Source: an uncultured Bacilli bacterium
Lineage (GTDB): Bacteria; Bacillota_I; Bacilli_A; RF39; UBA660
DNA length: 64,000 nucleotides
Assembly: GCA_944350495.1 (NCBI GenBank)
Contig: CALVOZ010000003.1
Coordinates: 62,001-126,000, forward strand
Reading direction: 5' to 3'
The notes under the pieces: generated by a model
What the model was told of the DNA's origin: nothing
Databases searched by the model: none
The model's input: only the letters and a program-made list of their open reading frames with translations
Translations under genes and position numbers: made by a program
Part shown: piece after piece, positions 1 through 64,000 of the stretch
Layout of the letters: each line of letters starts with the position of its first letter
Numbering within the stretch: position 1 is the stretch's first letter

Positions 1-1167
1 ATTTTAAATTTAGAGAGCCATGGGGCTGTAATGGTTAATAAAACTGTTATGGATGAATTTGGTATGGGTGGTACTGGAACTACTGGTCATACTGGTATTG
101 TTTTAAATCCATGGGATAAAAAACGTATGTGTGCTGGTTCTTCTGCCGGTAGTGCAGCTGCTGTTGCGGCTGGTGTTTATCCATATGCAACGGGTTCAGA
201 TACTGGAGATTCTATTCGTAAACCTGCTGCTTATTGTGGAATAGTTGGTTATAAACCAACCTATGGAATGATCTCTCGTTATGGATTATTTCCATATGCT
301 TCTAGTTTAGATCATTGCGGGGTTTTAACTAGATCCGTTGAAGATGCTGCAATTGTTGTTGATGCAATGAAAGGTATTGATAAAAATGATATGACTAGTT
401 GGGATTCATCTAATATTAAATTATATGAATCATTAGATACTCATGCTAAAGGAAAATTATGTTATGTAAAGGAGATTTGTGATATTAATAACTATCCACA
501 TGCCGATGAAGAATTAAGGCTACATTTAGAAAATTTTATGAAAGTTATTGATAAATGCCGTGCGATAGGATTTGAGATTGAAGAAGTAAGTGTTAATCAA
601 ACATTGTTAAATGCTATTCCAGCTGTATATTCAGTTATCTCTTATGCTGAGGCAACATCTAACATGTCTAATTTAACAGGTATTATTTTTGGACCAAGAA
701 GCAATAAAGAGACATATATCGAGATGATGAAAGATTATCGCACTAAGAACTTTTCTCCACTTATTAAACGTAGATTTGTAATTGGCTCATATGTATTACA
801 AGCTCAAAATAAAGATAGATATTTTCACAATGCTCAAAGAGTAAGAAGATTATTAGTTGATAAGTGGAAAGAATTATACAAGAAATACGATGCAGTTATT
901 TTACCAGTTGGGACTGGCCCAGCAAAATTGTTTGATGGTAAGCAAGAAATGTTAGATGAAGTTAATGCTGTATTAGAAGAGCATTTACAGATTGGAAACT
1001 TTGGTGGTTTTCCATCAATTACAATACCATCAGGATTTATTAACGGATTACCAGTTGGATTAAATGTTACGGGTAACTGTTATGAAGATTCTAAAGTGTT
1101 AAATATTGCTGCGACAATAGAAGCTAATTTAGAATATAAGAATCAATTAGCTAAAGGGGGTAAATAA
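1..1167 (+). CDS. gatA: Asp/Glu-tRNA(Asn/Gln) amidotransferase subunit A (5' end outside window)
   Basis: This is the amidase subunit of GatCAB. It releases ammonia from Gln or Asn for transamidation of Glu-tRNA(Gln) and Asp-tRNA(Asn). The reading frame is open from base 1, so the gene starts upstream. The first visible ATG (31) is internal, because residues encoded before it match the conserved stretch ahead of the MDEF motif. The amidase signature is present: GSSAGSAAA, then SDTGDSIRKPAAYCG carrying the Ser nucleophile. The residue before that Ser is Asp, where most GatA proteins have Gly (DTGGSIR). The catalytic Lys lies upstream of the window. The stop is 2 bases before gatB, so the two are translated together. 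GatC is not visible and may precede gatA. Confidence 0.95.
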   Translation: MLNLESHGAVMVNKTVMDEFGMGGTGTTGHTGIVLNPWDKKRMCAGSSAGSAAAVAAGVYPYATGSDTGDSIRKPAAYCGIVGYKPTYGMISRYGLFPYASSLDHCGVLTRSVEDAAIVVDAMKGIDKNDMTSWDSSNIKLYESLDTHAKGKLCYVKEICDINNYPHADEELRLHLENFMKVIDKCRAIGFEIEEVSVNQTLLNAIPAVYSVISYAEATSNMSNLTGIIFGPRSNKETYIEMMKDYRTKNFSPLIKRRFVIGSYVLQAQNKDRYFHNAQRVRRLLVDKWKELYKKYDAVILPVGTGPAKLFDGKQEMLDEVNAVLEEHLQIGNFGGFPSITIPSGFINGLPVGLNVTGNCYEDSKVLNIAATIEANLEYKNQLAKGGK

Positions 1168-1169
1168 AG

Positions 1170-2624
1170 ATGGATTATAAAGTAATGATTGGCCTTGAAA
1201 TGCACTGCGAAATTAGTGAAACTAATACTAAAGTATTTTCAAGTGCTGAAAACTCATATAAAGATATTCCAAACAGTAATATAAGACCCGTTGATATGGC
1301 TTTTCCTGGTACTTTACCAGTAGTAAATAAAGAAGCTGTAAAGATGGCTTTAAAAGCAAGTATGATTCTAGGTTGTCAATTGCCAACTCATATTTACTTT
1401 GAAAGAAAAAACTATTATTACCCAGATTTACCAAAAGGATATCAAATTACGCAAGAAACAAAACCAGCTCCAGTTGGTAGTTATGGTCTATTCAAATATG
1501 AATGTAAAGGTGAAGAAAAAACTGTTAGAATTAACAATATTCACTTAGAGGAAGATGCTGCATCAAGTGATCATTATGGAAGCTTTTCAACTATCAATTA
1601 TAACCGTGCTGGCGTTCCATTACTTGAATTAGTAACAGAACCAGATTTTAGAAGTGCGGATGAAGCTGTAGCATTTCTAGAGACAATGCGTTCTATTTAT
1701 CAATATGCTGATATTAGCGAAGCTGATAGTCGCAAAGGGCAAATAAGATGTGATGTTAATGTCTCAATTATGGAAAGTGATAAAGATGAAACTGACCCTA
1801 AAAACTGGGGTACTAAAGTTGAAATTAAAAATGTTAACTCATTTGGTGGCGTAAGAGAAGCTATAAACTATGAAATAGATCGTCAAATAGAATTAAAAGA
1901 ATCAGGTAAATATGATGAAATGGAACAGCAAACTAGACGTTGGGATGAAGATTCTATGTCAACAATATTTATGCGTAGCAAAGTAGATGCCATCGATTAT
2001 AAATATTTTGTCGAACCTAATATTCCTAAATTTAAATTATCACCAGAGTGGCTTGAAAGCATTAGAGCAGAAATTCCTGAGTTGGCTAGTGAACGTAAAG
2101 CAAAATATATTAGTCAATATGGTTTATCTGATTATGATGCAACTATTATTGTTAAAGAGAAAGATATTTCCAACTTTTATGAAGAAACTGTTAAATTAGG
2201 AGCTGATGTCAAAAAAGCTGCTAACTGGTTAACAAGTGTTATTTTAGGTTATTTAAATAAAAATGAAATTGAGATTAAAGATATTTATTTAACACCAAAA
2301 ATGTTATTTGAAATTATGGATTTAGTTGAAAGTGGTAAAATATCGTCTAAACAAAGTAAAGAAGTTTTAATGCATGTATTAGATGATAAAAAAGAACCTG
2401 CTCTTTTAGTTAAAGAATTGGGTATGGAGCAAATTAGCGATGATAGTACTATTAGAGAAATAGTTGTAAAAGTATTAGATGAACACCCAGATTTAATTGA
2501 AGATCACCGTAAGGGTAAAAATACATTTGATTTCTTTGTTGGACAAGTAATGAAAGCAACACGAGGAAAAGCCAATCCAAGTTTAACTGCTGAGATAATT
2601 CGTGAAGAGATAGATAAGAGGTAA
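1170..2624 (+). CDS. gatB: Asp/Glu-tRNA amidotransferase subunit B
   Basis: GatB binds the misacylated tRNA and phosphorylates the Glu or Asp carboxylate before amidation by ammonia channelled from GatA. The 484-residue length is normal. The GatB hallmarks are GLEMHCEISETNTKVFS near residues 8-24, the HLEEDAA metal/ATP-site motif, and RAGVPLLELVTEPDFRS. The C-terminal third (about 340-484) is the helical YqeY-like tail that contacts tRNA. It follows gatA by 2 bases and precedes asnS by 3 bases, which makes a tight operon with the genes for AsnRS and an AspRS. Confidence 0.97.
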   Translation: MDYKVMIGLEMHCEISETNTKVFSSAENSYKDIPNSNIRPVDMAFPGTLPVVNKEAVKMALKASMILGCQLPTHIYFERKNYYYPDLPKGYQITQETKPAPVGSYGLFKYECKGEEKTVRINNIHLEEDAASSDHYGSFSTINYNRAGVPLLELVTEPDFRSADEAVAFLETMRSIYQYADISEADSRKGQIRCDVNVSIMESDKDETDPKNWGTKVEIKNVNSFGGVREAINYEIDRQIELKESGKYDEMEQQTRRWDEDSMSTIFMRSKVDAIDYKYFVEPNIPKFKLSPEWLESIRAEIPELASERKAKYISQYGLSDYDATIIVKEKDISNFYEETVKLGADVKKAANWLTSVILGYLNKNEIEIKDIYLTPKMLFEIMDLVESGKISSKQSKEVLMHVLDDKKEPALLVKELGMEQISDDSTIREIVVKVLDEHPDLIEDHRKGKNTFDFFVGQVMKATRGKANPSLTAEIIREEIDKR

Positions 2625-2627
2625 TTT

Positions 2628-4007
2628 ATGGTATTAGATCTAAGAGATATATTTAATGATGAAGAAAAATACGTAAATCAAGAAGTAACAGTTCAAGGTT
2701 GGATAAGAAATCATCGTAAACAAAAAGAATTTGGTTTTATTGACTTTAGTGATGGCACAACTTTCTTACATTTACAAATTGTTTATGATACAAAACTAGA
2801 TAATTTTGATGATATAGCAAAATATCATATTGGGAGTGCTATTACAGCAGTAGGTAAATTAATAGCTTCTCCAAAGGAAGGACAAAGACTTGAGATGCAA
2901 GCAACATCTTTAAAATTAGAAGGTGATTGTCCTGAAGATTATCCAATTCAACCTAAGCGTCATACAAGAGAATTTTTGCGTGAATTAGCTTATTTACGTC
3001 CTCGTACTAATCTATTTAATGCTGTATTTAGAGTACGTAGTGTTGCAGCTTATGCTATTCACGAATATTTTCAGGAAAGAGGATTTGTTTACTTTCATGC
3101 TCCACTAATCACAGCTAGTGACTGTGAGGGAGCAGGGGAAATGTTCCAAGTAACTACTTTAGACTTAGAGCGTGTTAAAGATTGTAAAGAAGTAGATTAT
3201 TCAAAAGACTTTTTTGGTAAACGTACAGCTTTAACTGTAAGCGGCCAATTGCAAGCGGAAACATTTGCTTTAGCTTATAAAAAGACTTATACCTTTGGCC
3301 CAACTTTTAGAGCTGAAAATTCAAATACTAAAACTCATGCATCAGAGTTCTGGATGATTGAACCAGAAATGTCTTTTTGTGATTTAGAACAAGACATGGA
3401 CGTTATGGAAGATATGTTAAAGTATGTCGTTAAATCGGTTATGGATAAATGTCCAGAAGAAATTAACTTCTTTAACAATTTTGTTGAAAAAGGATTAAAA
3501 GAAAAATTAACTAAGTTAATTAATAGTAATTTTATAAGAATTGATCATGAAGAAGTTATTAAGATTTTAAAGAGCGCTAATGTTAAATGGGAATTTGAAC
3601 CAGAATATGGTGAAGATATCGCTAAAGAGCACGAGAAATATATTACAGAATATTTTAATGGTCCAGTATTTATCAAAAATTGGCCTAAAGATATTAAAGC
3701 GTTTTATATGAAACAAAATCCAGATGGAAAAACAGTGGCAGCTGTTGACTTAGAAGTTCCAGGAGCTGGAGAATTAATGGGTGGTTCTCAAAGAGAAGAG
3801 AACTATGAAAAATTAGTAAACCGTATGGAAGAGATGAACATGGACTACTCAGGATTAGAATGGTACTTAAACTTAAGAAAGTATGGTGGATGTGTTCATT
3901 CAGGGTTCGGAATGGGATTTGAACGTTTACTTATTTATTTAACTGGTGTTGAAAATATTAGAGATGTTATACCTTATCCTAGAACACCAAATAACTGTGA
4001 ATATTAA
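2628..4007 (+). CDS. asnS: Asparaginyl-tRNA synthetase
   Basis: A class IIb synthetase that charges tRNA(Asn) directly. An N-terminal OB-fold anticodon-binding domain (about 15-105, with GWIRNHRKQKEFGFIDFSDG) precedes the class II core. Motif 2 reads FRAENSNTKTHASEFWMIEPE, in which the Asn-enzyme-type THASEFWM pattern separates it from AspRS. Motif 3 is GFGMGFERLL near the C-terminus. The length (459 aa) is typical. It sits between gatB and an AspRS gene with 3-base gaps, so the organism appears to have both the direct AsnRS route and the components of the tRNA-dependent route in one operon. Confidence 0.97.
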   Translation: MVLDLRDIFNDEEKYVNQEVTVQGWIRNHRKQKEFGFIDFSDGTTFLHLQIVYDTKLDNFDDIAKYHIGSAITAVGKLIASPKEGQRLEMQATSLKLEGDCPEDYPIQPKRHTREFLRELAYLRPRTNLFNAVFRVRSVAAYAIHEYFQERGFVYFHAPLITASDCEGAGEMFQVTTLDLERVKDCKEVDYSKDFFGKRTALTVSGQLQAETFALAYKKTYTFGPTFRAENSNTKTHASEFWMIEPEMSFCDLEQDMDVMEDMLKYVVKSVMDKCPEEINFFNNFVEKGLKEKLTKLINSNFIRIDHEEVIKILKSANVKWEFEPEYGEDIAKEHEKYITEYFNGPVFIKNWPKDIKAFYMKQNPDGKTVAAVDLEVPGAGELMGGSQREENYEKLVNRMEEMNMDYSGLEWYLNLRKYGGCVHSGFGMGFERLLIYLTGVENIRDVIPYPRTPNNCEY

Positions 4008-4028
4008 TTAATGAATGGGGGAATGAAT

Positions 4029-5768
4029 ATGTGCGATGAATATAGAAGTATATATTGTGGTAGTATTTCAGAAAGCGATATTGGCGAAGTTGTTAAAATA
4101 GCAGGTTGGGTTGAAAACATACGTGATCACGGTGGTGTAATATTTGTTGATATTAGAGATGAAAAGGGAACTATTCAATTAGTAAGCAATGATGATCATA
4201 TTTTTGCTGGCTTAACTAGAGAGTCTACAGTAACTGTAAGTGGTAAAGTAAGAAAAAGAGCCGAGGAAGATTACAATCCGAGATTAGCAACTGGTACCGT
4301 TGAAATATTAGTAGATGCAATTGAAGTATTAAGCGCAGCGCCTCATGAATTACCATTTGAAATAATATCTTCAACTACTGTATCTGAAGATGTAAGATTA
4401 AAATATCGTTATTTAGATTTACGTAACGAAAAAGTACATCGTAATATTAAATTGCGTAGTGAAGTATTGAAGTATATTAGAAATAAAATGGATGATTTAG
4501 GATTTACTGAAGTTCAGACTCCAATAATTACTGCATCATCACCTGAAGGAGCTAGAGATTTTTTAATTCCATCTCGTAAATTTAAAGGTAAATTTTATGC
4601 CTTACCACAAGCACCACAAATATTTAAAGAATTATTGATGGTTAGTGGATTTGATAAATATTATCAAATTGCGCCTTGTTTTAGAGATGAGGATTGCCGT
4701 AGTGATAGAACATTAGAATTTTATCAATTAGACTTTGAAATGGCTTTTGTTACAGAAGAAGAAGTATATAAAATTGGTGAAGAAATCTTTTATGACATAT
4801 TCACTACGTTTAGTGATAGAGAAGTATCACCAAGACCATTTAAAAGAATTAGTTATAATGATGCAATGTTAAAATATGGTACTGATAAACCAGATTTAAG
4901 AAACCCACTTGAAATAATTGATGTCAGTGAAATATTTACTGAATCCGGTTTTAAACCATTTAGAGGTAGTGTTGTTCGTGCCATTGTCGTTGATAATATT
5001 GCCAATAAATCAAATAGTTGGTTTAACGAAATTGTTGACTATGCTAAAACTATTGGTATGCCAGGAATTGGCTATTTAACATTAGAAAATGATGGCACTT
5101 TTAAAGGTCCGATTGATAAATTTTTAACTGAAGAAGATAGAGAAGCATTAATTAAAAAAGCAAATTTAAAAAAAGGTAGTGTAATTTTCTTTATTGCTGA
5201 TCATAAAGAGAAAATTGCTGCTAAGCAAGCTGGTATGATTCGTACTGAATTGGGTAGAAAGTTATCTTTAATAGACCAAAATAAATATGAATTTTGTATT
5301 ATTAACGATTTTCCAATGTTCGAATATGATGAGCAAACTAAGAAATATGAATTTTGTCATAACCCATTTAGTATGCCTCACGGTGGAATTGCTGGCCTTG
5401 ATAAAGATATTAATTCAATTTTAGCTTACCAATATGACTTTGTATGTAATGGTCATGAAATGGCAAGTGGTGCTGTTCGTAACTATGACATAAAATGTTT
5501 AGAGAAAGTTTTTGAAATGGTTGGTTATGATAAATCAGTTCTAGAGACTAAATTCCGCTCATTATATAATGCATTCCAATATGGTGCGCCTCCTCATGCA
5601 GGAATGGCTCCAGGGATTGATAGAATATTAATGCTATTAGTTGATGAAATAAACTTAAGAGAAGTTCAAGCCTTTCCAATGAGCGTAAGTGGACAAGATA
5701 TGATGATGGGTTGTCCTTCGGAAGTATCAGAAGAACAATTAAGAGAGCTACATATTAAAATAAGATAA
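4029..5768 (+). CDS. aspS: Aspartyl-tRNA synthetase 1, probably non-discriminating
   Basis: A bacterial-type AspRS of 579 aa with an OB-fold anticodon domain, the GAD insertion and the class II core. I chose ATG 4029 because the GGGGGA ribosome site at 4017-4022 fits it; upstream in-frame ATGs at 4011 and 4023 lie before or against that site. The anticodon domain reads GWVENIRDHGGVIFVDIRD. His in the RDHGG position is found in AspRSs that also charge tRNA(Asn), whereas Leu is common in discriminating enzymes (family knowledge). Motif 2 is altered: CFRDEDCRSDRTLEFYQLD against the usual LRADRQPEFTQ. Location after gatAB supports an Asp-tRNA(Asn)-forming role. A second aspS at 58388 carries the RNLGG form. 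Confidence 0.93.
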   Translation: MCDEYRSIYCGSISESDIGEVVKIAGWVENIRDHGGVIFVDIRDEKGTIQLVSNDDHIFAGLTRESTVTVSGKVRKRAEEDYNPRLATGTVEILVDAIEVLSAAPHELPFEIISSTTVSEDVRLKYRYLDLRNEKVHRNIKLRSEVLKYIRNKMDDLGFTEVQTPIITASSPEGARDFLIPSRKFKGKFYALPQAPQIFKELLMVSGFDKYYQIAPCFRDEDCRSDRTLEFYQLDFEMAFVTEEEVYKIGEEIFYDIFTTFSDREVSPRPFKRISYNDAMLKYGTDKPDLRNPLEIIDVSEIFTESGFKPFRGSVVRAIVVDNIANKSNSWFNEIVDYAKTIGMPGIGYLTLENDGTFKGPIDKFLTEEDREALIKKANLKKGSVIFFIADHKEKIAAKQAGMIRTELGRKLSLIDQNKYEFCIINDFPMFEYDEQTKKYEFCHNPFSMPHGGIAGLDKDINSILAYQYDFVCNGHEMASGAVRNYDIKCLEKVFEMVGYDKSVLETKFRSLYNAFQYGAPPHAGMAPGIDRILMLLVDEINLREVQAFPMSVSGQDMMMGCPSEVSEEQLRELHIKIR

Positions 5769-5822
5769 ATTGTAACTCTTTTTTTCTTGCCATGATTATG
5801 ATAAAATTTAAATGGTGATAAT

Positions 5823-6983
5823 ATGAGTAGTACAATTTCTCAAAAATGTCCAACTTGTGGATCAAATTTAGAGTATGATGCAGATTTAGAAAAATGGCCG
5901 TGTGAATATTGCCATAAAAATTATTCTATTGATGAACTAGTGCTAGAAAAAGCGGAAGATAGTAAAGAATTGGAATATTATCATTGTTCCAACTGTGGAG
6001 CCGAAATATTTAATAATAAGTATAATATTACTGCCAATTGTATTTATTGTGATAGTCCTGTAATAATTAAGCAAAGAATTGCTGGAGAATTTAATCCAAA
6101 CCATATAATTCCCTTTAAAAGTTCTAAAAAAGAAATATTAAATGCTTTTAAAGAACATATTTCATTAAAAAGATTATTACCTAAGGATTTTTTTAGTTAT
6201 TGTAAAAATATTCAAATTGAAGGAATGTATGTGCCATATTGGATTTTAACGGCTGAAGTATCTGCTGCTATATATGGAACAACTTTAAAACGAATAAATG
6301 GTCAAGAAATAGCTAATCATTATCGACGTAAAGGTACTATGTCATTTGATAAAATACCAGCTGATGCTAAAACAACTATGAATAGCAATCACTTAGATGC
6401 AATCGAACCATTTGATTATAAGCAATTTGAACCTTTTAATTATGCATATTTATTAGGATATTATGCTGAAAAATACGATACGACTAAAGATGAAGTGTAC
6501 GAAGAAGAAATAAAGAAAAGAATTGAGGATGTAGCGGTTGATAAATTATTGAAAGCGGGGACTAATAAACGTCCTGATTCCTTATTTTCTAAAAATGTTA
6601 ATATTTATAAGTCCAAATTTGAATATATGCTAGTTCCAGTTTGGATTATAAAAGTAAAATATAAAGGTAAAACTTATGATTTTTATATGAATGATCAAAG
6701 TAAAAAATTATCAGGAACATTCCCTGTGAGTGTCGTAAAGGAATTTATACTATCTATAATAATTTTTTTAACAATATTTATACCAGTTCTTTATTTTTTT
6801 ATAACTGCATACATAACAACGTTTTCTTACATTATGATTGCAGTTGGAATTCTTGCAGCCTTTATTTTAAAGAATATTGTTAAAAGTTATTCAGTTGGTA
6901 AAACAGGAAAAAAGGATAGAGATTATATTACTCAAGGTTCATTTTTTGTAAGTGATAATAGTGAGGAGACAAGTTATTTATAA
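5823..6983 (+). CDS. YdjG-like zinc-ribbon membrane protein
   Basis: This 386-residue protein has two zinc ribbons: CPTCG with CEYC (about 9-33), and CSNCG with CIYC (about 56-79). A conserved middle domain follows with IIPFKSSKKE and GMYVPYWI, then two C-terminal membrane segments (about 302-345). The order matches Bacillus subtilis YdjG, often misannotated as a PriA-like or TFIIB zinc protein. In Bacillus, YdjG works with YdjH and YdjI at the membrane with the stress protein PspA (established). YdjH- and YdjI-like genes occur here at 61653 and 62427, far from this gene. Its own ribosome site GGTGAT precedes ATG 5823. A bidirectional terminator follows. Confidence 0.75.
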   Translation: MSSTISQKCPTCGSNLEYDADLEKWPCEYCHKNYSIDELVLEKAEDSKELEYYHCSNCGAEIFNNKYNITANCIYCDSPVIIKQRIAGEFNPNHIIPFKSSKKEILNAFKEHISLKRLLPKDFFSYCKNIQIEGMYVPYWILTAEVSAAIYGTTLKRINGQEIANHYRRKGTMSFDKIPADAKTTMNSNHLDAIEPFDYKQFEPFNYAYLLGYYAEKYDTTKDEVYEEEIKKRIEDVAVDKLLKAGTNKRPDSLFSKNVNIYKSKFEYMLVPVWIIKVKYKGKTYDFYMNDQSKKLSGTFPVSVVKEFILSIIIFLTIFIPVLYFFITAYITTFSYIMIAVGILAAFILKNIVKSYSVGKTGKKDRDYITQGSFFVSDNSEETSYL

Positions 6984-7012
6984 AAAAAACTAGATTTATT
7001 CTAGTTTTTTTA
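6983..7012. terminator. Bidirectional terminator between ydjG-like gene and glmS
   Basis: Inverted repeat AAAAAACTAG, a 7-base loop, then CTAGTTTTTT. The T-run on each strand serves both convergent genes. The glmS stop codon lies within it. Confidence 0.85.
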
Positions 7013-8815
7013 TTCAACAGTAACAGATTTAGCTAAATTTCTTGGTTTATCAATATCACAACCTTTTAATTTAGCAATTTCATAAGCTAATAGCTGTAAA
7101 GGAACAATTGTAACAATTGGTTGGATAAGAGGATGAATGTTAGGAATAGATATAATTTCATCATAATAGTTATCTTTTTCAACTTCATTTGTTATTAAAA
7201 TGACATTGGCACCTCTTGCTTTAGTTTCCTTTAAATTACTTATAGTTTTTGCTTTAATATCTTTATCGGTGATAACAGCAATAATTGGCGTATCTTGTTC
7301 AATTAAGGATATTGTACCATGTTTTAATTCTCCAGCTGCATATGCAACACAATTAATATATGAAATTTCTTTTAATTTTAAAGAGCCTTCCATACTCATT
7401 GCATAATCTATCTTTCGCCCTAAATAAAAAATGTCTTCACGAGTATATATTTTATTTGCAATCTTTCTATATTTTTCTGATTTAATTAATTCTTTAATCA
7501 TTTCTGGCAATTTATTAATTTGCATCTTTAAATTATTGAATTCCTCGTCACTTATTTTATTATTAATAAGTGCTAATTTAAGAGCTAATAAGCTTAAAAG
7601 TGCTAGTTGTGCTGAATAAGCTTTAGTAGTTGCAACAGCTATTTCACAACCTGCTTTAATATATAAAGTATTATCAGCTTCTCTGGCAATACTAGAACCA
7701 ACAGCATTAACAATACCTAAAGTATCTATTCCGTCTTCTTTCGCTTTTCTTAAACTAGCTAAAGTATCAGCTGTCTCTCCAGATTGTGATACAAGAATAA
7801 CTAATGTAGCCTCATTATAAAAGACTTTTTTATATCGATATTCAGAAGCAATTTCGACCATAACTGGAATATTAGCAATTTCCTCAATTAATGTTTTTGC
7901 TACTAGACCTGTATGATAAGCAGAACCACAAGCTACAATATGAATATCTTTATATTTATTTAAATCAGGAATATTTTTCATTAATGATGCTTTGGTTCCG
8001 TCAAAATAATAACTAATTGTGTCTTTGATAACTCTTGGCTCTTCATTTATTTCTTTTAACATAAAATGTTCGTAGCCGTCTTTTTTAACTTCTTCTAAAT
8101 CACCTTCAAATATAAAACTATTTCTTGTTATTGATTCTAATTCTTTGTTATAAAAATTAATAGAGTTGTCCTTTAATACTACAATATCACCATCATCTAA
8201 TAAATAATATTCATTAGTATAACTTAAAATAGCTGGTACATCAGATGCAATAAATTTACCATTATCTTTAACAGCTACAATTAATGGGCTAGACACTCTA
8301 ACTGCATATAAAGTATCTAAATTATCATCACATAATATTCCTAAAGCATAACTTCCTTTTAAAATCTTAATGCTTTTTTGTAATGCTTTTAACATATTAT
8401 TATATTTTTTATATAAATAATCAATAGTAGCACATGCAACTTCTGTATCTGTATCAGAAGAAAATGCATAACCGTTGTCTATCAACATGGTTTTTAACTC
8501 ACTATAGTTTTCAATAATACCATTATGAACGATTGTAATTTTGCCGCATTTATGAGGATGAGCATTAATCTCATTTGGTACTCCATGAGTGGCCCATCTT
8601 GTATGCCCAATTCCTAAATTAGAATTAATATCTAGATTTAAATCTTTTTTTAAATTTTCAATTCGTCCCTGACGTTTAACTATATTTATATGATTATCAT
8701 TGATGTATGCAATACCTGCTGAGTCATATCCTCTGTATTCAAGAGCTTCTAAACTATTAATAATAGTTTTAATCGCATTGTCATTTTTGCCGACATAACC
8801 TACAATACCACACAT
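7010..8815 (-). CDS. glmS: Glutamine-fructose-6-phosphate aminotransferase
   Basis: GlmS makes glucosamine-6-phosphate, the first committed step to UDP-GlcNAc and peptidoglycan. The start is set at the Met before CGIVGYVG because Cys2 must become the N-terminal nucleophile. The frame remains open 30 codons further upstream, but that stretch is the glmS ribozyme. AGAAAGGATTG supplies the ribosome site. The 601-residue protein has the Ntn glutaminase domain (GIGHTRWATHG, about residues 70-80) and two SIS isomerase domains (CGSAYHTG, SQSGETADT), ending in the typical KSVTVE. It is transcribed alone, convergent with the upstream gene, and is expected to be controlled by glucosamine-6-phosphate-dependent self-cleavage of its leader. 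Confidence 0.97.
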   Translation of the reverse strand: MCGIVGYVGKNDNAIKTIINSLEALEYRGYDSAGIAYINDNHINIVKRQGRIENLKKDLNLDINSNLGIGHTRWATHGVPNEINAHPHKCGKITIVHNGIIENYSELKTMLIDNGYAFSSDTDTEVACATIDYLYKKYNNMLKALQKSIKILKGSYALGILCDDNLDTLYAVRVSSPLIVAVKDNGKFIASDVPAILSYTNEYYLLDDGDIVVLKDNSINFYNKELESITRNSFIFEGDLEEVKKDGYEHFMLKEINEEPRVIKDTISYYFDGTKASLMKNIPDLNKYKDIHIVACGSAYHTGLVAKTLIEEIANIPVMVEIASEYRYKKVFYNEATLVILVSQSGETADTLASLRKAKEDGIDTLGIVNAVGSSIAREADNTLYIKAGCEIAVATTKAYSAQLALLSLLALKLALINNKISDEEFNNLKMQINKLPEMIKELIKSEKYRKIANKIYTREDIFYLGRKIDYAMSMEGSLKLKEISYINCVAYAAGELKHGTISLIEQDTPIIAVITDKDIKAKTISNLKETKARGANVILITNEVEKDNYYDEIISIPNIHPLIQPIVTIVPLQLLAYEIAKLKGCDIDKPRNLAKSVTVE

Positions 8816-8821
8816 AAAATC

Positions 8822-8958
8822 AATCCTTTCTGATGTTTTATTCTTTGTTACAATTTTAATTTTGCTTTTTAAAATAAAACTAACGAATTTTCTCCGTAAC
8901 AGCATCCGCCGAATATTTCGATAACTGTTAACCTCGTCAACCCTCAGGTTCAGGCGCT
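8822..8958 (-). ncRNA. glmS ribozyme
   Basis: The minus-strand leader of glmS carries the ribozyme core in order: AGCGCC (cleavage expected between 8958 and 8957), GTTGACGAGG, ATCGAAATATTCGGCGGATGC, and a downstream pairing region running to just before the ribosome site. These blocks match the known glmS ribozyme consensus. Binding of glucosamine-6-phosphate triggers self-cleavage and mRNA decay, giving feedback on GlmS. The exact 3' limit of the P3/P4 region is approximate. Confidence 0.92.
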
Positions 8959-8998
8959 AAATAATTGTACTCCTTTCTTACTCAATTACTTTAAATTT

Positions 8999-9027
8999 AT
9001 TATACACGATGATAAGGAAATATACAA
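8999..9027 (-). promoter_or_regulatory. glmS promoter
   Basis: On the minus strand a perfect TATAAT (8999-9004) sits 17 bases from a weak TTGTAT (9022-9027). The predicted transcription start is near 8992, about 34 bases before the ribozyme cleavage site. Confidence 0.6.
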
Positions 9028-9074
9028 ACAAGGAAATAAACAATATTTCTTGAATAATAAAAATAGGAGGTAAT

Positions 9075-9707
9075 ATGAAAAACAATAAAAAAATTATTTT
9101 ATGTATATTTCTAGTAATTATATTAGGTATATTTTATATTATAAATATATTCTTTGACAAAGAAGAAATTCGAGCAACTAGCATTGAAAAGGTTGAGGTT
9201 AAAGAAGAAGTGGCACAAGATTCTGAATTAGTGAAAGTTGATATCAAAGGAGCGGTTAAAAATCCTGGAGTATATGAAGTAAGTGTTAATAATCGTGTTA
9301 TTGATGTAATAAAAATAGCAGGCGGTTTAAATAAAAGCGCTAATACAGAATATATTAATTTAGCCAAAAACGTTACTGATGAAATGATTATTTGGATTTA
9401 TACTGATAGTGAAATAAGAGAATTTATGGACAGTAATGTTAAATATGAATATATCGAAAAAGAATGTCACTGTCCTGATGTCGATTCCAGTGCTTGTATT
9501 AATGAAAATAATGGCAAAGACAAGGTAAACATTAATACAGCTACCAAAGAAGAATTAATGACATTATCAGGAATAGGGGAAGCTAAAGCATTAAGTATAA
9601 TTGAGTATCGTGAAAATACACCATTTAAAACGATTGAAGATTTAAAAAATATAAGTGGTATAGGTGATAGCATATTTGCTGAAATTAAAGACTTTATTAC
9701 AGTCTAA
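9075..9707 (+). CDS. comEA: ComEA competence DNA receptor
   Basis: A membrane-anchored DNA-binding protein that brings double-stranded DNA to ComEC during transformation. The 210-residue protein has an N-terminal membrane anchor (about 5-27), an SLBB/Ig-like domain (VDIKGAVKNPGVYEV, about 55-115), and a C-terminal double helix-hairpin-helix domain (VNINTATKEELMTLSGIG and the following repeat, about 148-209). AGGAGGTAAT precedes ATG 9075. A Cys pair in the linker (ECHCPD) is unusual. It overlaps comEC by 44 bases, giving a two-gene comE operon. The ComEB deaminase of Bacillus is absent between them. Confidence 0.93.
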   Translation: MKNNKKIILCIFLVIILGIFYIINIFFDKEEIRATSIEKVEVKEEVAQDSELVKVDIKGAVKNPGVYEVSVNNRVIDVIKIAGGLNKSANTEYINLAKNVTDEMIIWIYTDSEIREFMDSNVKYEYIEKECHCPDVDSSACINENNGKDKVNINTATKEELMTLSGIGEAKALSIIEYRENTPFKTIEDLKNISGIGDSIFAEIKDFITV

Positions 9708-11661
9708 AATTTTCATAATTAGTTTATGTTTAATAAATATGTTGTTTGTTTACGTTAAAGCATTTAATATTACTTATGATATTAAAGTTTTAAAACAAAA
9801 CAAAGTTATTGGTGTAATTAAAGATATAGATGATAAATCAATAGTTGTAGGAGACACAATTGTCTTTACTGATACTAGTAATTTAAAATATGGATATAAA
9901 GTAAGCTGCATAGGTAGTATAACTGTTCCAAATTCTAATACTAATTTTAATATGTTTAATTATCGAAACTATCTAGCAAGCAACAAAATTTTTTATAGGC
10001 AAAATGGGGAATGTTCTATTATAAGTAAAAAAACATCTTTTACTTATAAAATCAAAAATATGATTATTAAAAATATTGACCAAAAAGAAAGTAAAAGATA
10101 TTTAAATGCTTTTATTTTAGGGATAACAGATTATATTGATAAAAATACTAATACTAATTATCGAATTAATGGAATTAATCATTTATTTTCAATATCTGGA
10201 ACACATGTAAGCTTTATTTTATTATTTTTATACTTCATTAAATATAAATTTGTTATTGCTATAATTTTACTTTTTTATTTACATTTACTCGGTTTTCCAC
10301 CCTCAATGATGCGAGCTGTAATATTTTATATTTTTCTTTTAATAAATAAGAAATTAAATATTAATAAAATTTATTTATTTATATATTTAGTTATAATAAT
10401 GTTGTTTTATAATCCATATTATATATTTAATATTGGATTTATCTATAGTTATACTATTTCTTTTTTTCTTATATTATTTTCTGATACTTTATTTGATGAT
10501 AATTATCTTAAAAGTTTATTTAAAACATCCGTATTTATTTTTATAATTACAATTCCCATCAATATTCAAAATAATTTTTATTTAAATTTTATAACACCAA
10601 TATTAAATTTATTTTTTATTCCATTTATTTCTTTTATCTTATTTCCAATGTCATTTATTACTTTAATATTTCCATTTTTTGATGGCGGTTTTAATTTAAT
10701 ATGTTCTTTATTAGAACATATTTCTAATTGGTGTGCAATAAATTTTAGTTTAATAAAAAATTTTCATTATATGAATATATATATGATTATAATATATTAT
10801 GTAATAATATTCTTGATAATGTACAAAGTAAAAAAAACTAAATACAAATATATTGGTTTAATGGCTATATTGTTACTTGCTCATTATTTTTATCCATATA
10901 TGAAAAAAGATGGACTTCTTTTAGTACTAGATGTTGGTCAAGGTGATAGCATTTTAATTTCTTATCCACATAATAGCTTAAATATTTTAATAGATACCGG
11001 TGGATATTATTCCTCAAATATTGTTAATAACATTACAATCCCTACCTTAAGATCTCTTGGAATTAATAAATTAGATTTTTTAATAATTACTCATGGTGAT
11101 TTTGATCATATGGGTGAAGCAATTAATTTAATTAATAATTATAAAGTTGATCAAGTAATATTTAATAATGGTGAATATAGTGAGTTAGAATTAGAACTTA
11201 TTAAAACCTTAGAAAAGAAGAATATTCCATATTATCAAAATGTTGAAAAAATAGATAAAAAAAATAATAAATTGTATTTTTTAAATAATAATATTTATAG
11301 TGATGAAAATAGTAACTCTATAGTTATTTATACAATGATTAATAATTATAACTTTCTTTTGATGGGAGATGCAGGTATTTCTGTAGAACAAAATTTACTA
11401 AATAAATATAATTTATCGAATGTTGATATTCTAAAAGTAGGACATCATGGAAGTAACACAAGTAGTGACCAAGAATTTATTAATTATATAAAACCTAAAT
11501 TTTCAATTATTTCGGTTGGTAAAAATAATCACTATGGTCATCCTCACAATGAAGTGTTGGATAGATTGAACATTTCTAACATATACCGGACTGATTTAAT
11601 GGGAGGTATTAATTTTAGATTAAATAAAAAGCAAATAAAGGTTAAAACTGTTATTCCGTAA
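9664..11661 (+). CDS. comEC: ComEC/Rec2 DNA uptake channel
   Basis: A polytopic membrane protein that passes single-stranded DNA into the cytoplasm during transformation. The 665 residues comprise an N-terminal soluble domain, the competence membrane domain (with HLFSISGTHVSF, the ComEC SGxHV motif, and PPSMMRA), and a C-terminal metallo-beta-lactamase-like domain. That last domain has VLDVGQGDSILI, THGDFDHMGE and VGHHGSNTSS, which are the metal-binding blocks of a possible nuclease. The GTG at 9664 inside comEA is the best start available, with a 44-base overlap. Strong use of A/T-rich hydrophobic codons fits its many membrane segments. Gene order comEA-comEC is as in other Gram-positives. 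Confidence 0.92.
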   Translation: MIAYLLKLKTLLQSKIFIISLCLINMLFVYVKAFNITYDIKVLKQNKVIGVIKDIDDKSIVVGDTIVFTDTSNLKYGYKVSCIGSITVPNSNTNFNMFNYRNYLASNKIFYRQNGECSIISKKTSFTYKIKNMIIKNIDQKESKRYLNAFILGITDYIDKNTNTNYRINGINHLFSISGTHVSFILLFLYFIKYKFVIAIILLFYLHLLGFPPSMMRAVIFYIFLLINKKLNINKIYLFIYLVIIMLFYNPYYIFNIGFIYSYTISFFLILFSDTLFDDNYLKSLFKTSVFIFIITIPINIQNNFYLNFITPILNLFFIPFISFILFPMSFITLIFPFFDGGFNLICSLLEHISNWCAINFSLIKNFHYMNIYMIIIYYVIIFLIMYKVKKTKYKYIGLMAILLLAHYFYPYMKKDGLLLVLDVGQGDSILISYPHNSLNILIDTGGYYSSNIVNNITIPTLRSLGINKLDFLIITHGDFDHMGEAINLINNYKVDQVIFNNGEYSELELELIKTLEKKNIPYYQNVEKIDKKNNKLYFLNNNIYSDENSNSIVIYTMINNYNFLLMGDAGISVEQNLLNKYNLSNVDILKVGHHGSNTSSDQEFINYIKPKFSIISVGKNNHYGHPHNEVLDRLNISNIYRTDLMGGINFRLNKKQIKVKTVIP

Positions 11662-11734
11662 ATTAAAAGTTAATTTATTAAACTTTATGCAGCAATGACT
11701 ATTATATAATAAAATTATCATAAGAGGTTCCTTT

Positions 11735-12405
11735 ATGTATGATATTAGTACAAAAAATGTAGAAAAAGGAAGAATGTTTTAATATATATTTTTAGTGCCA
11801 AAAGTTTTGCTTTACGTTTTATTTTTGGGTCCATTTGTTGCAAGTATAACCAAGTTAAAAAATTTAAACTCATCAGTACTATCATCTAGTGTAGCTATTA
11901 AATCATATGTTAATGATGAGAGGACTACAATGTATACTGCTTCTTATTATTATAAATTAGATGGAAAAACGTATAATTGTGTTTCTTCTTCATCAACATC
12001 AATTCGCCCAGATACTAAAATAAACTTGTTTATTATGATTCAGCAAATACAAAATACCGTATGTTGGAGTATTCTAAGGGTAATTATTATCTTTTGTTAA
12101 TATTTTTACTTATTTCAATAGTATTTATTTTAATTGCGGTTATTAATATTAGAAAAATCAATAAAAGAGTTAAAGCAATTTTAGAATTAAATCAAAAAGG
12201 AAAATTAATTAAAGGATTACCATACAGATTAGAAAATAGTGGAATAATAGTAAATAATGTTCCTATGAAAAGGTTGGTTGTTGATTATATATTACCATCT
12301 AGCTCTATTGTTACTTTATATGGTGATGTTAGAAATGATAGAAGAAGTTTTGATGCAGATGGAAAAGCTGATTTATTAATTGATGAAAGTAATCCAGAAA
12401 ATTAA
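11735..12405 (+). pseudogene. Decayed DUF3592-like membrane protein gene
   Basis: Reading from ATG 11735, with AGAGG at a good distance upstream, gives 15 codons, then an in-frame TAA (11780-11782). The same frame then continues as a membrane segment and an extracytoplasmic domain with YTASYYYKLDGKTYNC. Near 12030-12036 the frame shifts. The second frame continues the domain as YDSANTKYRMLEYSKGNYY, followed by a second membrane segment and a cytoplasmic tail ending at 12405. The combined layout (membrane, YxYxxxGKxY domain, YDxxNxxxxxL, membrane) resembles the DUF3592 family. One nonsense codon and one frameshift make it a likely pseudogene. Sequencing error or a programmed frameshift is less likely because two lesions are present. 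Confidence 0.65.
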
Positions 12406-12520
12406 TTTAATTAAAAGAATTTAATTTTAAGTTTTTTTGTGAATATAAATTGTTAAAGATGGATATATTAAAAGTAGAATATGTAGATTTATCATATTAA
12501 AATAAAATAATTGTATTTAA

Positions 12521-12637
12521 GTGACACCGGTGTAACGAGTGTTGAAGTGTTATAACACGACAATACTCGTTCAGATGGCACGCTAACGTGGTTAGCGTTT
12601 ATATATAGATGGAAAGATTGCATATCTTTCCTTTTTT
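12521..12637 (+). ncRNA. Structured RNA of unknown class ending in an intrinsic terminator
   Basis: The 378-base gap before dnaG holds strong nested inverted repeats. GTGACA (12521-12526) pairs with TGGCAC (12576-12581) around AACGAGT/ACTCGTT (12534-12540 with 12565-12571). An inner TTG/CAA helix and a GTGTTATAACAC palindrome cap this arm. A perfect 8-bp hairpin follows (ACGCTAAC, GTG loop, GTTAGCGT, 12580-12598). It ends in a terminator hairpin (GGAAAGAT/ATCTTTCC) plus six T's, before the dnaG promoter. I recognise no known riboswitch or sRNA. It could be an independent small RNA or a relic 3' region of the pseudogene transcript. Confidence 0.55.
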
Positions 12638-12654
12638 GACTGGAAAAAAATAAA

Positions 12655-12668
12655 AAAAGTGCTATAAT
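12655..12668 (+). promoter_or_regulatory. dnaG-sigA promoter (extended -10)
   Basis: TGCTATAAT (12660-12668) is an extended -10 element with a perfect TATAAT. The TTGACT at 12636 is too far away (21 bases) to be an ideal -35. The predicted start near 12675 leaves a leader of about 110 bases that is A-rich and otherwise featureless. Confidence 0.6.
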
Positions 12669-12783
12669 ACGTAGTAATTGTGACAAAAAATTCAAAAAAG
12701 TAAAAAAAAAGTAGAATAAAAAAAGGAAATCATAAAATTTCGTTGTATTTTAATAGTGTAAGGTGTTTTTTGGAGAGTGGTCT

Positions 12784-14538
12784 ATGAAACTAGAAAACAG
12801 TGTTATAAATGAAATAAGGAATAATTTAGATATTGTAGAAGTAATATCCAATTATTTACCACTTACTGCTCGTGGAAAAAATTATTTTGGAGTTTGTCCA
12901 TTTCATGATGATCATTCACCTAGCATGAGCGTTTCAAAAGAAAAACAAATCTATACTTGCTTTTCATGCGGTGCAACTGGTAATGTTATTAAATTTATTC
13001 AAGATTATGAAAATATAGGTTTTATTGAGGCTGTAAAAAAATGTGCTGATATTGCAGGAATTAGATTAGATATAGAAACAAAGAAAAATACAAAGTATGA
13101 TAAATATACTGAATTGTATGAAATATATGATATAAGTTATAAATTTTATCAAAATAATATGAATAGTAGTGCAGCAGTAGAAGCTAAGAAATATTTATAT
13201 AGTCGAAAGTTAACTGATCAAGAAATTAAAGTTTTTGGAATTGGCTTATCTCTATCCAATGGTTCATTATTAACAAAGTTACTTAAAAGTAAAAATATTT
13301 CTGATAAGCTTTTACTCCAAAGTGGGTTAGTGGGAGAATCGGAAAATGGTGATGACTTGTATGATTTATATCGTAATCGTATTATGTTTCCAATTCATGA
13401 TGCTAACGGACGATTAGTTGGCTATAACGGTCGTGCATACCACGGTGAAACATCTAATAAATATGTAAATACCAAAGAAACTGCGATATTTAAAAAACGC
13501 GATATATTATATAATTATCATCGTGCTAAAGAGGCCGCAAGGCAAAAAAAAGAGATAATTATCATGGAAGGACCAATGGATGTTATTAGGGCATATACCA
13601 TTGGTATTCAAAATGTTGTAGCTTCTCTAGGAACTGCTTTTGGTTCATGCCAAGCAATGCTAATTAGAAAATTATCTAATAATGTAATATTATGTTTTGA
13701 CGGTGATGATGCTGGTCTAAAAGCAACAAAAGCGGCTATTGAAGAATTAAAAAAAATAGGGATTGAACCAAAAATAGTTCGTCTTAGCAATAATCAAGAT
13801 CCAGATGAATATATAAAAAATAATGGAAAAGAAGCCTTTGAAACGGCTCTAAAAAACGCCATGAATATCATGGAATTTAAAGAATATATATTGAAACATG
13901 AAATTGATATTAGTAGTGCTGAAGGAATTGCTACTTATACCAATTCTATGATAAATGAAATAAAAGAGATTCAAGACGAAGTATTACGTGAGATAAGTAT
14001 TGTTAAATTAAGTGAGGAAACAAAACTTAGTACCGATTTTATAAGAAAAAAAATTGGTAATGTAGAAAGTAGTGTTGTATTAGAGCCTCCAAAGGAAAAG
14101 AAAAAATTATCAAAATGTGAAAAGTCAGAACGAAATTTAGTTTATTATATGTTAAAATATCCTGATGTTATTAAATCATATGAAAAGAAGATAACATATA
14201 TGCCGACTGAAAAATATCGTCATTTAGCTTTTCAAATAACTTCTTTTTATAAAAAGTATGGTTATATTAATACGGCAGACATTTTAACAGAACTTAGAGA
14301 TGATGAAGTGTCAATTAAAACAATTGGGGAATTAGAATCATTAAATTTAAGGGATAAATATGATGTTTCAGAAATTGATGATTATCTCGAAAACATTAGA
14401 GTATATAATGAACAACAACAGATAAATTTATATAAAAATGAATTAACTAAAGAAGTAGATTTGTTAAAGAAAATAGAACTAGCAAATAAAGTGATTGCGA
14501 ATAAGTTAAGGAGTGAAGAAAATGATAGGGGAAATTAA
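12784..14538 (+). CDS. dnaG: DNA primase
   Basis: DnaG makes RNA primers for chromosome replication. ATG 12784 is chosen because GGAGAG (12772-12777) precedes it; the open frame 7 codons further upstream lacks a ribosome site. The CHC2 zinc ligands are Cys38, His41, Cys59 and Cys62. The primase core and Toprim domain follow, with [11 protein letters not shown] (about 261-271) and CFDGDDAG (about 302-309). The C-terminal part (about 440-584) would bind DnaB helicase. The length of 584 aa is normal. It overlaps sigA by 17 bases, as in the conserved macromolecular-synthesis operon dnaG-rpoD. Confidence 0.96.
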
Positions 14539-15601
14539 GAGTTATCAACAAAGAAAAGAAGAATTAGTTAAAAAGGGTAAAGAGAAAGGTTTTATTACAT
14601 ATGAGGAATTGGCAGCAGCCTTAAAAGGCTTAGATATGGATGCTGATACATTAGATGATTTATATAACGTCTTCAATGAAAATAATATTGCTGTTGTATC
14701 TGAGGAAGATGAAAATCCTGATAGTGGTGATAAATTATTATTAGATGATAATACATTAACAAAAGATTTAACAATTAATGATCCAGTTCGTATGTATTTA
14801 AAAGAAATTGGACAAATTAAGTTACTAACATTAGAAGAAGAAGCGAAATTAGCTGATCGAATCATTGAAGGTGATCAAAAAGCGAAAAATATTTTAGCAG
14901 AAGCTAATTTACGTTTAGTTGTAAGTATTGCTAAAAGATATGTTGGTCGTGGTATGTTATTTCTTGATTTAATTCAAGAAGGAAATATTGGTTTAATGAA
15001 AGCTGTTGATAAGTTTGATGTTACTAAAGGTTATAAATTTTCAACTTATGCAACATGGTGGATTAGACAAGCTATTACACGTGCAATTGCTGATCAAGCC
15101 AGAACTATCCGCGTACCAGTGCATATGGTAGAAACAATTAATAAATTAGCTAGAGTCCAACGACAATTAACACTAGAGCTAAATCGTGAACCAAGTGAAG
15201 AAGAATTAGCTAAAAAAATGGGTACTAGCATTGATAAAATTAGAGAAATTTACAAAATAAGTCAAGATCCTGTTAGTTTAGAAACTCCGATTGGTGAAGA
15301 AGATGATTCTCATTTAGGAGATTTTATTAAAGATGAGAGAAACTTAAGCCCAGAAGAATTTGCAACTAATGAAATGTTAAAAGATGAAATTAGTGAAGTC
15401 TTGTTAACTTTGACCGAAAGAGAAGAAAAAGTAATTAGATTAAGATTTGGTCTTGAAGACGGTAAAACTAGAACATTGGAAGAAGTAGGTCAAATGTTTG
15501 GTGTAACCCGTGAAAGAATTAGACAAATTGAAGCTAAAGCTTTAAGAAAATTGAGACACCCATCACGTAGTCGTAAATTACGTGATTATATGAGTGAATA
15601 A
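14522..15601 (+). CDS. sigA: Primary RNA polymerase sigma factor (SigA/RpoD)
   Basis: The housekeeping sigma factor of 359 aa. AAGGAG (14508-14513) sets ATG 14522 as the start. Region 1.1 is at the N-terminus, followed by a short acidic linker. Region 1.2 begins at [13 protein letters not shown]. Region 2 contains [20 protein letters not shown] and [19 protein letters not shown] for -10 recognition and melting. Region 4.2 contains [19 protein letters not shown] for -35 recognition. There is no long non-conserved insert, which is typical for Firmicutes. The stop and the trmK start share an A (TAATG at 15599), so the two are coupled. Confidence 0.97.
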
Positions 15602-16239
15602 TGAAAATATCAACAAGATTACAAGCAATAGCTGATATCGTTCCTAATGAAAGTAAAGTAATTGATGTAGGGTGTGATCATGCGCTTTTAGACATTTATT
15701 TATCGCTAGAAAAAAATTGTGAATGTATTGCAGCAGATATAAATGAAAATGCATTAGAACAAGCCAAATATAATATAAAAAGATATGGTGTTAAAAATAT
15801 AAAAACTGTTTTAACCGATGGATTAAATAATATTGAGGTAAATGATAACGATATAATTGTAATATCAGGAATGGGATATACAACAATTGAACATATATTA
15901 ACAACTAACAAAACATCTAACACTTTAATTATAAGTGCACATAATGATTGGGATTTCTTAAGAAGAACAGTTACAAAATTAGGTTACAAAATAATTACTG
16001 AAAAATTTGTCACAGATAAAAAGAAACACTATATTATAATAAAATTTGAAAAAGGGGAAGGCAAATATTCAGATATCGACTTATTATATGGACCAATATT
16101 AAAAGAAAATAAAGACTATTTAAATGTACTTTATAATAATACTTTTGAAATATACGAAAAGGTTCCAGACGATAATATAAATAAGGACATTATGAAAAAA
16201 CGATTGCTAGAAATACAATCGTTAATCGAGAAACTATAA
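15601..16239 (+). CDS. trmK: tRNA (adenine22-N1)-methyltransferase
   Basis: TrmK methylates A22 in tRNA using SAM. The 212-residue protein has a Rossmann methyltransferase domain with motif I VIDVGCDHALLDIYL (about 20-34), an acidic motif II (CIAADINENALEQA), and the family motif ISGMGYTTIEHIL, followed by a helical tail. In Bacillus the orthologue (yqfN) also follows sigA, which supports the call. It is translationally coupled to sigA by TAATG. The stop lies inside a terminator shared with the convergent next gene. Confidence 0.9.
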   Translation: MKISTRLQAIADIVPNESKVIDVGCDHALLDIYLSLEKNCECIAADINENALEQAKYNIKRYGVKNIKTVLTDGLNNIEVNDNDIIVISGMGYTTIEHILTTNKTSNTLIISAHNDWDFLRRTVTKLGYKIITEKFVTDKKKHYIIIKFEKGEGKYSDIDLLYGPILKENKDYLNVLYNNTFEIYEKVPDDNINKDIMKKRLLEIQSLIEKL

Positions 16240-16256
16240 ATAGTTTCTTTTTTTTA
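16229..16256. terminator. Bidirectional terminator after trmK
   Basis: GAAACTAT, a very short loop and ATAGTTTC followed by eight T's. It also lies at the end of the minus-strand gene that stops at 16254. Confidence 0.8.
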
Positions 16257-16553
16257 TATAAAGAAAGTAGGTTCATTGCTGTTATTTATTATTGTACTTT
16301 CTTTTAAATTAGTTTCTTCTTTAGTAGAATCTTTATTTACAATTGGTTCTGATTTTCGAAATTCATTCATTACATTAAACATTGTTTTAGCATTTCTCAT
16401 CACGGGAGACATTTGCTTTATAATTGGAATTACTTGATTTATAAAGTTAAGAGTTTTATTTGTTCCGTTTATAATAGAACTAAGACTTAGTTTGTTTATG
16501 ATTCCAGTACTACGGCTGGGGATAGAATAAAAATAGGGATTATAAAAATTCAA
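16254..16553 (-). CDS. YqfQ/VrrA-like protein
   Basis: A 99-residue protein starting at TTG with AAGGAGG seven bases upstream. It has a central amphipathic/hydrophobic segment (TLNFINQVIPIIKQMSPVMR, about 34-53) and a polar tail. The segment resembles the LNNVQ-x-GPMVQQYGPMVRNLP core of the Bacillus YqfQ/VrrA family, whose gene also lies near sigA and trmK in Bacillus. That family is linked to spore formers and has no firmly known function. The match rests on one motif plus synteny, so I treat the family call as likely but not certain. Confidence 0.55.
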   Translation of the reverse strand: MNFYNPYFYSIPSRSTGIINKLSLSSIINGTNKTLNFINQVIPIIKQMSPVMRNAKTMFNVMNEFRKSEPIVNKDSTKEETNLKESTIINNSNEPTFFI

Positions 16554-16674
16554 GATATTACCTCCTTACACAAGGTTGTCTAAATTATTGTATGCTTTTT
16601 TTAAAAAAAAGTTTAATATTAAAAAAATATATGTTATAATTAAACTAGTGTAAGAATAAAAAAGGCGGTGTACT

Positions 16675-18552
16675 GTGCGAATAATTAATGCAATTATATT
16701 GATAATATTACGTTCAACTCAGTATGTTATTAGAGGGTTTAAAGTCGTTTCTAAAGGTATTGTTTACATTTTGCTATCAGCATGTTTGTTTGTATATAAA
16801 GGATTTAGTGGAATTTATAAAATTATAATGTTTCCATTTAAAAAAATTGGTAGTTCAGTTAATAAATTATCTGAAATAATAAATAGCTATCAAAAAAGGG
16901 TAGAAGAAAAACAACGACTTGAAGAAGAGGAACGTGCAAAGAAGAGGGCTGAAGAGGCTAAAAGACGAGAAGAAAAGGCGAAGCAAGCAGAAGAAGCTCG
17001 TCGTCAAGCTTTAAAAGCTATAAAAGAAAGAAATGAAAAAGAAAAAGCTGCGAAGGAAGCACTTGAAAAACAAAAAGAACAAATGGGTGCTGTAAAAAAA
17101 GATTCATTTGTGAATGATTTAGCTGAAGAAGATTTTAATAAAGGTCTAGGTGGAAGGATCAATATGTTTCTTGAAACCATCATTAGTGTCCCAGTTAATT
17201 TTTTTAAAAAAGCAAAAAAAGAATGGGAAAATTCAGCAATAAAAAGGAATTTATTTAAAGAAAAAGATATTAATCGTGAAGCTTTAATACTTAACTTAGA
17301 TGGTGAGGATTCAGAAAAACAAGATAAAAAAGTAATGTGGGAGTATGTATGTAAAACACCAGAAGGGAAGCAAATTAAAGGTTACTTTGCGGCATATTCT
17401 AGACTTGAAGTTCATTCGTTTTTAATGAGTGAAGGAATGACTATTTATAGTATTCGTACAAATAAGTGGATTCAAACAATGTATAGTAGTGTTAATGGTA
17501 ATGGTGCTAAAATAAAGAAAAAAGATTTAATTTTCTTCTTAACACAATTATCTACATATATTAAATCGGGTATTCCACTTGTAGATGCATTTAGCATCTT
17601 AAGTAGACAATTTAAAGATAAAAATTATCAACGAATGTTTAGAGCTATGATGTATGATTTAACAATGGGTGAAAGTTTTTCAAAAGCAATGGAAAATCAA
17701 GGAAACTCTTTTCCACCAATTTTAATTAATATGGTTAAATCATCTGAATTAACTGGTGAATTACCAGAGGCATTAGATGATATGGCTGAATATTTTACGC
17801 AAACTGAAGAAGCAAAAAAAGAAATGATTAGTGCGATGACATATCCAGTAGTTGTATTATTGATGGCAATAGGCGTAAGCGTATTTATGATGATATATAT
17901 CGTACCACAATTTGCTGAAATGTTTACAAATATGGGTAGTGAGGTACCTGCATTTACAAAATTTGTATTAGATGTTAGTAACTTTTTACAAACAAAATGG
18001 TTACCTTTAGTGCTATGGATTGTAGGTATTATTGGTGGTTTCATTTACTTATATAAAAATGTAAAAATTTGGCGTACAATGGCACAATGGGTAATGATGC
18101 ATATTCCTGTTATGGGTAATATTATTATCTATAATGAGGTAGCAATGTTTAGTAAAACTTTTTCATCATTACTATCACACAACGTATTCATTACTGATAG
18201 TATGAATGTTTTGAAGAGAATAACAAATAACGAAATATATAAATTGATGATATTTGATACAGTAAATAATTTGGCTGCTGGAGAAAAAATATCTACAGCT
18301 TTTAAAGATCATTGGGCTTTTCCAGCACCTGCTTACGAAATGATTGTAACTGGTGAGAAAACTGGACAATTAGCTGAAATGATGGGTAAAGTGTCAACAT
18401 ATTATCAGAGTGAGCATAAAAACAGTGTTACACGTGTTAAATCATTAATGGAACCAGTTATTATCGTATTCTTAACTGTTGTTGTAGGTGCGATAGTATT
18501 AGCGATTGTAATTCCGATGTTTAGTATGTATCAATCTGTTGGAGGAATGTAG
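16675..18552 (+). CDS. pilC: Type IV pilus/competence inner-membrane platform protein with long N-terminal extension
   Basis: A PilC/GspF/ComGB-family platform protein for a type IV pilus-like machine. Two T2SSF domains are present, about residues 282-405 (FFLTQLSTYIKSGIPLVDAF) and 482-606 (FSKTFSSLLSHNVFITDSM), each followed by membrane segments. Unusually, about 220 residues precede the usual PilC start. These are two hydrophobic stretches (about 1-55), a highly charged E/K/A/R coiled coil (about 73-142), and a small domain with MWEYVCKTPEGKQIKGYFAA that does match the usual PilC N-terminus. The start is GTG 16675 after GGCGGTG. The extended -10 TGTTATAAT lies upstream (about 16629-16640). 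PilD follows after 11 bases. Confidence 0.9.
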   Translation: MRIINAIILIILRSTQYVIRGFKVVSKGIVYILLSACLFVYKGFSGIYKIIMFPFKKIGSSVNKLSEIINSYQKRVEEKQRLEEEERAKKRAEEAKRREEKAKQAEEARRQALKAIKERNEKEKAAKEALEKQKEQMGAVKKDSFVNDLAEEDFNKGLGGRINMFLETIISVPVNFFKKAKKEWENSAIKRNLFKEKDINREALILNLDGEDSEKQDKKVMWEYVCKTPEGKQIKGYFAAYSRLEVHSFLMSEGMTIYSIRTNKWIQTMYSSVNGNGAKIKKKDLIFFLTQLSTYIKSGIPLVDAFSILSRQFKDKNYQRMFRAMMYDLTMGESFSKAMENQGNSFPPILINMVKSSELTGELPEALDDMAEYFTQTEEAKKEMISAMTYPVVVLLMAIGVSVFMMIYIVPQFAEMFTNMGSEVPAFTKFVLDVSNFLQTKWLPLVLWIVGIIGGFIYLYKNVKIWRTMAQWVMMHIPVMGNIIIYNEVAMFSKTFSSLLSHNVFITDSMNVLKRITNNEIYKLMIFDTVNNLAAGEKISTAFKDHWAFPAPAYEMIVTGEKTGQLAEMMGKVSTYYQSEHKNSVTRVKSLMEPVIIVFLTVVVGAIVLAIVIPMFSMYQSVGGM

Positions 18553-18563
18553 GAAGTGATAAA

Positions 18564-19355
18564 ATGACATTATATTATGCCTTTGTATTTTTTACTTTTG
18601 GCCTTGTATTTGGTTCATTTTACAATGTAGTAGGTTATAGGCTACCAAAGAAGGAATCGCTTGCGTTTCCTTCTTCTCATTGTACTGTATGTAATCATAA
18701 ATTAGGGCCATTAGAATTAATACCTATTTTTTCATTTATCTTTTTAGGTGGGAAATGTAAAAATTGTAAAACTAAAATTTCATGGTATTATACAGTATTT
18801 GAATTGTTGACAGGAATCTTGTTTATGCTATCTTATTTATTTTTTGGTTTTACACCAAAATGTTTTATGAGTATTGTACTAGTTTCTATTTTGATAATTA
18901 CAATTATAAGTGATTATAAATATTTTATAATTCCAGATGAAATAATTATTGTGGGGGTAATATTAATTGGCATTGCTTCTTTTTTACAAGGAGGATTTAT
19001 AACTAGTAATTTTAATATTATGTTAGCTTTAAAGGAATTTGGATTAACAATGGGGTATGGATTTTTATCATTTGCCTTTATGTTTTTACTTAAATTACTT
19101 GGAGATTTCTTATTTAAAAAAGAGTCAATGGGTGGTGGAGACATTAAATTAATGTTTGTTATTGGTATGGCTTTAGGCTTCCCACTTTCAATTATTTCAG
19201 TATTTTTAGCTAGTTTTATAGCACTTCCGATAGCTCTTGTAATTACATATAAAAATAGTAATCACGAAGTACCATTTGGTCCATTCTTAAGTGTTGCAAC
19301 ATTAATATTATTTTTCTTAAATACTAATGTTTTAGATTTATTAAAGTTATTTTAA
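18564..19355 (+). CDS. pilD: Prepilin peptidase / N-methyltransferase
   Basis: An A24-family aspartic membrane protease that cleaves prepilins before Phe and methylates the new N-terminus. The 263-residue protein has the N-terminal motif GLVFGSFYNVVGYRLP, the zinc-binding cysteines (CTVC and CKNC, about 41-76), and the two catalytic Asp motifs (SDYKYFIIPD and GGGDIKLM). It is polytopic throughout. It follows pilC by 11 bases. Substrates are visible nearby: prepilins at 21068, 21582, 29687 and 30178, all with G-F and Glu5. Confidence 0.94.
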   Translation: MTLYYAFVFFTFGLVFGSFYNVVGYRLPKKESLAFPSSHCTVCNHKLGPLELIPIFSFIFLGGKCKNCKTKISWYYTVFELLTGILFMLSYLFFGFTPKCFMSIVLVSILIITIISDYKYFIIPDEIIIVGVILIGIASFLQGGFITSNFNIMLALKEFGLTMGYGFLSFAFMFLLKLLGDFLFKKESMGGGDIKLMFVIGMALGFPLSIISVFLASFIALPIALVITYKNSNHEVPFGPFLSVATLILFFLNTNVLDLLKLF

Positions 19356-19377
19356 AGGAATATAATCCTTTTTTTTG
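19354..19377 (+). terminator. Terminator after pilD
   Basis: AAAGGA, a 6-base loop and TCCTTT with an eight-T tail. Confidence 0.7.
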
Positions 19378-19380
19378 TAA

Positions 19381-19404
19381 AAAAAAGACTCTCACGAGTC
19401 TTTT
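19381..19404 (-). terminator. Terminator of the pilB-like gene
   Basis: On the minus strand, AAAAGACTC, a GTGA loop and GAGTCTTTTTT. The TGA stop codon of the gene is inside the loop. Confidence 0.8.
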
Positions 19405-20963
19405 ATAATAGCCATTAATTCTTCATCAGATAATTCTTCAGAACTATCTAAATCAAGACTAGCTAAGATATCTTCTAAATCATCAGTACGATCAATTAAA
19501 TCGTCGTTATCATCTTTTTCAGCCTTTTTCTTTGATTCTGAATTTAATTCTTCTAAGGCTTTTAATAATTCATCATCAAGATTATATCCAGAATTTTCTT
19601 TTTCCTTTTCTTCAGGGACTTTATTTTCTTCATGCTTCTCTTCTTTTTTTAGTTCGGTTTTTGGTTCTTCCTTAGGTTCATTTGAAATTAATATTTTTTC
19701 AGGGCCTTTAGAAGATTTCATACTATCTTCAGCAATTTCAATAGCTTTTTGAATGCCTATAATACCATCATCGTTTTCTCCACCTTCAAGGTCAATTAAT
19801 TTAACTAATTCTTCAACTGTTGTAAGACCTTGAGCGACTTTTTCAAGCCCATCTTGTAATAATGATTGAACATCTTGTGAATAAACTAATTTTCTTAGTT
19901 CATCTTTTCGTAGGTTAGCTGTAATTGCATCACGAATAACAGTATTAATAACTAAAACTTCATGAATAGCAATACGACCTTTATAGCCATTATTACAGTT
20001 ATCACAGCCTACAGGTTCATATACGTAGTCAATATCACGATGAAGAGCTCTTTTGAATAAATCTTTTTCATAATCGTTAGCTTCTCTTTTTTTCTTACAT
20101 TTAGAGCAAAGCTTACGTGCTAATTTTTGAGCAACAACACCTTCAAGAGCTGTTGCTAGTAAGTAACGTTCAACATCCATATCAAGCAAACGCTCTATAG
20201 TATTTAAGGCATCATTGGTGTGGATTGTAGATAAAACTAAGTGTCCTGTAATTGATGCTCTAACGGCAATTTTTGCAGTTTCAGTATCACGAATCTCTCC
20301 AATCATTATAACGTTTGGGTCTTGACGTAAAATAGAACGTAAAGCAGCAGCAAAATCTAAGCCAATTTCACTATTTGTTTGTACTTGATTGATACCTTCA
20401 ATGTTCATTTCAACTGGGTCCTCAACTGAAATAATATTTGTTTCTGGTGTATTTAAACGTTGTAACATCGCATAAACAGTAGTAGATTTACCAGAACCAG
20501 TAGCACCTGTTACTAGGATTATACCGTTTGGTAAGCCACATAATTTTATAATTTTTTTATAGTTGGATTCAGAGAATCCCAAATTTTCAATACCTGTGCC
20601 ACTTAAGCTATAGTCCATGATACGAATAACTATTTTCTCCCCTAAATTTGTTGGTAGAGCAGAAACACGCATGTCGAGATTACGATCACCAAATTTGCCT
20701 TTAATAGCACCATCCTGTGGTAAACGCGATTCAGTAATATTCATACCTGCCATAATTTTAATACGAGTTGTTAAATTTTTTTGGAACAAAGCTGGTACTG
20801 CTGAAAAATCTATTAATTCACCATCTATACGAATACGAACCATTGTTCCGTCTTGGCGTGGGTCAAAATGGATATCACTCGCCCCTTTATTAGCTGATTC
20901 CAGTAAAATCGAATTAACAATTTCAACAATCGGAAGTTTTTCGTAGTCAAAAGTTCTAAGCAT
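19392..20963 (-). CDS. pilB: Type IV pilus assembly ATPase, short form with acidic tail
   Basis: A GspE/PilB/ComGA-family hexameric ATPase powering pilus assembly. ATG at 20963 is chosen: AAAGGAG is 9 bases upstream, whereas the TTG three codons earlier touches that site. The protein begins directly at the catalytic N-domain (ASDIHFDP at 28-35) and lacks the T2SSE N1 domain of full-length PilB, as ComGA does. Walker A is GATGSGKS (153-160); also present are the Asp box, the His box (STIHTNDAL), Walker B-type EIRDTETA, and a zinc site (CSKC...CDNC). A Glu/Asp/Lys-rich disordered tail of about 130 residues follows. The gene is convergent with pilCD and stops at TGA, rare here. Confidence 0.92.
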   Translation of the reverse strand: MLRTFDYEKLPIVEIVNSILLESANKGASDIHFDPRQDGTMVRIRIDGELIDFSAVPALFQKNLTTRIKIMAGMNITESRLPQDGAIKGKFGDRNLDMRVSALPTNLGEKIVIRIMDYSLSGTGIENLGFSESNYKKIIKLCGLPNGIILVTGATGSGKSTTVYAMLQRLNTPETNIISVEDPVEMNIEGINQVQTNSEIGLDFAAALRSILRQDPNVIMIGEIRDTETAKIAVRASITGHLVLSTIHTNDALNTIERLLDMDVERYLLATALEGVVAQKLARKLCSKCKKKREANDYEKDLFKRALHRDIDYVYEPVGCDNCNNGYKGRIAIHEVLVINTVIRDAITANLRKDELRKLVYSQDVQSLLQDGLEKVAQGLTTVEELVKLIDLEGGENDDGIIGIQKAIEIAEDSMKSSKGPEKILISNEPKEEPKTELKKEEKHEENKVPEEKEKENSGYNLDDELLKALEELNSESKKKAEKDDNDDLIDRTDDLEDILASLDLDSSEELSDEELMAIIKDS

Positions 20964-21067
20964 TAAATCCAACTCCTTTAGTATTCTTTCTTATTTGGAC
21001 TAGCATTTATCCTTAATATATTATATAATATTATTAGTGTAAATACAATACAAGGGGTGATTATTTG

Positions 21068-21574
21068 ATGAAAAAAAATTGTACTTTTAACAATAAGGGA
21101 TTTATGTTAATTGAAACTTTATTGGTTTCATTAACAATAGCTAGTATATTGATTTATATGTATGCCCAATTCTCAACTATCGATAATTCATATCAAAGAT
21201 TATATCGCTATAATACGGCTGATTCATTATATCGAGTTGGAGTTTTGAGAGAATTTATTTTATATAATAATACCGAATCAAGTTATGTATACAATGGTTT
21301 AGGTGCTAAAAGTGTTGGCTGTGATGATTTTTCTAGTGGTGCCAGTCAAACTTTTTGTAATAAAATTATAACTGCCATTGGGGCTGATAAAATAATATTA
21401 ACTACAAGGGATTTTAATGATGATGACGTATTAGAAGCAGTTGGGTCTAATCGTAAACAAAAGGCTCAAATGGAACGCTATATTAAAGCTATAAATAGAG
21501 AAGGAACTGGTCGATATCGTTTAATAATAATGTTTGATGATAATACAATTGCATCAGTTTTATTTGATAAATAG
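21068..21574 (+). CDS. Prepilin-like protein (minor pseudopilin)
   Basis: A 168-residue protein with a class III signal: short basic leader, then G-FMLIETLLVSLTIAS, with Phe1 and Glu5 of the mature protein, followed by the hydrophobic assembly helix. AGGGGTGA sets ATG 21068 rather than the TTG just before it. The globular part has two Cys (CDD, FCN) and ends in a beta-rich RYRLIIMFDDNTIASVLF. The size and position beside pilB suggest a minor pilin such as ComGD or ComGE. It is divergent from pilB and 7 bases before the next prepilin. Confidence 0.82.
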   Translation: MKKNCTFNNKGFMLIETLLVSLTIASILIYMYAQFSTIDNSYQRLYRYNTADSLYRVGVLREFILYNNTESSYVYNGLGAKSVGCDDFSSGASQTFCNKIITAIGADKIILTTRDFNDDDVLEAVGSNRKQKAQMERYIKAINREGTGRYRLIIMFDDNTIASVLFDK

Positions 21575-21581
21575 GTGATTT

Positions 21582-22109
21582 ATGAAGAAATTAGATAATA
21601 GAGGCTTTACAATAATCGAATTAATTACATCTTTTTCTTTAACAATGGTCATATTAGTCTTTTTGTTTAATATTGTGATAATTTTAAAGGAAAATTTTGT
21701 ATATAACTCTCTAAAGAGTGAATTAATTATCAATCAATCGTTGATGAGCACTGCATTGAATGAAGATTTATATAATGAAGCTACGGGTATTAGTTCAACG
21801 AGTTGCAGTAGTGGCTACGATAAATGCTACAACATAGAATTAAATAATGGGACAACAAGAAAACTTAGTATATCTATGACTAAAGATAAGGTACAGTATG
21901 GAGATTCAGTTTTTTCAAATGAAAATTTAGAAATGCATGAATATAAAGTGTGCTACTATAATTCGTCTTCTCCTTCAGAAAAGAAAGCATTTTTAAGATT
22001 ATATGTAAAATTTAAGTCAGATTTATTTGAAGAACAAAATTTTGGTTTTAACGTGTTGGTGTTATATAATCCCAATGTATTCTCAATTAGTGGTATATCA
22101 GGCTGCTAA
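21582..22109 (+). CDS. Prepilin-like protein (ComGF/PulJ-like minor pilin)
   Basis: A 175-residue protein with leader MKKLDNRG followed by FTIIELITSFSLTM (Glu5 present) and a long hydrophobic helix. The body has CSSGYDKC and ends in GISGC, so disulfides may form outside. The size and placement as second gene suggest a PulJ/ComGF-type minor pilin, but the globular part does not let me choose. It follows the previous prepilin by 7 bases. Its last 12 bases overlap the end of ylbJ on the opposite strand. Confidence 0.78.
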   Translation: MKKLDNRGFTIIELITSFSLTMVILVFLFNIVIILKENFVYNSLKSELIINQSLMSTALNEDLYNEATGISSTSCSSGYDKCYNIELNNGTTRKLSISMTKDKVQYGDSVFSNENLEMHEYKVCYYNSSSPSEKKAFLRLYVKFKSDLFEEQNFGFNVLVLYNPNVFSISGISGC

Positions 22110-22952
22110 AAATATAATAATAAATGTTAGCAAGGCATGTAATAGCCTTACTTTTAAATATTTTAAATAAGAAATATTTAGATCTGCAATAGTGCCATAT
22201 GTCTGTAAATGAACTGAAAAACAACCAAAGGATAAAATAAATCCAAGCAGAGCTGTCTTCAATTTTAAATCATTAAAATTAAGATTAATATAATTTATAC
22301 TCTGTGATATTTCAAATAACATATTTGAAATAGGATTATTAAATAGTGCTGTTAGCATGAAGAAAAAAGATATGACACCTAAAATAAATAAAGAATTATC
22401 AATACTTTTTTTTATGGAGGACTTAAATAACGTAAAAAAAGGATATTTATTTACTTCAGCTATCTTATTGTTGTTCAAGATAATTTTTTTTCGGTAAATA
22501 ATACCTATAAATATACTGGTCAAATAATGGCAAATTAATACTAAAAAAGGTTTATAAGGGATAACCGTTAAAATAAATAGGGGATTGGAAAAATGGCAAA
22601 ACAGTATAAGCTGTTCTAATTCATCTTTATTGATAATTTTTTGTTCATACAAATCCTTGGCGTATATTGCTCCACCGGGAAATCCAGATATCATACTCAT
22701 TATTAAAACGTATGCTGAATTACTTGATAAATAAAAAATTTTCATTAGGGGTCTAAGTAATTTTTTTACTAATTCTAAACCGCCATAATTAATAAAAAAA
22801 GGAGAAATTACCATAAAAGGAAATAGACTCGGAAACATTTTCTTTTCAAATAGAGTTATAGAGCAAATGATACTTGACACAACATTTTCATGATGGGCAA
22901 ATAGTAAAATTACTACTGTTAAAACAACGCTTAGATTAAAATATTTTTTCAT
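22098..22952 (-). CDS. ylbJ: YlbJ-like sporulation-family membrane protein
   Basis: A polytopic protein of 284 residues with the Gate/nucleoside-recognition layout of YlbJ. An N-terminal helix is followed by SLFPFMVISPFFINYGG, MISGFPGGAIYAKDLYEQ and FCHFSNPLFILTVIPYK. These match the FPF, SGYPSGAK and SNPLFI blocks of Bacillus YlbJ, a sigma-E-dependent protein needed for heat-resistant spores. At 284 aa it is shorter than the roughly 400 aa of Bacillus YlbJ. No other clear stage-specific sporulation gene is in the window, so its role here may differ. It ends at TGA and overlaps the prepilin gene tail to tail by 12 bases. Confidence 0.78.
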   Translation of the reverse strand: MKKYFNLSVVLTVVILLFAHHENVVSSIICSITLFEKKMFPSLFPFMVISPFFINYGGLELVKKLLRPLMKIFYLSSNSAYVLIMSMISGFPGGAIYAKDLYEQKIINKDELEQLILFCHFSNPLFILTVIPYKPFLVLICHYLTSIFIGIIYRKKIILNNNKIAEVNKYPFFTLFKSSIKKSIDNSLFILGVISFFFMLTALFNNPISNMLFEISQSINYINLNFNDLKLKTALLGFILSFGCFSVHLQTYGTIADLNISYLKYLKVRLLHALLTFIIIFLAA

Positions 22953-22968
22953 ATTTTATTATATTAAT

Positions 22969-22997
22969 ATAATCGTTACTTCTTGACTATTTGTCAA
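22969..22997 (-). promoter_or_regulatory. Probable ylbJ promoter with TTGAC/GTCAA inverted repeat
   Basis: On the minus strand TTGACA (22992-22997) lies 17 bases from GATTAT (22969-22974). The -35 box is one arm of the short inverted repeat TTGACTATTTGTCAA (22983-22997), so it could be an operator or two opposed -35 boxes. Confidence 0.4.
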
Positions 22998-23054
22998 AAA
23001 AATTATATTCTAATAGTAGAGTATTAATTGTAAGTAATTGTAATGGGAAAAAAT

Positions 23055-23083
23055 TTGACAAAATCATTAAAATGTGTTAATAT
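23055..23083 (+). promoter_or_regulatory. Promoter of the repeat lipoprotein gene
   Basis: A perfect TTGACA (23055-23060), 17-base spacer and TAATAT (23078-23083). The predicted start is near 23090, followed by AAGGGGGGA before ATG 23116. This is one of the best matches to the sigma-A consensus in the window. Confidence 0.75.
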
Positions 23084-23115
23084 AACCCACATCTCATTAA
23101 GAAGGGGGGATTTAT

Positions 23116-24213
23116 ATGAAATTAAAATTTAATATGGAAGCATTTGAAAAATTAGGAAAGAAAAAGCGCTTTTCATTGAAGAAAAAATTGGCTCTTGGAG
23201 TAGCGGCTCTTGGACTAGTTGCAGCGCTTGCAGCATGTGCAGGTGTTAATGACTCACCCGCTCCAAAAGAGCTTCCAGAAGCACCAGAACAAACTTCGGA
23301 GATGAGTACACCCGAACAAGCACCTACTGAAGAATCAACTTTTCAATTATTAGCTGATAGATTAAACATTTCAAATTTGACAATCAATGATAAATTAACT
23401 CCAAGGATCGAAGCAGAAGCAGAAGCTGCTTTAGAAGCTTTAACTCCTAATGGACAAACGACTTACAAACCAAGTGATGTTTTTATTGCACCAGATGGAA
23501 GTGCTTGGGTTAGTAAAGAAGATTACATTAATAATACTCAATCTTCTGAGACAACAGTTGATGTTGCTCCGGGACAATACATTGATAGCGAAGGTAATGT
23601 TTGGGAATCAGAAGAAGCTTATTTAGAGTATATTAAAGGACAAAACAATGAAACTGGCCAAAGCCAAGTTGAAGGCGATTATTATATTGCGCCAGATGGA
23701 ACTGCATGGTCAAATGAAGAAGAGTACAATAAATATATTGCTTCTCAAAATGGTCAAGTTACACCAGATGATGGTACAGGCGAAGTTGTTGAACAAGGTG
23801 AAGGTTATAAAGCACCGGACGGAAGTTATTGGTCAAGCGAAGAAGATTATTTAGCATATATTGCCGCTGAACAACAAAATAACGCTAATGAAACAGTAAT
23901 TCCACCTTCAGATACAACAACTGAAGTTGAAGATAATTCATATTATGAAGCACCAGATGGAACTTGGTGGGAAAGCGAAGAAGATTATTTAGCATTTTCT
24001 AGTTCGAATTCAGTTGGAACTAGTGCTCCAACTGAAGAAACTACTACAGTAGAAGTAGTTCCTGAATCCGATTACACTGAAACTACAGAAGAAGTTCAAA
24101 CGCCAGATATGAGTGGATATTACCAAGATCCAGAAGGTAACTGGTGGGCAAGTGAAGAAGATTATTTAGCATATTTAGCTTCATTAGAAGCAACTACAGA
24201 AAAAACTAGATAA
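23116..24213 (+). CDS. Lipoprotein with six DG..W.S.EDYLAY repeats
   Basis: I do not recognise this protein. It has a basic N-terminus (1-24), a hydrophobic segment and a lipobox LAAC with Cys41. The N-terminus is long for a lipoprotein signal; the region before the hydrophobic core could be shortened by starting at Met7. A Pro/Glu/Thr-rich linker and an Ala/Glu helix (about 96-110) follow. Then come six copies of a 19-residue aromatic motif, about 122-140, 154-172, 189-207, 230-248, 276-294 and 335-353. Typical copies are YIAPDGTAWSNEEEY and YYEAPDGTWWESEEDYLAF. Acidic Ser/Thr/Gln-rich spacers separate them. It has a strong promoter and its own terminator. Related motifs occur in three nearby genes. 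Confidence 0.8.
   Translation: MKLKFNMEAFEKLGKKKRFSLKKKLALGVAALGLVAALAACAGVNDSPAPKELPEAPEQTSEMSTPEQAPTEESTFQLLADRLNISNLTINDKLTPRIEAEAEAALEALTPNGQTTYKPSDVFIAPDGSAWVSKEDYINNTQSSETTVDVAPGQYIDSEGNVWESEEAYLEYIKGQNNETGQSQVEGDYYIAPDGTAWSNEEEYNKYIASQNGQVTPDDGTGEVVEQGEGYKAPDGSYWSSEEDYLAYIAAEQQNNANETVIPPSDTTTEVEDNSYYEAPDGTWWESEEDYLAFSSSNSVGTSAPTEETTTVEVVPESDYTETTEEVQTPDMSGYYQDPEGNWWASEEDYLAYLASLEATTEKTR
23479..24174 (+). repeat. Six-copy protein-level repeat array (Y.APDG..W.SEEDYLAY)
   Basis: The consensus is aromatic-x-x-(A/D)-(P/S)-(D/E)-G-(S/T/N)-x-W-x-(S/N)-x-E-(D/E/A)-Y-x-x-(Y/F/N). Spacing between copies is 32-59 residues. Copies 4, 5 and 6 are closest to one another, suggesting recent duplication. 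The DNA repeats are imperfect, so selection probably acts on the protein motif. Confidence 0.85.
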
Positions 24214-24214
24214 T

Positions 24215-24242
24215 AAAAACTGAGTCTAATCTCAGTTTTTTT
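24215..24242 (+). terminator. Terminator after repeat lipoprotein
   Basis: AAAAACTGAG, a 6-base loop and CTCAGTTTTTTT. Confidence 0.85.
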
Positions 24243-24301
24243 ATTTTGCTTAATTGTTAATAATAAAAAAATATGATATTATTACTATAGTAGGTGATAA
24301 A

Positions 24302-24463
24302 ATGTATCGTGATGAATTTGGAAACGTATGGGCAAGTAAAGAAGATTACCTTGCATACTTAAAAGAACAAGAAAAAGATAATAATGATAATATTTTAAAA
24401 GAATTACTTACAAATTTTACTAAAGTGAACAAAATAAAAGAAAGTGATCAAGATAATGAATAA
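24302..24463 (+). CDS. 53-residue protein with one EDYLAY motif
   Basis: A small protein that opens directly with the motif, MYRDEFGNVWASKEDYLAYL, followed by a charged helix. ATG 24302 is preceded by AGGTGAT and by an extended -10 element TGATATTAT, giving a leader of about 12 bases. An open frame 16 codons longer lacks a ribosome site. There is no signal peptide, so it is probably cytoplasmic, unlike the lipoprotein upstream. It overlaps the next gene by 8 bases. Function unknown. Confidence 0.7.
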   Translation: MYRDEFGNVWASKEDYLAYLKEQEKDNNDNILKELLTNFTKVNKIKESDQDNE

Positions 24464-24683
24464 TGTAAAATATGCTAATTTTAAGAAAATGTATAATTTA
24501 AAAAATATCAATTTAGTTTATGATAATGTTTATCAAAATGTGTTTGCTGGCATGTATTTTTTAATTGTATTAGTGAAAGATGGATTTGCTGGGGTAGCAG
24601 AAATAATTCAAACCGCTGAAGAAGAATACATTGTGAAATTAAAAAGTGATGTTCATCGAGCTTTAAATAAGTTAAAAAAGTAA
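24456..24683 (+). CDS. Small hypothetical protein
   Basis: I do not recognise this 75-residue protein. ATG 24456 overlaps the end of the previous gene, and the site upstream is weak, so translation is probably coupled. It has a central hydrophobic stretch (MYFLIVLVKDGFAGVAEII, about 33-51) that could be a membrane or buried helix, and a Lys-rich end. It lacks the EDYLAY motif of its neighbours. A weak T-run hairpin follows. Confidence 0.55.
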   Translation: MNNVKYANFKKMYNLKNINLVYDNVYQNVFAGMYFLIVLVKDGFAGVAEIIQTAEEEYIVKLKSDVHRALNKLKK

Positions 24684-24697
24684 TTTATTGCTTTTTT
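24674..24697 (+). terminator. Weak terminator
   Basis: AAAAAAG, an A/T loop and CTTTTTT. The stem is mostly A-T, so efficiency may be low. Confidence 0.5.
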
Positions 24698-24743
24698 ATT
24701 TGCTTTATGATATAGTGTACTTGGTAGACACTAGGAGGTTTTT

Positions 24744-25016
24744 ATGAAAAGAGTCAAATATTTAAGCAGCTTTTTTATAGCATTTATTTTAGGAGTTTAT
24801 GTAATGTCAAACTTTGCAGATTTTGATTTAGCTAATAGTATCTCTAATCGTAAAGACGAAAAAGATAATTATTTTCAAGACGAAAATGGAACTTTTTGGA
24901 ATAGTAAAGAAGACTATTTGAAATATAATAAAGATGGATATTTTGTTGCACCAGATGGGACATTTTGGGAAAATGAATATCGTTATGAAGAATCATTGAA
25001 AGCAAAAGATATTTAA
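24744..25016 (+). CDS. Membrane-anchored protein with two EDYLAY-type motifs
   Basis: A 90-residue protein with AGGAGG before ATG 24744. The N-terminal hydrophobic segment (about 7-24, SSFFIAFILGVYVMSN) is a signal anchor, with no lipobox Cys. Two motif copies follow: YFQDENGTFWNSKEDYLKY (about 43-61) and YFVAPDGTFWENEYRYEES (about 66-84). These are the same module as in the lipoprotein at 23116 and the small protein at 24302. Function unknown. Probably displayed outside the membrane. Confidence 0.72.
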   Translation: MKRVKYLSSFFIAFILGVYVMSNFADFDLANSISNRKDEKDNYFQDENGTFWNSKEDYLKYNKDGYFVAPDGTFWENEYRYEESLKAKDI

Positions 25017-25031
25017 AATATATCTTTTTTT
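25004..25031 (+). terminator. Terminator before ylbL
   Basis: AAAAGATAT, a short A/T loop and ATATCTTTTTTT. The ylbL promoter (TGGTATAAT at 25033-25041) follows at once. Confidence 0.7.
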
Positions 25032-25060
25032 GTGGTATAATTTGTAATATAGGTGATTAT

Positions 25061-26059
25061 GTGAATAAGATAATAAATTTTTTAAAGAAAAATTGGCTTG
25101 TTATTTTAATATATGTAATTGTTATATTTGGTTGTACAGTTAAACTGCCATATTATATTGATGCTCCAGGTGGTTTAATTAACGTTGGTGATCGAATTGA
25201 CGTAGATAATAAGTATGAATCAAAGGGTAGTATTAACTTAGCTTATGTTTCAGAATATAGTGTTAATGTTCCAATGCTTATTGCATCATATTTTATTGAC
25301 GATTGGACTTTAAATAAAATTCAAACTAAAGAAGAGGTAGAATTTTATGAAGAGGATTTAGTAAGAAATAAATTGTTAATGCAAGAATCATATAATAATG
25401 CTATTATTTTAGCATTTCAAAAAGCTAATAAAGAAATTGAAATATGTAATACTGAAGTATACATTGCTTATTTATTAGAAGAGGCAGACACTGATTTAGA
25501 AGTAGGTGATAAAATTGTTAAAATTGATAATATTACCATTGATTCTAAACAAACGTTAATAGCTTATTTGAGTACTTTAAATGTAGGTGATACCGTGATA
25601 ATTGATGTGGTAAACAATAATCAAAGTATCAAGAGATATGCTAAAATTATGGAATATGGTGGAAGTAAAATAATTGGTTTTGTCCCAGTAGAAATTAATG
25701 AATTTAAAAGTAATCCTAGTATTAACATTCAAACTGATGCTTCAGAATATGGTCCAAGTGGTGGATTAATGGTAAGTTTAGCTGTATATAATGCTATAAC
25801 TGAAAAAGATATTACCGGTGGATTAACGATTGTTGGTACAGGTACAATTGATTTAGACGGCAATGTAGGTGCAATTGGGGGAATTGAATATAAAATAAAA
25901 GGTGCAGAAAAGAAACATGCTGATATATTTTTTGTTCCAGTTGGTGAAAATTATGAAGAGGCCAAAAAAATTGTTAAAGAAAACAATTATAAGATTAAGT
26001 TAGTTCCAGTTAAAACCTTCGATGAAGCTTTAAATTATTTATTAGAGAATGTTGCATAA
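25061..26059 (+). CDS. ylbL: YlbL/SepM-like PDZ-Lon membrane protease
   Basis: A membrane-anchored serine protease with an N-terminal helix (about 12-30), a PDZ domain (about 120-195) and a C-terminal Lon-type S16 domain. The catalytic dyad is visible as Ser233 in GPSGGLM and Lys278 in GIEYKIKGA. The acidic GxxxLxGxVxxIGG element is also present (IDLDGNVGAIGG). In Bacillus, YlbL is encoded near ylbJ and helps clear DNA-damage checkpoint proteins; in streptococci SepM processes competence peptide (established). GTG 25061 follows AGGTGAT, with the extended -10 TGGTATAAT at 25033-25041. Confidence 0.88.
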   Translation: MNKIINFLKKNWLVILIYVIVIFGCTVKLPYYIDAPGGLINVGDRIDVDNKYESKGSINLAYVSEYSVNVPMLIASYFIDDWTLNKIQTKEEVEFYEEDLVRNKLLMQESYNNAIILAFQKANKEIEICNTEVYIAYLLEEADTDLEVGDKIVKIDNITIDSKQTLIAYLSTLNVGDTVIIDVVNNNQSIKRYAKIMEYGGSKIIGFVPVEINEFKSNPSINIQTDASEYGPSGGLMVSLAVYNAITEKDITGGLTIVGTGTIDLDGNVGAIGGIEYKIKGAEKKHADIFFVPVGENYEEAKKIVKENNYKIKLVPVKTFDEALNYLLENVA

Positions 26060-26082
26060 TAATTTGCAAACATTCTTTTTTT
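26047..26082 (+). terminator. Terminator after ylbL
   Basis: GAATGTTGCA, a loop and TGCAAACATTC with one bulged A, then seven T's. It overlaps the end of the coding region. Confidence 0.75.
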
Positions 26083-26120
26083 ATGTTAAAATATGTAACA
26101 CTTAAGGAGGAATGCTGTTG

Positions 26121-27020
26121 ATGAAGAAAGTGAGTTTAAAATCTCACCACATGGTTCAAGCATCAAGTAATTCTACTAGACAAGCTTTAGGGGATCAAGC
26201 TGCTGCTTTTATTCCTTATAATAAATCATGGGGAGTAGGGACAATTTTAGGTACTGTTGCTGCACGAATCAGCCCTGATCAAAAATGCGTTTTAGAATTG
26301 AGTAAAATAAAAAGTAATGTAAAGGAATCAATAGTTAAATGCGTAGGGGTTGAGAATTTAGAACACAGTACTGCAAAATACATAACATTTGATGTTACTT
26401 ATAGTGAAGGTTATGAATGCTATATAATTGATAATGATTCATTTCAATTATATTATGGTGATATTAATCAATTTGAACCATTACAAAATATTACTGTATT
26501 TCTTGAAATAAAAAAATTTATTTCTCCCGAGGGACAACCTTGGGTTAGTGAAAGTAATTATGAAGAGTATGCTACAGGTATCAGTGCTAATTATGAATGT
26601 AGTGACGGGACAATTGTCAGAAACTATCAAGATTTTAAAGTTTGGGAAAAGGAATTGGCACTTCGCCCAAATTGCCCAAATTATGATGTTTTACCTTATC
26701 AAACTTCACTAGAAGATATTGAACATATTGTTGTTAGTAGTGATGGTACTATATGGCGAGATGGGACAATGGTATCTGAGTATTTAGCATGGAGACGAAA
26801 TCCTAATCATAATTATCGTGAAGGATATTATTGGGGTGCTTACGGAGTTTCTAACTCTTTTAAAGAATATGCTAAATTGTATAACACAACTTATTTTGCT
26901 TTAAAAGGACTAAAAAGAAGCGAACAACATTTTGATGCAACGTATAGTTTCTTATTTACAAGTCAAGAGATGGCGGATAAATATATTGAACGTTTAAAAA
27001 GCTTTCAAAAAAGAAAATAA
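26121..27020 (+). CDS. Hypothetical protein with degenerate DG..W/EDY-type motifs
   Basis: I do not recognise this 299-residue protein. ATG 26121 is 9 bases from AAGGAGGA; an ATG at 26112 abuts that site. No signal peptide is seen. The first part (about 1-130) is mixed alpha/beta without known motifs. The second half carries three motif-like segments: FISPEGQPWVSESNYEEY (about 134-151), YECSDGTIVRNYQDF, and VVSSDGTIWRDGTMVSEYLAW. The C-terminus (about 235-299, WGAYGVSNSFKEYAKLYN) resembles a small DNA- or protein-binding helical unit, but I cannot name it. Its motifs link it to the 23-25 kb group. Confidence 0.65.
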   Translation: MKKVSLKSHHMVQASSNSTRQALGDQAAAFIPYNKSWGVGTILGTVAARISPDQKCVLELSKIKSNVKESIVKCVGVENLEHSTAKYITFDVTYSEGYECYIIDNDSFQLYYGDINQFEPLQNITVFLEIKKFISPEGQPWVSESNYEEYATGISANYECSDGTIVRNYQDFKVWEKELALRPNCPNYDVLPYQTSLEDIEHIVVSSDGTIWRDGTMVSEYLAWRRNPNHNYREGYYWGAYGVSNSFKEYAKLYNTTYFALKGLKRSEQHFDATYSFLFTSQEMADKYIERLKSFQKRK

Positions 27021-27045
27021 AAAATGGACTTTGATCCATTTTTTT
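27018..27045 (+). terminator. Terminator before mutS
   Basis: AAAAATGGA, a loop and TCCATTTTTTT. Confidence 0.8.
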
Positions 27046-27069
27046 GTTAAAATAACAAATGGTGGTTAT

Positions 27070-29616
27070 ATGAAACTAAATGAAGTAGATTACAATAAAG
27101 TAACGCCAATGATGCGTCAATATATTGATATTAAAAAAACTCATCCTGACGTAATGATTTTTTTTAGATTAGGAGACTTTTATGAGGCTTTTTTTGAAGA
27201 TGCCTGTTTAGCGTCACGTGAATTAGAATTAACTTTAACAGGCCGTAGTGCAGGATTAGATGAACGTGTTCCAATGTGTGGTGTACCATATCATGCTGTT
27301 AATATTTATATTGAAAAATTGGTAGAAAAAGGTTATCGAGTTGGTATTTGTGAGCAATTAGAAGATCCAAAAGATGCTAAAGGTGGAATCGTGGAGCGAG
27401 GACTTACTCAAATAATTAGTAAGGGTACTGTTATTAATAGTGAATCACTAGCTGAAAACGATTTTAACTACATAGCTGATTTATTAGATTTTGAACATGC
27501 ATATGCTGTTAGTTATGCTGATATTACAACTGGGTTAATCTATACTACTTTAATACCCCATAATAATACTAAATTAGTAAGTGAATTAGTTTCATTAAAT
27601 GTCAAAGAATTAGTAGTTGAATCAAAAGTAGATAATAGTATTATTAATATTTTACGTAATCAATTTAAAATTTTAGTAACTATTAGTGATGATATCCTTG
27701 ATAGTGATGAATATAAAAATGTATATAGTGATATCGAAGATGAGAGGTTAATAAAAGCAATTAAACATCTATTAACTTATGTAACAAATATGCAAATGAA
27801 AACTTTAGAGCACATGCAACGTGCTATTATTAAAGAAAATAAAAATGTTTTAAAGATGGATATGCATACTAAACGCAACCTTGAACTAACTGAAACATTG
27901 CGTTTAAAACAAAGAAATTATTCTTTAATATGGTTATTAGATAAAACAAAAACAGCAATGGGGTCTAGAATGCTTAAGAGTTACATTGAAAACCCTTTAA
28001 TTAATATTGATGATATTAATAAGCGATATGATGTCGTGGAAACTTTATTAGAAGAATTTATTTTAAAAGATGATTTGAAAAATTTACTATATGAAGTATA
28101 CGATTTGGAAAGATTAAGTGGACGTGTAGCTTTTGGTAATGCTAATGCTAGAGATTTAATTCAATTAAGGTCTAGTTTAAAAGTTTTACCTGATATCAAT
28201 AATATTTTAAATGCTTTACATTTTGCTACATTTCATCCTTTAACTGAATTATATGATTTGTTGGAAAAAGGGATATATGATAATCCACCAATTGGAATTA
28301 AAGAAGGATATTTAATTAAAGAAGGATATTCTACTGAATTAGATGAATTGAAAAATCTTCGTAAAGGTGGCAAAGACTTTGTGGCTCGTTTTGAAGCCGA
28401 AGAAAAAGAACGTACTGGCATTAAAACTTTAAAAGTGGGATACAATAAAGTCTTTGGATATTATATTGAAGTATCTAAAGGTATGGTTGGGCTTGTGAAA
28501 GATGAATATGGATATGAGCGCAAACAAACTTTAAGTAATTGTGAAAGATATATAAGTCCAATTTTAAAAGAAAAAGAGGCATTAATTTTAAATGCAGAGG
28601 AAAGGATAATTGAATTAGAATATCAATTATTTGTAAGTATTAGAGATAAAGTTAAAGAATATATTCCTGAATTACAAGAAATATCTCGTATTATTAGTGA
28701 AATTGATGTTTTACAATCTTTTGCCACTGTGGCTGAAGAGAATAATTACATTAGACCAACTTTAACTGAAAAAAGAGCTGTTCGTATTATAGAAGGAAGA
28801 CATGCTGTTGTGGAGAAAGTCTTAGATTCAGAATATGTAACTAATGATATTATTATGGATGAAGATACTGATATACTACTTATTACAGGCCCTAATATGG
28901 CTGGTAAAAGCACTTATATGCGGCAATTTGCTATTACTGTTATAATGGCTCAAATTGGTTGTTTTGTCCCTGCTAAAGAGGCTATAATGCCAGTATTTGA
29001 TGCTATTTATACAAGAATAGGAGCTAGTGATGATTTAGTAAGTGGTGAGTCAACATTTATGGTAGAGATGAAGGAAGCTAATGATGCTATCAGCAATGCA
29101 ACAGTTAATAGTTTAGTTCTTTTTGACGAACTAGGAAGAGGTACTGCGACTTTTGATGGAATGGCTTTAGCACAATCTATTATTGAATACTTACATGATA
29201 ATATTCATTGTAAAACATTATTTTCGACTCATTATCATGAATTAACAGATTTAGAAAATAATTTAGAAAAATTAAAAAATATTCATGTTAGTGCTTATGA
29301 AGAAAATGGTAATATTACATTTTTACATAAAATTGAAAAAGGTAGTGTTGATAAAAGCTATGGTATCCATGTTGCAAAATTAGCTAATTTACCAACTTCA
29401 TTAATTGAGCGAGCAACGAAAATATTAGCTATTTATGAAAATAAAGAAAAGAAGAGAGATATTAAAGTTCAACAAGCCTTACCATTAGATAGTTTAATAA
29501 ATAGTAAAGATGAATTAAAAGAAAGAATGAATGAGATTGATCCATTACAAGTTACACCAATGGAAGCTTTAAATTTATTAGTAGAATTAAAGAATTTAAG
29601 TAAAAAAAATATGTAA
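27070..29616 (+). CDS. mutS: DNA mismatch repair protein MutS
   Basis: The 848-residue mismatch sensor and ABC-type ATPase. ATG 27070 is preceded by GGTGG; an earlier open frame runs through the terminator and is rejected. The mismatch-reading motif is GDFYEAFFEDA near residue 36. The connector, lever and clamp domains follow. The ATPase has Walker A GPNMAGKSTYMRQ, the ST.ESTFMVEM signature (SGESTFMVEM), Walker B LVLFDELGRGT and STHYHEL. MutL is not next to it, unlike in Bacillus; prepilin genes follow instead. Confidence 0.97.
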   Translation: MKLNEVDYNKVTPMMRQYIDIKKTHPDVMIFFRLGDFYEAFFEDACLASRELELTLTGRSAGLDERVPMCGVPYHAVNIYIEKLVEKGYRVGICEQLEDPKDAKGGIVERGLTQIISKGTVINSESLAENDFNYIADLLDFEHAYAVSYADITTGLIYTTLIPHNNTKLVSELVSLNVKELVVESKVDNSIINILRNQFKILVTISDDILDSDEYKNVYSDIEDERLIKAIKHLLTYVTNMQMKTLEHMQRAIIKENKNVLKMDMHTKRNLELTETLRLKQRNYSLIWLLDKTKTAMGSRMLKSYIENPLINIDDINKRYDVVETLLEEFILKDDLKNLLYEVYDLERLSGRVAFGNANARDLIQLRSSLKVLPDINNILNALHFATFHPLTELYDLLEKGIYDNPPIGIKEGYLIKEGYSTELDELKNLRKGGKDFVARFEAEEKERTGIKTLKVGYNKVFGYYIEVSKGMVGLVKDEYGYERKQTLSNCERYISPILKEKEALILNAEERIIELEYQLFVSIRDKVKEYIPELQEISRIISEIDVLQSFATVAEENNYIRPTLTEKRAVRIIEGRHAVVEKVLDSEYVTNDIIMDEDTDILLITGPNMAGKSTYMRQFAITVIMAQIGCFVPAKEAIMPVFDAIYTRIGASDDLVSGESTFMVEMKEANDAISNATVNSLVLFDELGRGTATFDGMALAQSIIEYLHDNIHCKTLFSTHYHELTDLENNLEKLKNIHVSAYEENGNITFLHKIEKGSVDKSYGIHVAKLANLPTSLIERATKILAIYENKEKKRDIKVQQALPLDSLINSKDELKERMNEIDPLQVTPMEALNLLVELKNLSKKNM

Positions 29617-29641
29617 AGGGATTTTTAATAATTCCTTTTTT
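29615..29641 (+). terminator. Terminator after mutS
   Basis: AAGGGATT, loop and AATTCCTTTTTTT. The stem has one G-T pair. Confidence 0.65.
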
Positions 29642-29642
29642 A

Positions 29643-29671
29643 TTGACTTTAAATGTTACATTACTTATAAT
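29643..29671 (+). promoter_or_regulatory. Promoter of the 29.7 kb prepilin pair
   Basis: TTGACT (29643-29648), 17-base spacer and a perfect TATAAT (29666-29671). The predicted start is near 29678, at the GGTGAT ribosome site, so the leader is only about 9 bases. Confidence 0.75.
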
Positions 29672-29686
29672 TAAAATGGTGATAGT

Positions 29687-30169
29687 ATGAGGAATAATAA
29701 GGGTTTTACGTTAGTTGAATTGTTAGCGGTTATAACAATTATTGCACTTTTAGGTATTGTTGCGTTAGAGTCAATTGAATCAGTAAATAGGGGTAATAAA
29801 GAAAAAGCAGAGAAAGTTCAAAGAGAAAGTATTTTAGAGTCTGCTATTGCGTATGTGCCAACTAGTAAAGTTAAATTACCTAATGTAATACCAGGCACTG
29901 CTGGCTGTGTAACATATAGATATACTCCTTCAGGCACAACAGGAAGCGGGTCATCAATATGTGAAGTTCGTCTATCTTTAAGTTTTTTAGTTCAAGAGGG
30001 ATTGCTTGAAAACAAAATAGAAGATCCAGTTGCCGGTAAAGATTTAAATATGAATAATTCTTATGTGAGTATAAAATATTTAACAAGTGCTAGCGATATT
30101 CCATCATCTGAAAGAGATCGTGGACAATTTGATGGTAATTATTTTTATGAAGTTCATTATGCATATTAG
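29687..30169 (+). CDS. Prepilin (major-pilin-like) 1
   Basis: A 160-residue type IV prepilin. Leader MRNNKG is cut before FTLVELLAVITIIALLG (Glu5 present). The mature protein has the long N-terminal helix, then a small globular domain with a Cys pair (GCVTY and SICEV) that could form a disulfide. Size and leader are typical for major pilins or ComGC. The next prepilin follows after 8 bases. Both are well away from pilB, pilC and pilD at 16.7-21 kb, but are presumably processed by that PilD. Confidence 0.88.
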   Translation: MRNNKGFTLVELLAVITIIALLGIVALESIESVNRGNKEKAEKVQRESILESAIAYVPTSKVKLPNVIPGTAGCVTYRYTPSGTTGSGSSICEVRLSLSFLVQEGLLENKIEDPVAGKDLNMNNSYVSIKYLTSASDIPSSERDRGQFDGNYFYEVHYAY

Positions 30170-30177
30170 GAGGATTT

Positions 30178-30585
30178 ATGAATAAAAAAGGATTTACATT
30201 AGTTGAGTTATTAGCAGTCATTGTTATTTTAGGACTCTTAGGTGCTCTTACAATTCCATTAGTAGAAAAAATAATAAAAGACAATCGTGAAAAAGTTCAT
30301 CAGGTAAATGTTGATACTATTTTAAATGCAGCATATGATTATGCGCAAACAAATCCAGATTATTTACCAGATCCAGTCGATGGTGATGAGGGTACTACAA
30401 TTTTATTGCAACAATTATATGCTTCAGGTTTACTAAAGGATGACATGGTTAATCCCAATACTGATAGTAAGTATAATGAAAATTGTGAAATAATAATTAC
30501 TTACTATGCTGCAGCTCCAGCGTCAATGCCTAAATACAGTAAATTTTATGGAAATTATTTATTTAGATTTGTTAATAAAGATTAA
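30178..30585 (+). CDS. Prepilin (major-pilin-like) 2
   Basis: A 135-residue prepilin with leader MNKKG and FTLVELLAVIVILGLLGAL (Glu5 present). AGGAGG precedes ATG 30178. The body has DPVDGDEGT and a single Cys, so no internal disulfide is possible, unlike the paralogue upstream. The N-terminal 25 residues are nearly the same as the upstream prepilin, indicating duplication. It ends in a terminator. Confidence 0.88.
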   Translation: MNKKGFTLVELLAVIVILGLLGALTIPLVEKIIKDNREKVHQVNVDTILNAAYDYAQTNPDYLPDPVDGDEGTTILLQQLYASGLLKDDMVNPNTDSKYNENCEIIITYYAAAPASMPKYSKFYGNYLFRFVNKD

Positions 30586-30603
30586 TGCTAATTAATCTTT
30601 TTT
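30577..30603 (+). terminator. Terminator after prepilin pair
   Basis: AAAGATTAAT, a GCTA loop and ATTAATCTTTTTT. Confidence 0.85.
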
Positions 30604-30680
30604 CTTTTAAAAATAAGGGAAAATTGGTAATATGTTTGTCAAAAAAAATTTTTTTTGATATAATGTATAAGGTGAATGAT

Positions 30681-32591
30681 ATGACAAAATATGATGAAAG
30701 TTCAATAAAAATATTAGAAGGTCTTGAAGCTGTAAGAAAAAGACCAGGTATGTATATTGGCTCAACAGATAAAAAAGGGTTACATCACTTAGTTTGGGAA
30801 ATTGTTGATAACTCAATCGACGAAGTTATTAACGGTTTTGGCAAGAAAATAAAAATAATACTTCATGCAGATCACAGCGTAAGTGTTGAAGATGAAGGAC
30901 GTGGAGTTCCAGTTGGAAAACATGCAAGTGGCAAAGATACACCTGAAGTAATTTATACGGTATTGCATGCTGGTGGAAAGTTTGAATCAAGTGGTTATTC
31001 AGTATCAGGTGGATTACATGGTGTTGGTGCCTCAGTTGTTAATGCTTTATCAAAATGGATGGAAGTAACTATTAGACGAGATGGTTACGAATATTTTATT
31101 TCTTTTAAAAATGGTGGACATGTTGATCAAAAATTGATAAGAAGAGAGAAAACTTCAAAAACAGGTACAAAAGTTAGATTTATGCCTGATGATGAAATTT
31201 TTTCAACGACTATGTTTTCATTTACAACGATTTGTGAAAGAATGCAAGAATGTGCTTTCTTACTACATGGTTTAACAATTGAAGTAATTGATGAGGAAGA
31301 TAATAAAGCTGAAACATTCCATTATGAAAATGGGTTAAAAGCTTTTGTTGAATATATTAATGAAGATAAAGATAGTATTCATAAAGTAATGGAATTTAAT
31401 GGATTAAGAAATAAGATTGATGTTGCAGTAGCATTTCAATATACAACTAGTTATTCCGAAAATATAATATCTTTTGTTAATAATGTCAAAACTAGTGATG
31501 GTGGTTCACATGAAGTTGGATTTAAAACAGCTTTAACTAAAGTATTTAATGATTATGCTAAAGCAAATGGGTTCTTAAAAGCTAAAGAAAAAAACTTAGA
31601 AGGTCCAGATACTCGTGAAGGATTAACAGCTATAATCAGTTTAAAAATTCCTGAATCATTGTTGCAGTTTGAGGGACAGACTAAGTCTAAATTAGGTACT
31701 CCAGCTGCTCGTACAGTAGTGGAGGCTATAACTACAGAGCAATTGCAATATTTTTTAGAGGAAAACAAAGATATTGCTACAACAATTTTAGAAAAAATGT
31801 TAAAAAGTAAAGTAGCTCGTGAAGCGGCAAGAAAAGCACGAGATGAAGCAAGAAGTGGTAAAGATAAACAAAAAAAAGAACGTGTTTTAAGTGGTAAATT
31901 GACACCTGCACAAACAAAGAATCCTGCTATAAACGAATTGTTTTTAGTTGAGGGAGATTCTGCTGGTGGTTCTGCTAAAACTGGTCGTGATAGAAAATAT
32001 CAAGCCATTTTACCTTTACGTGGTAAGGTTTTAAATACAGAACGTGCAAGTTTAGATGAAGCATATAAAAATGAAGAAATAAATACAATGATTCATGCCA
32101 TTGGAGCGGGAGTTGGTAGTAATTTTGATATTAAAGATAGCAACTATGATAAAGTTATAATTATGACTGATGCCGATGTTGACGGCTCTCATATTCAAAT
32201 TTTACTATTGACATTTTTCTATCGTTATATGAAACCTTTAATTGAAGAGGGACATTTATATATTGCAATGCCACCTTTATATAAAATTGAATGTGGCAAA
32301 GAAGGAGAGTATGCTTGGACCGAAGAAGATAGAAAAAATTTACTAGAAAAATATAAAGGTAAACAAACTAAAACACAAAGGTATAAAGGTTTAGGAGAAA
32401 TGGATGCAACACAATTATGGGAAACGACTATGGATCCTAAAACTCGTAGCTTAATTAAAGTAAGTATTAATGATGCGGCTTTGGCAGAAAAAAGAGTTAG
32501 TGTTTTAATGGGTGATAAAGTAGCACCTCGTAAAGATTGGATTGAAGAGAATGTTGAATTCTCATTAGAAGATAACTATAAGATAAATTAA
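30681..32591 (+). CDS. parE: DNA topoisomerase IV subunit B
   Basis: The GHKL ATPase subunit of topoisomerase IV, which decatenates daughter chromosomes. ATG 30681 follows GGTGA; the longer open frame upstream crosses the promoter TGATATAAT and is rejected. The 636-residue protein has the ATP site (EIVDNSIDEV, DEGRGVPV, GGLHGVGASVVNALS), the transducer domain (QTKSKLGT), and Toprim EGDSAGGSAK with DADVDGSHI. Its pairing with a ParC-type partner 10 bases downstream favours ParE over GyrB. Confidence 0.92.
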   Translation: MTKYDESSIKILEGLEAVRKRPGMYIGSTDKKGLHHLVWEIVDNSIDEVINGFGKKIKIILHADHSVSVEDEGRGVPVGKHASGKDTPEVIYTVLHAGGKFESSGYSVSGGLHGVGASVVNALSKWMEVTIRRDGYEYFISFKNGGHVDQKLIRREKTSKTGTKVRFMPDDEIFSTTMFSFTTICERMQECAFLLHGLTIEVIDEEDNKAETFHYENGLKAFVEYINEDKDSIHKVMEFNGLRNKIDVAVAFQYTTSYSENIISFVNNVKTSDGGSHEVGFKTALTKVFNDYAKANGFLKAKEKNLEGPDTREGLTAIISLKIPESLLQFEGQTKSKLGTPAARTVVEAITTEQLQYFLEENKDIATTILEKMLKSKVAREAARKARDEARSGKDKQKKERVLSGKLTPAQTKNPAINELFLVEGDSAGGSAKTGRDRKYQAILPLRGKVLNTERASLDEAYKNEEINTMIHAIGAGVGSNFDIKDSNYDKVIIMTDADVDGSHIQILLLTFFYRYMKPLIEEGHLYIAMPPLYKIECGKEGEYAWTEEDRKNLLEKYKGKQTKTQRYKGLGEMDATQLWETTMDPKTRSLIKVSINDAALAEKRVSVLMGDKVAPRKDWIEENVEFSLEDNYKIN

Positions 32592-32601
32592 GGAGGGTAT
32601 T

Positions 32602-35157
32602 ATGGCAAAAAAACATAATGAAGAAACTATATTAGGAAAAATTTACGATTATACCCTTGAAGATATAATGGGTGATAGATTTGGCCAATACGCTAAAGAT
32701 ATTATTCAAAATCGAGCTATACCAGATGTTAGGGATGGATTAAAGCCAGTTCAAAGAAGAATTCTTTATGCAATGTTTAGAGACAAGAATACATATGATA
32801 AGGCTCATAAAAAATCAGCAACTGCCGTTGGAAATGTAATGGGTCATTACCATCCACATGGAGATTCAAGTATTTATGAAGCTATGGTTCATATGAGTCA
32901 ATGGTGGAAACAAAACGAATGTTATATTGATATGCATGGTAATAATGGTTCTATGGATGGTGATGGGGCTGCAGCTATGCGTTATACTGAGGCAAGATTA
33001 TCTAAAATTAGTGGAGAACTACTAAAAGATATTGATAAAAATACCATTGAATGGGCTCCAAATTTTGATGATACTTTATACGAGCCAATTGTCTTGCCAG
33101 CTAAATATCCTAATCTTTTAGTAAATGGCTCAAAAGGTATTTCAGCTGGATATGCAACCGAGATTCCACCACACAATTTAGGGGAAGTAATAGATGCAAC
33201 AATTAAAAGAATAGACTCCCCAAATTGTCGTTTTGAAACAATATTAGAGATAATTAAAGGTCCAGATTTTCCAACAGGAGCTACTGTCGAAGGAGCTAAA
33301 GACATAAGAGAAGCTTTAGAGACTGGCCATGGCAAAGTAGTTATAAGAGCTAAATATGAAATATTAGAAGAAAAAAATAAAAAGCAGATTTTAATACATG
33401 AAATTCCATTTGAAGTCAATAAAGCAACATTAGTAAAAAGAATATCAGATATTATTTATGATAAAAAAATAGATGGCATTGTTGAAATAAGAGACGAGTC
33501 AGACCGTGAGGAAAAGGTTCGAATTGCGATTGATTTAAAAAAGGATGCAAATGTTGACAATATTTTAAACTACTTATTTAAAAATACAGATTTACAAATA
33601 AATTATTCTTATAATATGGTAGCAATTGTTAATCGTAGACCAATGGTTGTTAGTGTATTAGATATTCTTGACGCTTATATTGCTCATCAAAAAGAAGTAA
33701 TTATTCGTCGTACCGAATTTGATTTAGATCACGCAAAAGCAAGAATCCATATTGTTGAAGGATTAATTAAAGCTTTAGATATTCTTGATGAAATAATTCA
33801 TACAATTAGAACAAGCAAAAATAAAAGCGATGCGATTGCTAATTTGGTTGGTGCTTATGATTTTACTGAAAAACAAGCGGAAGCAATTGTTAATTTACAA
33901 TTATATCGTTTAACTAATACTGACGTTAATGTTCTAAAAGAAGAATATAATAATCTTTTAATTATTATTCGTGGTTTAGAAGAAATTTTAGCTGATGAAA
34001 ATAAATTAAAATTAGTTATGAAAGATGAACTTCGTAAAATTAGGAATGAATATGCAACTTCAAGAAAAACAGAAATTAAGGATGAAGTAACAGAGATAAA
34101 AATTGATGCTGAAGCTATGATTCCAAAAGAAGACTGCATCGTTGTTGCTACTAAAGAAGGTTATGTAAAAAGAGTATCTTTAAGAAGTTATCAAGCTTCA
34201 AATGGTGATGACACAGTCTTAAAAGAAACTGATTATTTATTAGGTATTTATGAGATGAATACTACTGATACTTTATTACTATTTACTGATTTAGGAAATT
34301 ATGTCTTTGTTCCAGTTTATGAAATACCAGATACAAAATGGAAAGATTTAGGAAAACATATTAGTAATATAATTAAAGTAAGTTCTGATGAAAATATTAT
34401 AGCTGCTATCCCTGTAACTAAATTTTCTAATAATCGATATGTGACAATGGCATCTAAAGCTGGTATGATTAAGCGTACGCCATTAGATGAATTTAAAGTT
34501 CAAAGATATACAAAACCAATTACCTGTATGAAATTAAAAGATGATGATAAGATGATTAGTGCAATATTAGATGATGGAAATTATGTATTTGTCACAACCA
34601 GTGGCGGATATGGATTATGTTATAAAACTGATGAAATTTCTATCACAGGAATAAGAAGTAGTGGTGTAAAATCAATTTCTCTTAAAAATGATTACGTTGT
34701 TGGAACTTTCTTATTTAATGATGCCAATGATTACTTAGGAGTTGTCACAAGTAAAAATACTGGTAAGAGAGTTAAATTAACTGAATTTGAATTAACTAGT
34801 CGTGGACGAAAAGGACTTCAAATAATCAGAGATGTTAAAACTAATCCTTACTATATTTTAAATACATTTAAATTGACGTCTAAACAGTTATTAGGCCTTA
34901 AAACAATTGATGGTAATATAGTTTTAAAAGCTAGTGAACTACCAATTATGGATAGATATTCAACCGGTAGTCAAATAAGTAAAAAACAAATTGAGGAAGC
35001 ATATTTAGTTAGCGAGATTGAAAAGGTAGAAGATAATGAAGAAAATACTAAAATAGATGTCGTTGAACCTAAAGTCTCATTACAAAGTGTTGATGAGAGA
35101 TTTATGACCATTGATGATTTTTTGGATAACTTTGATATTGAAGAAAAAGATAGTTAA
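32602..35157 (+). CDS. parC: DNA topoisomerase IV subunit A
   Basis: The DNA-cleaving subunit of topoisomerase IV, 851 residues. The winged-helix core has the catalytic Tyr in AAMRYTEARLSKI. The quinolone-resistance region reads HPHGDSSIYEAMV, with the wild-type-like Ser and Glu positions. The sequence NLLVNGSKGISAGYATEIPPHNL is ParC-like. I see no GyrA-box in the C-terminal beta-pinwheel, which supports ParC over GyrA. GGAGGG precedes the ATG, and parE ends 10 bases before. An acidic tail ends the protein. Confidence 0.92.
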   Translation: MAKKHNEETILGKIYDYTLEDIMGDRFGQYAKDIIQNRAIPDVRDGLKPVQRRILYAMFRDKNTYDKAHKKSATAVGNVMGHYHPHGDSSIYEAMVHMSQWWKQNECYIDMHGNNGSMDGDGAAAMRYTEARLSKISGELLKDIDKNTIEWAPNFDDTLYEPIVLPAKYPNLLVNGSKGISAGYATEIPPHNLGEVIDATIKRIDSPNCRFETILEIIKGPDFPTGATVEGAKDIREALETGHGKVVIRAKYEILEEKNKKQILIHEIPFEVNKATLVKRISDIIYDKKIDGIVEIRDESDREEKVRIAIDLKKDANVDNILNYLFKNTDLQINYSYNMVAIVNRRPMVVSVLDILDAYIAHQKEVIIRRTEFDLDHAKARIHIVEGLIKALDILDEIIHTIRTSKNKSDAIANLVGAYDFTEKQAEAIVNLQLYRLTNTDVNVLKEEYNNLLIIIRGLEEILADENKLKLVMKDELRKIRNEYATSRKTEIKDEVTEIKIDAEAMIPKEDCIVVATKEGYVKRVSLRSYQASNGDDTVLKETDYLLGIYEMNTTDTLLLFTDLGNYVFVPVYEIPDTKWKDLGKHISNIIKVSSDENIIAAIPVTKFSNNRYVTMASKAGMIKRTPLDEFKVQRYTKPITCMKLKDDDKMISAILDDGNYVFVTTSGGYGLCYKTDEISITGIRSSGVKSISLKNDYVVGTFLFNDANDYLGVVTSKNTGKRVKLTEFELTSRGRKGLQIIRDVKTNPYYILNTFKLTSKQLLGLKTIDGNIVLKASELPIMDRYSTGSQISKKQIEEAYLVSEIEKVEDNEENTKIDVVEPKVSLQSVDERFMTIDDFLDNFDIEEKDS

Positions 35158-35173
35158 AAAACTATCTTTTTTT
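35144..35173 (+). terminator. Terminator after parC
   Basis: AAAAAGATAGT, an A-rich loop and ACTATCTTTTTTT. Confidence 0.85.
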
Positions 35174-35196
35174 CATATAATAAACTAGGTGATTAT

Positions 35197-35541
35197 ATGT
35201 CCAAAAGTGAGTTTAAAGAATTTGTGAAGAATCATCCAAAATTATTAACTTATGTAAAAAATAATGAAATGAGTTGGCAAAAATTTTATGAAATGTATGA
35301 TATGTATGGAGAGTCTAAGGAAATATGGGATGAATATTTAAATGATAAGAAAATTTTAAAAGAAAACAATATTGGTGATTTTGTAAACTATTTTAAAAAT
35401 ATTAATTTAGATAATGTACAGGAGTCAATAAATAGTATTCAGCGAGTATTAGGCGTACTAGGGGAAATATCGACATCTAAACAAACAGATAATAATACTA
35501 CGTATGAAGCTAAACCAATATATAAGCATTTTGATGATTAA
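35197..35541 (+). CDS. ylbD: YlbD-like protein
   Basis: A 114-residue protein matching the YlbD pattern. It opens with FKEFVKNHPKLLTYVKNNEMSWQ, as Bacillus YlbD does with FVRKHPRLI...KTWQ, then has IWDEYL. A C-terminal helical part has NLDNVQESINSIQRVLGVLG. Bacillus YlbD is described as a putative spore coat protein. The call is supported by synteny, because YlbE- and RsmD (YlbH)-type genes follow in Bacillus order. The stop overlaps the next start (TAATG). Confidence 0.78.
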   Translation: MSKSEFKEFVKNHPKLLTYVKNNEMSWQKFYEMYDMYGESKEIWDEYLNDKKILKENNIGDFVNYFKNINLDNVQESINSIQRVLGVLGEISTSKQTDNNTTYEAKPIYKHFDD

Positions 35542-35762
35542 TGCCACTAGAAATTCAAATGCGTTTAAAAGAAGATCCTCTATACAAGGTATATTTAAGA
35601 AATAATAGTATATGGTATAAAAAACTAATTAGAGATCCTAATACTTTTAAAGATTTTATAAATGAAATGAAAATTAATTATGGACTTAGACCGATAGATA
35701 AAATAAGCAAAATGATTGATACCTTAAATGTTATTAGTAATCTATTTAACAATATGTTATAA
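35541..35762 (+). CDS. ylbE: YlbE-like protein
   Basis: A 73-residue protein with the YlbE pattern: RLKEDPLYKVYLRNNSIWYK near the N-terminus (compare RSNPALFHYIREQPIWYR), then a helical tail ending near a short hydrophobic patch. Function is unknown in all species. It overlaps ylbD by one base. The extended -10 of rsmD lies inside its last codons. The ylbF and ylbG genes found next in Bacillus are missing. Confidence 0.75.
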   Translation: MPLEIQMRLKEDPLYKVYLRNNSIWYKKLIRDPNTFKDFINEMKINYGLRPIDKISKMIDTLNVISNLFNNML

Positions 35763-35763
35763 T
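35755..35763 (+). promoter_or_regulatory. rsmD promoter (extended -10)
   Basis: TGTTATAAT overlaps the ylbE stop. The predicted start near 35770 coincides with the GGTGAT ribosome site, leaving a leader of about 9 bases. Confidence 0.6.
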
Positions 35764-35778
35764 TAATTTGGTGATATT

Positions 35779-36315
35779 ATGCGCGTAATAAGTGGTAAAT
35801 ATAAGGGTAAAAAATTAGAAGGATATAATGTTTTAGGAACAAGACCAACGATGGATAGAGTTAAAGAATCATTATTTGGAACTATTCAAAATTACATAAA
35901 AGATAGTATTGTACTAGATTTATTTGCTGGTTCTGGAGCTCTTGGAATTGAAGCTTTATCCAATGGGAGTAAAGAGTGTTATTTTGTTGATAACGGCCAT
36001 GAAATAAAGAAATATTTAATAAATAATATAAAAGAAATCGAAGGGGCTGTTTATCTTGATATGGATTATAAAAAAGCACTTCAAACATTAAAAACTAAAA
36101 ATATTAAATTTGATCTTATTTTCTTAGATCCACCATACCAAAAACATTTAATAAATGAAGCTTTAAAATTAATTAAAGAATGTGATTTAGTAAATCATAA
36201 CGGAATTATTGTTTGTGAATTTGAAGATGAAAAAATTTTAGATTTTGGCTATGAATTATTAAAAAATAAAAAATATGGCGATAAATATATTGATGTCTAT
36301 AAATATGTAAATTAA
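35779..36315 (+). CDS. rsmD: 16S rRNA (guanine966-N2)-methyltransferase
   Basis: RsmD methylates G966 of 16S rRNA in the small subunit. The 178-residue protein begins MRVISGKYKGKKLEG and has RPTMDRVKESLF. The SAM-binding motif is VLDLFAGSGALGIEAL (about 45-60) and the catalytic motif is FLDPPYQKH (about 116-124). The Bacillus orthologue is YlbH, next in the same ylb cluster. GGTGAT precedes ATG 35779. Confidence 0.93.
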   Translation: MRVISGKYKGKKLEGYNVLGTRPTMDRVKESLFGTIQNYIKDSIVLDLFAGSGALGIEALSNGSKECYFVDNGHEIKKYLINNIKEIEGAVYLDMDYKKALQTLKTKNIKFDLIFLDPPYQKHLINEALKLIKECDLVNHNGIIVCEFEDEKILDFGYELLKNKKYGDKYIDVYKYVN

Positions 36316-36386
36316 AGACTTATTTAATTAATGCTCTTTATATTCGACATAAAATTTGTTATAATTATATAATAGGTGGTGGTAGT

Positions 36387-38477
36387 ATGAAGCAGATAAA
36401 AAAAATATATTTATTTGTTTTTGCGCTATCATTTTTTTTGTTTATGAATATTGATGATGTTAAGGCCAATTATGAAATAATGGTAAATGGTACAACACCA
36501 TGTAAGTTATATAATGATTTAACTGGAAAAAAAGCAACTGGTTCATGTATTTATAAGGATGGAGATTTCGATTCATATGTATCAGGGCCAGTATGGGTAG
36601 ATAATGGTGATAAGGTCACAGTTATTACTACAAGTGCAACTATTCCGGCTCCAGAATCAGGTTATGGCAGTGAATGTAAAAGTGATTTTAATCGTATTAA
36701 GATTGATTACAATAATAAATCTTATTATGGCTATGTTTGTGGTGATTTACTAAAAAAAGTTGAAATAACAGAAGAAATGAAGCAAGAATTTCAAACCGCA
36801 GGGTTTCCAGAAAGTTATTGGGATGAATTAGCGGTATTAAAAACTGCACATCCTAGTTGGAAGTTTGTTGCGATTGATACGGGAATAACTTTTGATAAAG
36901 CGGTTAAAGGTGAAGATTCTGGCTCTAAAAGTTTAATACAAGTTACAACTTCAGCTAAACAGGGATATCTATCTACTAAGGAATCTAATTATGATTGGGA
37001 TAAAGATGAATTTACCGTGTATGATGGAAGTAATTGGTATGCGGCGAATGCTGATACAATTGCTTATTATTTAGATCCTAGAAATTTTTTATCAGATACA
37101 TTCATTTTTCAATTTGAATCAATTGTTTATGATAAAAATGTTCATACTTTAGATGGAGTACAAGCTTTATTAAAAGATGCTTATATATTAAAATTTGCAA
37201 ATTATTTTATGGAAGCTGCAACCACCCATCAAGTAAATCCGCTATATTTAGCTGCTTTATCTAGACAAGAAGTTGGAACTGCTAAAAGTACAGCAATAAG
37301 TGGTAATAAATTTACTTATAACGGCAAAAGTTACTCTAATCTATACAATTTCTATAATATAGGTGCTACTGCTGGAACTAATGCTGTATATAGAGGTTTA
37401 GTCTTTGCTGGAACTGTTCCTTCAAATAAAAGCACTAGATATGGACGTATTTGGAATACAGAACAAAAGGCTATCATTGGTGGTGCTGAATTTATTAAGA
37501 AAAGTTATATGGATTACGGTCAAAATACTAGTTATTTTAAAAAATGGAATGTTATTGCTGAATATCAAAAAGCACAAGGAAAAGACTATTATAATAACTT
37601 TACTCATCAATATATGCAAAATATTGGAGCACCTTCTGCTGAAGCAAGAAAGACGTATCAATCTTATGCAGCATTAGGGGCTTTAGATTTAAATTTTGTA
37701 TTCTATATACCAGTTTATAAAGAAATGGCTGATTCTTATGATTTACCTGCACAAGGTAATCCAAATAATCGTTTAAAAAATATTAAGATTGATAATCAAT
37801 TAATTGATGGTTTTACTTCATCAGAATTTAGTTATACTGTATATGTTGAAGGCAATGTTGAAACTGTTAATATTACAGCTGGAACAGTTAATGCTAATGC
37901 CACAGTAAAAGGTACTGGAACTAAAGAGATTGAAGTTGGTGAAAATAAATTTGAATTAATTGTTGAGGCACAGAATGGAAATATTCAAAAATATGATTTA
38001 ATTATTCATCGAGCATTACCAGATACAGGTGAAATTGTATATCCACCAGTTGAGGAAATTCTTACAAATGCTAAAGTTACATACGATGATAAATATATTA
38101 GTAATTTAACATTTACATCAAAAACAGTTGATTTTAAAAATGCAATATTAGCAGCTAGTGATACGGCACAAGTAGAAATTAAATCAGGAAATACTGAGAA
38201 AAAAGATGGATATTTAGCTACTGGTGATACAGTAACTATTACAAGCGGTGAAGAAACTAAAACATATTCTATTGTGTTATATGGTGATATCAATGGTGAT
38301 GGAAAAATAAATGCTATTGATTTACTTAAAATTCAAAAACATATTTTAAAGGATAGCTTATTATCGGGTGCACAATTAGAATCTTCTGATGTTAATAAAG
38401 ACGGAGTAATTAATGCAGTAGATTTACTTAAAATTCAAAAACATATTTTAGGTGACTCATTTGTAAGTCAACAATAG
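36387..38477 (+). CDS. Secreted N-acetylglucosaminidase-like wall hydrolase with C-terminal dockerin
   Basis: A 696-residue exported protein. A signal peptide (about 1-27, ending VKA) is followed by an SH3-like region with Cys pairs, then a GH73/LytG-like N-acetylglucosaminidase domain (about 140-460). That domain has FPESYWDELAVLKTAHPSWK, YYLDPRNFL, and AALSRQEVGTA with the likely catalytic Glu. A cadherin-like beta-sandwich follows (about 468-550). The C-terminus (632-696) is a type I dockerin: two calcium loops, DINGDGKINAID and DVNKDGVINAVD, each followed by LLKIQKHIL. The next gene encodes a cohesin with a membrane anchor, so the enzyme is probably held on the cell by a cohesin-dockerin contact. 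TGTTATAAT precedes it. Confidence 0.88.
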   Translation: MKQIKKIYLFVFALSFFLFMNIDDVKANYEIMVNGTTPCKLYNDLTGKKATGSCIYKDGDFDSYVSGPVWVDNGDKVTVITTSATIPAPESGYGSECKSDFNRIKIDYNNKSYYGYVCGDLLKKVEITEEMKQEFQTAGFPESYWDELAVLKTAHPSWKFVAIDTGITFDKAVKGEDSGSKSLIQVTTSAKQGYLSTKESNYDWDKDEFTVYDGSNWYAANADTIAYYLDPRNFLSDTFIFQFESIVYDKNVHTLDGVQALLKDAYILKFANYFMEAATTHQVNPLYLAALSRQEVGTAKSTAISGNKFTYNGKSYSNLYNFYNIGATAGTNAVYRGLVFAGTVPSNKSTRYGRIWNTEQKAIIGGAEFIKKSYMDYGQNTSYFKKWNVIAEYQKAQGKDYYNNFTHQYMQNIGAPSAEARKTYQSYAALGALDLNFVFYIPVYKEMADSYDLPAQGNPNNRLKNIKIDNQLIDGFTSSEFSYTVYVEGNVETVNITAGTVNANATVKGTGTKEIEVGENKFELIVEAQNGNIQKYDLIIHRALPDTGEIVYPPVEEILTNAKVTYDDKYISNLTFTSKTVDFKNAILAASDTAQVEIKSGNTEKKDGYLATGDTVTITSGEETKTYSIVLYGDINGDGKINAIDLLKIQKHILKDSLLSGAQLESSDVNKDGVINAVDLLKIQKHILGDSFVSQQ

Positions 38478-38487
38478 GAGGAAAAAA

Positions 38488-39813
38488 ATGAAAACAATTA
38501 GAAATTTATTATTATTTATAATAATTAGTTTTTGTTCATTATTTATTTGTGATAATGTCTTTGCGGCAAGTGCAAGCATCTCTGTTAAAGGAACAAGTAG
38601 AAAAATAATAGTAGGTGAGACTGTTAAAGTTACAATAACTGTTTCTTCTAGCTCTAAAAGTTCTCCATTAGGAGCATGGGAATTTGATGTTAAATATGAT
38701 TCTACTAAATTATCGTTGGTTAATTCTACCCTAGAGAGTAAAACAAGATCTGTTGGATATTCAAATAATGATTCGACATTTTCAAAAACATATACTATGA
38801 CGTTTAAAGCTAAAAAATCAGGTACTGCTAAAGTGTATGTCGATAATTCTTTAGTTGTTGATTTTAATACTGAAAAGCCTGTAACATCAAGTGAGGGAAG
38901 CACTTCATTATCGATAATTACACAAAGCGAATTAGAGGAATCTTATTCAAAAGATAATTATTTAAGTTCACTATCAGTTAGTGGATATAATTTAACACCT
39001 AAATTTGATAAAAATACTTTAGAGTATTCCTTGGAGGTCGAAAATGATGTTAGAGAAATAACTGTAAGTGCTAAAGCAAATGATTCTAAAGCCGAGGTTG
39101 AAGGTACTGGTAAACATTCTTTAGTTGAGGGCAGTAATGAAATTAAAGTTAGTGTTACAGCCGAAAATGGTAATGTTAGAAATTATGTTTTAAATGTTAT
39201 CGTTAAAGAATTAGATCCTGTTTATATAAATATAGAAGAAAAGACATATACGGTAGTAAGGAAAACAGAAGATTTAGAGTATCCAACGACATTTATCCCC
39301 ACTACTACTATAATTCAAAGTGAAACTGTACCAGCTTTTGAATCAACAATTACTGGATATCTTTTAGTAGCACTTCGTGATGAAAACGGTAATGTTGAAT
39401 TTTATATTGTTGATGGGGATACATACAAATTATATAAAGAAACTAGTTTTAGTGGTATAGTTTTATATATAATTGAACCGGAGAAAGATGATATTCCTGA
39501 AGGTTACGAATTAACTAGTATGTCTATTGCTGGTGTTGCCACAAATGCCTATAAATCAGACAGTGCTAATTATCCATTACTTTATGGAATAAATGTTCAA
39601 ACAGGTAAAACTAACTGGTATACATATGATGAAGATGAATTAACTTTACAAAGATATATGGAACCAAAAAATGTTGAAGTAGAAGAAGTCGATGCTACTA
39701 AATATTTTATTATAATTGGAATACTGGGTGGTTCAACTATTCTCCTATTAGTATTTATTCTATTATTAAATTCTAAATTGAGAAAATATGTAAGTAAAAA
39801 GATAGCTATTTAG
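38488..39813 (+). CDS. Membrane-anchored cohesin-domain protein
   Basis: A 441-residue protein with a signal peptide ending FAA (about 26). A cohesin-like domain occupies about 29-144: VGETVKVTITV, LGAWEFDVKYDSTKLSLV and a C-terminal beta-rich part. A cadherin-like beta-sandwich (about 157-240) resembles the one in the preceding hydrolase. A further extracellular part of unknown fold follows, then a single membrane segment (about 406-427) and a basic cytoplasmic tail. It starts 10 bases after the dockerin gene, with GGAGG, so the two are one operon. The logical reading is a one-cohesin anchor for its neighbour. I infer cohesin from the fold pattern; a generic adhesion domain is the alternative. 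Confidence 0.75.
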   Translation: MKTIRNLLLFIIISFCSLFICDNVFAASASISVKGTSRKIIVGETVKVTITVSSSSKSSPLGAWEFDVKYDSTKLSLVNSTLESKTRSVGYSNNDSTFSKTYTMTFKAKKSGTAKVYVDNSLVVDFNTEKPVTSSEGSTSLSIITQSELEESYSKDNYLSSLSVSGYNLTPKFDKNTLEYSLEVENDVREITVSAKANDSKAEVEGTGKHSLVEGSNEIKVSVTAENGNVRNYVLNVIVKELDPVYINIEEKTYTVVRKTEDLEYPTTFIPTTTIIQSETVPAFESTITGYLLVALRDENGNVEFYIVDGDTYKLYKETSFSGIVLYIIEPEKDDIPEGYELTSMSIAGVATNAYKSDSANYPLLYGINVQTGKTNWYTYDEDELTLQRYMEPKNVEVEEVDATKYFIIIGILGGSTILLLVFILLLNSKLRKYVSKKIAI

Positions 39814-39826
39814 CTATCTTTTTTTA
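39796..39826. terminator. Bidirectional terminator after cohesin gene
   Basis: AAAAAGATAGCTA, a TT loop and TAGCTATCTTTTTTT. It contains stop codons of both convergent genes. Confidence 0.85.
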
Positions 39827-40716
39827 GTTTTAGTATGTTGATATTCATCTAAGATGCTTTTATCTAACCCTTTAATAGTATAAGATTTATCTGTTTGATA
39901 ATAGTAAGTTTTTGGATGACCAAAAAGGGTTTCTAATTCAACTATTAATTCTTCATTATTTAGTTCTTGCTCAATTTTCTTTTGAAAGCACCTAAATATA
40001 AACATATATATTTCTGTCATCCTCATTTGCGGTGTCATGTCATCACTATTTTTTGGGGGAAAGTTTTGATTAATATAATCTAAATTCCAAATAAAACGAT
40101 AAAAGTCTGATTCCAAACAATATTTTTTTATTTCTTCATTAAGTCCATTAAAATTAATATTAAAAAATAGACTTTCCATTTTTTCTTTTCCAATTAATAT
40201 TTCAATCTTTTTAGCAATTTCAACTTCAATAGGGTATGTAACTTTTGAATCTTTGCCAAAATAACGTTCTTTTATTATTTGTGTATAACCTTCATTTAAA
40301 CCTTGACAAAATGATTCTCCATTAAGGTAATTGTTAATAGAAAAACCACAGTATTCAATATGCCCATTTACTTTAATTGTGGCAATGTGAATTAGTTCAT
40401 GAAGGATGGCTTCCATATCATGGATTTTGCATTTGTTTTTAAGAAATATTACAATCCCAGTCTTTTTATTTTCTTTGTTATAAAATTTAAATCGCATTTT
40501 TGAAATATTTTCTTGAAATCTCGTAATATCAAAAAATGCACATCTATCATTCATAACTTCTAAGAATGTTTTTACTTGTTCAATAAAATTACGTCTTTTT
40601 TTAATATTAAAGGTTTTTATAAAAAAGGGAGAAAAAGAAACATTTTTTATGCTTCCTTTTTGATCTAAAGAAATAGAATTTTTAGTAAAAAAATTGTAAT
40701 TAAAATATTTTTTCAT
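39814..40716 (-). CDS. Putative zinc metallopeptidase (HELIH)
   Basis: I do not recognise the family of this 300-residue protein. It has HELIH at 106-110 and NEGYTQ with Glu142, a gluzincin-like arrangement of two His ligands, a catalytic Glu and a downstream Glu. There is no signal peptide or clear membrane segment. The rest is Lys/Asn/Phe-rich and helical. It is coupled to the membrane-protein gene upstream by TAATG, suggesting the two work together, perhaps as a cytoplasmic protease with a membrane partner. Confidence 0.6.
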   Translation of the reverse strand: MKKYFNYNFFTKNSISLDQKGSIKNVSFSPFFIKTFNIKKRRNFIEQVKTFLEVMNDRCAFFDITRFQENISKMRFKFYNKENKKTGIVIFLKNKCKIHDMEAILHELIHIATIKVNGHIEYCGFSINNYLNGESFCQGLNEGYTQIIKERYFGKDSKVTYPIEVEIAKKIEILIGKEKMESLFFNINFNGLNEEIKKYCLESDFYRFIWNLDYINQNFPPKNSDDMTPQMRMTEIYMFIFRCFQKKIEQELNNEELIVELETLFGHPKTYYYQTDKSYTIKGLDKSILDEYQHTKTKKR

Positions 40717-41831
40717 TAATTAGATTCTTTCTTAGTACATGTTAAATTGCGCAATTCAATATCTTTATATTTTTCAAAATTGACATTTTCATCTTCTAAA
40801 TAACTAAAATCGGTTTCTAGCCTGTATAAATTATTATGAGCTTTAAGGGCTAATTTATATTGATTAATATCTAGTACATTGAAATCAAATTGTAAAGTTA
40901 TTTTAGTATTATCCTTCATAACTGTAATTCCATTAATATCTTTGTAAATTTTTTCTATTTCATCAGCAATGTCTTTACTGTTTACTACTTCAATTCGCTC
41001 TACATAAGTAATATAGTTTTTTTCTTCTTTAATGTTAACGGTAATATTCTCATCACTATCAGTACAATTATATTCGTTAATAGGAACAACTTCAGGTTCT
41101 GGCTGTTTAGGTTCGTCAATATTATCAGTTATTGATGCCTTTTCAACTTGTTTTCTTTCATCGTATAAATTGTCATAATTTAAAATAGAAACACCATTAA
41201 ATAGAAATATTATCATAATTAATAATAAATCAAAAATAGCAAAAACATTAACATGATTTCTATTACTTAAAGCAGTAAAACCAAAAAATATTGTTAATAT
41301 AGCAATTAATGTCGCATTAGCAATTAAAAATATATCATTGTCAAAATTAGTAAAGATAATTAAAAGAACAAAAAATATATAAATTAACATAAGTACAATG
41401 CCAATTGGAATAACCGGATTAAAAGAATGTACTTCTTCCTGCTCAAATATATTTTCAGGATCTTCATTTAATGAAATTTCAACTTTTGGCGCAGAAGTGT
41501 TTAATTCATTTATATTATTAGTAGTGCTTTGAGTAACATCAATTTGAGTATCTTGCTCAGTCACACTATCTTTTTGTCTAATTTCATTTTCTTGATTTAT
41601 ATCTTCACTTTGACTTTCAGAATTATCACTTTCATTACATAAATCTTGAATAGCTTGGTTATCTTCAATAGTATTTTCACTTTGATTAATCGTAGTTTCA
41701 GTAGCTTTTGGTATTTCAAATTCATATTCTTTTAAACGTGCCTGTTCTTTTTTCCAACGCTTTCTTTCTTTTTTACTCATAAGGTCAATAAAAGCGCCAG
41801 TTTCTTCGAATTCACGATCTTCTTTTCTCAT
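40716..41831 (-). CDS. Membrane protein with long charged N-terminal region
   Basis: A 371-residue protein without a known family. ATG at 41831 is chosen because GGTGATA precedes it. Residues 1-135 are charged, Gln/Asn/Glu/Ser-rich and probably disordered, with a basic KKERKRWKKEQARL near 20-33. Three to four membrane segments follow (about 140-235), then an extracytoplasmic domain (about 240-371) with one Cys pair (NCTDS and LTCTK). It shares TAATG coupling with the putative peptidase gene downstream. A substrate or sensor role is possible but unproven. Confidence 0.6.
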   Translation of the reverse strand: MRKEDREFEETGAFIDLMSKKERKRWKKEQARLKEYEFEIPKATETTINQSENTIEDNQAIQDLCNESDNSESQSEDINQENEIRQKDSVTEQDTQIDVTQSTTNNINELNTSAPKVEISLNEDPENIFEQEEVHSFNPVIPIGIVLMLIYIFFVLLIIFTNFDNDIFLIANATLIAILTIFFGFTALSNRNHVNVFAIFDLLLIMIIFLFNGVSILNYDNLYDERKQVEKASITDNIDEPKQPEPEVVPINEYNCTDSDENITVNIKEEKNYITYVERIEVVNSKDIADEIEKIYKDINGITVMKDNTKITLQFDFNVLDINQYKLALKAHNNLYRLETDFSYLEDENVNFEKYKDIELRNLTCTKKESN

Positions 41832-41889
41832 ATTATCACCAATTATATTATACAAAAAATTGAAATATAAATAAACCCTTAAAAATATA

Positions 41890-41919
41890 TTGGCTTAATA
41901 ATTGTAAACGTGTTATAAT
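41890..41919 (+). promoter_or_regulatory. tagO-like gene promoter
   Basis: TTGGCT (41890-41895), 18-base spacer and extended -10 TGTTATAAT (41911-41919). The start is predicted near 41926, just at the AGGTGG ribosome site. Confidence 0.65.
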
Positions 41920-41935
41920 GGGCATAGGTGGTTTT

Positions 41936-43108
41936 ATGAGTAACGAATTATTTGTACAGATATTAATGTTGATTTTTATACCGTGCATTTTTGTTGCATG
42001 CGCTATACCATTAATTAAAAGTGTGGCAGAACATGTTGGAGCACTAGATATACCTAATGCTAGAAAGGTACATAAGGCTCCAATTCCGCGAATGGGTGGG
42101 TTAGGAATTTATTTTGGATTTTTACTAGGATATATGCTTTTTGCTGAACCTAATGAAATAATGAATTCTATTTTGATTGGTAGTTTTATAATTGTTTTAG
42201 TTGGAATAATGGATGACATTAAACCATTAAAAGCTTCATATAAGTTTGTTGGTCAATTGATGGCTGCATGTATTGTGGTATTTTATGGAGGCATTTTACT
42301 TAAGGAAATAAGTGCTTTCGGTATATATTTAAATTTTGGGATTTTAGCATATCCTATTACTATTTTCTTTATTTTAGGATGTATCAATTGTATGAATTTA
42401 GTTGATGGTTTAGATGGTTTAGCTGGAGGGATATCAGCCATTTTCTTCTTTACGATTGGTATTATTGCGGTATGCAAAAGTCAAGATGGTTTAGCTTATG
42501 TTTTAGCATTTATTATGTTAGGCAGTTGTTTAGGTTTCTTAATGCATAATTTTCATCCAGCCTCAATATTTATGGGTGATTCCGGTTCTATGTTTTTAGG
42601 ATTTATTATTGCCGTTATTACTCTATTAGGATATAAAAATGTTATGATGTCTTCAATAATTATTCCATTATTGATTTTAGTTATTCCTATTTCTGATACA
42701 ATATTTGCTATTATAAGAAGAAAACTTAAAGGTGAAAGTATTTCAACGCCTGATAAGATGCATATTCATCATCAATTATTGAAACGCAATTTAGGACAAA
42801 TGGGCACAGTATTAGTAATTTATTTAGCAACAACTTTGTTTGCTATTGCTTCTACAATATATGTATTAGTTGACAATGAATTAGGATATATTATATATGG
42901 TATTTTGTTAATGTGTTTAATGATATTTGCTTTAAAGACTGATGTTATTTTTGAACATAACGAAACAAAAAATCATAATAAAAAGAAAAGAGAAGAAGTA
43001 AAGAAAAAAGATGCAGTTTTAATTGAAGAAAAAACTTCTAAAAAGCAACCATCTACAACTGAAAAAGTGAAAAAAGTAACTAAGAAAAGCCCAAAAAAGA
43101 AAAATTAA
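41936..43108 (+). CDS. tagO: Undecaprenyl-phosphate GlcNAc-1-phosphate transferase (WecA/TagO family)
   Basis: A polytopic transferase that loads GlcNAc-1-phosphate onto undecaprenyl phosphate, the first step of teichoic acid or other wall glycan synthesis. ATG 41936 follows AGGTGG; an ATG six codons upstream lies before that site. Hallmarks are HKAPIPRMGGLGI, MDDIKPL (Asp pair), NLVDGLDGLAGG, FMGDSGSMFLG and DKMHIHHQLL. The HIHHQLL ending separates WecA/TagO from MraY. The last 45 residues are Lys-rich (VKKVTKKSPKKKN), an unusual basic tail. The length is 390 aa. Confidence 0.9.
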   Translation: MSNELFVQILMLIFIPCIFVACAIPLIKSVAEHVGALDIPNARKVHKAPIPRMGGLGIYFGFLLGYMLFAEPNEIMNSILIGSFIIVLVGIMDDIKPLKASYKFVGQLMAACIVVFYGGILLKEISAFGIYLNFGILAYPITIFFILGCINCMNLVDGLDGLAGGISAIFFFTIGIIAVCKSQDGLAYVLAFIMLGSCLGFLMHNFHPASIFMGDSGSMFLGFIIAVITLLGYKNVMMSSIIIPLLILVIPISDTIFAIIRRKLKGESISTPDKMHIHHQLLKRNLGQMGTVLVIYLATTLFAIASTIYVLVDNELGYIIYGILLMCLMIFALKTDVIFEHNETKNHNKKKREEVKKKDAVLIEEKTSKKQPSTTEKVKKVTKKSPKKKN

Positions 43109-43125
43109 TGAATTTTTCTTTTTTT
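43093..43125 (+). terminator. Terminator after tagO-like gene
   Basis: AAAAAGAAAAATT, an AATG loop and AATTTTTCTTTTTTT. The stem is nearly all A-T. Confidence 0.6.
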
Positions 43126-43192
43126 ATGAAATATTATATAATGTATAGTATTTACGGGAAATTCTTAATACTTATTATATAATTGTGTCGAT

Positions 43193-43221
43193 TTGACATT
43201 TAATTATAAATTTGATAAAAT
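43193..43221 (+). promoter_or_regulatory. OLE RNA promoter
   Basis: A perfect TTGACA (43193-43198), 17-base spacer and TAAAAT (43216-43221). The predicted RNA start is near 43228. Confidence 0.75.
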
Positions 43222-43227
43222 GTATCA

Positions 43228-43820
43228 CGTTGATGGCACATTATTCTAGTCAATTTCATTTACTATGAAGACGGGGGTAAAATACCGTTAAAGGGCATAT
43301 ATTGAAACTTCTGGTGATTGCTTCTTACGCCCAGTTTGGGGTGATTGCTGAAAGGTAGATTGTTGGACATCCATAATGGCATATGTAAATGTTCCAGTGA
43401 TCATTGAATAAGATTTGATGCTGTTGCAAATCGTTTAAACCTACCATGTGGCGTAAGTTACAGGTAGCGTAGCTTGTCTTGAGTGATTTGTGGGGATAAT
43501 AGAACTTAACGAAAATAAAATTTTTAGCTAGAATTTCATTTTCAATTGCTATTTGAAACATTCATTGCAAAAGAGAATTAATAGTAAATATGTTGTTGAG
43601 GAAAACTCCTAGAATGTCGATAATGTAAGATTGCAGTACGTACTAAGTGGTAATCAAGCCGTATACTTGGTAACGGTATACCTTATTCCTTAAAGGGGAA
43701 CCGCAATCATGGTAACGTGATGTGGAATATGGAGAAATTCTGCTTGACCTAAGACGTAAAGTTAATTACGTTATTAGCCATCCTAATTTGTATCTAAAAG
43801 GGCAGTGGCCCTTTTTATTT
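43228..43820 (+). ncRNA. ole: OLE RNA (ornate large extremophilic RNA)
   Basis: About 590 bases with no convincing coding frame lie between a strong promoter and an intrinsic terminator. They are immediately upstream of an OapA-family gene and then folD. Known OLE RNAs are about 600 nt, highly structured, and sit next to oapA in the folD/xse/isp region of Firmicutes; these points match in size, order and neighbours. The base composition is richer in G and C than the flanks. Local helices are visible, for example ACGTAA/TTACGT (about 43754-43772) and ATTGC/GCAAT (about 43631-43708). OLE with OapA forms a membrane RNP linked to stress tolerance. The identification rests on context; I could not align it to the family model. 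Confidence 0.8.
43796..43820 (+). terminator. OLE RNA terminator
   Basis: AAAAGGGC, AGTG loop, GCCCTTTTT. It ends 23 bases before oapA, so oapA needs read-through or a separate start. Confidence 0.85.
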
Positions 43821-43843
43821 TAAATAACATGGTGAGGTAAATA

Positions 43844-44398
43844 ATGAAAAAAACAAAAAAAGAAGAAAACAAAAAGAAAAACAATAATTATGCATGGGTA
43901 GCTAAATTAGCAATTATGGCATTTACTATTTCATTCGTATTTTCTTTTGTATCTGAAATATCTTTAAAAAATGCTAATTTATTCATAAGTATTATTGTTG
44001 TATTATTGTTTATATTTATAGGTATTATTTTTGATATGGTTGGTGTAGCCATTACTACGGCTGATGAAGCTCCATTTCATTCGATGAGTTCTCGAAATAA
44101 GATTAAGGCTGCTAAAGTTGCAGTCATTTTAAAGAAAAATGCTGATAAAATGTCATCGTTTTGCAATGACGTTATTGGTGATATATGTGGTATTATTTCT
44201 GGTTCGGCTGGAGTTGTTATAGCTACTAATATTAGTGAGTTAGCTGGTATACCATTTTTATATGCAACATTGATTACAACAGCGGTTATTGCTGCCTTAA
44301 CAATTGGCGGTAAAGGTTATGAAAAGACGTTTGCAATTAAGAAAAGTAATTCTATCTTATATGCTTTTGCTAAAACAATTAGTATTTTTTATAGATAA
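43844..44398 (+). CDS. oapA: OLE-associated membrane protein A
   Basis: A 184-residue membrane protein that anchors OLE RNA at the membrane in relatives. After a Lys/Asn-rich N-terminus (1-18), membrane segments lie near 20-40, 48-72, 112-135 and 138-160. The family core is present: IFDMVGVAITTADEAPFHSM followed by SFCNDVIGDICGIISGSAG. I recall this core, with DxxGV, ADE-PFHSM and CNDVxGDICGIISG, from Bacillus halodurans OapA. Its position directly after the large RNA and before folD strengthens both calls. GGTGAGG precedes ATG 43844. It has its own terminator. Confidence 0.85.
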   Translation: MKKTKKEENKKKNNNYAWVAKLAIMAFTISFVFSFVSEISLKNANLFISIIVVLLFIFIGIIFDMVGVAITTADEAPFHSMSSRNKIKAAKVAVILKKNADKMSSFCNDVIGDICGIISGSAGVVIATNISELAGIPFLYATLITTAVIAALTIGGKGYEKTFAIKKSNSILYAFAKTISIFYR

Positions 44399-44426
44399 AA
44401 ATAAAAACTTAACGGTTTTTATTTTT
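44397..44426 (+). terminator. Terminator after oapA
   Basis: AAATAAAAAC, short loop, GTTTTTATTTTTG. Confidence 0.65.
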
Positions 44427-44551
44427 GTTTACATTATTTAATGTAAACAATTAAAAAAAATTAAGTTTTTGTTTGAAATACTATCTTTTTTGCTATAATT
44501 AGAGTAGAGATAACGTAAACGTTACTTGAGATTATTGGGGTGAAATAAATA

Positions 44552-45394
44552 ATGAAACAAATTATAGATGGAGAAGCACTTAGCTTAAAAATACAAGAAG
44601 AAATTAAAAAAGATATTAAGAGTTGTATGATAAGACCTAGTGTAGCAGTTATACAAGTAGGTGATAATCCTGCAAGCAATTCTTATATTAAAAGAAAAGA
44701 AGTTGCGTGTAATAATGTTGGTGTTTACTTTAGACTATATAAATTTGATGAAGGAACACCGGAATTAACAATTATTAATAAAATTAAAGAGTTAAACAAT
44801 GACGAGTATGTTAATGGAATTCTTGTTCAATTACCATTACCAGAACAATATAATGAAAAAAGAATCGTTAATAGCATAATCAATAGTAAAGATGTTGATG
44901 GATTAACAGATATTAATGTTGGTCGTATGATAAATGGTAAAAAGACATTAATTCCTTGTACACCACAGGGAATAATGCGAATGCTGGAAGAATATGAAGT
45001 CGATTTGACTGGAAAGCATGTTGTGATTGTTGGCCGTGGAAAGTTAGTTGGAAGACCATTAATTACTTTAGTTTTGTCTAAAGATGCAACTGTAACTGTC
45101 TGTCATAGTAAAACTAATAATTTAGCAGAGATGACTAGACAAGCTGATGTTCTTATTTGTGCATGTGGAGTTCCAAAATTAATCACTGCTGATATGGTAA
45201 AAGAAGATGTAGTTGTAATTGATGCTGGAACTAATCGCGTTGATGGTAAATTATGCGGTGATGTCGACTTTGCAGAAGTAAGTAAAAAAGCATCTTTAAT
45301 AACTCCTGTGCCAAAAGGTGTTGGACCAATGACAGTAGCAATGTTATTACAAAATATAATTACATGTTATAACAATAAAAATACTACTAAGTAG
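44552..45394 (+). CDS. folD: Bifunctional methylene-THF dehydrogenase / methenyl-THF cyclohydrolase
   Basis: FolD interconverts methylene- and formyl-tetrahydrofolate with NADP. The 280-residue protein has VGDNPASNSYIKRKEVAC with the catalytic Lys, QLPLPEQY, and the cofactor-site motif VVIVGRGKLVGRPL. The C-terminal signature is TPVPKGVGPMTVAML. Two positions depart from the usual form: GRG in place of GRS, and VPKGVG in place of VPGGVG. The upstream region has TGCTATAAT (about 44491-44500) and an ACGTAAACGT-type inverted repeat (44513-44524). Proximity to OLE RNA is the known arrangement. Confidence 0.94.
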   Translation: MKQIIDGEALSLKIQEEIKKDIKSCMIRPSVAVIQVGDNPASNSYIKRKEVACNNVGVYFRLYKFDEGTPELTIINKIKELNNDEYVNGILVQLPLPEQYNEKRIVNSIINSKDVDGLTDINVGRMINGKKTLIPCTPQGIMRMLEEYEVDLTGKHVVIVGRGKLVGRPLITLVLSKDATVTVCHSKTNNLAEMTRQADVLICACGVPKLITADMVKEDVVVIDAGTNRVDGKLCGDVDFAEVSKKASLITPVPKGVGPMTVAMLLQNIITCYNNKNTTK

Positions 45395-45402
45395 TATTTT
45401 TT
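45377..45402 (+). terminator. Terminator after folD
   Basis: AAAATACTAC, a TAA loop and GTAGTATTTTTT. The folD stop is inside the stem. Confidence 0.8.
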
Positions 45403-45421
45403 ATGTAAAAGAGGTGAGAAT

Positions 45422-46738
45422 ATGTCTTATTATGATGATGATGACTTAATACCTTCATTTATGCGTCAACAAACTCCAAGAGTTAACCAGACAAGTTATT
45501 TACGAACTGATGGGAATACAGCTCGTTTTGCTAATCAACGTGAAGTATCACCACAAAGACGAAACACTACATATTACAAAAATCCTAATCAAAGACAAAT
45601 AGCACATGGGACAGTCCGAATAAGAAGAAAACCAACTTTAAAGATGAAATTAAAAAAAGTTGCAATTCACATGTTACGTAAACCGGCTAGAGGATTATAT
45701 AAAATTTGCTTAAAGCTAGAAAAAAATTCTCAGCCAAAAACAATGCGTCAAATTAAAAGACAAAGAGTTAGAGCAATTAGAATTGTTATTGGAACAATTT
45801 CTGTTGTAATAGTTGGGACAATTTTAGTCAATGCTTTTATTCCAACTATTGATTCTAAAGGGCAGACAAATGATCAATATGAAATTGAATATGTTTTGGG
45901 CAATGATTTACCAACAGATGATGAATACGAAATAATAATTGAGACTCCAACTGAGACACCTCCTGTTGAAGAAGAGATGAATGTTGATTTAACTTTTGAG
46001 GCGAGATTAAATAGTATTAATCCAACGGGTCAATTTGAAGTAGGTAGTGAGGTTCAAGATTACTTTTTAATGGTTTTAAATGATAATGAATATATGGTGT
46101 CCTTGTTTAAAAAATATGGCGAGATGTATGGCGTTGATCCATATTTATTGATTGCTAAAGCTATGCAAGAATCTAGCTTTAATCATAATGCATGTTTGCC
46201 TGGAGGGGCTAATTATAATGGATATGGAGTTGGAATTATGCAACATGAGTCGCCAGATGGTCGAGAAATAGTAGCGCACAATTATGAAACTGGTGAAGAT
46301 GATGTTATGTATGTTACTATGGATAATGCTATAGATTTAGAAATGAATATTAAAATGGGCGCAATGCATTTTCAAAAATGTATTGAAAGGAATAATGGTA
46401 ATGTTTTAATTGCTCTTCAAAGCTACAATTATGGTCAAGGAATGATGAATTCTATTCTGTCAACTTATGCTAAAACAAAGAACTTAACAGTTGATGCAGT
46501 AAAGATGCTTTATAGTGACACCGCTTGGTTAGAACAAGTTAATGATGCTCATAATAACGCATGGCGCTATATTGGAGATTGGAAAGGCTATTATGGAGAT
46601 GCTAATTATATCAAAAATGTTTTAAAAAATTTTGTTGGAGATAAAGTTTGCTATAAATATAATGGTGAAACATGTATTTTTGATTTAAATAGTTTAGAAT
46701 TGGCTGTAGTTAACGATACAGTTAAAGTAATATCATAA
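45422..46738 (+). CDS. Membrane-anchored lytic transglycosylase-like protein
   Basis: A 438-residue single-pass protein. The cytoplasmic part (1-120) starts acidic and becomes strongly basic (KLKKVAIHMLRKPARG, RQIKRQRVRAIR). A membrane helix lies at 121-140, followed by a Glu/Thr/Pro linker and a GH23/SLT domain (about 225-390). The catalytic Glu is Glu250 in AKAMQESSFN, followed by GYGVGIMQHESP and ALQSYNYGQG. It would cut peptidoglycan glycan strands outside the membrane. The domain is close to those of mobile-element hydrolases, but no conjugation or phage genes are nearby. GAGGTGAG precedes the ATG. Confidence 0.85.
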   Translation: MSYYDDDDLIPSFMRQQTPRVNQTSYLRTDGNTARFANQREVSPQRRNTTYYKNPNQRQIAHGTVRIRRKPTLKMKLKKVAIHMLRKPARGLYKICLKLEKNSQPKTMRQIKRQRVRAIRIVIGTISVVIVGTILVNAFIPTIDSKGQTNDQYEIEYVLGNDLPTDDEYEIIIETPTETPPVEEEMNVDLTFEARLNSINPTGQFEVGSEVQDYFLMVLNDNEYMVSLFKKYGEMYGVDPYLLIAKAMQESSFNHNACLPGGANYNGYGVGIMQHESPDGREIVAHNYETGEDDVMYVTMDNAIDLEMNIKMGAMHFQKCIERNNGNVLIALQSYNYGQGMMNSILSTYAKTKNLTVDAVKMLYSDTAWLEQVNDAHNNAWRYIGDWKGYYGDANYIKNVLKNFVGDKVCYKYNGETCIFDLNSLELAVVNDTVKVIS

Positions 46739-46767
46739 AAAAAGAAGATTAATTAATCTTCTTTTTA
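46738..46767. terminator. Bidirectional terminator
   Basis: A perfect palindromic stem AAAAAGAAGATTAATTAATCTTCTTTTT between convergent genes, described here by its arms AAAGAAGATTAA and TTAATCTTCTTT. Confidence 0.8.
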
Positions 46768-47679
46768 TTTTTTAGTTTGGTCAACTATTAATGATTGAAT
46801 AAGTGCGTCTCTTAATTGATTAAATTGCACCTTTAAATTGCCTAAAGCAGGGTTAATAATATAAATTGTTTGGCCTTCATAAATTAAAGAATTTGGTAAG
46901 TTATTTTTGGCCATAATATCGTTTACTAATTGAATAGTTTCAGCATAAGAACCACTTGCTTTTGATGCCAATCCTGATATTGTGTCTCCATAACTAATTG
47001 TATGTTCTACCCAATAATCTTCTTCTTTAATTTTTTGTATTTGGGCTTCAACTTTTTTAAGTTCTTGGTATACTGGATTATTTACATCAACGAAAACAGG
47101 TACAGTAATGGTATCTTTGTTATAAATTGTTCCATTTTTACTTAAATCATTTTTTGCAATTATTATTTGTTCAAAATTATCCAAGTCACCATATAAATCT
47201 TCTCTATAAAATTTAGAAGCAATTTCATTGGCATTATCAATATTGTCACCATCAACGTTAATCATCATTGTAACGTATCCAGTTGGTGGATTAATTTCAA
47301 TTGGTTTATCTTTATCATTTATTGCTGAAAAAACAAATATGGCTAAACAACCGATTACAGTAATTGTTATTCCTACTTTAATAAGTGTTTTTTGTAACTT
47401 TAATTTTTTTTGTAATAATTTCTTATTGACAAGATTTATTCTTCTTTTTTTCATTTCTTGCTGATATCTTAAATATTCCTGTTCTTGAGCAACTTTATTC
47501 ATATATTGGCGATGTTTATATTCTGGACTTTGAAATATTGCTTCAATTGAGGCAAAATCTATATCTCTACCATCGCTTTTTTTGCCTTGAGTAGGGGTTC
47601 CTATAGTGGCATAATCACCTTCAATTTCTCCTCTAATAGTTGCTTCGAAATCGCTATCTTCATTTGGCGTATATTTCAT
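46765..47679 (-). CDS. LysM-domain membrane protein
   Basis: A 304-residue single-pass protein. ATG at 47679 is chosen, with AGAGGTG about 8 bases upstream; the GTG three codons earlier is part of that site. A cytoplasmic acidic then basic region (about 1-98) is followed by a membrane helix (about 99-118) and an extracytoplasmic region with PPTGYVTMMINVDGDN. A C-terminal LysM domain (about 230-280) reads HTISYGDTISGLASKASGS and EGQTIYIINP. LysM binds peptidoglycan GlcNAc. The layout resembles the transglycosylase encoded convergently, so both may act in wall maintenance. Confidence 0.82.
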   Translation of the reverse strand: MKYTPNEDSDFEATIRGEIEGDYATIGTPTQGKKSDGRDIDFASIEAIFQSPEYKHRQYMNKVAQEQEYLRYQQEMKKRRINLVNKKLLQKKLKLQKTLIKVGITITVIGCLAIFVFSAINDKDKPIEINPPTGYVTMMINVDGDNIDNANEIASKFYREDLYGDLDNFEQIIIAKNDLSKNGTIYNKDTITVPVFVDVNNPVYQELKKVEAQIQKIKEEDYWVEHTISYGDTISGLASKASGSYAETIQLVNDIMAKNNLPNSLIYEGQTIYIINPALGNLKVQFNQLRDALIQSLIVDQTKK

Positions 47680-47736
47680 ACGTATCACCTCTACACCTAT
47701 TATATATTATTTAATATAAATATCAAACAGTTTTTA

Positions 47737-49029
47737 TTATTTATTGACTAACACTTTACTAATTTTATATGTACTGTAAAGAACAGTGAAAATAATATTT
47801 AAAGATAGTGAAATTAAAAATCCATACATACCTATTTTTAAGGTTAGAAGTATTGCTAGTAACACAGTTCGAATAAAAAAATTCACAAGTGATATTTTAA
47901 GTTGTATATTTGCTTTATTTAAAGCTTGTAGAGTACTTAGTAATGGTGATTCTAAATAATATAATATAAATATGGGCATTAAGAATTTTAAGTATTCGAA
48001 TCCATCACTGGTTTGATATAAAATATATAATAAATTTTTTCCAAAAACTATGCATAATAGAGAATAACTAATGCCAATTAATATTGATATTAAAATTGCT
48101 TGAAGAATTTTTTTCTTGACATATTCTATATTATTTTGATAATAATTTTTGCTGACAATTGGCATTAAAGCTTGAGATATAGCATTTGTAAAAAATGATG
48201 GCAACATAATTATTGGTAATACAAAACCGTTAATAATCCCATATTCCTTTATTATATAGTTATTATCATATCCTAATTTAATTAAAATAGTCGTTAAAAT
48301 AATTGGCTCTAAAAAATAAGATATTGTTCCTACTAATCTAGATAAAGTTGTAGGAATAGCAATTTTAAAAATAGCTTTTAAATTATTTCTATTGAATTTT
48401 AAATCTTGCTTAAAAATTTTAAATTTAGGAAAACATATTAAGAAAATTATTATTGAAGAAAATTCACAAACGATATTTGATAAAATGATGAAAGTAATTG
48501 TACTTTCTAAACTGTGAGCGAAATGATTTATTCCAAAGATAATTATAAGTAGTTTAATAACATCTTCTAAAACATTGCTTATAACATGTGGAAACATTCT
48601 CTCTTTAGCATAAAAATAAGTTCTAAACAAGCTTGATATACTTATAAAAGGTAAAACAAAACTAATTGATAATAAAGGATATAATAGCCTTTGATCATGT
48701 AATAAGTTAGCCACTATAAAATTGCCAAAGATAAATAAAATGAAAAATATTAATATATCAATGATTAATGAAATAAAAAGAGCCGTTATCATTAAATTTT
48801 TATTATTATATTTATCACTGGCAATTAAGACATTTAATGCCGTTGGTAATCCCATGCCACTAATTGATAACAATAACATAAAAGTTGGCATAATCATTGA
48901 ATATAATCCCATGCCTATGATGCCTATTTTCCTTGTTAAAACAATTTTTATGGCAAATCCTAAAATTTTTGTCATCATCCCGCCAATTAAAAGGATAATA
49001 CTTGATTTTATAAATTTACTTTTTTTCAT
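47737..49029 (-). CDS. MOP-superfamily lipid flippase, SpoVB/MurJ-like
   Basis: A 430-residue polytopic protein with 12 to 14 membrane segments. It begins KSSIILLIGGMMTKILGF, as SpoVB and related oligosaccharide/lipid II exporters do, and has SISGMGLPTALNVLIAS and SFFTNAISQALMPIVSK. It probably exports undecaprenyl-linked wall precursors. In Bacillus, spoVB lies next to comN (yrzD) and secDF, which follow divergently here; that synteny favours the SpoVB group. A role as the main lipid II flippase is also possible because the window shows no other. Confidence 0.82.
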   Translation of the reverse strand: MKKSKFIKSSIILLIGGMMTKILGFAIKIVLTRKIGIIGMGLYSMIMPTFMLLLSISGMGLPTALNVLIASDKYNNKNLMITALFISLIIDILIFFILFIFGNFIVANLLHDQRLLYPLLSISFVLPFISISSLFRTYFYAKERMFPHVISNVLEDVIKLLIIIFGINHFAHSLESTITFIILSNIVCEFSSIIIFLICFPKFKIFKQDLKFNRNNLKAIFKIAIPTTLSRLVGTISYFLEPIILTTILIKLGYDNNYIIKEYGIINGFVLPIIMLPSFFTNAISQALMPIVSKNYYQNNIEYVKKKILQAILISILIGISYSLLCIVFGKNLLYILYQTSDGFEYLKFLMPIFILYYLESPLLSTLQALNKANIQLKISLVNFFIRTVLLAILLTLKIGMYGFLISLSLNIIFTVLYSTYKISKVLVNK

Positions 49030-49094
49030 ATTTTCCTTTCATAAATAAGACTTTTAGTATATAATATTGTATGTGAAATAGTGAGGGAATAGAA

Positions 49095-49322
49095 ATGGAT
49101 GTTAAGTTTAATAGTTTAGCGGAACTATATCATCGCCTTGAACCTGCTTTATCTATTAAAGAGGCAGAGTTTAGAAGATTAGATTTAAATATTTCTAAAG
49201 AGATGATTTGGCAATACTTATCTATTAAATGGCAAACCACTAATAATCTTTTACTGCATAAAATGGTATCAGATATACTGAATTTAAAACATAATGAAAT
49301 AATAGAATTTATAAATAAATAG
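49095..49322 (+). CDS. comN: ComN-like post-transcriptional regulator
   Basis: A 75-residue protein of the ComN/YrzD family. The N-terminal half has EPALSIKEAEFRRLDL and the core ISKEMIWQYLSIKWQ, followed by HKMVSDILNLKHNEIIEFI. This matches the LW.YL...W and SDIL.L pattern of the family. In Bacillus ComN acts after transcription on the comE operon and localises with DivIVA (established). Genes for ComEA and ComEC are present at 9-11.7 kb. It sits 12 bases before secDF, as in Bacillus. Confidence 0.8.
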   Translation: MDVKFNSLAELYHRLEPALSIKEAEFRRLDLNISKEMIWQYLSIKWQTTNNLLLHKMVSDILNLKHNEIIEFINK

Positions 49323-49334
49323 AAGGGTGATTGT

Positions 49335-51746
49335 ATGAGTAATAAAAAGACTACAAAAAAGAATACAAATAAAAAGACAAAAACAACTTCTAACTCAAAA
49401 GTAAAAGTAGAAGAAAAAGTACTAAAACATGAAGTTAAATTAGAAGAAAAAAATTCTAAAGTTAACGTCAAAGAGCAAAAACTAAACAAAGCTAAAAAGA
49501 AAAACTTTCTTAGAGGTTTTCTTATTTCATTATTATGTTTAATTGCATGTAGTGTATCTTTAATACCATTGTTCAAAGAAACTAAGTTTGGATTAGATTT
49601 ACAAGGTGGATTTGAAATACTATATTCTATCAAAAGCATTGATGGTAGCGAAGTAACCGATGAAATGGTTGATGCAACTAGAGTTATTATTGAAAAACGT
49701 ATTAATGCTCTAGGCGTTAATGAACCAGAAATTTTAATTGAAGGTGACAACATTCGTATTCAGCTTGCTGGTGTTACTGATGAAAAAGAAGCTAAATCAG
49801 TATTAAGTCAAATGGCTAATTTAACTTTTAGAAATAGTGATGATGAATTAGTTATGTCATCTTCAGTATTAAAACCAGGGAGCGTTAAAGTTGCTCAAGA
49901 TGAGCGAAATATGAATAATTATTATTTAATTTTAGAAATTGATGATGTTGATACATTTCATGAACAAACCGAAATTATAAGACAAAATAATGATGTAATG
50001 GTTATATGGTTGGACTTTGAAGAAGGTATTGATACATTTGAGAAAGAACAACAAAATTGTGGTACATCATCTGATTCTCGTTGTATTTCATATGCTAGTA
50101 TTGATGGCGAATTAACTGGTTCAACAGTTACATTGACTGGTAACTTTACATATGAAGAAGCAAAAACTTTAGCTGATTTAATTAATTCAGGTAGTTTACC
50201 TACTAAACTAGAAGAATTGTCATCTAAGACAGTTAATGCTTCATTTGGTGAAGATGCATTACAAAAGACTTTTTTTGCTGGCGTTGTAGGAATATCTTTA
50301 ATCGCACTTTTGTTAATTATTGTTTATCGTTTCAGTGGATTGATCGCTAGTATTGGTATTGTTGCTTATACAGCATTAGTTTTTTTAATATTTAACTTAA
50401 TTGGAGGACGTCTTACATTATCTGGCGTTGCAGCTGTTATTATCGGTATAGGTATGGCAGTAGATGCATGCGTTATAAGTTTTTCACGTGTTAAAGAAGA
50501 ATTAAGAAATAAATTATCATTAGAGGAAGCATTTAGAATAGGTAATAGTAATTCGTTTACTTCTATTATTGATGCTAATATCACGACCTTGATTGCTGCA
50601 ATTATTTTATTTATTTTGGGTGAAAGCAGTGTTAAGGGCTTTGCTACTATGCTTATAATTAGTATTATTTCAACTCTTTTAGTTATGGTTTTAATAGTAA
50701 GATTATTGTTAAAAATGTTTGTTAAAAGTGGATATTTTAATAATAGATATAGAGCATTTTTAGGTATTAAAGATTTGAATAAAAAAAGTTTATATGAACG
50801 CATTGATTATGTTAAACATTTTGGTAAATTTGTTATTTTAACTATAGTGGTTTTAGTTGCTGGGGGAGTATATTTCTATCAAAATGGATTCAATTTAGGT
50901 ATTGATTTTGCTGGTGGTTCTAGTATTTCTTTAACAACTAAGAATAAAATAACTGCTGAAGAATTTGCAAGTGATATTGAAAAATTAGGCTATGAGGCTG
51001 TTAAAATCGACCAAATTGATGACAATAATATTTATGTTACTGTAAAAGATGTATTTAATGCTGAAGACAATGATAAAGTAACTGCTTACTTTGAAAAGAA
51101 GTATGAAGATTCTACTACAAGTATTGGAGCTGTTTCAAATATTGTTAAAAAACAACTTGTAGAAAACGCTATTAAGTCATTAATATTTGCATATATTGGT
51201 TTAATTGCTTATGTAACTTTAAGATTTACATTTAACTATGGTGTTAGCTCTGTAACTGCACTTATTCATGACACAGCTATTATGTGTATCTGTTTTAGTT
51301 TGCTTGGACTTGAAGTTACTGTAATTTACATAGCGGCTATTTTATCAATAGTTGGTTATTCAATTAATAATACAATTGTTGTATTTGACAGAATTAGAGA
51401 AAACAAGAGGAAATTGTATAAAGACAAATTAAAGAGTAAAGATGAATTAAAGGAGTTGGTAAACAGGAGTTTAAGGGAAACTTTTGGACGTACGGCATTA
51501 ACAACAATAACTACTTTATTACCAATAATTTCCTTAATTGCTTTAGGATCACATGAGATTGCTAATTTCAACTATGCTCTATTATTTGGTTTAGTAGCTG
51601 GTTCATATTCATCATTGATATTGGCTCCAGCAATGTGGTTATTCTTTGAGAAGAAAAAAATTGGAAAACCAGAAAAGAAAAAATGGTATGAAGTTGAAGA
51701 TGAAGACAAAGTAGAAGAATTAAAGGTAAAAGGAATTAATTGCTAA
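49335..51746 (+). CDS. secDF: Fused SecDF protein-export subunit
   Basis: Proton-driven accessory subunits of the Sec translocon in one 803-residue chain. A Lys-rich cytoplasmic start (1-55) precedes the first membrane segment. The SecD half has KFGLDLQGGFEIL, the periplasmic P1 domain and five membrane segments with GIGMAVDACVISFSRVKEE. The SecF half (from about 480) has NLGIDFAGGSSIS and SIVGYSINNTIVVFDRIREN. Each half carries the key Asp of membrane segment 4 (VDACV, and the VFDRIRE region). The length is a little above Bacillus SecDF. A terminator follows. Confidence 0.95.
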   Translation: MSNKKTTKKNTNKKTKTTSNSKVKVEEKVLKHEVKLEEKNSKVNVKEQKLNKAKKKNFLRGFLISLLCLIACSVSLIPLFKETKFGLDLQGGFEILYSIKSIDGSEVTDEMVDATRVIIEKRINALGVNEPEILIEGDNIRIQLAGVTDEKEAKSVLSQMANLTFRNSDDELVMSSSVLKPGSVKVAQDERNMNNYYLILEIDDVDTFHEQTEIIRQNNDVMVIWLDFEEGIDTFEKEQQNCGTSSDSRCISYASIDGELTGSTVTLTGNFTYEEAKTLADLINSGSLPTKLEELSSKTVNASFGEDALQKTFFAGVVGISLIALLLIIVYRFSGLIASIGIVAYTALVFLIFNLIGGRLTLSGVAAVIIGIGMAVDACVISFSRVKEELRNKLSLEEAFRIGNSNSFTSIIDANITTLIAAIILFILGESSVKGFATMLIISIISTLLVMVLIVRLLLKMFVKSGYFNNRYRAFLGIKDLNKKSLYERIDYVKHFGKFVILTIVVLVAGGVYFYQNGFNLGIDFAGGSSISLTTKNKITAEEFASDIEKLGYEAVKIDQIDDNNIYVTVKDVFNAEDNDKVTAYFEKKYEDSTTSIGAVSNIVKKQLVENAIKSLIFAYIGLIAYVTLRFTFNYGVSSVTALIHDTAIMCICFSLLGLEVTVIYIAAILSIVGYSINNTIVVFDRIRENKRKLYKDKLKSKDELKELVNRSLRETFGRTALTTITTLLPIISLIALGSHEIANFNYALLFGLVAGSYSSLILAPAMWLFFEKKKIGKPEKKKWYEVEDEDKVEELKVKGINC

Positions 51747-51757
51747 TTCCTTTTTTT
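51728..51757 (+). terminator. Terminator after secDF
   Basis: AAAAGGAATTA, a 5-base loop and TAATTCCTTTTTTT. Confidence 0.85.
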
Positions 51758-51806
51758 ACTATACTAAGTTTTTTTTATGTGATATAATTTTACTATGGTG
51801 ATTAGT

Positions 51807-52730
51807 ATGAAAAAAACTATAAATAAATATCAATTTATTATATTTGTTTATTTTTTGATTTATATTTGTTTATGCTTTATGGCATCAAAAAGCACTAACG
51901 ATGTTTATGCAATAGTGGTTAATATCTTATTACTTCTACTAATCATTTTTAATTTAAAATATGTTATTTTAAATTATTCTAAGTTTAAATTAACTAAAAT
52001 ATATAATAAAAATTTAGATGAAATAGATATTCATCCTTTAGAATTATATTTAATTAATTCTGTATGGTATCATAAAAAACAAAGTATTGGTTCTAAGCAA
52101 ATTCAAGGGGCTGTTTTATATGAAATTGAAAAAGGTAATTTAATATTAGAAGATGATAAAATTAATATTTCTCCAAAAGTTAATTTAGATAAAGTACCAG
52201 AATATACTTTATTAACATTTTCTTTAGCGCTTTTAAAAAAGACTGATGCTAGAAAAATTGCTAAATATAAAAAAACAATTTTTTTAAATCAACAAAAAAA
52301 AGGCATTTCCCTAAAGGAAATGAATAATAACATTAAACAGAACTGTGCGGATCTTGATTTATATTATAAGTTAACTGATGAAATCAAAGAGAAATATTTT
52401 GATAATATAGAATCATATAATACAGTTTATTTGACCGTTGCAAGTTGGCTAACAATATTTGTAACTGCTGTGCTAGTTTATTTTTCATTTGTTAAACCAA
52501 CAATTTTGAATTTCTTTTTACCAGCAGGCTTTGCCACTTTACTTTTGGCAACTTTAACAAGCAAATATCGTGAAAGAGTTACAATTAAGCCCGGCTTTCA
52601 TGATAAAATTTGTGATACTTTAAATTATATTAGTTATTTAAAAAGAAAAGATAAAAGTAAAATTAATGATATTTACGCCTATACTTTAAATAAGCCATGC
52701 AAGGAAATAGGCAGTATATTTAATAGATAG
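51807..52730 (+). CDS. Hypothetical membrane protein (DUF2207-like C-terminal layout)
   Basis: A 307-residue protein with no firm family. ATG 51807 follows GGTGAT, and the extended -10 TGATATAAT lies just upstream (51780-51788). Two N-terminal membrane segments (about 9-57) are followed by a cytoplasmic winged-helix-like region with LYLINSVWYHKKQSIGSKQI and LYEIEKGNLIL. Two further membrane segments (about 205-247) and a basic end follow. The membrane-cytoplasm-membrane pattern resembles DUF2207 proteins without their N-terminal extracellular domain. It is 14 bases before rel. Confidence 0.55.
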   Translation: MKKTINKYQFIIFVYFLIYICLCFMASKSTNDVYAIVVNILLLLLIIFNLKYVILNYSKFKLTKIYNKNLDEIDIHPLELYLINSVWYHKKQSIGSKQIQGAVLYEIEKGNLILEDDKINISPKVNLDKVPEYTLLTFSLALLKKTDARKIAKYKKTIFLNQQKKGISLKEMNNNIKQNCADLDLYYKLTDEIKEKYFDNIESYNTVYLTVASWLTIFVTAVLVYFSFVKPTILNFFLPAGFATLLLATLTSKYRERVTIKPGFHDKICDTLNYISYLKRKDKSKINDIYAYTLNKPCKEIGSIFNR

Positions 52731-52744
52731 AATAAGGTGAGATT

Positions 52745-54916
52745 ATGAGAAAGGATAATCCAAAATTAACGTTTGATGAACTATACGAAAAAGTATGTAC
52801 TTATATAAAAAAGGATAATGAACGAAAATTAATTTCTAGCGCATATCTTTTTGCCTTTGAAAAACATTTTGGTCAAAAAAGATTATCTGGTGAAGATTAT
52901 ATTGTTCATCCTTTAAATGTGGCGTATATTTTGTCAGAAATAAATGCTGATGCTGCGACTATTTGTGCAGCCATTTTACATGATACTATTGAAGATTGTG
53001 ATGTTACTTATGAAGAAATAACAAAGAAGTTTGGTAAGGAAATTGCTGATTTAGTTAATGGTGTTACAAAAATAAATAAACTTAAATTTACTTGTGATAA
53101 TGAAGCAGTAATTGCTAACCATCGTAAAATAATAGTAGGGTTAAGTGAAGACGTTCGTATCTTAATTATTAAATTAGCTGATAGATTACATAATATGCGT
53201 ACTTTATGGATATTGTCAGAAAAAAGTCAAAAGGCAAACGCAAAAGAAACGTTGGATATTTTAACACCAATTGCCCATCGTTTAGGTATGAATCAAATAA
53301 AAAGCGAATTAGAAGATCTATCTCTTCGTTATTATAAACCCGATGTATATTTCTCAATTGTTGAAAAATTAAATCAAACACGTAAAGAAAGAGATTTAAT
53401 CGTTGAAAAAATGATGGCTGGTGTAAGTGAACTATTAAATCAAGAGGGAATTAAGCATGAAATAAAAGGACGTGCTAAAAGTATTTATAGTATTTATAAA
53501 AAACTTGATAAAGGTAAGAAATTTAGTGAAATTTATGACCTTTTAGCGCTTCGTGTTTTTGTTAATACAGAACAAGAATGTTATCAAGCCTTAGGCATTA
53601 TTCACTCTAAATATCGCCCGATTCCTAAGCGTTTTAAAGATTATATTGCGATGCCTAAAACAAATATGTATCAATCATTACATACAACTGTATTTGGCTT
53701 AGAGGGATATTTATTTGAAATCCAAATTAGAACATATGAAATGGATGAAGTTGCAGAACGCGGTATTGCTTCTCACTGGTCTTATAAGGAAAAAGGAAGT
53801 AATGTTAAAGCATCTATGCAAAGTGCCATGGAACAAAAACTACAATTCTTTAGGGAAATTATGGAACTTAAAGAAGAAGAAACTAATGATGAAGAATTTG
53901 TAAGAAGTGTTCAAGAAGATATTTTAAAAAATACAATTTATGTTTTTACCCCAAAAGGAGATGTTATTGAACTTCCGCAAGGATCTACTCCTATTGATTT
54001 TGCATATCGTGTTCACAGCGGGGTTGGAGATACAATGGTAGGTGCTTTGGTAAATGGCAATATTGTATCTTTAGATTATATTTTAAATGACTCCGATATT
54101 GTTAAAATCAATACAAGTAAAAATTCTCCAGGTCCATCTCGTGAATGGATTGATATGGCGTTTACAACTCAAGCTAAAAATAAGATTAGAAGTTTCTATA
54201 ATAAAATTGATAAAGAAGAATATGCAAAACAAGGCAATGATTTATTACAAAAAGAAGTACGAAAAAGAAAGATACCTTTTGCTGAATTTTTTAGCAATGA
54301 TAATTTAGCCAAATTATTTGATGAATATCGTGTTGGTGATTTAAATGAACTACACATTAGTATTGGTAGTGGTCGTTTAAGCGCTATTCAAGTTGTTAAT
54401 AATTTTACAAATTCAAGTCGTAGTAAAGAAGATATTTTATTAGATAAGGTTAACGCTCCAGAGAAGAAGAACATATCTGCCAAGAATGATATTATTGTTC
54501 GTGGTGTTGATGAAATCAAAGCTAATATTGCGGCTTGCTGTAAACCTATACCAGGCGACGAGATTGTTGGATACATTTCAAAAGGGCATGGTATAAATGT
54601 TCATCGTACTGTTTGCCCAAATATTATTGAAGGTGAAGAAAGAATTATTGATGTAGAGTGGAACGATGAAATAATTAATAAATACTCTACTGACTTACTT
54701 ATTAGTGCGGATGACAGCAAAGATTTATTACTTAATATTATTTCAAAAAGTTCTGGCAGTGATATTACAATTCAAAGTATTAATAACGTTAGTACTTCCA
54801 CTAGATATTTAGTGACAATAAATGTTTTGGTACCTAATTTAGAGAGATTAGAAAAGTTTATTCATGATTTATTGATGATTCCACAAGTGACAAACGTAGA
54901 AAGGAACATAAAATAA
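52745..54916 (+). CDS. rel: Bifunctional (p)ppGpp synthetase/hydrolase
   Basis: The Rel/SpoT stringent-response enzyme of 723 residues. The hydrolase domain keeps its HD residues: YIVHPLNVA, LHDTIED and IIKLADRLHNMRTL. The synthetase domain has RAKSIYSIYKK, RFKDYIAMPKTNMYQSLHTTV and QIRTYEMDEVAERG; the basic RFKD form is typical of bifunctional enzymes. TGS (VFTPKGDVIELPQGSTPIDF), a zinc-finger-like region (CCKPIPGDEIVGYIS) and an ACT domain follow. The stop and dtd start overlap (TAATG), as rel-dtd in Bacillus. Confidence 0.95.
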   Translation: MRKDNPKLTFDELYEKVCTYIKKDNERKLISSAYLFAFEKHFGQKRLSGEDYIVHPLNVAYILSEINADAATICAAILHDTIEDCDVTYEEITKKFGKEIADLVNGVTKINKLKFTCDNEAVIANHRKIIVGLSEDVRILIIKLADRLHNMRTLWILSEKSQKANAKETLDILTPIAHRLGMNQIKSELEDLSLRYYKPDVYFSIVEKLNQTRKERDLIVEKMMAGVSELLNQEGIKHEIKGRAKSIYSIYKKLDKGKKFSEIYDLLALRVFVNTEQECYQALGIIHSKYRPIPKRFKDYIAMPKTNMYQSLHTTVFGLEGYLFEIQIRTYEMDEVAERGIASHWSYKEKGSNVKASMQSAMEQKLQFFREIMELKEEETNDEEFVRSVQEDILKNTIYVFTPKGDVIELPQGSTPIDFAYRVHSGVGDTMVGALVNGNIVSLDYILNDSDIVKINTSKNSPGPSREWIDMAFTTQAKNKIRSFYNKIDKEEYAKQGNDLLQKEVRKRKIPFAEFFSNDNLAKLFDEYRVGDLNELHISIGSGRLSAIQVVNNFTNSSRSKEDILLDKVNAPEKKNISAKNDIIVRGVDEIKANIAACCKPIPGDEIVGYISKGHGINVHRTVCPNIIEGEERIIDVEWNDEIINKYSTDLLISADDSKDLLLNIISKSSGSDITIQSINNVSTSTRYLVTINVLVPNLERLEKFIHDLLMIPQVTNVERNIK

Positions 54917-55356
54917 TGAGAGTAGTTGTTCAAAGAAGTTTAGAGTCCAGTGTTACAGTTGACTCTAAAGTAGTTGGAAAAATAAGTAAAGGTTTAGTAT
55001 TATTAATTGGATTTACACCAGGTGATGGCGAAGCAGAAATAGATTATATGGTTAAGAAAGTTCTTAATTTAAGAATTTTTGACGATGAAAATGGTGTGAT
55101 GAATAAATCCGTTTTAGATGTAAATGGAGAAATATTAAGCATTTCTCAATTTACTTTATATGGTAATGCTGAAAAGGGGAATAGACCTAGCTATATTAAA
55201 GCCATGAGTGGAGCAGAAGCTACCATCTTATATGATTTATTTAATAAAAAATTACAAGAAAATATTAAAGTAGAGACTGGAATATTTGGTGCTGATATGT
55301 TAGTTAATATTAAAAATGATGGTCCAGTTACCATTCTATTAGAAAAGGGTGTTTAG
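54916..55356 (+). CDS. dtd: D-aminoacyl-tRNA deacylase
   Basis: DTD removes D-amino acids (and Gly from tRNA-Ala) from tRNA. The 146-residue protein starts MRVVVQRSLESSVTVD. It has the active-site SQFTLYG and the Gly-cisPro element NDGPVTILLE near the C-terminus. It is translationally coupled to rel by a one-base overlap and ends 2 bases before the next gene. Confidence 0.95.
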   Translation: MRVVVQRSLESSVTVDSKVVGKISKGLVLLIGFTPGDGEAEIDYMVKKVLNLRIFDDENGVMNKSVLDVNGEILSISQFTLYGNAEKGNRPSYIKAMSGAEATILYDLFNKKLQENIKVETGIFGADMLVNIKNDGPVTILLEKGV

Positions 55357-55358
55357 TT

Positions 55359-56435
55359 ATGATTGAGAAAAGAAGAGTTGATTATCGTTTAGTTAATATT
55401 GCTTTAATAGCCTTAACATTTTTTCTAATATATAGTACCGGTAATTTATGGATTGATTCAGTCAATAAAATTATCGCTATTATTACACCTTTTGTAATTG
55501 CTTTTGCAATTGCTTATGCAGAATATCCTTTAGTTGAAAAACTAAGAGAAAAAGGAGTTTCAAATGGTTTAAGTATTGGTATTATAATATTTGCGACAGT
55601 TGCACTCGCTGTATTTGTTGTATATATTATTGTAAATGTTTTAGTAGGGCAATTATCTGGTTTATTTGTTAATATTAGTAACTTTTTAGAGGAACTTGCA
55701 AATAATGATTGGAATATAAATATTAGTGGTTTGCAAGACACTATTAATGCAGGTTTAAAGGACATTATTAGTGATATTACTAAGTACGTTTCTAATGGTG
55801 CGATTAACATAATTGGCAGTTCTATTAGTGTCATTGGTAATGTTTTATTCTCTTTTGCGGCTTATACATATTTCTTAATAGATATGGAAAAAATTAGAAA
55901 AATTATTAAAAAGTTCTTTAAACGTAAGGGAAATAAAACATATAAATTTATTAAAATTTTAGATGGCGAAATGATGAAATATTTAACTGGTTTAATGGAA
56001 ATTATGGTTATTTCTGTTATTGAATATGCAACTGTATATGCTGTTATTGGCCATCCAAATGCATTATTATTAGGATTTTTAGCTGGGGTAGCTAATTTAA
56101 TTCCATATTTTGGGGGTATTGCATGTAACTGTGTTGCGGCTATTACTGCATTTGTCATAAGTCCAGGCTTATTTGTAAGAACAATTATTGCGTTCTTTTT
56201 ACTATCAAGTGTCGATAGTTATTTAATAAATCCATTGGTATATGGTAAGAGTAATTCAATTCATCCATTAATTACAATATTTGCTATGTTTGCTGGAAGT
56301 ATGTTATTTGGAATCGCTGGTATTTTTATTGCTTTCCCAGTTGCTATTATCATATGTGCGGCATATAAATATTACAAAGATGATATTACAGATAGTATTG
56401 AAAAAATAAAAGATAATTTAGAAGATCAAAAATAA
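55359..56435 (+). CDS. AI-2E family transporter (YtvI/PerM-like)
   Basis: A 358-residue polytopic protein. Helices lie near 12-60, 72-97 and 155-175, and several more after 210. The family motif ANLIPYFGGIACNCVAAI is followed by SVDSYLINPLVYGKSNSIHPL, the IxPxxxG..L.IHP block of the family. Members export AI-2 or act as Na+/H+ antiporters; the substrate here is not known. It is co-transcribed with rel and dtd (2-base gap) and is closed by a terminator. Confidence 0.88.
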   Translation: MIEKRRVDYRLVNIALIALTFFLIYSTGNLWIDSVNKIIAIITPFVIAFAIAYAEYPLVEKLREKGVSNGLSIGIIIFATVALAVFVVYIIVNVLVGQLSGLFVNISNFLEELANNDWNINISGLQDTINAGLKDIISDITKYVSNGAINIIGSSISVIGNVLFSFAAYTYFLIDMEKIRKIIKKFFKRKGNKTYKFIKILDGEMMKYLTGLMEIMVISVIEYATVYAVIGHPNALLLGFLAGVANLIPYFGGIACNCVAAITAFVISPGLFVRTIIAFFLLSSVDSYLINPLVYGKSNSIHPLITIFAMFAGSMLFGIAGIFIAFPVAIIICAAYKYYKDDITDSIEKIKDNLEDQK

Positions 56436-56463
56436 AATAGATAGTTTTTTACTATCTTTTTTT
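56436..56463 (+). terminator. Terminator after AI-2E family gene
   Basis: ATAGATAGT, a T-rich loop and ACTATCTTTTTTT. Confidence 0.85.
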
Positions 56464-56675
56464 ATTGTAAAATATGAGTATCTAGCTATTTAAATGATAT
56501 AAAAGGATGTACTCAAGTTATAAAATATTTTAAAACATTGACATGTGATGAAAATTATAACATAGAATATAATTTTGAAAATATATTTATAATAATGTCT
56601 AATGAATCAATTAATATATCATCTTAGACATAACTGATTTTTTGATGAGAAATTAAATTATTTAAAAAGTATCTT
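56464..56675. other. AT-rich intergenic region, no gene recognised
   Basis: This stretch is very A/T-rich. A 44-codon open frame (to a TAG near 56627) lacks a start codon and ribosome site, so I do not call it. I see no tRNA, riboswitch or terminator here. Confidence 0.5.
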
Positions 56676-56704
56676 TTGACTAAATATCGAAAAAGTTATA
56701 TACT
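56676..56704 (+). promoter_or_regulatory. Promoter of hisS leader region
   Basis: TTGACT (56676-56681), 17-base spacer and TATACT (56699-56704). The predicted start near 56711 is only 14 bases before a small open frame. Confidence 0.75.
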
Positions 56705-56724
56705 AGTTGTGTTGAGGTGATAGT

Positions 56725-56799
56725 ATGACAATTAAATATTTAAAAGAGTGGATAGTTCGCTATCACTATGTTTTCTTTCGACATCTTAGTTTACATTAA
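56725..56799 (+). CDS. Putative 24-residue leader peptide ahead of hisS
   Basis: GAGGTGA (56714-56720) precedes ATG 56725 at ideal distance. The 24-codon frame ends with VRYHYVFFRHLSLH, having His at 14, 20 and 24. It begins about 14 bases after a strong promoter and ends 35 bases before hisS. Within it, GTGGATAG-TTCG-CTATCAC forms a hairpin with a UUCG loop and one bulge (about 56747-56766). His codons concentrated at the end, in a leader for HisRS, suggest translation-dependent control, as in his attenuators. No U-run terminator is visible, so control could act through mRNA folding at the hisS ribosome site. Confidence 0.45.
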   Translation: MTIKYLKEWIVRYHYVFFRHLSLH

Positions 56800-56834
56800 A
56801 AAATTTTTAAAAATAGAGAAGGAGAAGGAAAAAA

Positions 56835-58148
56835 ATGAATAAAGTTACACCAAGAACATTACCTGGTTTTATGGAATTATTGCCACAAGATCAGATTTTG
56901 TTTAATAATATGTATGATAGAATTAGAAAAGTTTACGAAAGATTTGGTTTTTTACCAATTGATACACCAACAATAGAATTATCAGAGGTTTTACTTGCTA
57001 AAGCAGGTGGCGAAACTGAAAAACAAATTTATAGATTTAATAAAGGAGATAGTGATTTATCACTTAGATTTGATTTAACTGTTCCTTTAGCACGTTATGT
57101 TGCTGAACACTATAACGATTTGATATTCCCATTTAAAAGATATCAAATGAGTAAAGTATTTAGAGGTGAAAGACCTCAAAAGGGAAGATTTAGAGAATTT
57201 TATCAATGTGATATTGATGTAATTGGTCAAGAAGCATTAGATTTAATGTTTGATGCTGAAATACCAACTGTTATTTATAATGTATTTCAAGAATTAAATA
57301 TTGGTAAATTTACGATTAGAATTAATAATCGTAAAATTTTAAACGGCTTTTTTGAATCATTAAACTTAATTAACGAAGCAAGTGACATTCTAAGAGTTAT
57401 TGATAAGATTGATAAAATTGGAAGTCGAGAAGTTGCACAAGAATTATTAGACTTTGGTATTGCTGAAGAATCAGTTGATAAAATTATGAATTTTATAAGT
57501 ATTAATGGGAATAATGACGAAATTATTACTTCTTTAAAAGATTTAAATATAGACAACGAACAATTTAATCATGGAATTGATGAGATTAATGAAGTAATTA
57601 ATGGTATGAGAGATTTTAGTGTTCCAGAAGACTACTTTAAAATCGATTTAACTATTGCTCGTGGCCTAGATTACTATACTGGTACAGTATATGAAACTAT
57701 TTTAGATGAATATCCAAGATTAGGTAGTATTTGTTCGGGTGGAAGATACGAAAATTTAACTGCTTATTATACTGATGAAAAATTACCAGGTATTGGTATT
57801 TCAATTGGTCTTACTAGATTATTTTCACAATTAAAAGAAATTGAATTAATTGAGAATAGTAAACGAAGTTTAACTCAAGTTTTAGTTATTCCTTTTGACC
57901 GTAAGGATATGAATTATACTTTAAATATTGCTTCTAGTATTCGAAATGCTGGTATTAATACAGATGTATATTATCAAAATAAAGGTATGAAACAGAAGAT
58001 GAAATACGCTGATCGTTTAGATATTCCATACGTAATCTTAGTTGGTGAAAATGAAATATTAGAAAACAAAGCTACACTAAAAAATATGTTAACTGGTGAA
58101 CAGGATTTATTATCGATTGAAGAAATTGTTGAAAGGTTGACAAAATAA
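56835..58148 (+). CDS. hisS: Histidyl-tRNA synthetase
   Basis: A class II synthetase of 437 residues that charges tRNA(His). Motif 1 contains FLPIDTPTIELSEVL, motif 2 is VFRGERPQKGRFREFYQCDID, and the His-enzyme-specific motifs are ARGLDYYTGTVYE and SICSGGRYENL. Motif 3 is PGIGISIGLTRLF. A C-terminal anticodon-binding domain (about 345-437) is complete. GGAGAAGG precedes the ATG. It is followed by an Asp T-box and aspS, the common hisS-aspS pair. Confidence 0.97.
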   Translation: MNKVTPRTLPGFMELLPQDQILFNNMYDRIRKVYERFGFLPIDTPTIELSEVLLAKAGGETEKQIYRFNKGDSDLSLRFDLTVPLARYVAEHYNDLIFPFKRYQMSKVFRGERPQKGRFREFYQCDIDVIGQEALDLMFDAEIPTVIYNVFQELNIGKFTIRINNRKILNGFFESLNLINEASDILRVIDKIDKIGSREVAQELLDFGIAEESVDKIMNFISINGNNDEIITSLKDLNIDNEQFNHGIDEINEVINGMRDFSVPEDYFKIDLTIARGLDYYTGTVYETILDEYPRLGSICSGGRYENLTAYYTDEKLPGIGISIGLTRLFSQLKEIELIENSKRSLTQVLVIPFDRKDMNYTLNIASSIRNAGINTDVYYQNKGMKQKMKYADRLDIPYVILVGENEILENKATLKNMLTGEQDLLSIEEIVERLTK

Positions 58149-58165
58149 AATTTTAAAGATAAAAT
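58137..58165 (+). promoter_or_regulatory. Promoter of the aspS T-box transcript
   Basis: TTGACA (58137-58142) inside the end of hisS, 17-base spacer and TAAAAT (58160-58165). The start is predicted near 58172. Confidence 0.65.
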
Positions 58166-58171
58166 AAAAGT

Positions 58172-58370
58172 ATATTATTTGTTCGAAGGAGTATTTATAT
58201 TGAATTATAAAGAGAGCTTATGGTTGGTGAAAATAAGCTAATAAAATATAAAGAAGACATCGAACGTTAAATAAACGTATTTCTGCGTTAAAGAATTAAG
58301 AGCATAATAAAGTATTATGAAGTAGGGTGGTACCGCGAATATTCGTCCCTACAAGCGTAATACTTTTTTA
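58172..58370 (+). promoter_or_regulatory. T-box riboswitch (Asp specifier) for aspS
   Basis: The T-box sequence AGGGTGGTACCGCG is at 58324-58337. Stem I features are seen upstream: AAGAGAG, the short distal arm with TTGGTGAAAATAAGC, and a specifier loop with GAC at 58256-58258 (an Asp codon) followed by A. The terminator form pairs AAAGTATTA (58309-58317) with TAATACTTT (58358-58366) around GTAGGG/CCCTAC, followed by T's. Uncharged tRNA(Asp) would stabilise the antiterminator and turn on aspS2. The specifier position is inferred from layout. Confidence 0.9.
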
Positions 58371-58387
58371 TTTTGTAGGAGGATGAA

Positions 58388-60127
58388 ATGAAAAAGATAA
58401 TGAACACAGACTTATCCATCAAAAATGTAGGTGAAGAAGTTGAACTATATGGATGGGTTAGTAAAAAAAGGAATTTGGGAGGTTTAGTTTTTATTGATCT
58501 AAGAGATAGATCAGGAATTATACAGTTAGTAATAAGACCGGAAGATAATTTAAATGATATTGTAAATAATATTAGAAATGAATATGTTATTAGAGTCATT
58601 GGAGTTATCTCTGAAAGAGAAAATAAAAATAGTAATATTGCTACTGGTGAAATAGAAGTGCTAGTTAACGAACTAGAAATATTGAACGAATCTTTAGAGG
58701 TGCCTTTTGAAATTAGTGACGAGACAACAGCTTTAGAAGATACAAGATTAAAATATCGTTATTTAGATTTACGTAGAAACAGTTTACAGCATAAATTAAT
58801 TGTTCGTCATAAGTTAACGATGGCGATTAGAAATTTTTTAAGTAAAGAAAATTTCCTAGAAGTTGAGACACCAATTTTGTGTAAGTCAACGCCAGAAGGT
58901 GCCAGAGATTATTTAGTTCCTTCACGTGTTAATGCTGGTAAATTTTATGCTTTACCACAGTCACCACAAATCTTTAAACAGTTATTAATGGTTGGTGGAT
59001 TTGAGAGATATTTCCAAATTGCTAAGTGCTTTAGAGATGAAGATTTAAGAGCTGATAGACAACCAGAATTTACACAAGTAGATATTGAAATGAGTTTTGT
59101 TAATGAAAACGATGTCATGACAATGGCTGAAAATATGATTGCTGCTGTCTTTAAAGAGGTTAAAGGAATTGACATTGAAGTCCCTCTTATGAGAATGCCA
59201 TATGATGAAGCTATGGATAAGTATGGTTCTGATAAACCTGATTTGAGATTTGAAATGCCAATTCAAGATATCACATCTATATTTAAAAATACTGAGATTA
59301 GTTTTATTAAATCTATTATTGATGAAGGTGGAATTGTAAATGCTTTAGTTGTTAATGCGGCAAGCAATTATTCTCGTAAAGAATTAGATAAATTAACTGA
59401 CTTTGTTAAAACATATAAAGCATCTGGTTTAGCATATTTAAAATTTGAATCAGAATTAACAGGAAGTTTAGTTAAAAATATGTCAGATGCTGAAAAGAAC
59501 GATATTATTAATATCCTAGGGCTAAAAGAAAATGATTTAGTTCTTATTGTCTCTGGTAAAAGAAACATTGTTAAGGTAAGCCTTGGTGCATTAAGATGTA
59601 AATTGGCTAATGATTTAAATTTGATTGATAAATCAATATATAAATTGTTATGGATTACAGATTTTCCAGCTTTTGAATACAGTGAAGAAGAAGGAAGATA
59701 TATGGCTTGTCATCACCCATTTACTTCTCCAAAAGATGAAGATATTAAATATTTAGAAGGCAATTTAGGTAAATGTTATTCTAAAGCTTACGATATGGTT
59801 ATTAACGGGTATGAAGCTGGCGGTGGATCTATACGTATTCATAATCAAGAAGTTCAAAATAAAATGTTTAAGGCTTTAGGACTTAGTGATGAAGATGTAA
59901 AAGAAAAATTTGGTTTCTTCGTTGATGCTTTAAAATATGGTACTCCTCCACATGGTGGGTTAGCTTTTGGGCTAGATAGATTAACTATGCTATTAGTAGG
60001 TACTGAAAATATTCGTGATGTTATAGCATTCCCTAAAACTGCTAGTGCATCTTGTTTAATGTCTGAAGCTCCTAATTTAGTTACAGACAATCAGTTAAAA
60101 GAATTACATATTGAATTAAGAAAATAA
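58388..60127 (+). CDS. aspS: Aspartyl-tRNA synthetase 2, probably discriminating
   Basis: A 579-residue bacterial AspRS. The anticodon domain reads GWVSKKRNLGGLVFIDLRD; Leu before GG fits the discriminating class, in contrast to RDHGG in the first AspRS. The core is standard: motif 2 region CFRDEDLRADRQPEFTQVD, flipping loop SPQIFKQLLM and motif 3 GLAFGLDRLTMLL. A GAD domain is present in the middle (about 285-420). It is controlled by an Asp T-box and lies in the common hisS-aspS arrangement, so this is likely the main enzyme for tRNA(Asp). Confidence 0.95.
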   Translation: MKKIMNTDLSIKNVGEEVELYGWVSKKRNLGGLVFIDLRDRSGIIQLVIRPEDNLNDIVNNIRNEYVIRVIGVISERENKNSNIATGEIEVLVNELEILNESLEVPFEISDETTALEDTRLKYRYLDLRRNSLQHKLIVRHKLTMAIRNFLSKENFLEVETPILCKSTPEGARDYLVPSRVNAGKFYALPQSPQIFKQLLMVGGFERYFQIAKCFRDEDLRADRQPEFTQVDIEMSFVNENDVMTMAENMIAAVFKEVKGIDIEVPLMRMPYDEAMDKYGSDKPDLRFEMPIQDITSIFKNTEISFIKSIIDEGGIVNALVVNAASNYSRKELDKLTDFVKTYKASGLAYLKFESELTGSLVKNMSDAEKNDIINILGLKENDLVLIVSGKRNIVKVSLGALRCKLANDLNLIDKSIYKLLWITDFPAFEYSEEEGRYMACHHPFTSPKDEDIKYLEGNLGKCYSKAYDMVINGYEAGGGSIRIHNQEVQNKMFKALGLSDEDVKEKFGFFVDALKYGTPPHGGLAFGLDRLTMLLVGTENIRDVIAFPKTASASCLMSEAPNLVTDNQLKELHIELRK

Positions 60128-60150
60128 AGTTGAATCCTTTCAACTTTTTT
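60126..60150 (+). terminator. Terminator after aspS2
   Basis: AAAGTTGAA, a 3-base loop and TTTCAACTTTTTT. Confidence 0.85.
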
Positions 60151-60214
60151 ATTGAATTAGTTTTGCATTTATGCTAAACTATAGATAGTGTAAAAGAATA
60201 GGGAGGAGGGTGTG

Positions 60215-61642
60215 ATGAATAGTTTAATAGAAAACATTATAACCTCTATACAGAGCAACATAGTGTTTGCCTCAGTCGCTTTAGGAATTTTAATTATTAT
60301 TTATACAATATCGTTAGCTGTAATATTTAAAAAAATAGGTCATAAAGCGCGATATGCTTTCATACCAATATATAATATAATGTCTCTTTTAGCGATATTA
60401 AATATTCCTCAATGGATGGTATTAGTTATGTTTATACCATTTGTTAATATTCTGGGTTTACCAATTATGATATTTATTATAGGTTATAAGTTAGGCTCTG
60501 TATGCCGAAAGAATTTGTTTATGAAAATAGGACTTATGATTCTTTCCCCAATATTTTATCCATTACTAGCATTTACAGATATTGATGTAGATGGCTCAAG
60601 GTTAAAGAATTACCAACCAGTAAAGAAAGTTGAATTTAAATTGGAACCGGTGGAAATAGCTAATGTAATTGAAGCTCCAACTGCTATGAGTTTAGCAGAT
60701 TCTTCAACACTGGATAAAATAACTACAAAAAAAATAAAAAGTTATGTTGCTAAGAAAGATTCTAATCTTGATAATGCCATTAATCAAAAAACAATTGCAG
60801 AGCAATTAGCTAAAGCTGATAAAGAAAATCCGACTGCTAATGATTTAACCTTTGATTATAATATTTTGTACAATTCTAAAGAAACAAAATTGGATAATGT
60901 CAAAGAAGTTTTACCAAAGGTTGAAGAAAAAATTAAACCAGTTGAAAGCAAGCTAGAAAAAATTGAAGAAGAAATTGAAGAAGATGTAGATGATACTCCA
61001 ATAGTTCCAATTTTTCACGATGTTGTTTTAGATGAAGCAAAACCAATTAATGTTGCTGATATTGGCCCTGTACCAATAAATCAGCAATATGAAAATCAAA
61101 TGGTTGCCAATAAAAAACAATTAGAGAAAAAGAGAGAATTAGAAAAAGAATTAGCCGAAAAGAAGAAGCTAGATGAAGAACTTGTTAAAGCTGTAGAACC
61201 TATAGCTATTATTGATAACGGTCCAGTTAATATCGATTCATCTTTAGCTGGATTAATGGCAGCTGCTCCTGAATTTAATACGAATAGGACAGTTGCACCT
61301 AAAAAAGAAATTGAGTTAAAAGAAGAGCCAACTGTGGTTGTGGAAAAAGGGCCAACAACTGAAGTTCAAGAAATTGTAAGCATGAAGATTGTTGAACCAA
61401 CGCAATTACCGGTTGGAGTTTTACCTAAAGATAATATTGAAGAAACTCCACAGGAAGAATTAAAAGTTCCTGAGGAGAAAAAAGAAGAACCAAATATTTT
61501 ACAAGAGCAAAATGGTGGGCCATTATTAAGGCCGATTGCACAGGTTGATGCATATGTACAAGTTGATAAATCTTGTCCAAAATGTGGTACAAAAGTACGT
61601 CGCGATTGTCCAATTTGTACACTTTGTGGATATAAGTTTTAG
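60215..61642 (+). CDS. Membrane protein with charged linker and C-terminal zinc ribbon
   Basis: A 475-residue protein. GGAGGAGG sets ATG 60215. Three to four membrane segments (about 13-125) have GHKARYAFIPIYNIMSLL and VNILGLPIMIFIIGYKLG, a layout I associate with DUF5684-type domains. A long Glu/Lys/Pro/Val linker (about 140-445) is probably disordered with some coiled coil. The C-terminus has a zinc ribbon, CPKCG with CPICTLCG (about 455-472). Two more zinc-ribbon proteins follow within 20 bases, so this is part of a three-gene membrane cluster. Function unknown. Confidence 0.7.
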   Translation: MNSLIENIITSIQSNIVFASVALGILIIIYTISLAVIFKKIGHKARYAFIPIYNIMSLLAILNIPQWMVLVMFIPFVNILGLPIMIFIIGYKLGSVCRKNLFMKIGLMILSPIFYPLLAFTDIDVDGSRLKNYQPVKKVEFKLEPVEIANVIEAPTAMSLADSSTLDKITTKKIKSYVAKKDSNLDNAINQKTIAEQLAKADKENPTANDLTFDYNILYNSKETKLDNVKEVLPKVEEKIKPVESKLEKIEEEIEEDVDDTPIVPIFHDVVLDEAKPINVADIGPVPINQQYENQMVANKKQLEKKRELEKELAEKKKLDEELVKAVEPIAIIDNGPVNIDSSLAGLMAAAPEFNTNRTVAPKKEIELKEEPTVVVEKGPTTEVQEIVSMKIVEPTQLPVGVLPKDNIEETPQEELKVPEEKKEEPNILQEQNGGPLLRPIAQVDAYVQVDKSCPKCGTKVRRDCPICTLCGYKF

Positions 61643-61652
61643 GTGAAGTTAA

Positions 61653-62408
61653 ATGAAGTTATTATTGATTTTTGTTGGCGTAATATTAGGAGTAATAATA
61701 TTTTTAGGGATAATTGCTCTAATTATATATGGCAATTTAAAAAGTACTTTTCAAAAATTAGGATTTAAAGTTAATAATCTAAGGGATATGGCTGATAAAA
61801 TAAATGACATAAAAAGAGAAGAAAGCACACGAGCTAAAAGCATTTCGGGTATGACTAATTTGTTATTACCAACAATTCGTAGTGATTTTCCTGACTTTAA
61901 TGAAAATGAATTATATGCCATGACTGAATCAAGCCTAAGAAGCATATTTAATGCTTTAGAGGAAAAAAATAAAGATTATGTAAAAGATATGCCGTTAATT
62001 AAAAATAGTATATCTAATGTAATTGATGATTATAGTGCTGCATCTATTTCTGTTAAATATGATGATGTAGAGTTTCATAAATTTGCTATATCTAAATATA
62101 AACATAAAGATGGTGTAGCAACTGTTACTGTAGCTACTTCAGTTGAATACTATTATAAAAAAATGCAAGATGAAAAAATAATTGAAGGAGATACAAATTT
62201 AAAGAAGCAAACTAGGTATGAATGTGATATAATATACATATATGATGAGACTAAGGTACCTAGTGGTGCTAAAGTTTTAGTAATTAATTGTCCTAACTGT
62301 GGTGCGAGTATTTCTTCGCTTGGTCATAAAAATTGTGAGTATTGTGGCTCCCAGATTAAGGAAATTAATTTAAGAGCATGGGTTTTAAGCTCTTATAATG
62401 AAAGTTAA
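61653..62408 (+). CDS. YdjH-like Tim44-domain zinc-ribbon protein
   Basis: A 251-residue protein with an N-terminal membrane helix (about 4-27), a helical region, and a Tim44/ligand-binding-like alpha/beta domain (about 80-205, FPDFNENELYAMTESSL). The C-terminal zinc ribbon is CPNCGA and CEYCGSQ, ending EINLRAWVLSSYNES. Layout and ending resemble Bacillus YdjH, encoded in ydjFGHI between ydjG and ydjI. It is 10 bases after the upstream gene and 18 before the SPFH gene. It probably acts at the membrane with that protein. Confidence 0.7.
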   Translation: MKLLLIFVGVILGVIIFLGIIALIIYGNLKSTFQKLGFKVNNLRDMADKINDIKREESTRAKSISGMTNLLLPTIRSDFPDFNENELYAMTESSLRSIFNALEEKNKDYVKDMPLIKNSISNVIDDYSAASISVKYDDVEFHKFAISKYKHKDGVATVTVATSVEYYYKKMQDEKIIEGDTNLKKQTRYECDIIYIYDETKVPSGAKVLVINCPNCGASISSLGHKNCEYCGSQIKEINLRAWVLSSYNES

Positions 62409-62426
62409 GGAAAGAGGTATAGTTTA

Positions 62427-63704
62427 ATGGGTTTAATTAAAGCCGCTGTCGGAGCAATCGGCAGCACACTAGGAGATCAATGGGAAGATCTGATTCAATG
62501 TGACGATATGGATGAAAACACCTTAATGGTGAAGAAAACTACTAAAAGTGGACAAATTTCAAAAGGTAGTAGAATTATCGTAAAACCAGGACAAGTTGCG
62601 GTTATTTACGATTCAGGTTCTATTCTTGATGCGACAGCAGAAGAGGGACCATATACATTTGACCAATCTACATCACCATCATTCTTTGGTGGACAATTTG
62701 GTGCAGTTTTTGGCGAAATGTGGCAAAGATTTACATATAATGGAACACCAGCAAAAGAACAAGCTGTATTCTACATTAATGTAAAAGAAATTTTAGATAA
62801 TAAATTTGGAACAGCTACTCCAGTACCATTCCAAGATTGGTCACATGCTATTCCAAATCAAATGACTGGTTCTTTAATGCCAATGGGTGTAAAGATTAGA
62901 TGTTATGGTAAATATACATTTAAAGTATTTGATCCAGCAATGTTTATGAGAATGTATGCTGGAACAGGTGAGGTAGTAACTAAAGATACAATAATTGATC
63001 AAATGAGTTCTGAAGTTATTGCTGTATTCCAAAATATTTCAAACGAATTAGGAAATAGTAAATATAAAGTTCCAGTACTTGAATTACCAAGTTATACTGA
63101 TGAAATTAAAACTATTATGGATGAAAGAGTATTTGATGAACCTATCCGTAATAGAGGTATTAGAATTGTAGGTTTTGCTGTTGAATCTGTATCATTAGAT
63201 GAAGCTTCTGATAAGAAGATTCAAGAATACGAACACAATGCAAATTCTATGATGCAACAAGGTAGAGTTCTTGATGTTATGGAAGCAGCTGCTGGTAATG
63301 CCAATGGTGCCGCTGCTGGATTTGTAGGACTTGGTATGATGAACATGGGAACACAAGGTATGAGTAATAATGTTATGGCTAATGCTTTTGCCCCAGTAAA
63401 CAATCAAGTTCAACAAGCATTTGATCCATATGCTCAACAAACTCCAGTTCAACCTGCTCAACCTGCTCAACCAGCACCAACTCCAGTTCAAGAACCTGCA
63501 GTTGCTGCTGTAGTAGCACCAGTTCCAGAAGTGAATGCTATTAACTGTCCAAATTGTGGAACACCATCAACTGGTAAGTTTTGCATGAATTGTGGTACAA
63601 AAATTGAAGCACCAGCTCCTGCTGGCCCAAAAAAATGTTCAAAATGTGGTGCTGATGCCTTAGATGGTGCAAAGTTCTGCGTTGAATGTGGACAAACATT
63701 ATAA
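62427..63704 (+). CDS. YdjI-like SPFH-domain protein with two zinc ribbons
   Basis: A 425-residue protein beginning MGLIKAAVGAIGSTLGDQW, as the virion-core/YdjI family does. An SPFH/band-7-like domain (about 35-285) has GSRIIVKPGQVAVIYDSG and EEGPYTFDQS. A Gly/Ala/Met region and Pro/Gln linker (QPAQPAQPAPTPVQEP) follow, then two zinc ribbons (CPNCG/CMNCG and CSKCG/CVECG) after about 372. Bacillus YdjI has the SPFH part and works with PspA, YdjG and YdjH at stressed membranes. There is no N-terminal membrane helix, so membrane contact is probably peripheral. Confidence 0.8.
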   Translation: MGLIKAAVGAIGSTLGDQWEDLIQCDDMDENTLMVKKTTKSGQISKGSRIIVKPGQVAVIYDSGSILDATAEEGPYTFDQSTSPSFFGGQFGAVFGEMWQRFTYNGTPAKEQAVFYINVKEILDNKFGTATPVPFQDWSHAIPNQMTGSLMPMGVKIRCYGKYTFKVFDPAMFMRMYAGTGEVVTKDTIIDQMSSEVIAVFQNISNELGNSKYKVPVLELPSYTDEIKTIMDERVFDEPIRNRGIRIVGFAVESVSLDEASDKKIQEYEHNANSMMQQGRVLDVMEAAAGNANGAAAGFVGLGMMNMGTQGMSNNVMANAFAPVNNQVQQAFDPYAQQTPVQPAQPAQPAPTPVQEPAVAAVVAPVPEVNAINCPNCGTPSTGKFCMNCGTKIEAPAPAGPKKCSKCGADALDGAKFCVECGQTL

Positions 63705-63724
63705 GAGACACATGTCTCTTTTTT
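63703..63724 (+). terminator. Terminator after SPFH gene
   Basis: AAGAGACA, a CA loop and TGTCTCTTTTTT. Confidence 0.85.
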
Positions 63725-63725
63725 G

Positions 63726-63755
63726 TTGACAACAATACCCAAAAAATGGTATATT
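63726..63755 (+). promoter_or_regulatory. 6S RNA promoter
   Basis: TTGACA (63726-63731), 18-base spacer and TATATT (63750-63755). The start is predicted near 63761. Confidence 0.7.
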
Positions 63756-63760
63756 AAAGT

Positions 63761-63936
63761 TGCTAGAGAATTAGGTTGCCTTTTTCTGAAAAACCTACTA
63801 AATTAACGAATTGGGAGTCAGCGGCATTAAGCGGTGTTGAATACTTTAATTTATTAAAGAATCCTAAAGTTTAATCCAAGACACCCACCTGGAAGACCAG
63901 GTTTATCGTTGTTGGCGCCTATTCTTTGGCTTTTTT
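63761..63936 (+). ncRNA. ssrS: 6S RNA
   Basis: About 175 bases from a consensus promoter to a T-run. The 5' end GCTAGAGAATTAGG pairs with the 3' end CCTATTCTTTGGC to form the closing stem. The 3' half has ACACCCACCTGGAAGACCAGG, a small hairpin, then TTTATCGTTGTTGGCGCC. This parallels the 3' central-bubble hairpin and the GCGGC-containing arm of known 6S RNAs. 6S RNA mimics an open promoter and binds sigma-A polymerase in stationary phase. The assignment is by architecture, without alignment to the family model. Confidence 0.7.
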
Positions 63937-63953
63937 TATTGTTGGGAGGAAGT

Positions 63954-64000
63954 ATGAACCAATTACTAGATGAAACTTATGTAGTTTTCGATTTAGAAAC
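63954..64000 (+). CDS. DnaQ/PolC-type 3'-5' exonuclease (start only, truncated by window end)
   Basis: GGGAGGA precedes ATG 63954. The 15 full codons visible read MNQLLDETYVVFDLE, with the Exo I motif DLE of the DEDD exonuclease family. The wording TYVVFD is close to the exonuclease domain inside Gram-positive PolC. In PolC this motif is normally several hundred residues in, so here it would be a PolC without its N-terminal domains, a separate epsilon-like proofreader, or a DinG-type helicase. Confidence 0.5.
   Translation, partial: MNQLLDETYVVFDLE

Follow-up and report, generated by a model that had tools for sequence, protein, structure and literature searches.

An OLE RNA and its protein partner OapA in a small-genome lineage of Bacilli

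The OLE locus and its transcription

The window analyzed here is a 64,000-nucleotide stretch of contig CALVOZ010000003.1 (positions 62,001 to 126,000, forward strand) from an uncultured RF39 bacterium. The source genome is 1.33 Mb in 9 contigs and 94% complete, in agreement with the original prediction of an AT-rich, small-genome Firmicute host. The coordinates predicted for the locus, 43193-44398, proved right and run from the -35 box of a promoter through the OapA stop codon. The locus and its downstream neighbor comprise the following features, with all positions given in the window:

43193..43221, + strand: sigma-70-type promoter TTGACA-17-TAAAAT, 11/12 consensus matches, TG before the -10 box
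43217..43797, + strand: OLE RNA (RF01071), covariance model, full model length
43796..43815, + strand: intrinsic terminator between OLE and oapA, 8-bp stem and 4-nt loop, then U-rich
43844..44398, + strand: oapA, encoding a 184-aa membrane protein with a CNNM-like predicted fold (ORF, profile, AlphaFold/Foldseek)
44552..45394, + strand: folD, THF_DHG_CYH domains

The noncoding block had been proposed to be OLE RNA, and the covariance-model check upheld this. The RF01071 model matched the + strand at 43217-43797 end to end (model positions 1-616) with 336.5 bits and an E-value of 3.4e-95, against a gathering score of 50. The same search found a single OLE copy in the source genome and matched 0/14 control genomes. 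Two further descriptions of the block were accurate: it is noncoding, with no credible ORF on the + strand, and it is relatively GC-rich, at 35.3% compared to 28.7% in the window, the 97th percentile among 581-nt stretches. The neighbors are also those predicted, with the oapA start codon lying 47 nt past the model end and folD following. That the block is another large structured RNA, resembling OLE by chance, has a negligible probability and we rejected it: the match exceeds the gathering score by 286 bits over the entire model, the defining neighbor oapA is present, and we found no point in favor of the idea. The locus is a genuine OLE-OapA pair of an established kind.

folD probably forms its own transcription unit, and it is found near OLE and oapA in 3/4 other genus members as well. 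Between oapA and folD, at 44424-44450, lies the palindrome GTTTACATTATTTAATGTAAAC, a possible operator. Other Rfam matches at gathering level in the window are a glmS ribozyme (8826-8969), a T-box leader (58175-58353) and 6S RNA (63757-63936).

The block was predicted to have its own consensus promoter and its own terminator, and both elements recur in relatives. The promoter precedes OLE in all genus members, and a promoter-like site with at least 10/12 matches sits at the equivalent place in 29/30 OLE relatives; the transcript probably begins near 43228, ~7 nt past the -10 box. A GC-rich hairpin followed by a U-tract comes after OLE in all five genus genomes, with stem sequences that differ between them. 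Transcribed from this strong promoter and mostly ending at this terminator, an OLE RNA of ~570 nt should outnumber OapA messages, and judging from these signals the RNA would also be in excess over OapA protein. The oapA start lies just 28 nt past the terminator in the window, which leaves little room for another promoter, so oapA there probably needs terminator read-through. Two other genus members (G159 and G229) have a TTGACA-like promoter-like site between the terminator and oapA. Together with the terminator in 5/5 genus genomes, these new sites make it plausible that RNA and protein dosage are uncoupled. The H. halodurans OLE cluster, in contrast, is reported as a single polycistronic transcript (PMC12265935).

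This arrangement could also be read as that of a leader or attenuator, wherein the main role of the structured RNA is to control oapA through the terminator at 43796-43815. The position of the terminator between RNA and oapA, so close to the start codon and with little promoter room, suits such a role in the window. In relatives, however, oapA can have promoter-like sites past the terminator (G159, G229), can be separated from OLE by three ORFs, two long membrane-type and one glycosyltransferase-like (G136), or can be unlinked from OLE on a separate contig (G200, genus g85). In H. halodurans, OLE is also abundant as an RNA in its own right (PMC12265935). A leader function is thus very unlikely.

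Architecture of the RNA and its short relatives

We assigned the stems from the Rfam alignment, using the names given in the papers; the alignment places these elements in the window's OLE:

43276..43283, + strand: L4 loop GGUAAAAU, where Kretsch et al. 2025 place the A-A dimer bridge B1
43296..43305, + strand: J4a/5, the kink-turn's 5' strand, shorter by a base in the window and G053 than in most relatives
43329..43333, + strand: L5 loop GCCCA, conserved, dimer bridge B2
43375..43382, + strand: L6 loop AAUGGCAU, conserved, dimer bridge B2
43404..43409, + strand: J6/7 UUGAAU (usually UGGAGA), the 3' strand of kink-turn 1b
43412..43432, + strand: P7 hairpin, shortened
43441..43467, + strand: P8 hairpin, z-score -3.7
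43511..43543, + strand: P9.3 hairpin, with kissing-loop palindrome AGCU (43526-43529) inside UAGCUA

In the Rfam alignment, the window's OLE retains P4 with its A-rich loop, P5, P6, a short P7, P8 and P9.3; the small P11 hairpin is missing. It shares its length, stem order and L4, L5 and L6 loops with the full-length OLEs of H. halodurans, C. acetobutylicum and Caloramator, as well as a palindromic L9.3 and an oapA just downstream. It differs from this class in having a short P7, no P11, changed kink-turn strands and an AT-rich sequence.

The dimer elements are all kept, namely the L4 adenosines, L5 GCCCA, L6 and the palindromic AGCU of L9.3. P9.3 could be delimited in 52 of the available OLEs, and 49 of these have an L9.3 palindrome, compared to 22 expected from shuffled loops. 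These palindromes are nearly always centered on GGCC, AGCU, GUAC or GAUC, with a few others. Kretsch et al. 2025 cited covariation among GGCC, GAUC and AGCU in support of an OLE dimer (PMC12286853); GUAC, which we found in the P9.3 loop of four loci (L008, L079, L092 and L095), is a further palindrome beyond those named there. By analogy, the window's OLE RNA would fold and form a dimer, with L4, L5/L6 and the self-complementary L9.3 as its contacts.

The kink-turn is nearly invariant among full-length relatives, where tandem GA elements are present in J4a/5 in 54/55 and in J6/7 in 52/55, and the closing C-G pair in 51/55. Exceptions include the window and its sister G053, with J4a/5 shorter by one base and UGGAGA changed to UUGAAU in J6/7. 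The window's kink-turn has the tandem GA elements, while the closing C-G pair is replaced; a U-A pair could take its place if the J4a/5 gap is re-registered, although this is a single event and weak evidence. With these altered strands, the 5' domain of the window's OLE may in part adopt a different fold.

Most OLEs in the order belong to one of two length classes, ~540-620 nt or ~480-520 nt. Of the short or reduced OLEs, 14 could be aligned (L141, L158, L160, L161, L163-L168, L171, L174, L177 and L178), and in all of them P7, P8 and the J4a/5 strand of the kink-turn are absent. P9.3 is lost as well, except in L178 and perhaps L171, and with it the L9.3 dimer contact would be lost in the short lineage. 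The L4, L5 and L6 loops are retained. In a quick tree of OapA, the proteins of 25 short-class loci fall on one side of a branch with support 91, a distribution that takes one change against a mean of 22 when shuffled. The window's OapA lies outside this clade, and the five members of its genus form a single long-class clade (95). Members of genera g22 and g41 occur on both sides of the branch, which suggests that RNA and protein were exchanged as a unit or that the genus calls are imperfect.

OapA and the undetected partners

The window's OapA has no Pfam or NCBIfam match over cutoff; its best Pfam match is CNNM, at 12.8 bits against a cutoff of 28.4. We built an OapA profile from 22 proteins encoded beside OLE in relatives and searched GTDB genomes, which returned many Bacilli and Clostridia MAGs along with named species. 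OLE lies just upstream in 9/9 of the matches from other genomes that were checked, among them Caloramator quimbayensis, Pseudalkalibacillus salsuginis and Bacillus pinisoli, in line with the predicted identity of the protein. The OapAs of the window's genus keep the family-invariant residues. Among the closest MAGs with OapA, many probably come from animal guts, judging by their titles (rabbit-type 'Lapin' isolates, goat cecum and water deer rectum).

OapA is predicted to adopt the CNNM/CorC-like transmembrane fold of Mg2+ transporters. Its AlphaFold model (pLDDT 89.8) has as its top four Foldseek matches in the PDB the transmembrane domains of MtCorB and TpCorC, with probabilities of 0.96-1.00 and modest E-values of 4.4e-3 to 0.74; a direct PDB sequence search returned nothing of note. 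The structural result agrees with the published likeness of OapA to the transmembrane domain of MpfA (PMC11332333). CNNM proteins such as MpfA, CorC and CorB share with OapA a predicted fold and a weak similarity across the family, the CNNM Pfam model matching 30/37 OapAs at E<=0.01. Unlike them, OapA has no CBS or CorC domain and works with an RNA.

The original prediction had suggested looking for OapB and OapC homologs elsewhere in the genome; the searches were run and neither was detected, which sets this genome apart from the hosts of full-length OLE. OapC, of the L7Ae family (YbxF), is absent from the source genome at E<=1, and its family is above cutoff in 0/288 genomes of the order, with matches in B. 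subtilis and other controls. For OapB, we used as query an H. halodurans fragment identified through PDB 7k9b. It was absent from the source genome, had no credible match in the four other genus members, and was matched in 4/5 other OLE-bearing genomes searched in parallel (E 1.6e-6 to 9.3e-17). A KOW search of the source genome gave two matches sized like L24 and NusG and two weak ones in larger ORFs. An OapB could have been missed, since the genome is 94% complete, while a missed OapC is unlikely because OapC is missing throughout the order. A bS21 gene is present in the source genome, and no MpfA-type protein was found there.

OLE and OapA across the order

We surveyed 288 genomes drawn from the window's order, all assigned to one family. 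OLE was found in 166 and OapA in 170; 164 have both, 2 have OLE only, 6 have OapA only and 116 have neither. At least 4 of the 8 single-gene cases sit at contig ends, with OLE truncated in G128 and G266 and OapA at contig starts in G278 and G286. OapA without OLE, or the reverse, was rejected as a real state, most exceptions being contig ends. Two cases remain, both in incomplete MAGs: an intact oapA (L131, G264) with OLE absent from the 4 kb upstream and the rest of the assembly, and an OLE (L133, G065) with oapA absent from the 3.5 kb downstream. A looser search, run without a positive control of its own, recovered OLE in 0 of 30 OLE-negative genomes.

MpfA is anticorrelated with OLE across the phylum (PMC11332333). 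Within the order, full MpfA/CNNM proteins are near-equal in frequency, with 10/166 in OLE-bearing and 6/122 in OLE-lacking genomes (Fisher p 0.80). Replacement of OLE by MpfA in OLE-lacking relatives was therefore rejected for the order; its loss of OLE is not matched by a gain of MpfA, unlike the phylum-wide pattern.

These data bear on whether the window's OLE, be it transcribed or silent, is a relic that decays as the genome shrinks and no longer forms a working particle. Its P7 is shortened, its P11 missing and its kink-turn strands altered; it scores 336 bits where free-living species reach 510-547; and 122/288 sampled relatives have no OLE match, which makes OLE dispensable in the lineage. 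Against decay, the RNA spans the full model with conserved L4, L5 and L6 and a palindromic L9.3, its promoter and terminator are conserved, and OapA is intact. Both genes are kept in 5/5 genus members, whose OapA was inherited as one clade with its family-invariant residues. We consider a relic unlikely. With high probability, the product of the locus is instead an established type of OLE ribonucleoprotein, reduced to OLE and OapA; the RNA would be in excess and the particle a membrane-bound dimer. OapA, as a CNNM/CorC-like membrane protein, would bind OLE RNA and anchor the particle at the membrane, a location proposed by analogy. The host's particle would consist essentially of OLE and OapA, perhaps with ribosomal bS21, and would leave out OapB and OapC. 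By the same analogy, it would serve in adaptation to stress and to divalent metals, including Mg2+, as shown in H. halodurans.

For the order as a whole, we propose a broader model, to which we give an even chance. OLE and OapA would form a two-part machine in which full-length RNAs retain the kink-turn for their own architecture and not for OapC, because they keep it where the L7Ae-type protein is absent. One lineage of single origin would have shed P7, P8, nearly always P9.3, and the kink-turn, with its OapA diverging alongside, and species losing OLE would have done so without taking up MpfA, which argues against simple replacement.

OLE is, to our knowledge, one of the largest bacterial RNAs without a known function, its biochemical role having been unknown for ~20 years. 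Lineages that run OLE with fewer parts reveal which parts are indispensable: OLE and OapA almost never separate, and OapB and OapC are expendable. P7, P8, P9.3 and the kink-turn disappear almost as a single unit, providing natural deletion variants for structural work, and the order is a lineage in which OLE loss comes without MpfA. Three results add most to the earlier picture: full-length RNAs keep the kink-turn although OapC is absent; P7, P8, P9.3 and the kink-turn disappear together in a single OapA clade; and OLE-negative relatives show no gain of MpfA.

The suggestion that this lineage widens the known range of OLE did not hold. Fernando & Breaker 2024 searched GTDB and reported 2,822 OLE RNAs in Bacillota (PMC11332333), including variant 1 (TANB77) and variant 2 (RF39) from uncultured, reduced-genome gut lineages in which OapB and OapC are mostly missing. 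Given that report of reduced-genome gut clades, the host range is not new, and with 166/288 genomes of the order carrying OLE a range extension was rejected. OLE in a small-genome gut Firmicute is already published, and the window's locus is a sound, ordinary member. Its host is probably gut-associated, and like the RF39 hosts of variant 2 it has a reduced genome, one in which OapB and OapC were not detected. The RNA itself is not variant 2, an assignment ruled out because it keeps P7 (short), P8 and P9.3, whereas variant 2 is wholly without P7 and P8. Elsewhere in the window (36387-39813), two adjoining genes encode proteins that are secreted or surface-located. Both proteins have cadherin-like domains and the first has a type I dockerin domain as well, a pair unexpected for a 1.3-Mb genome.
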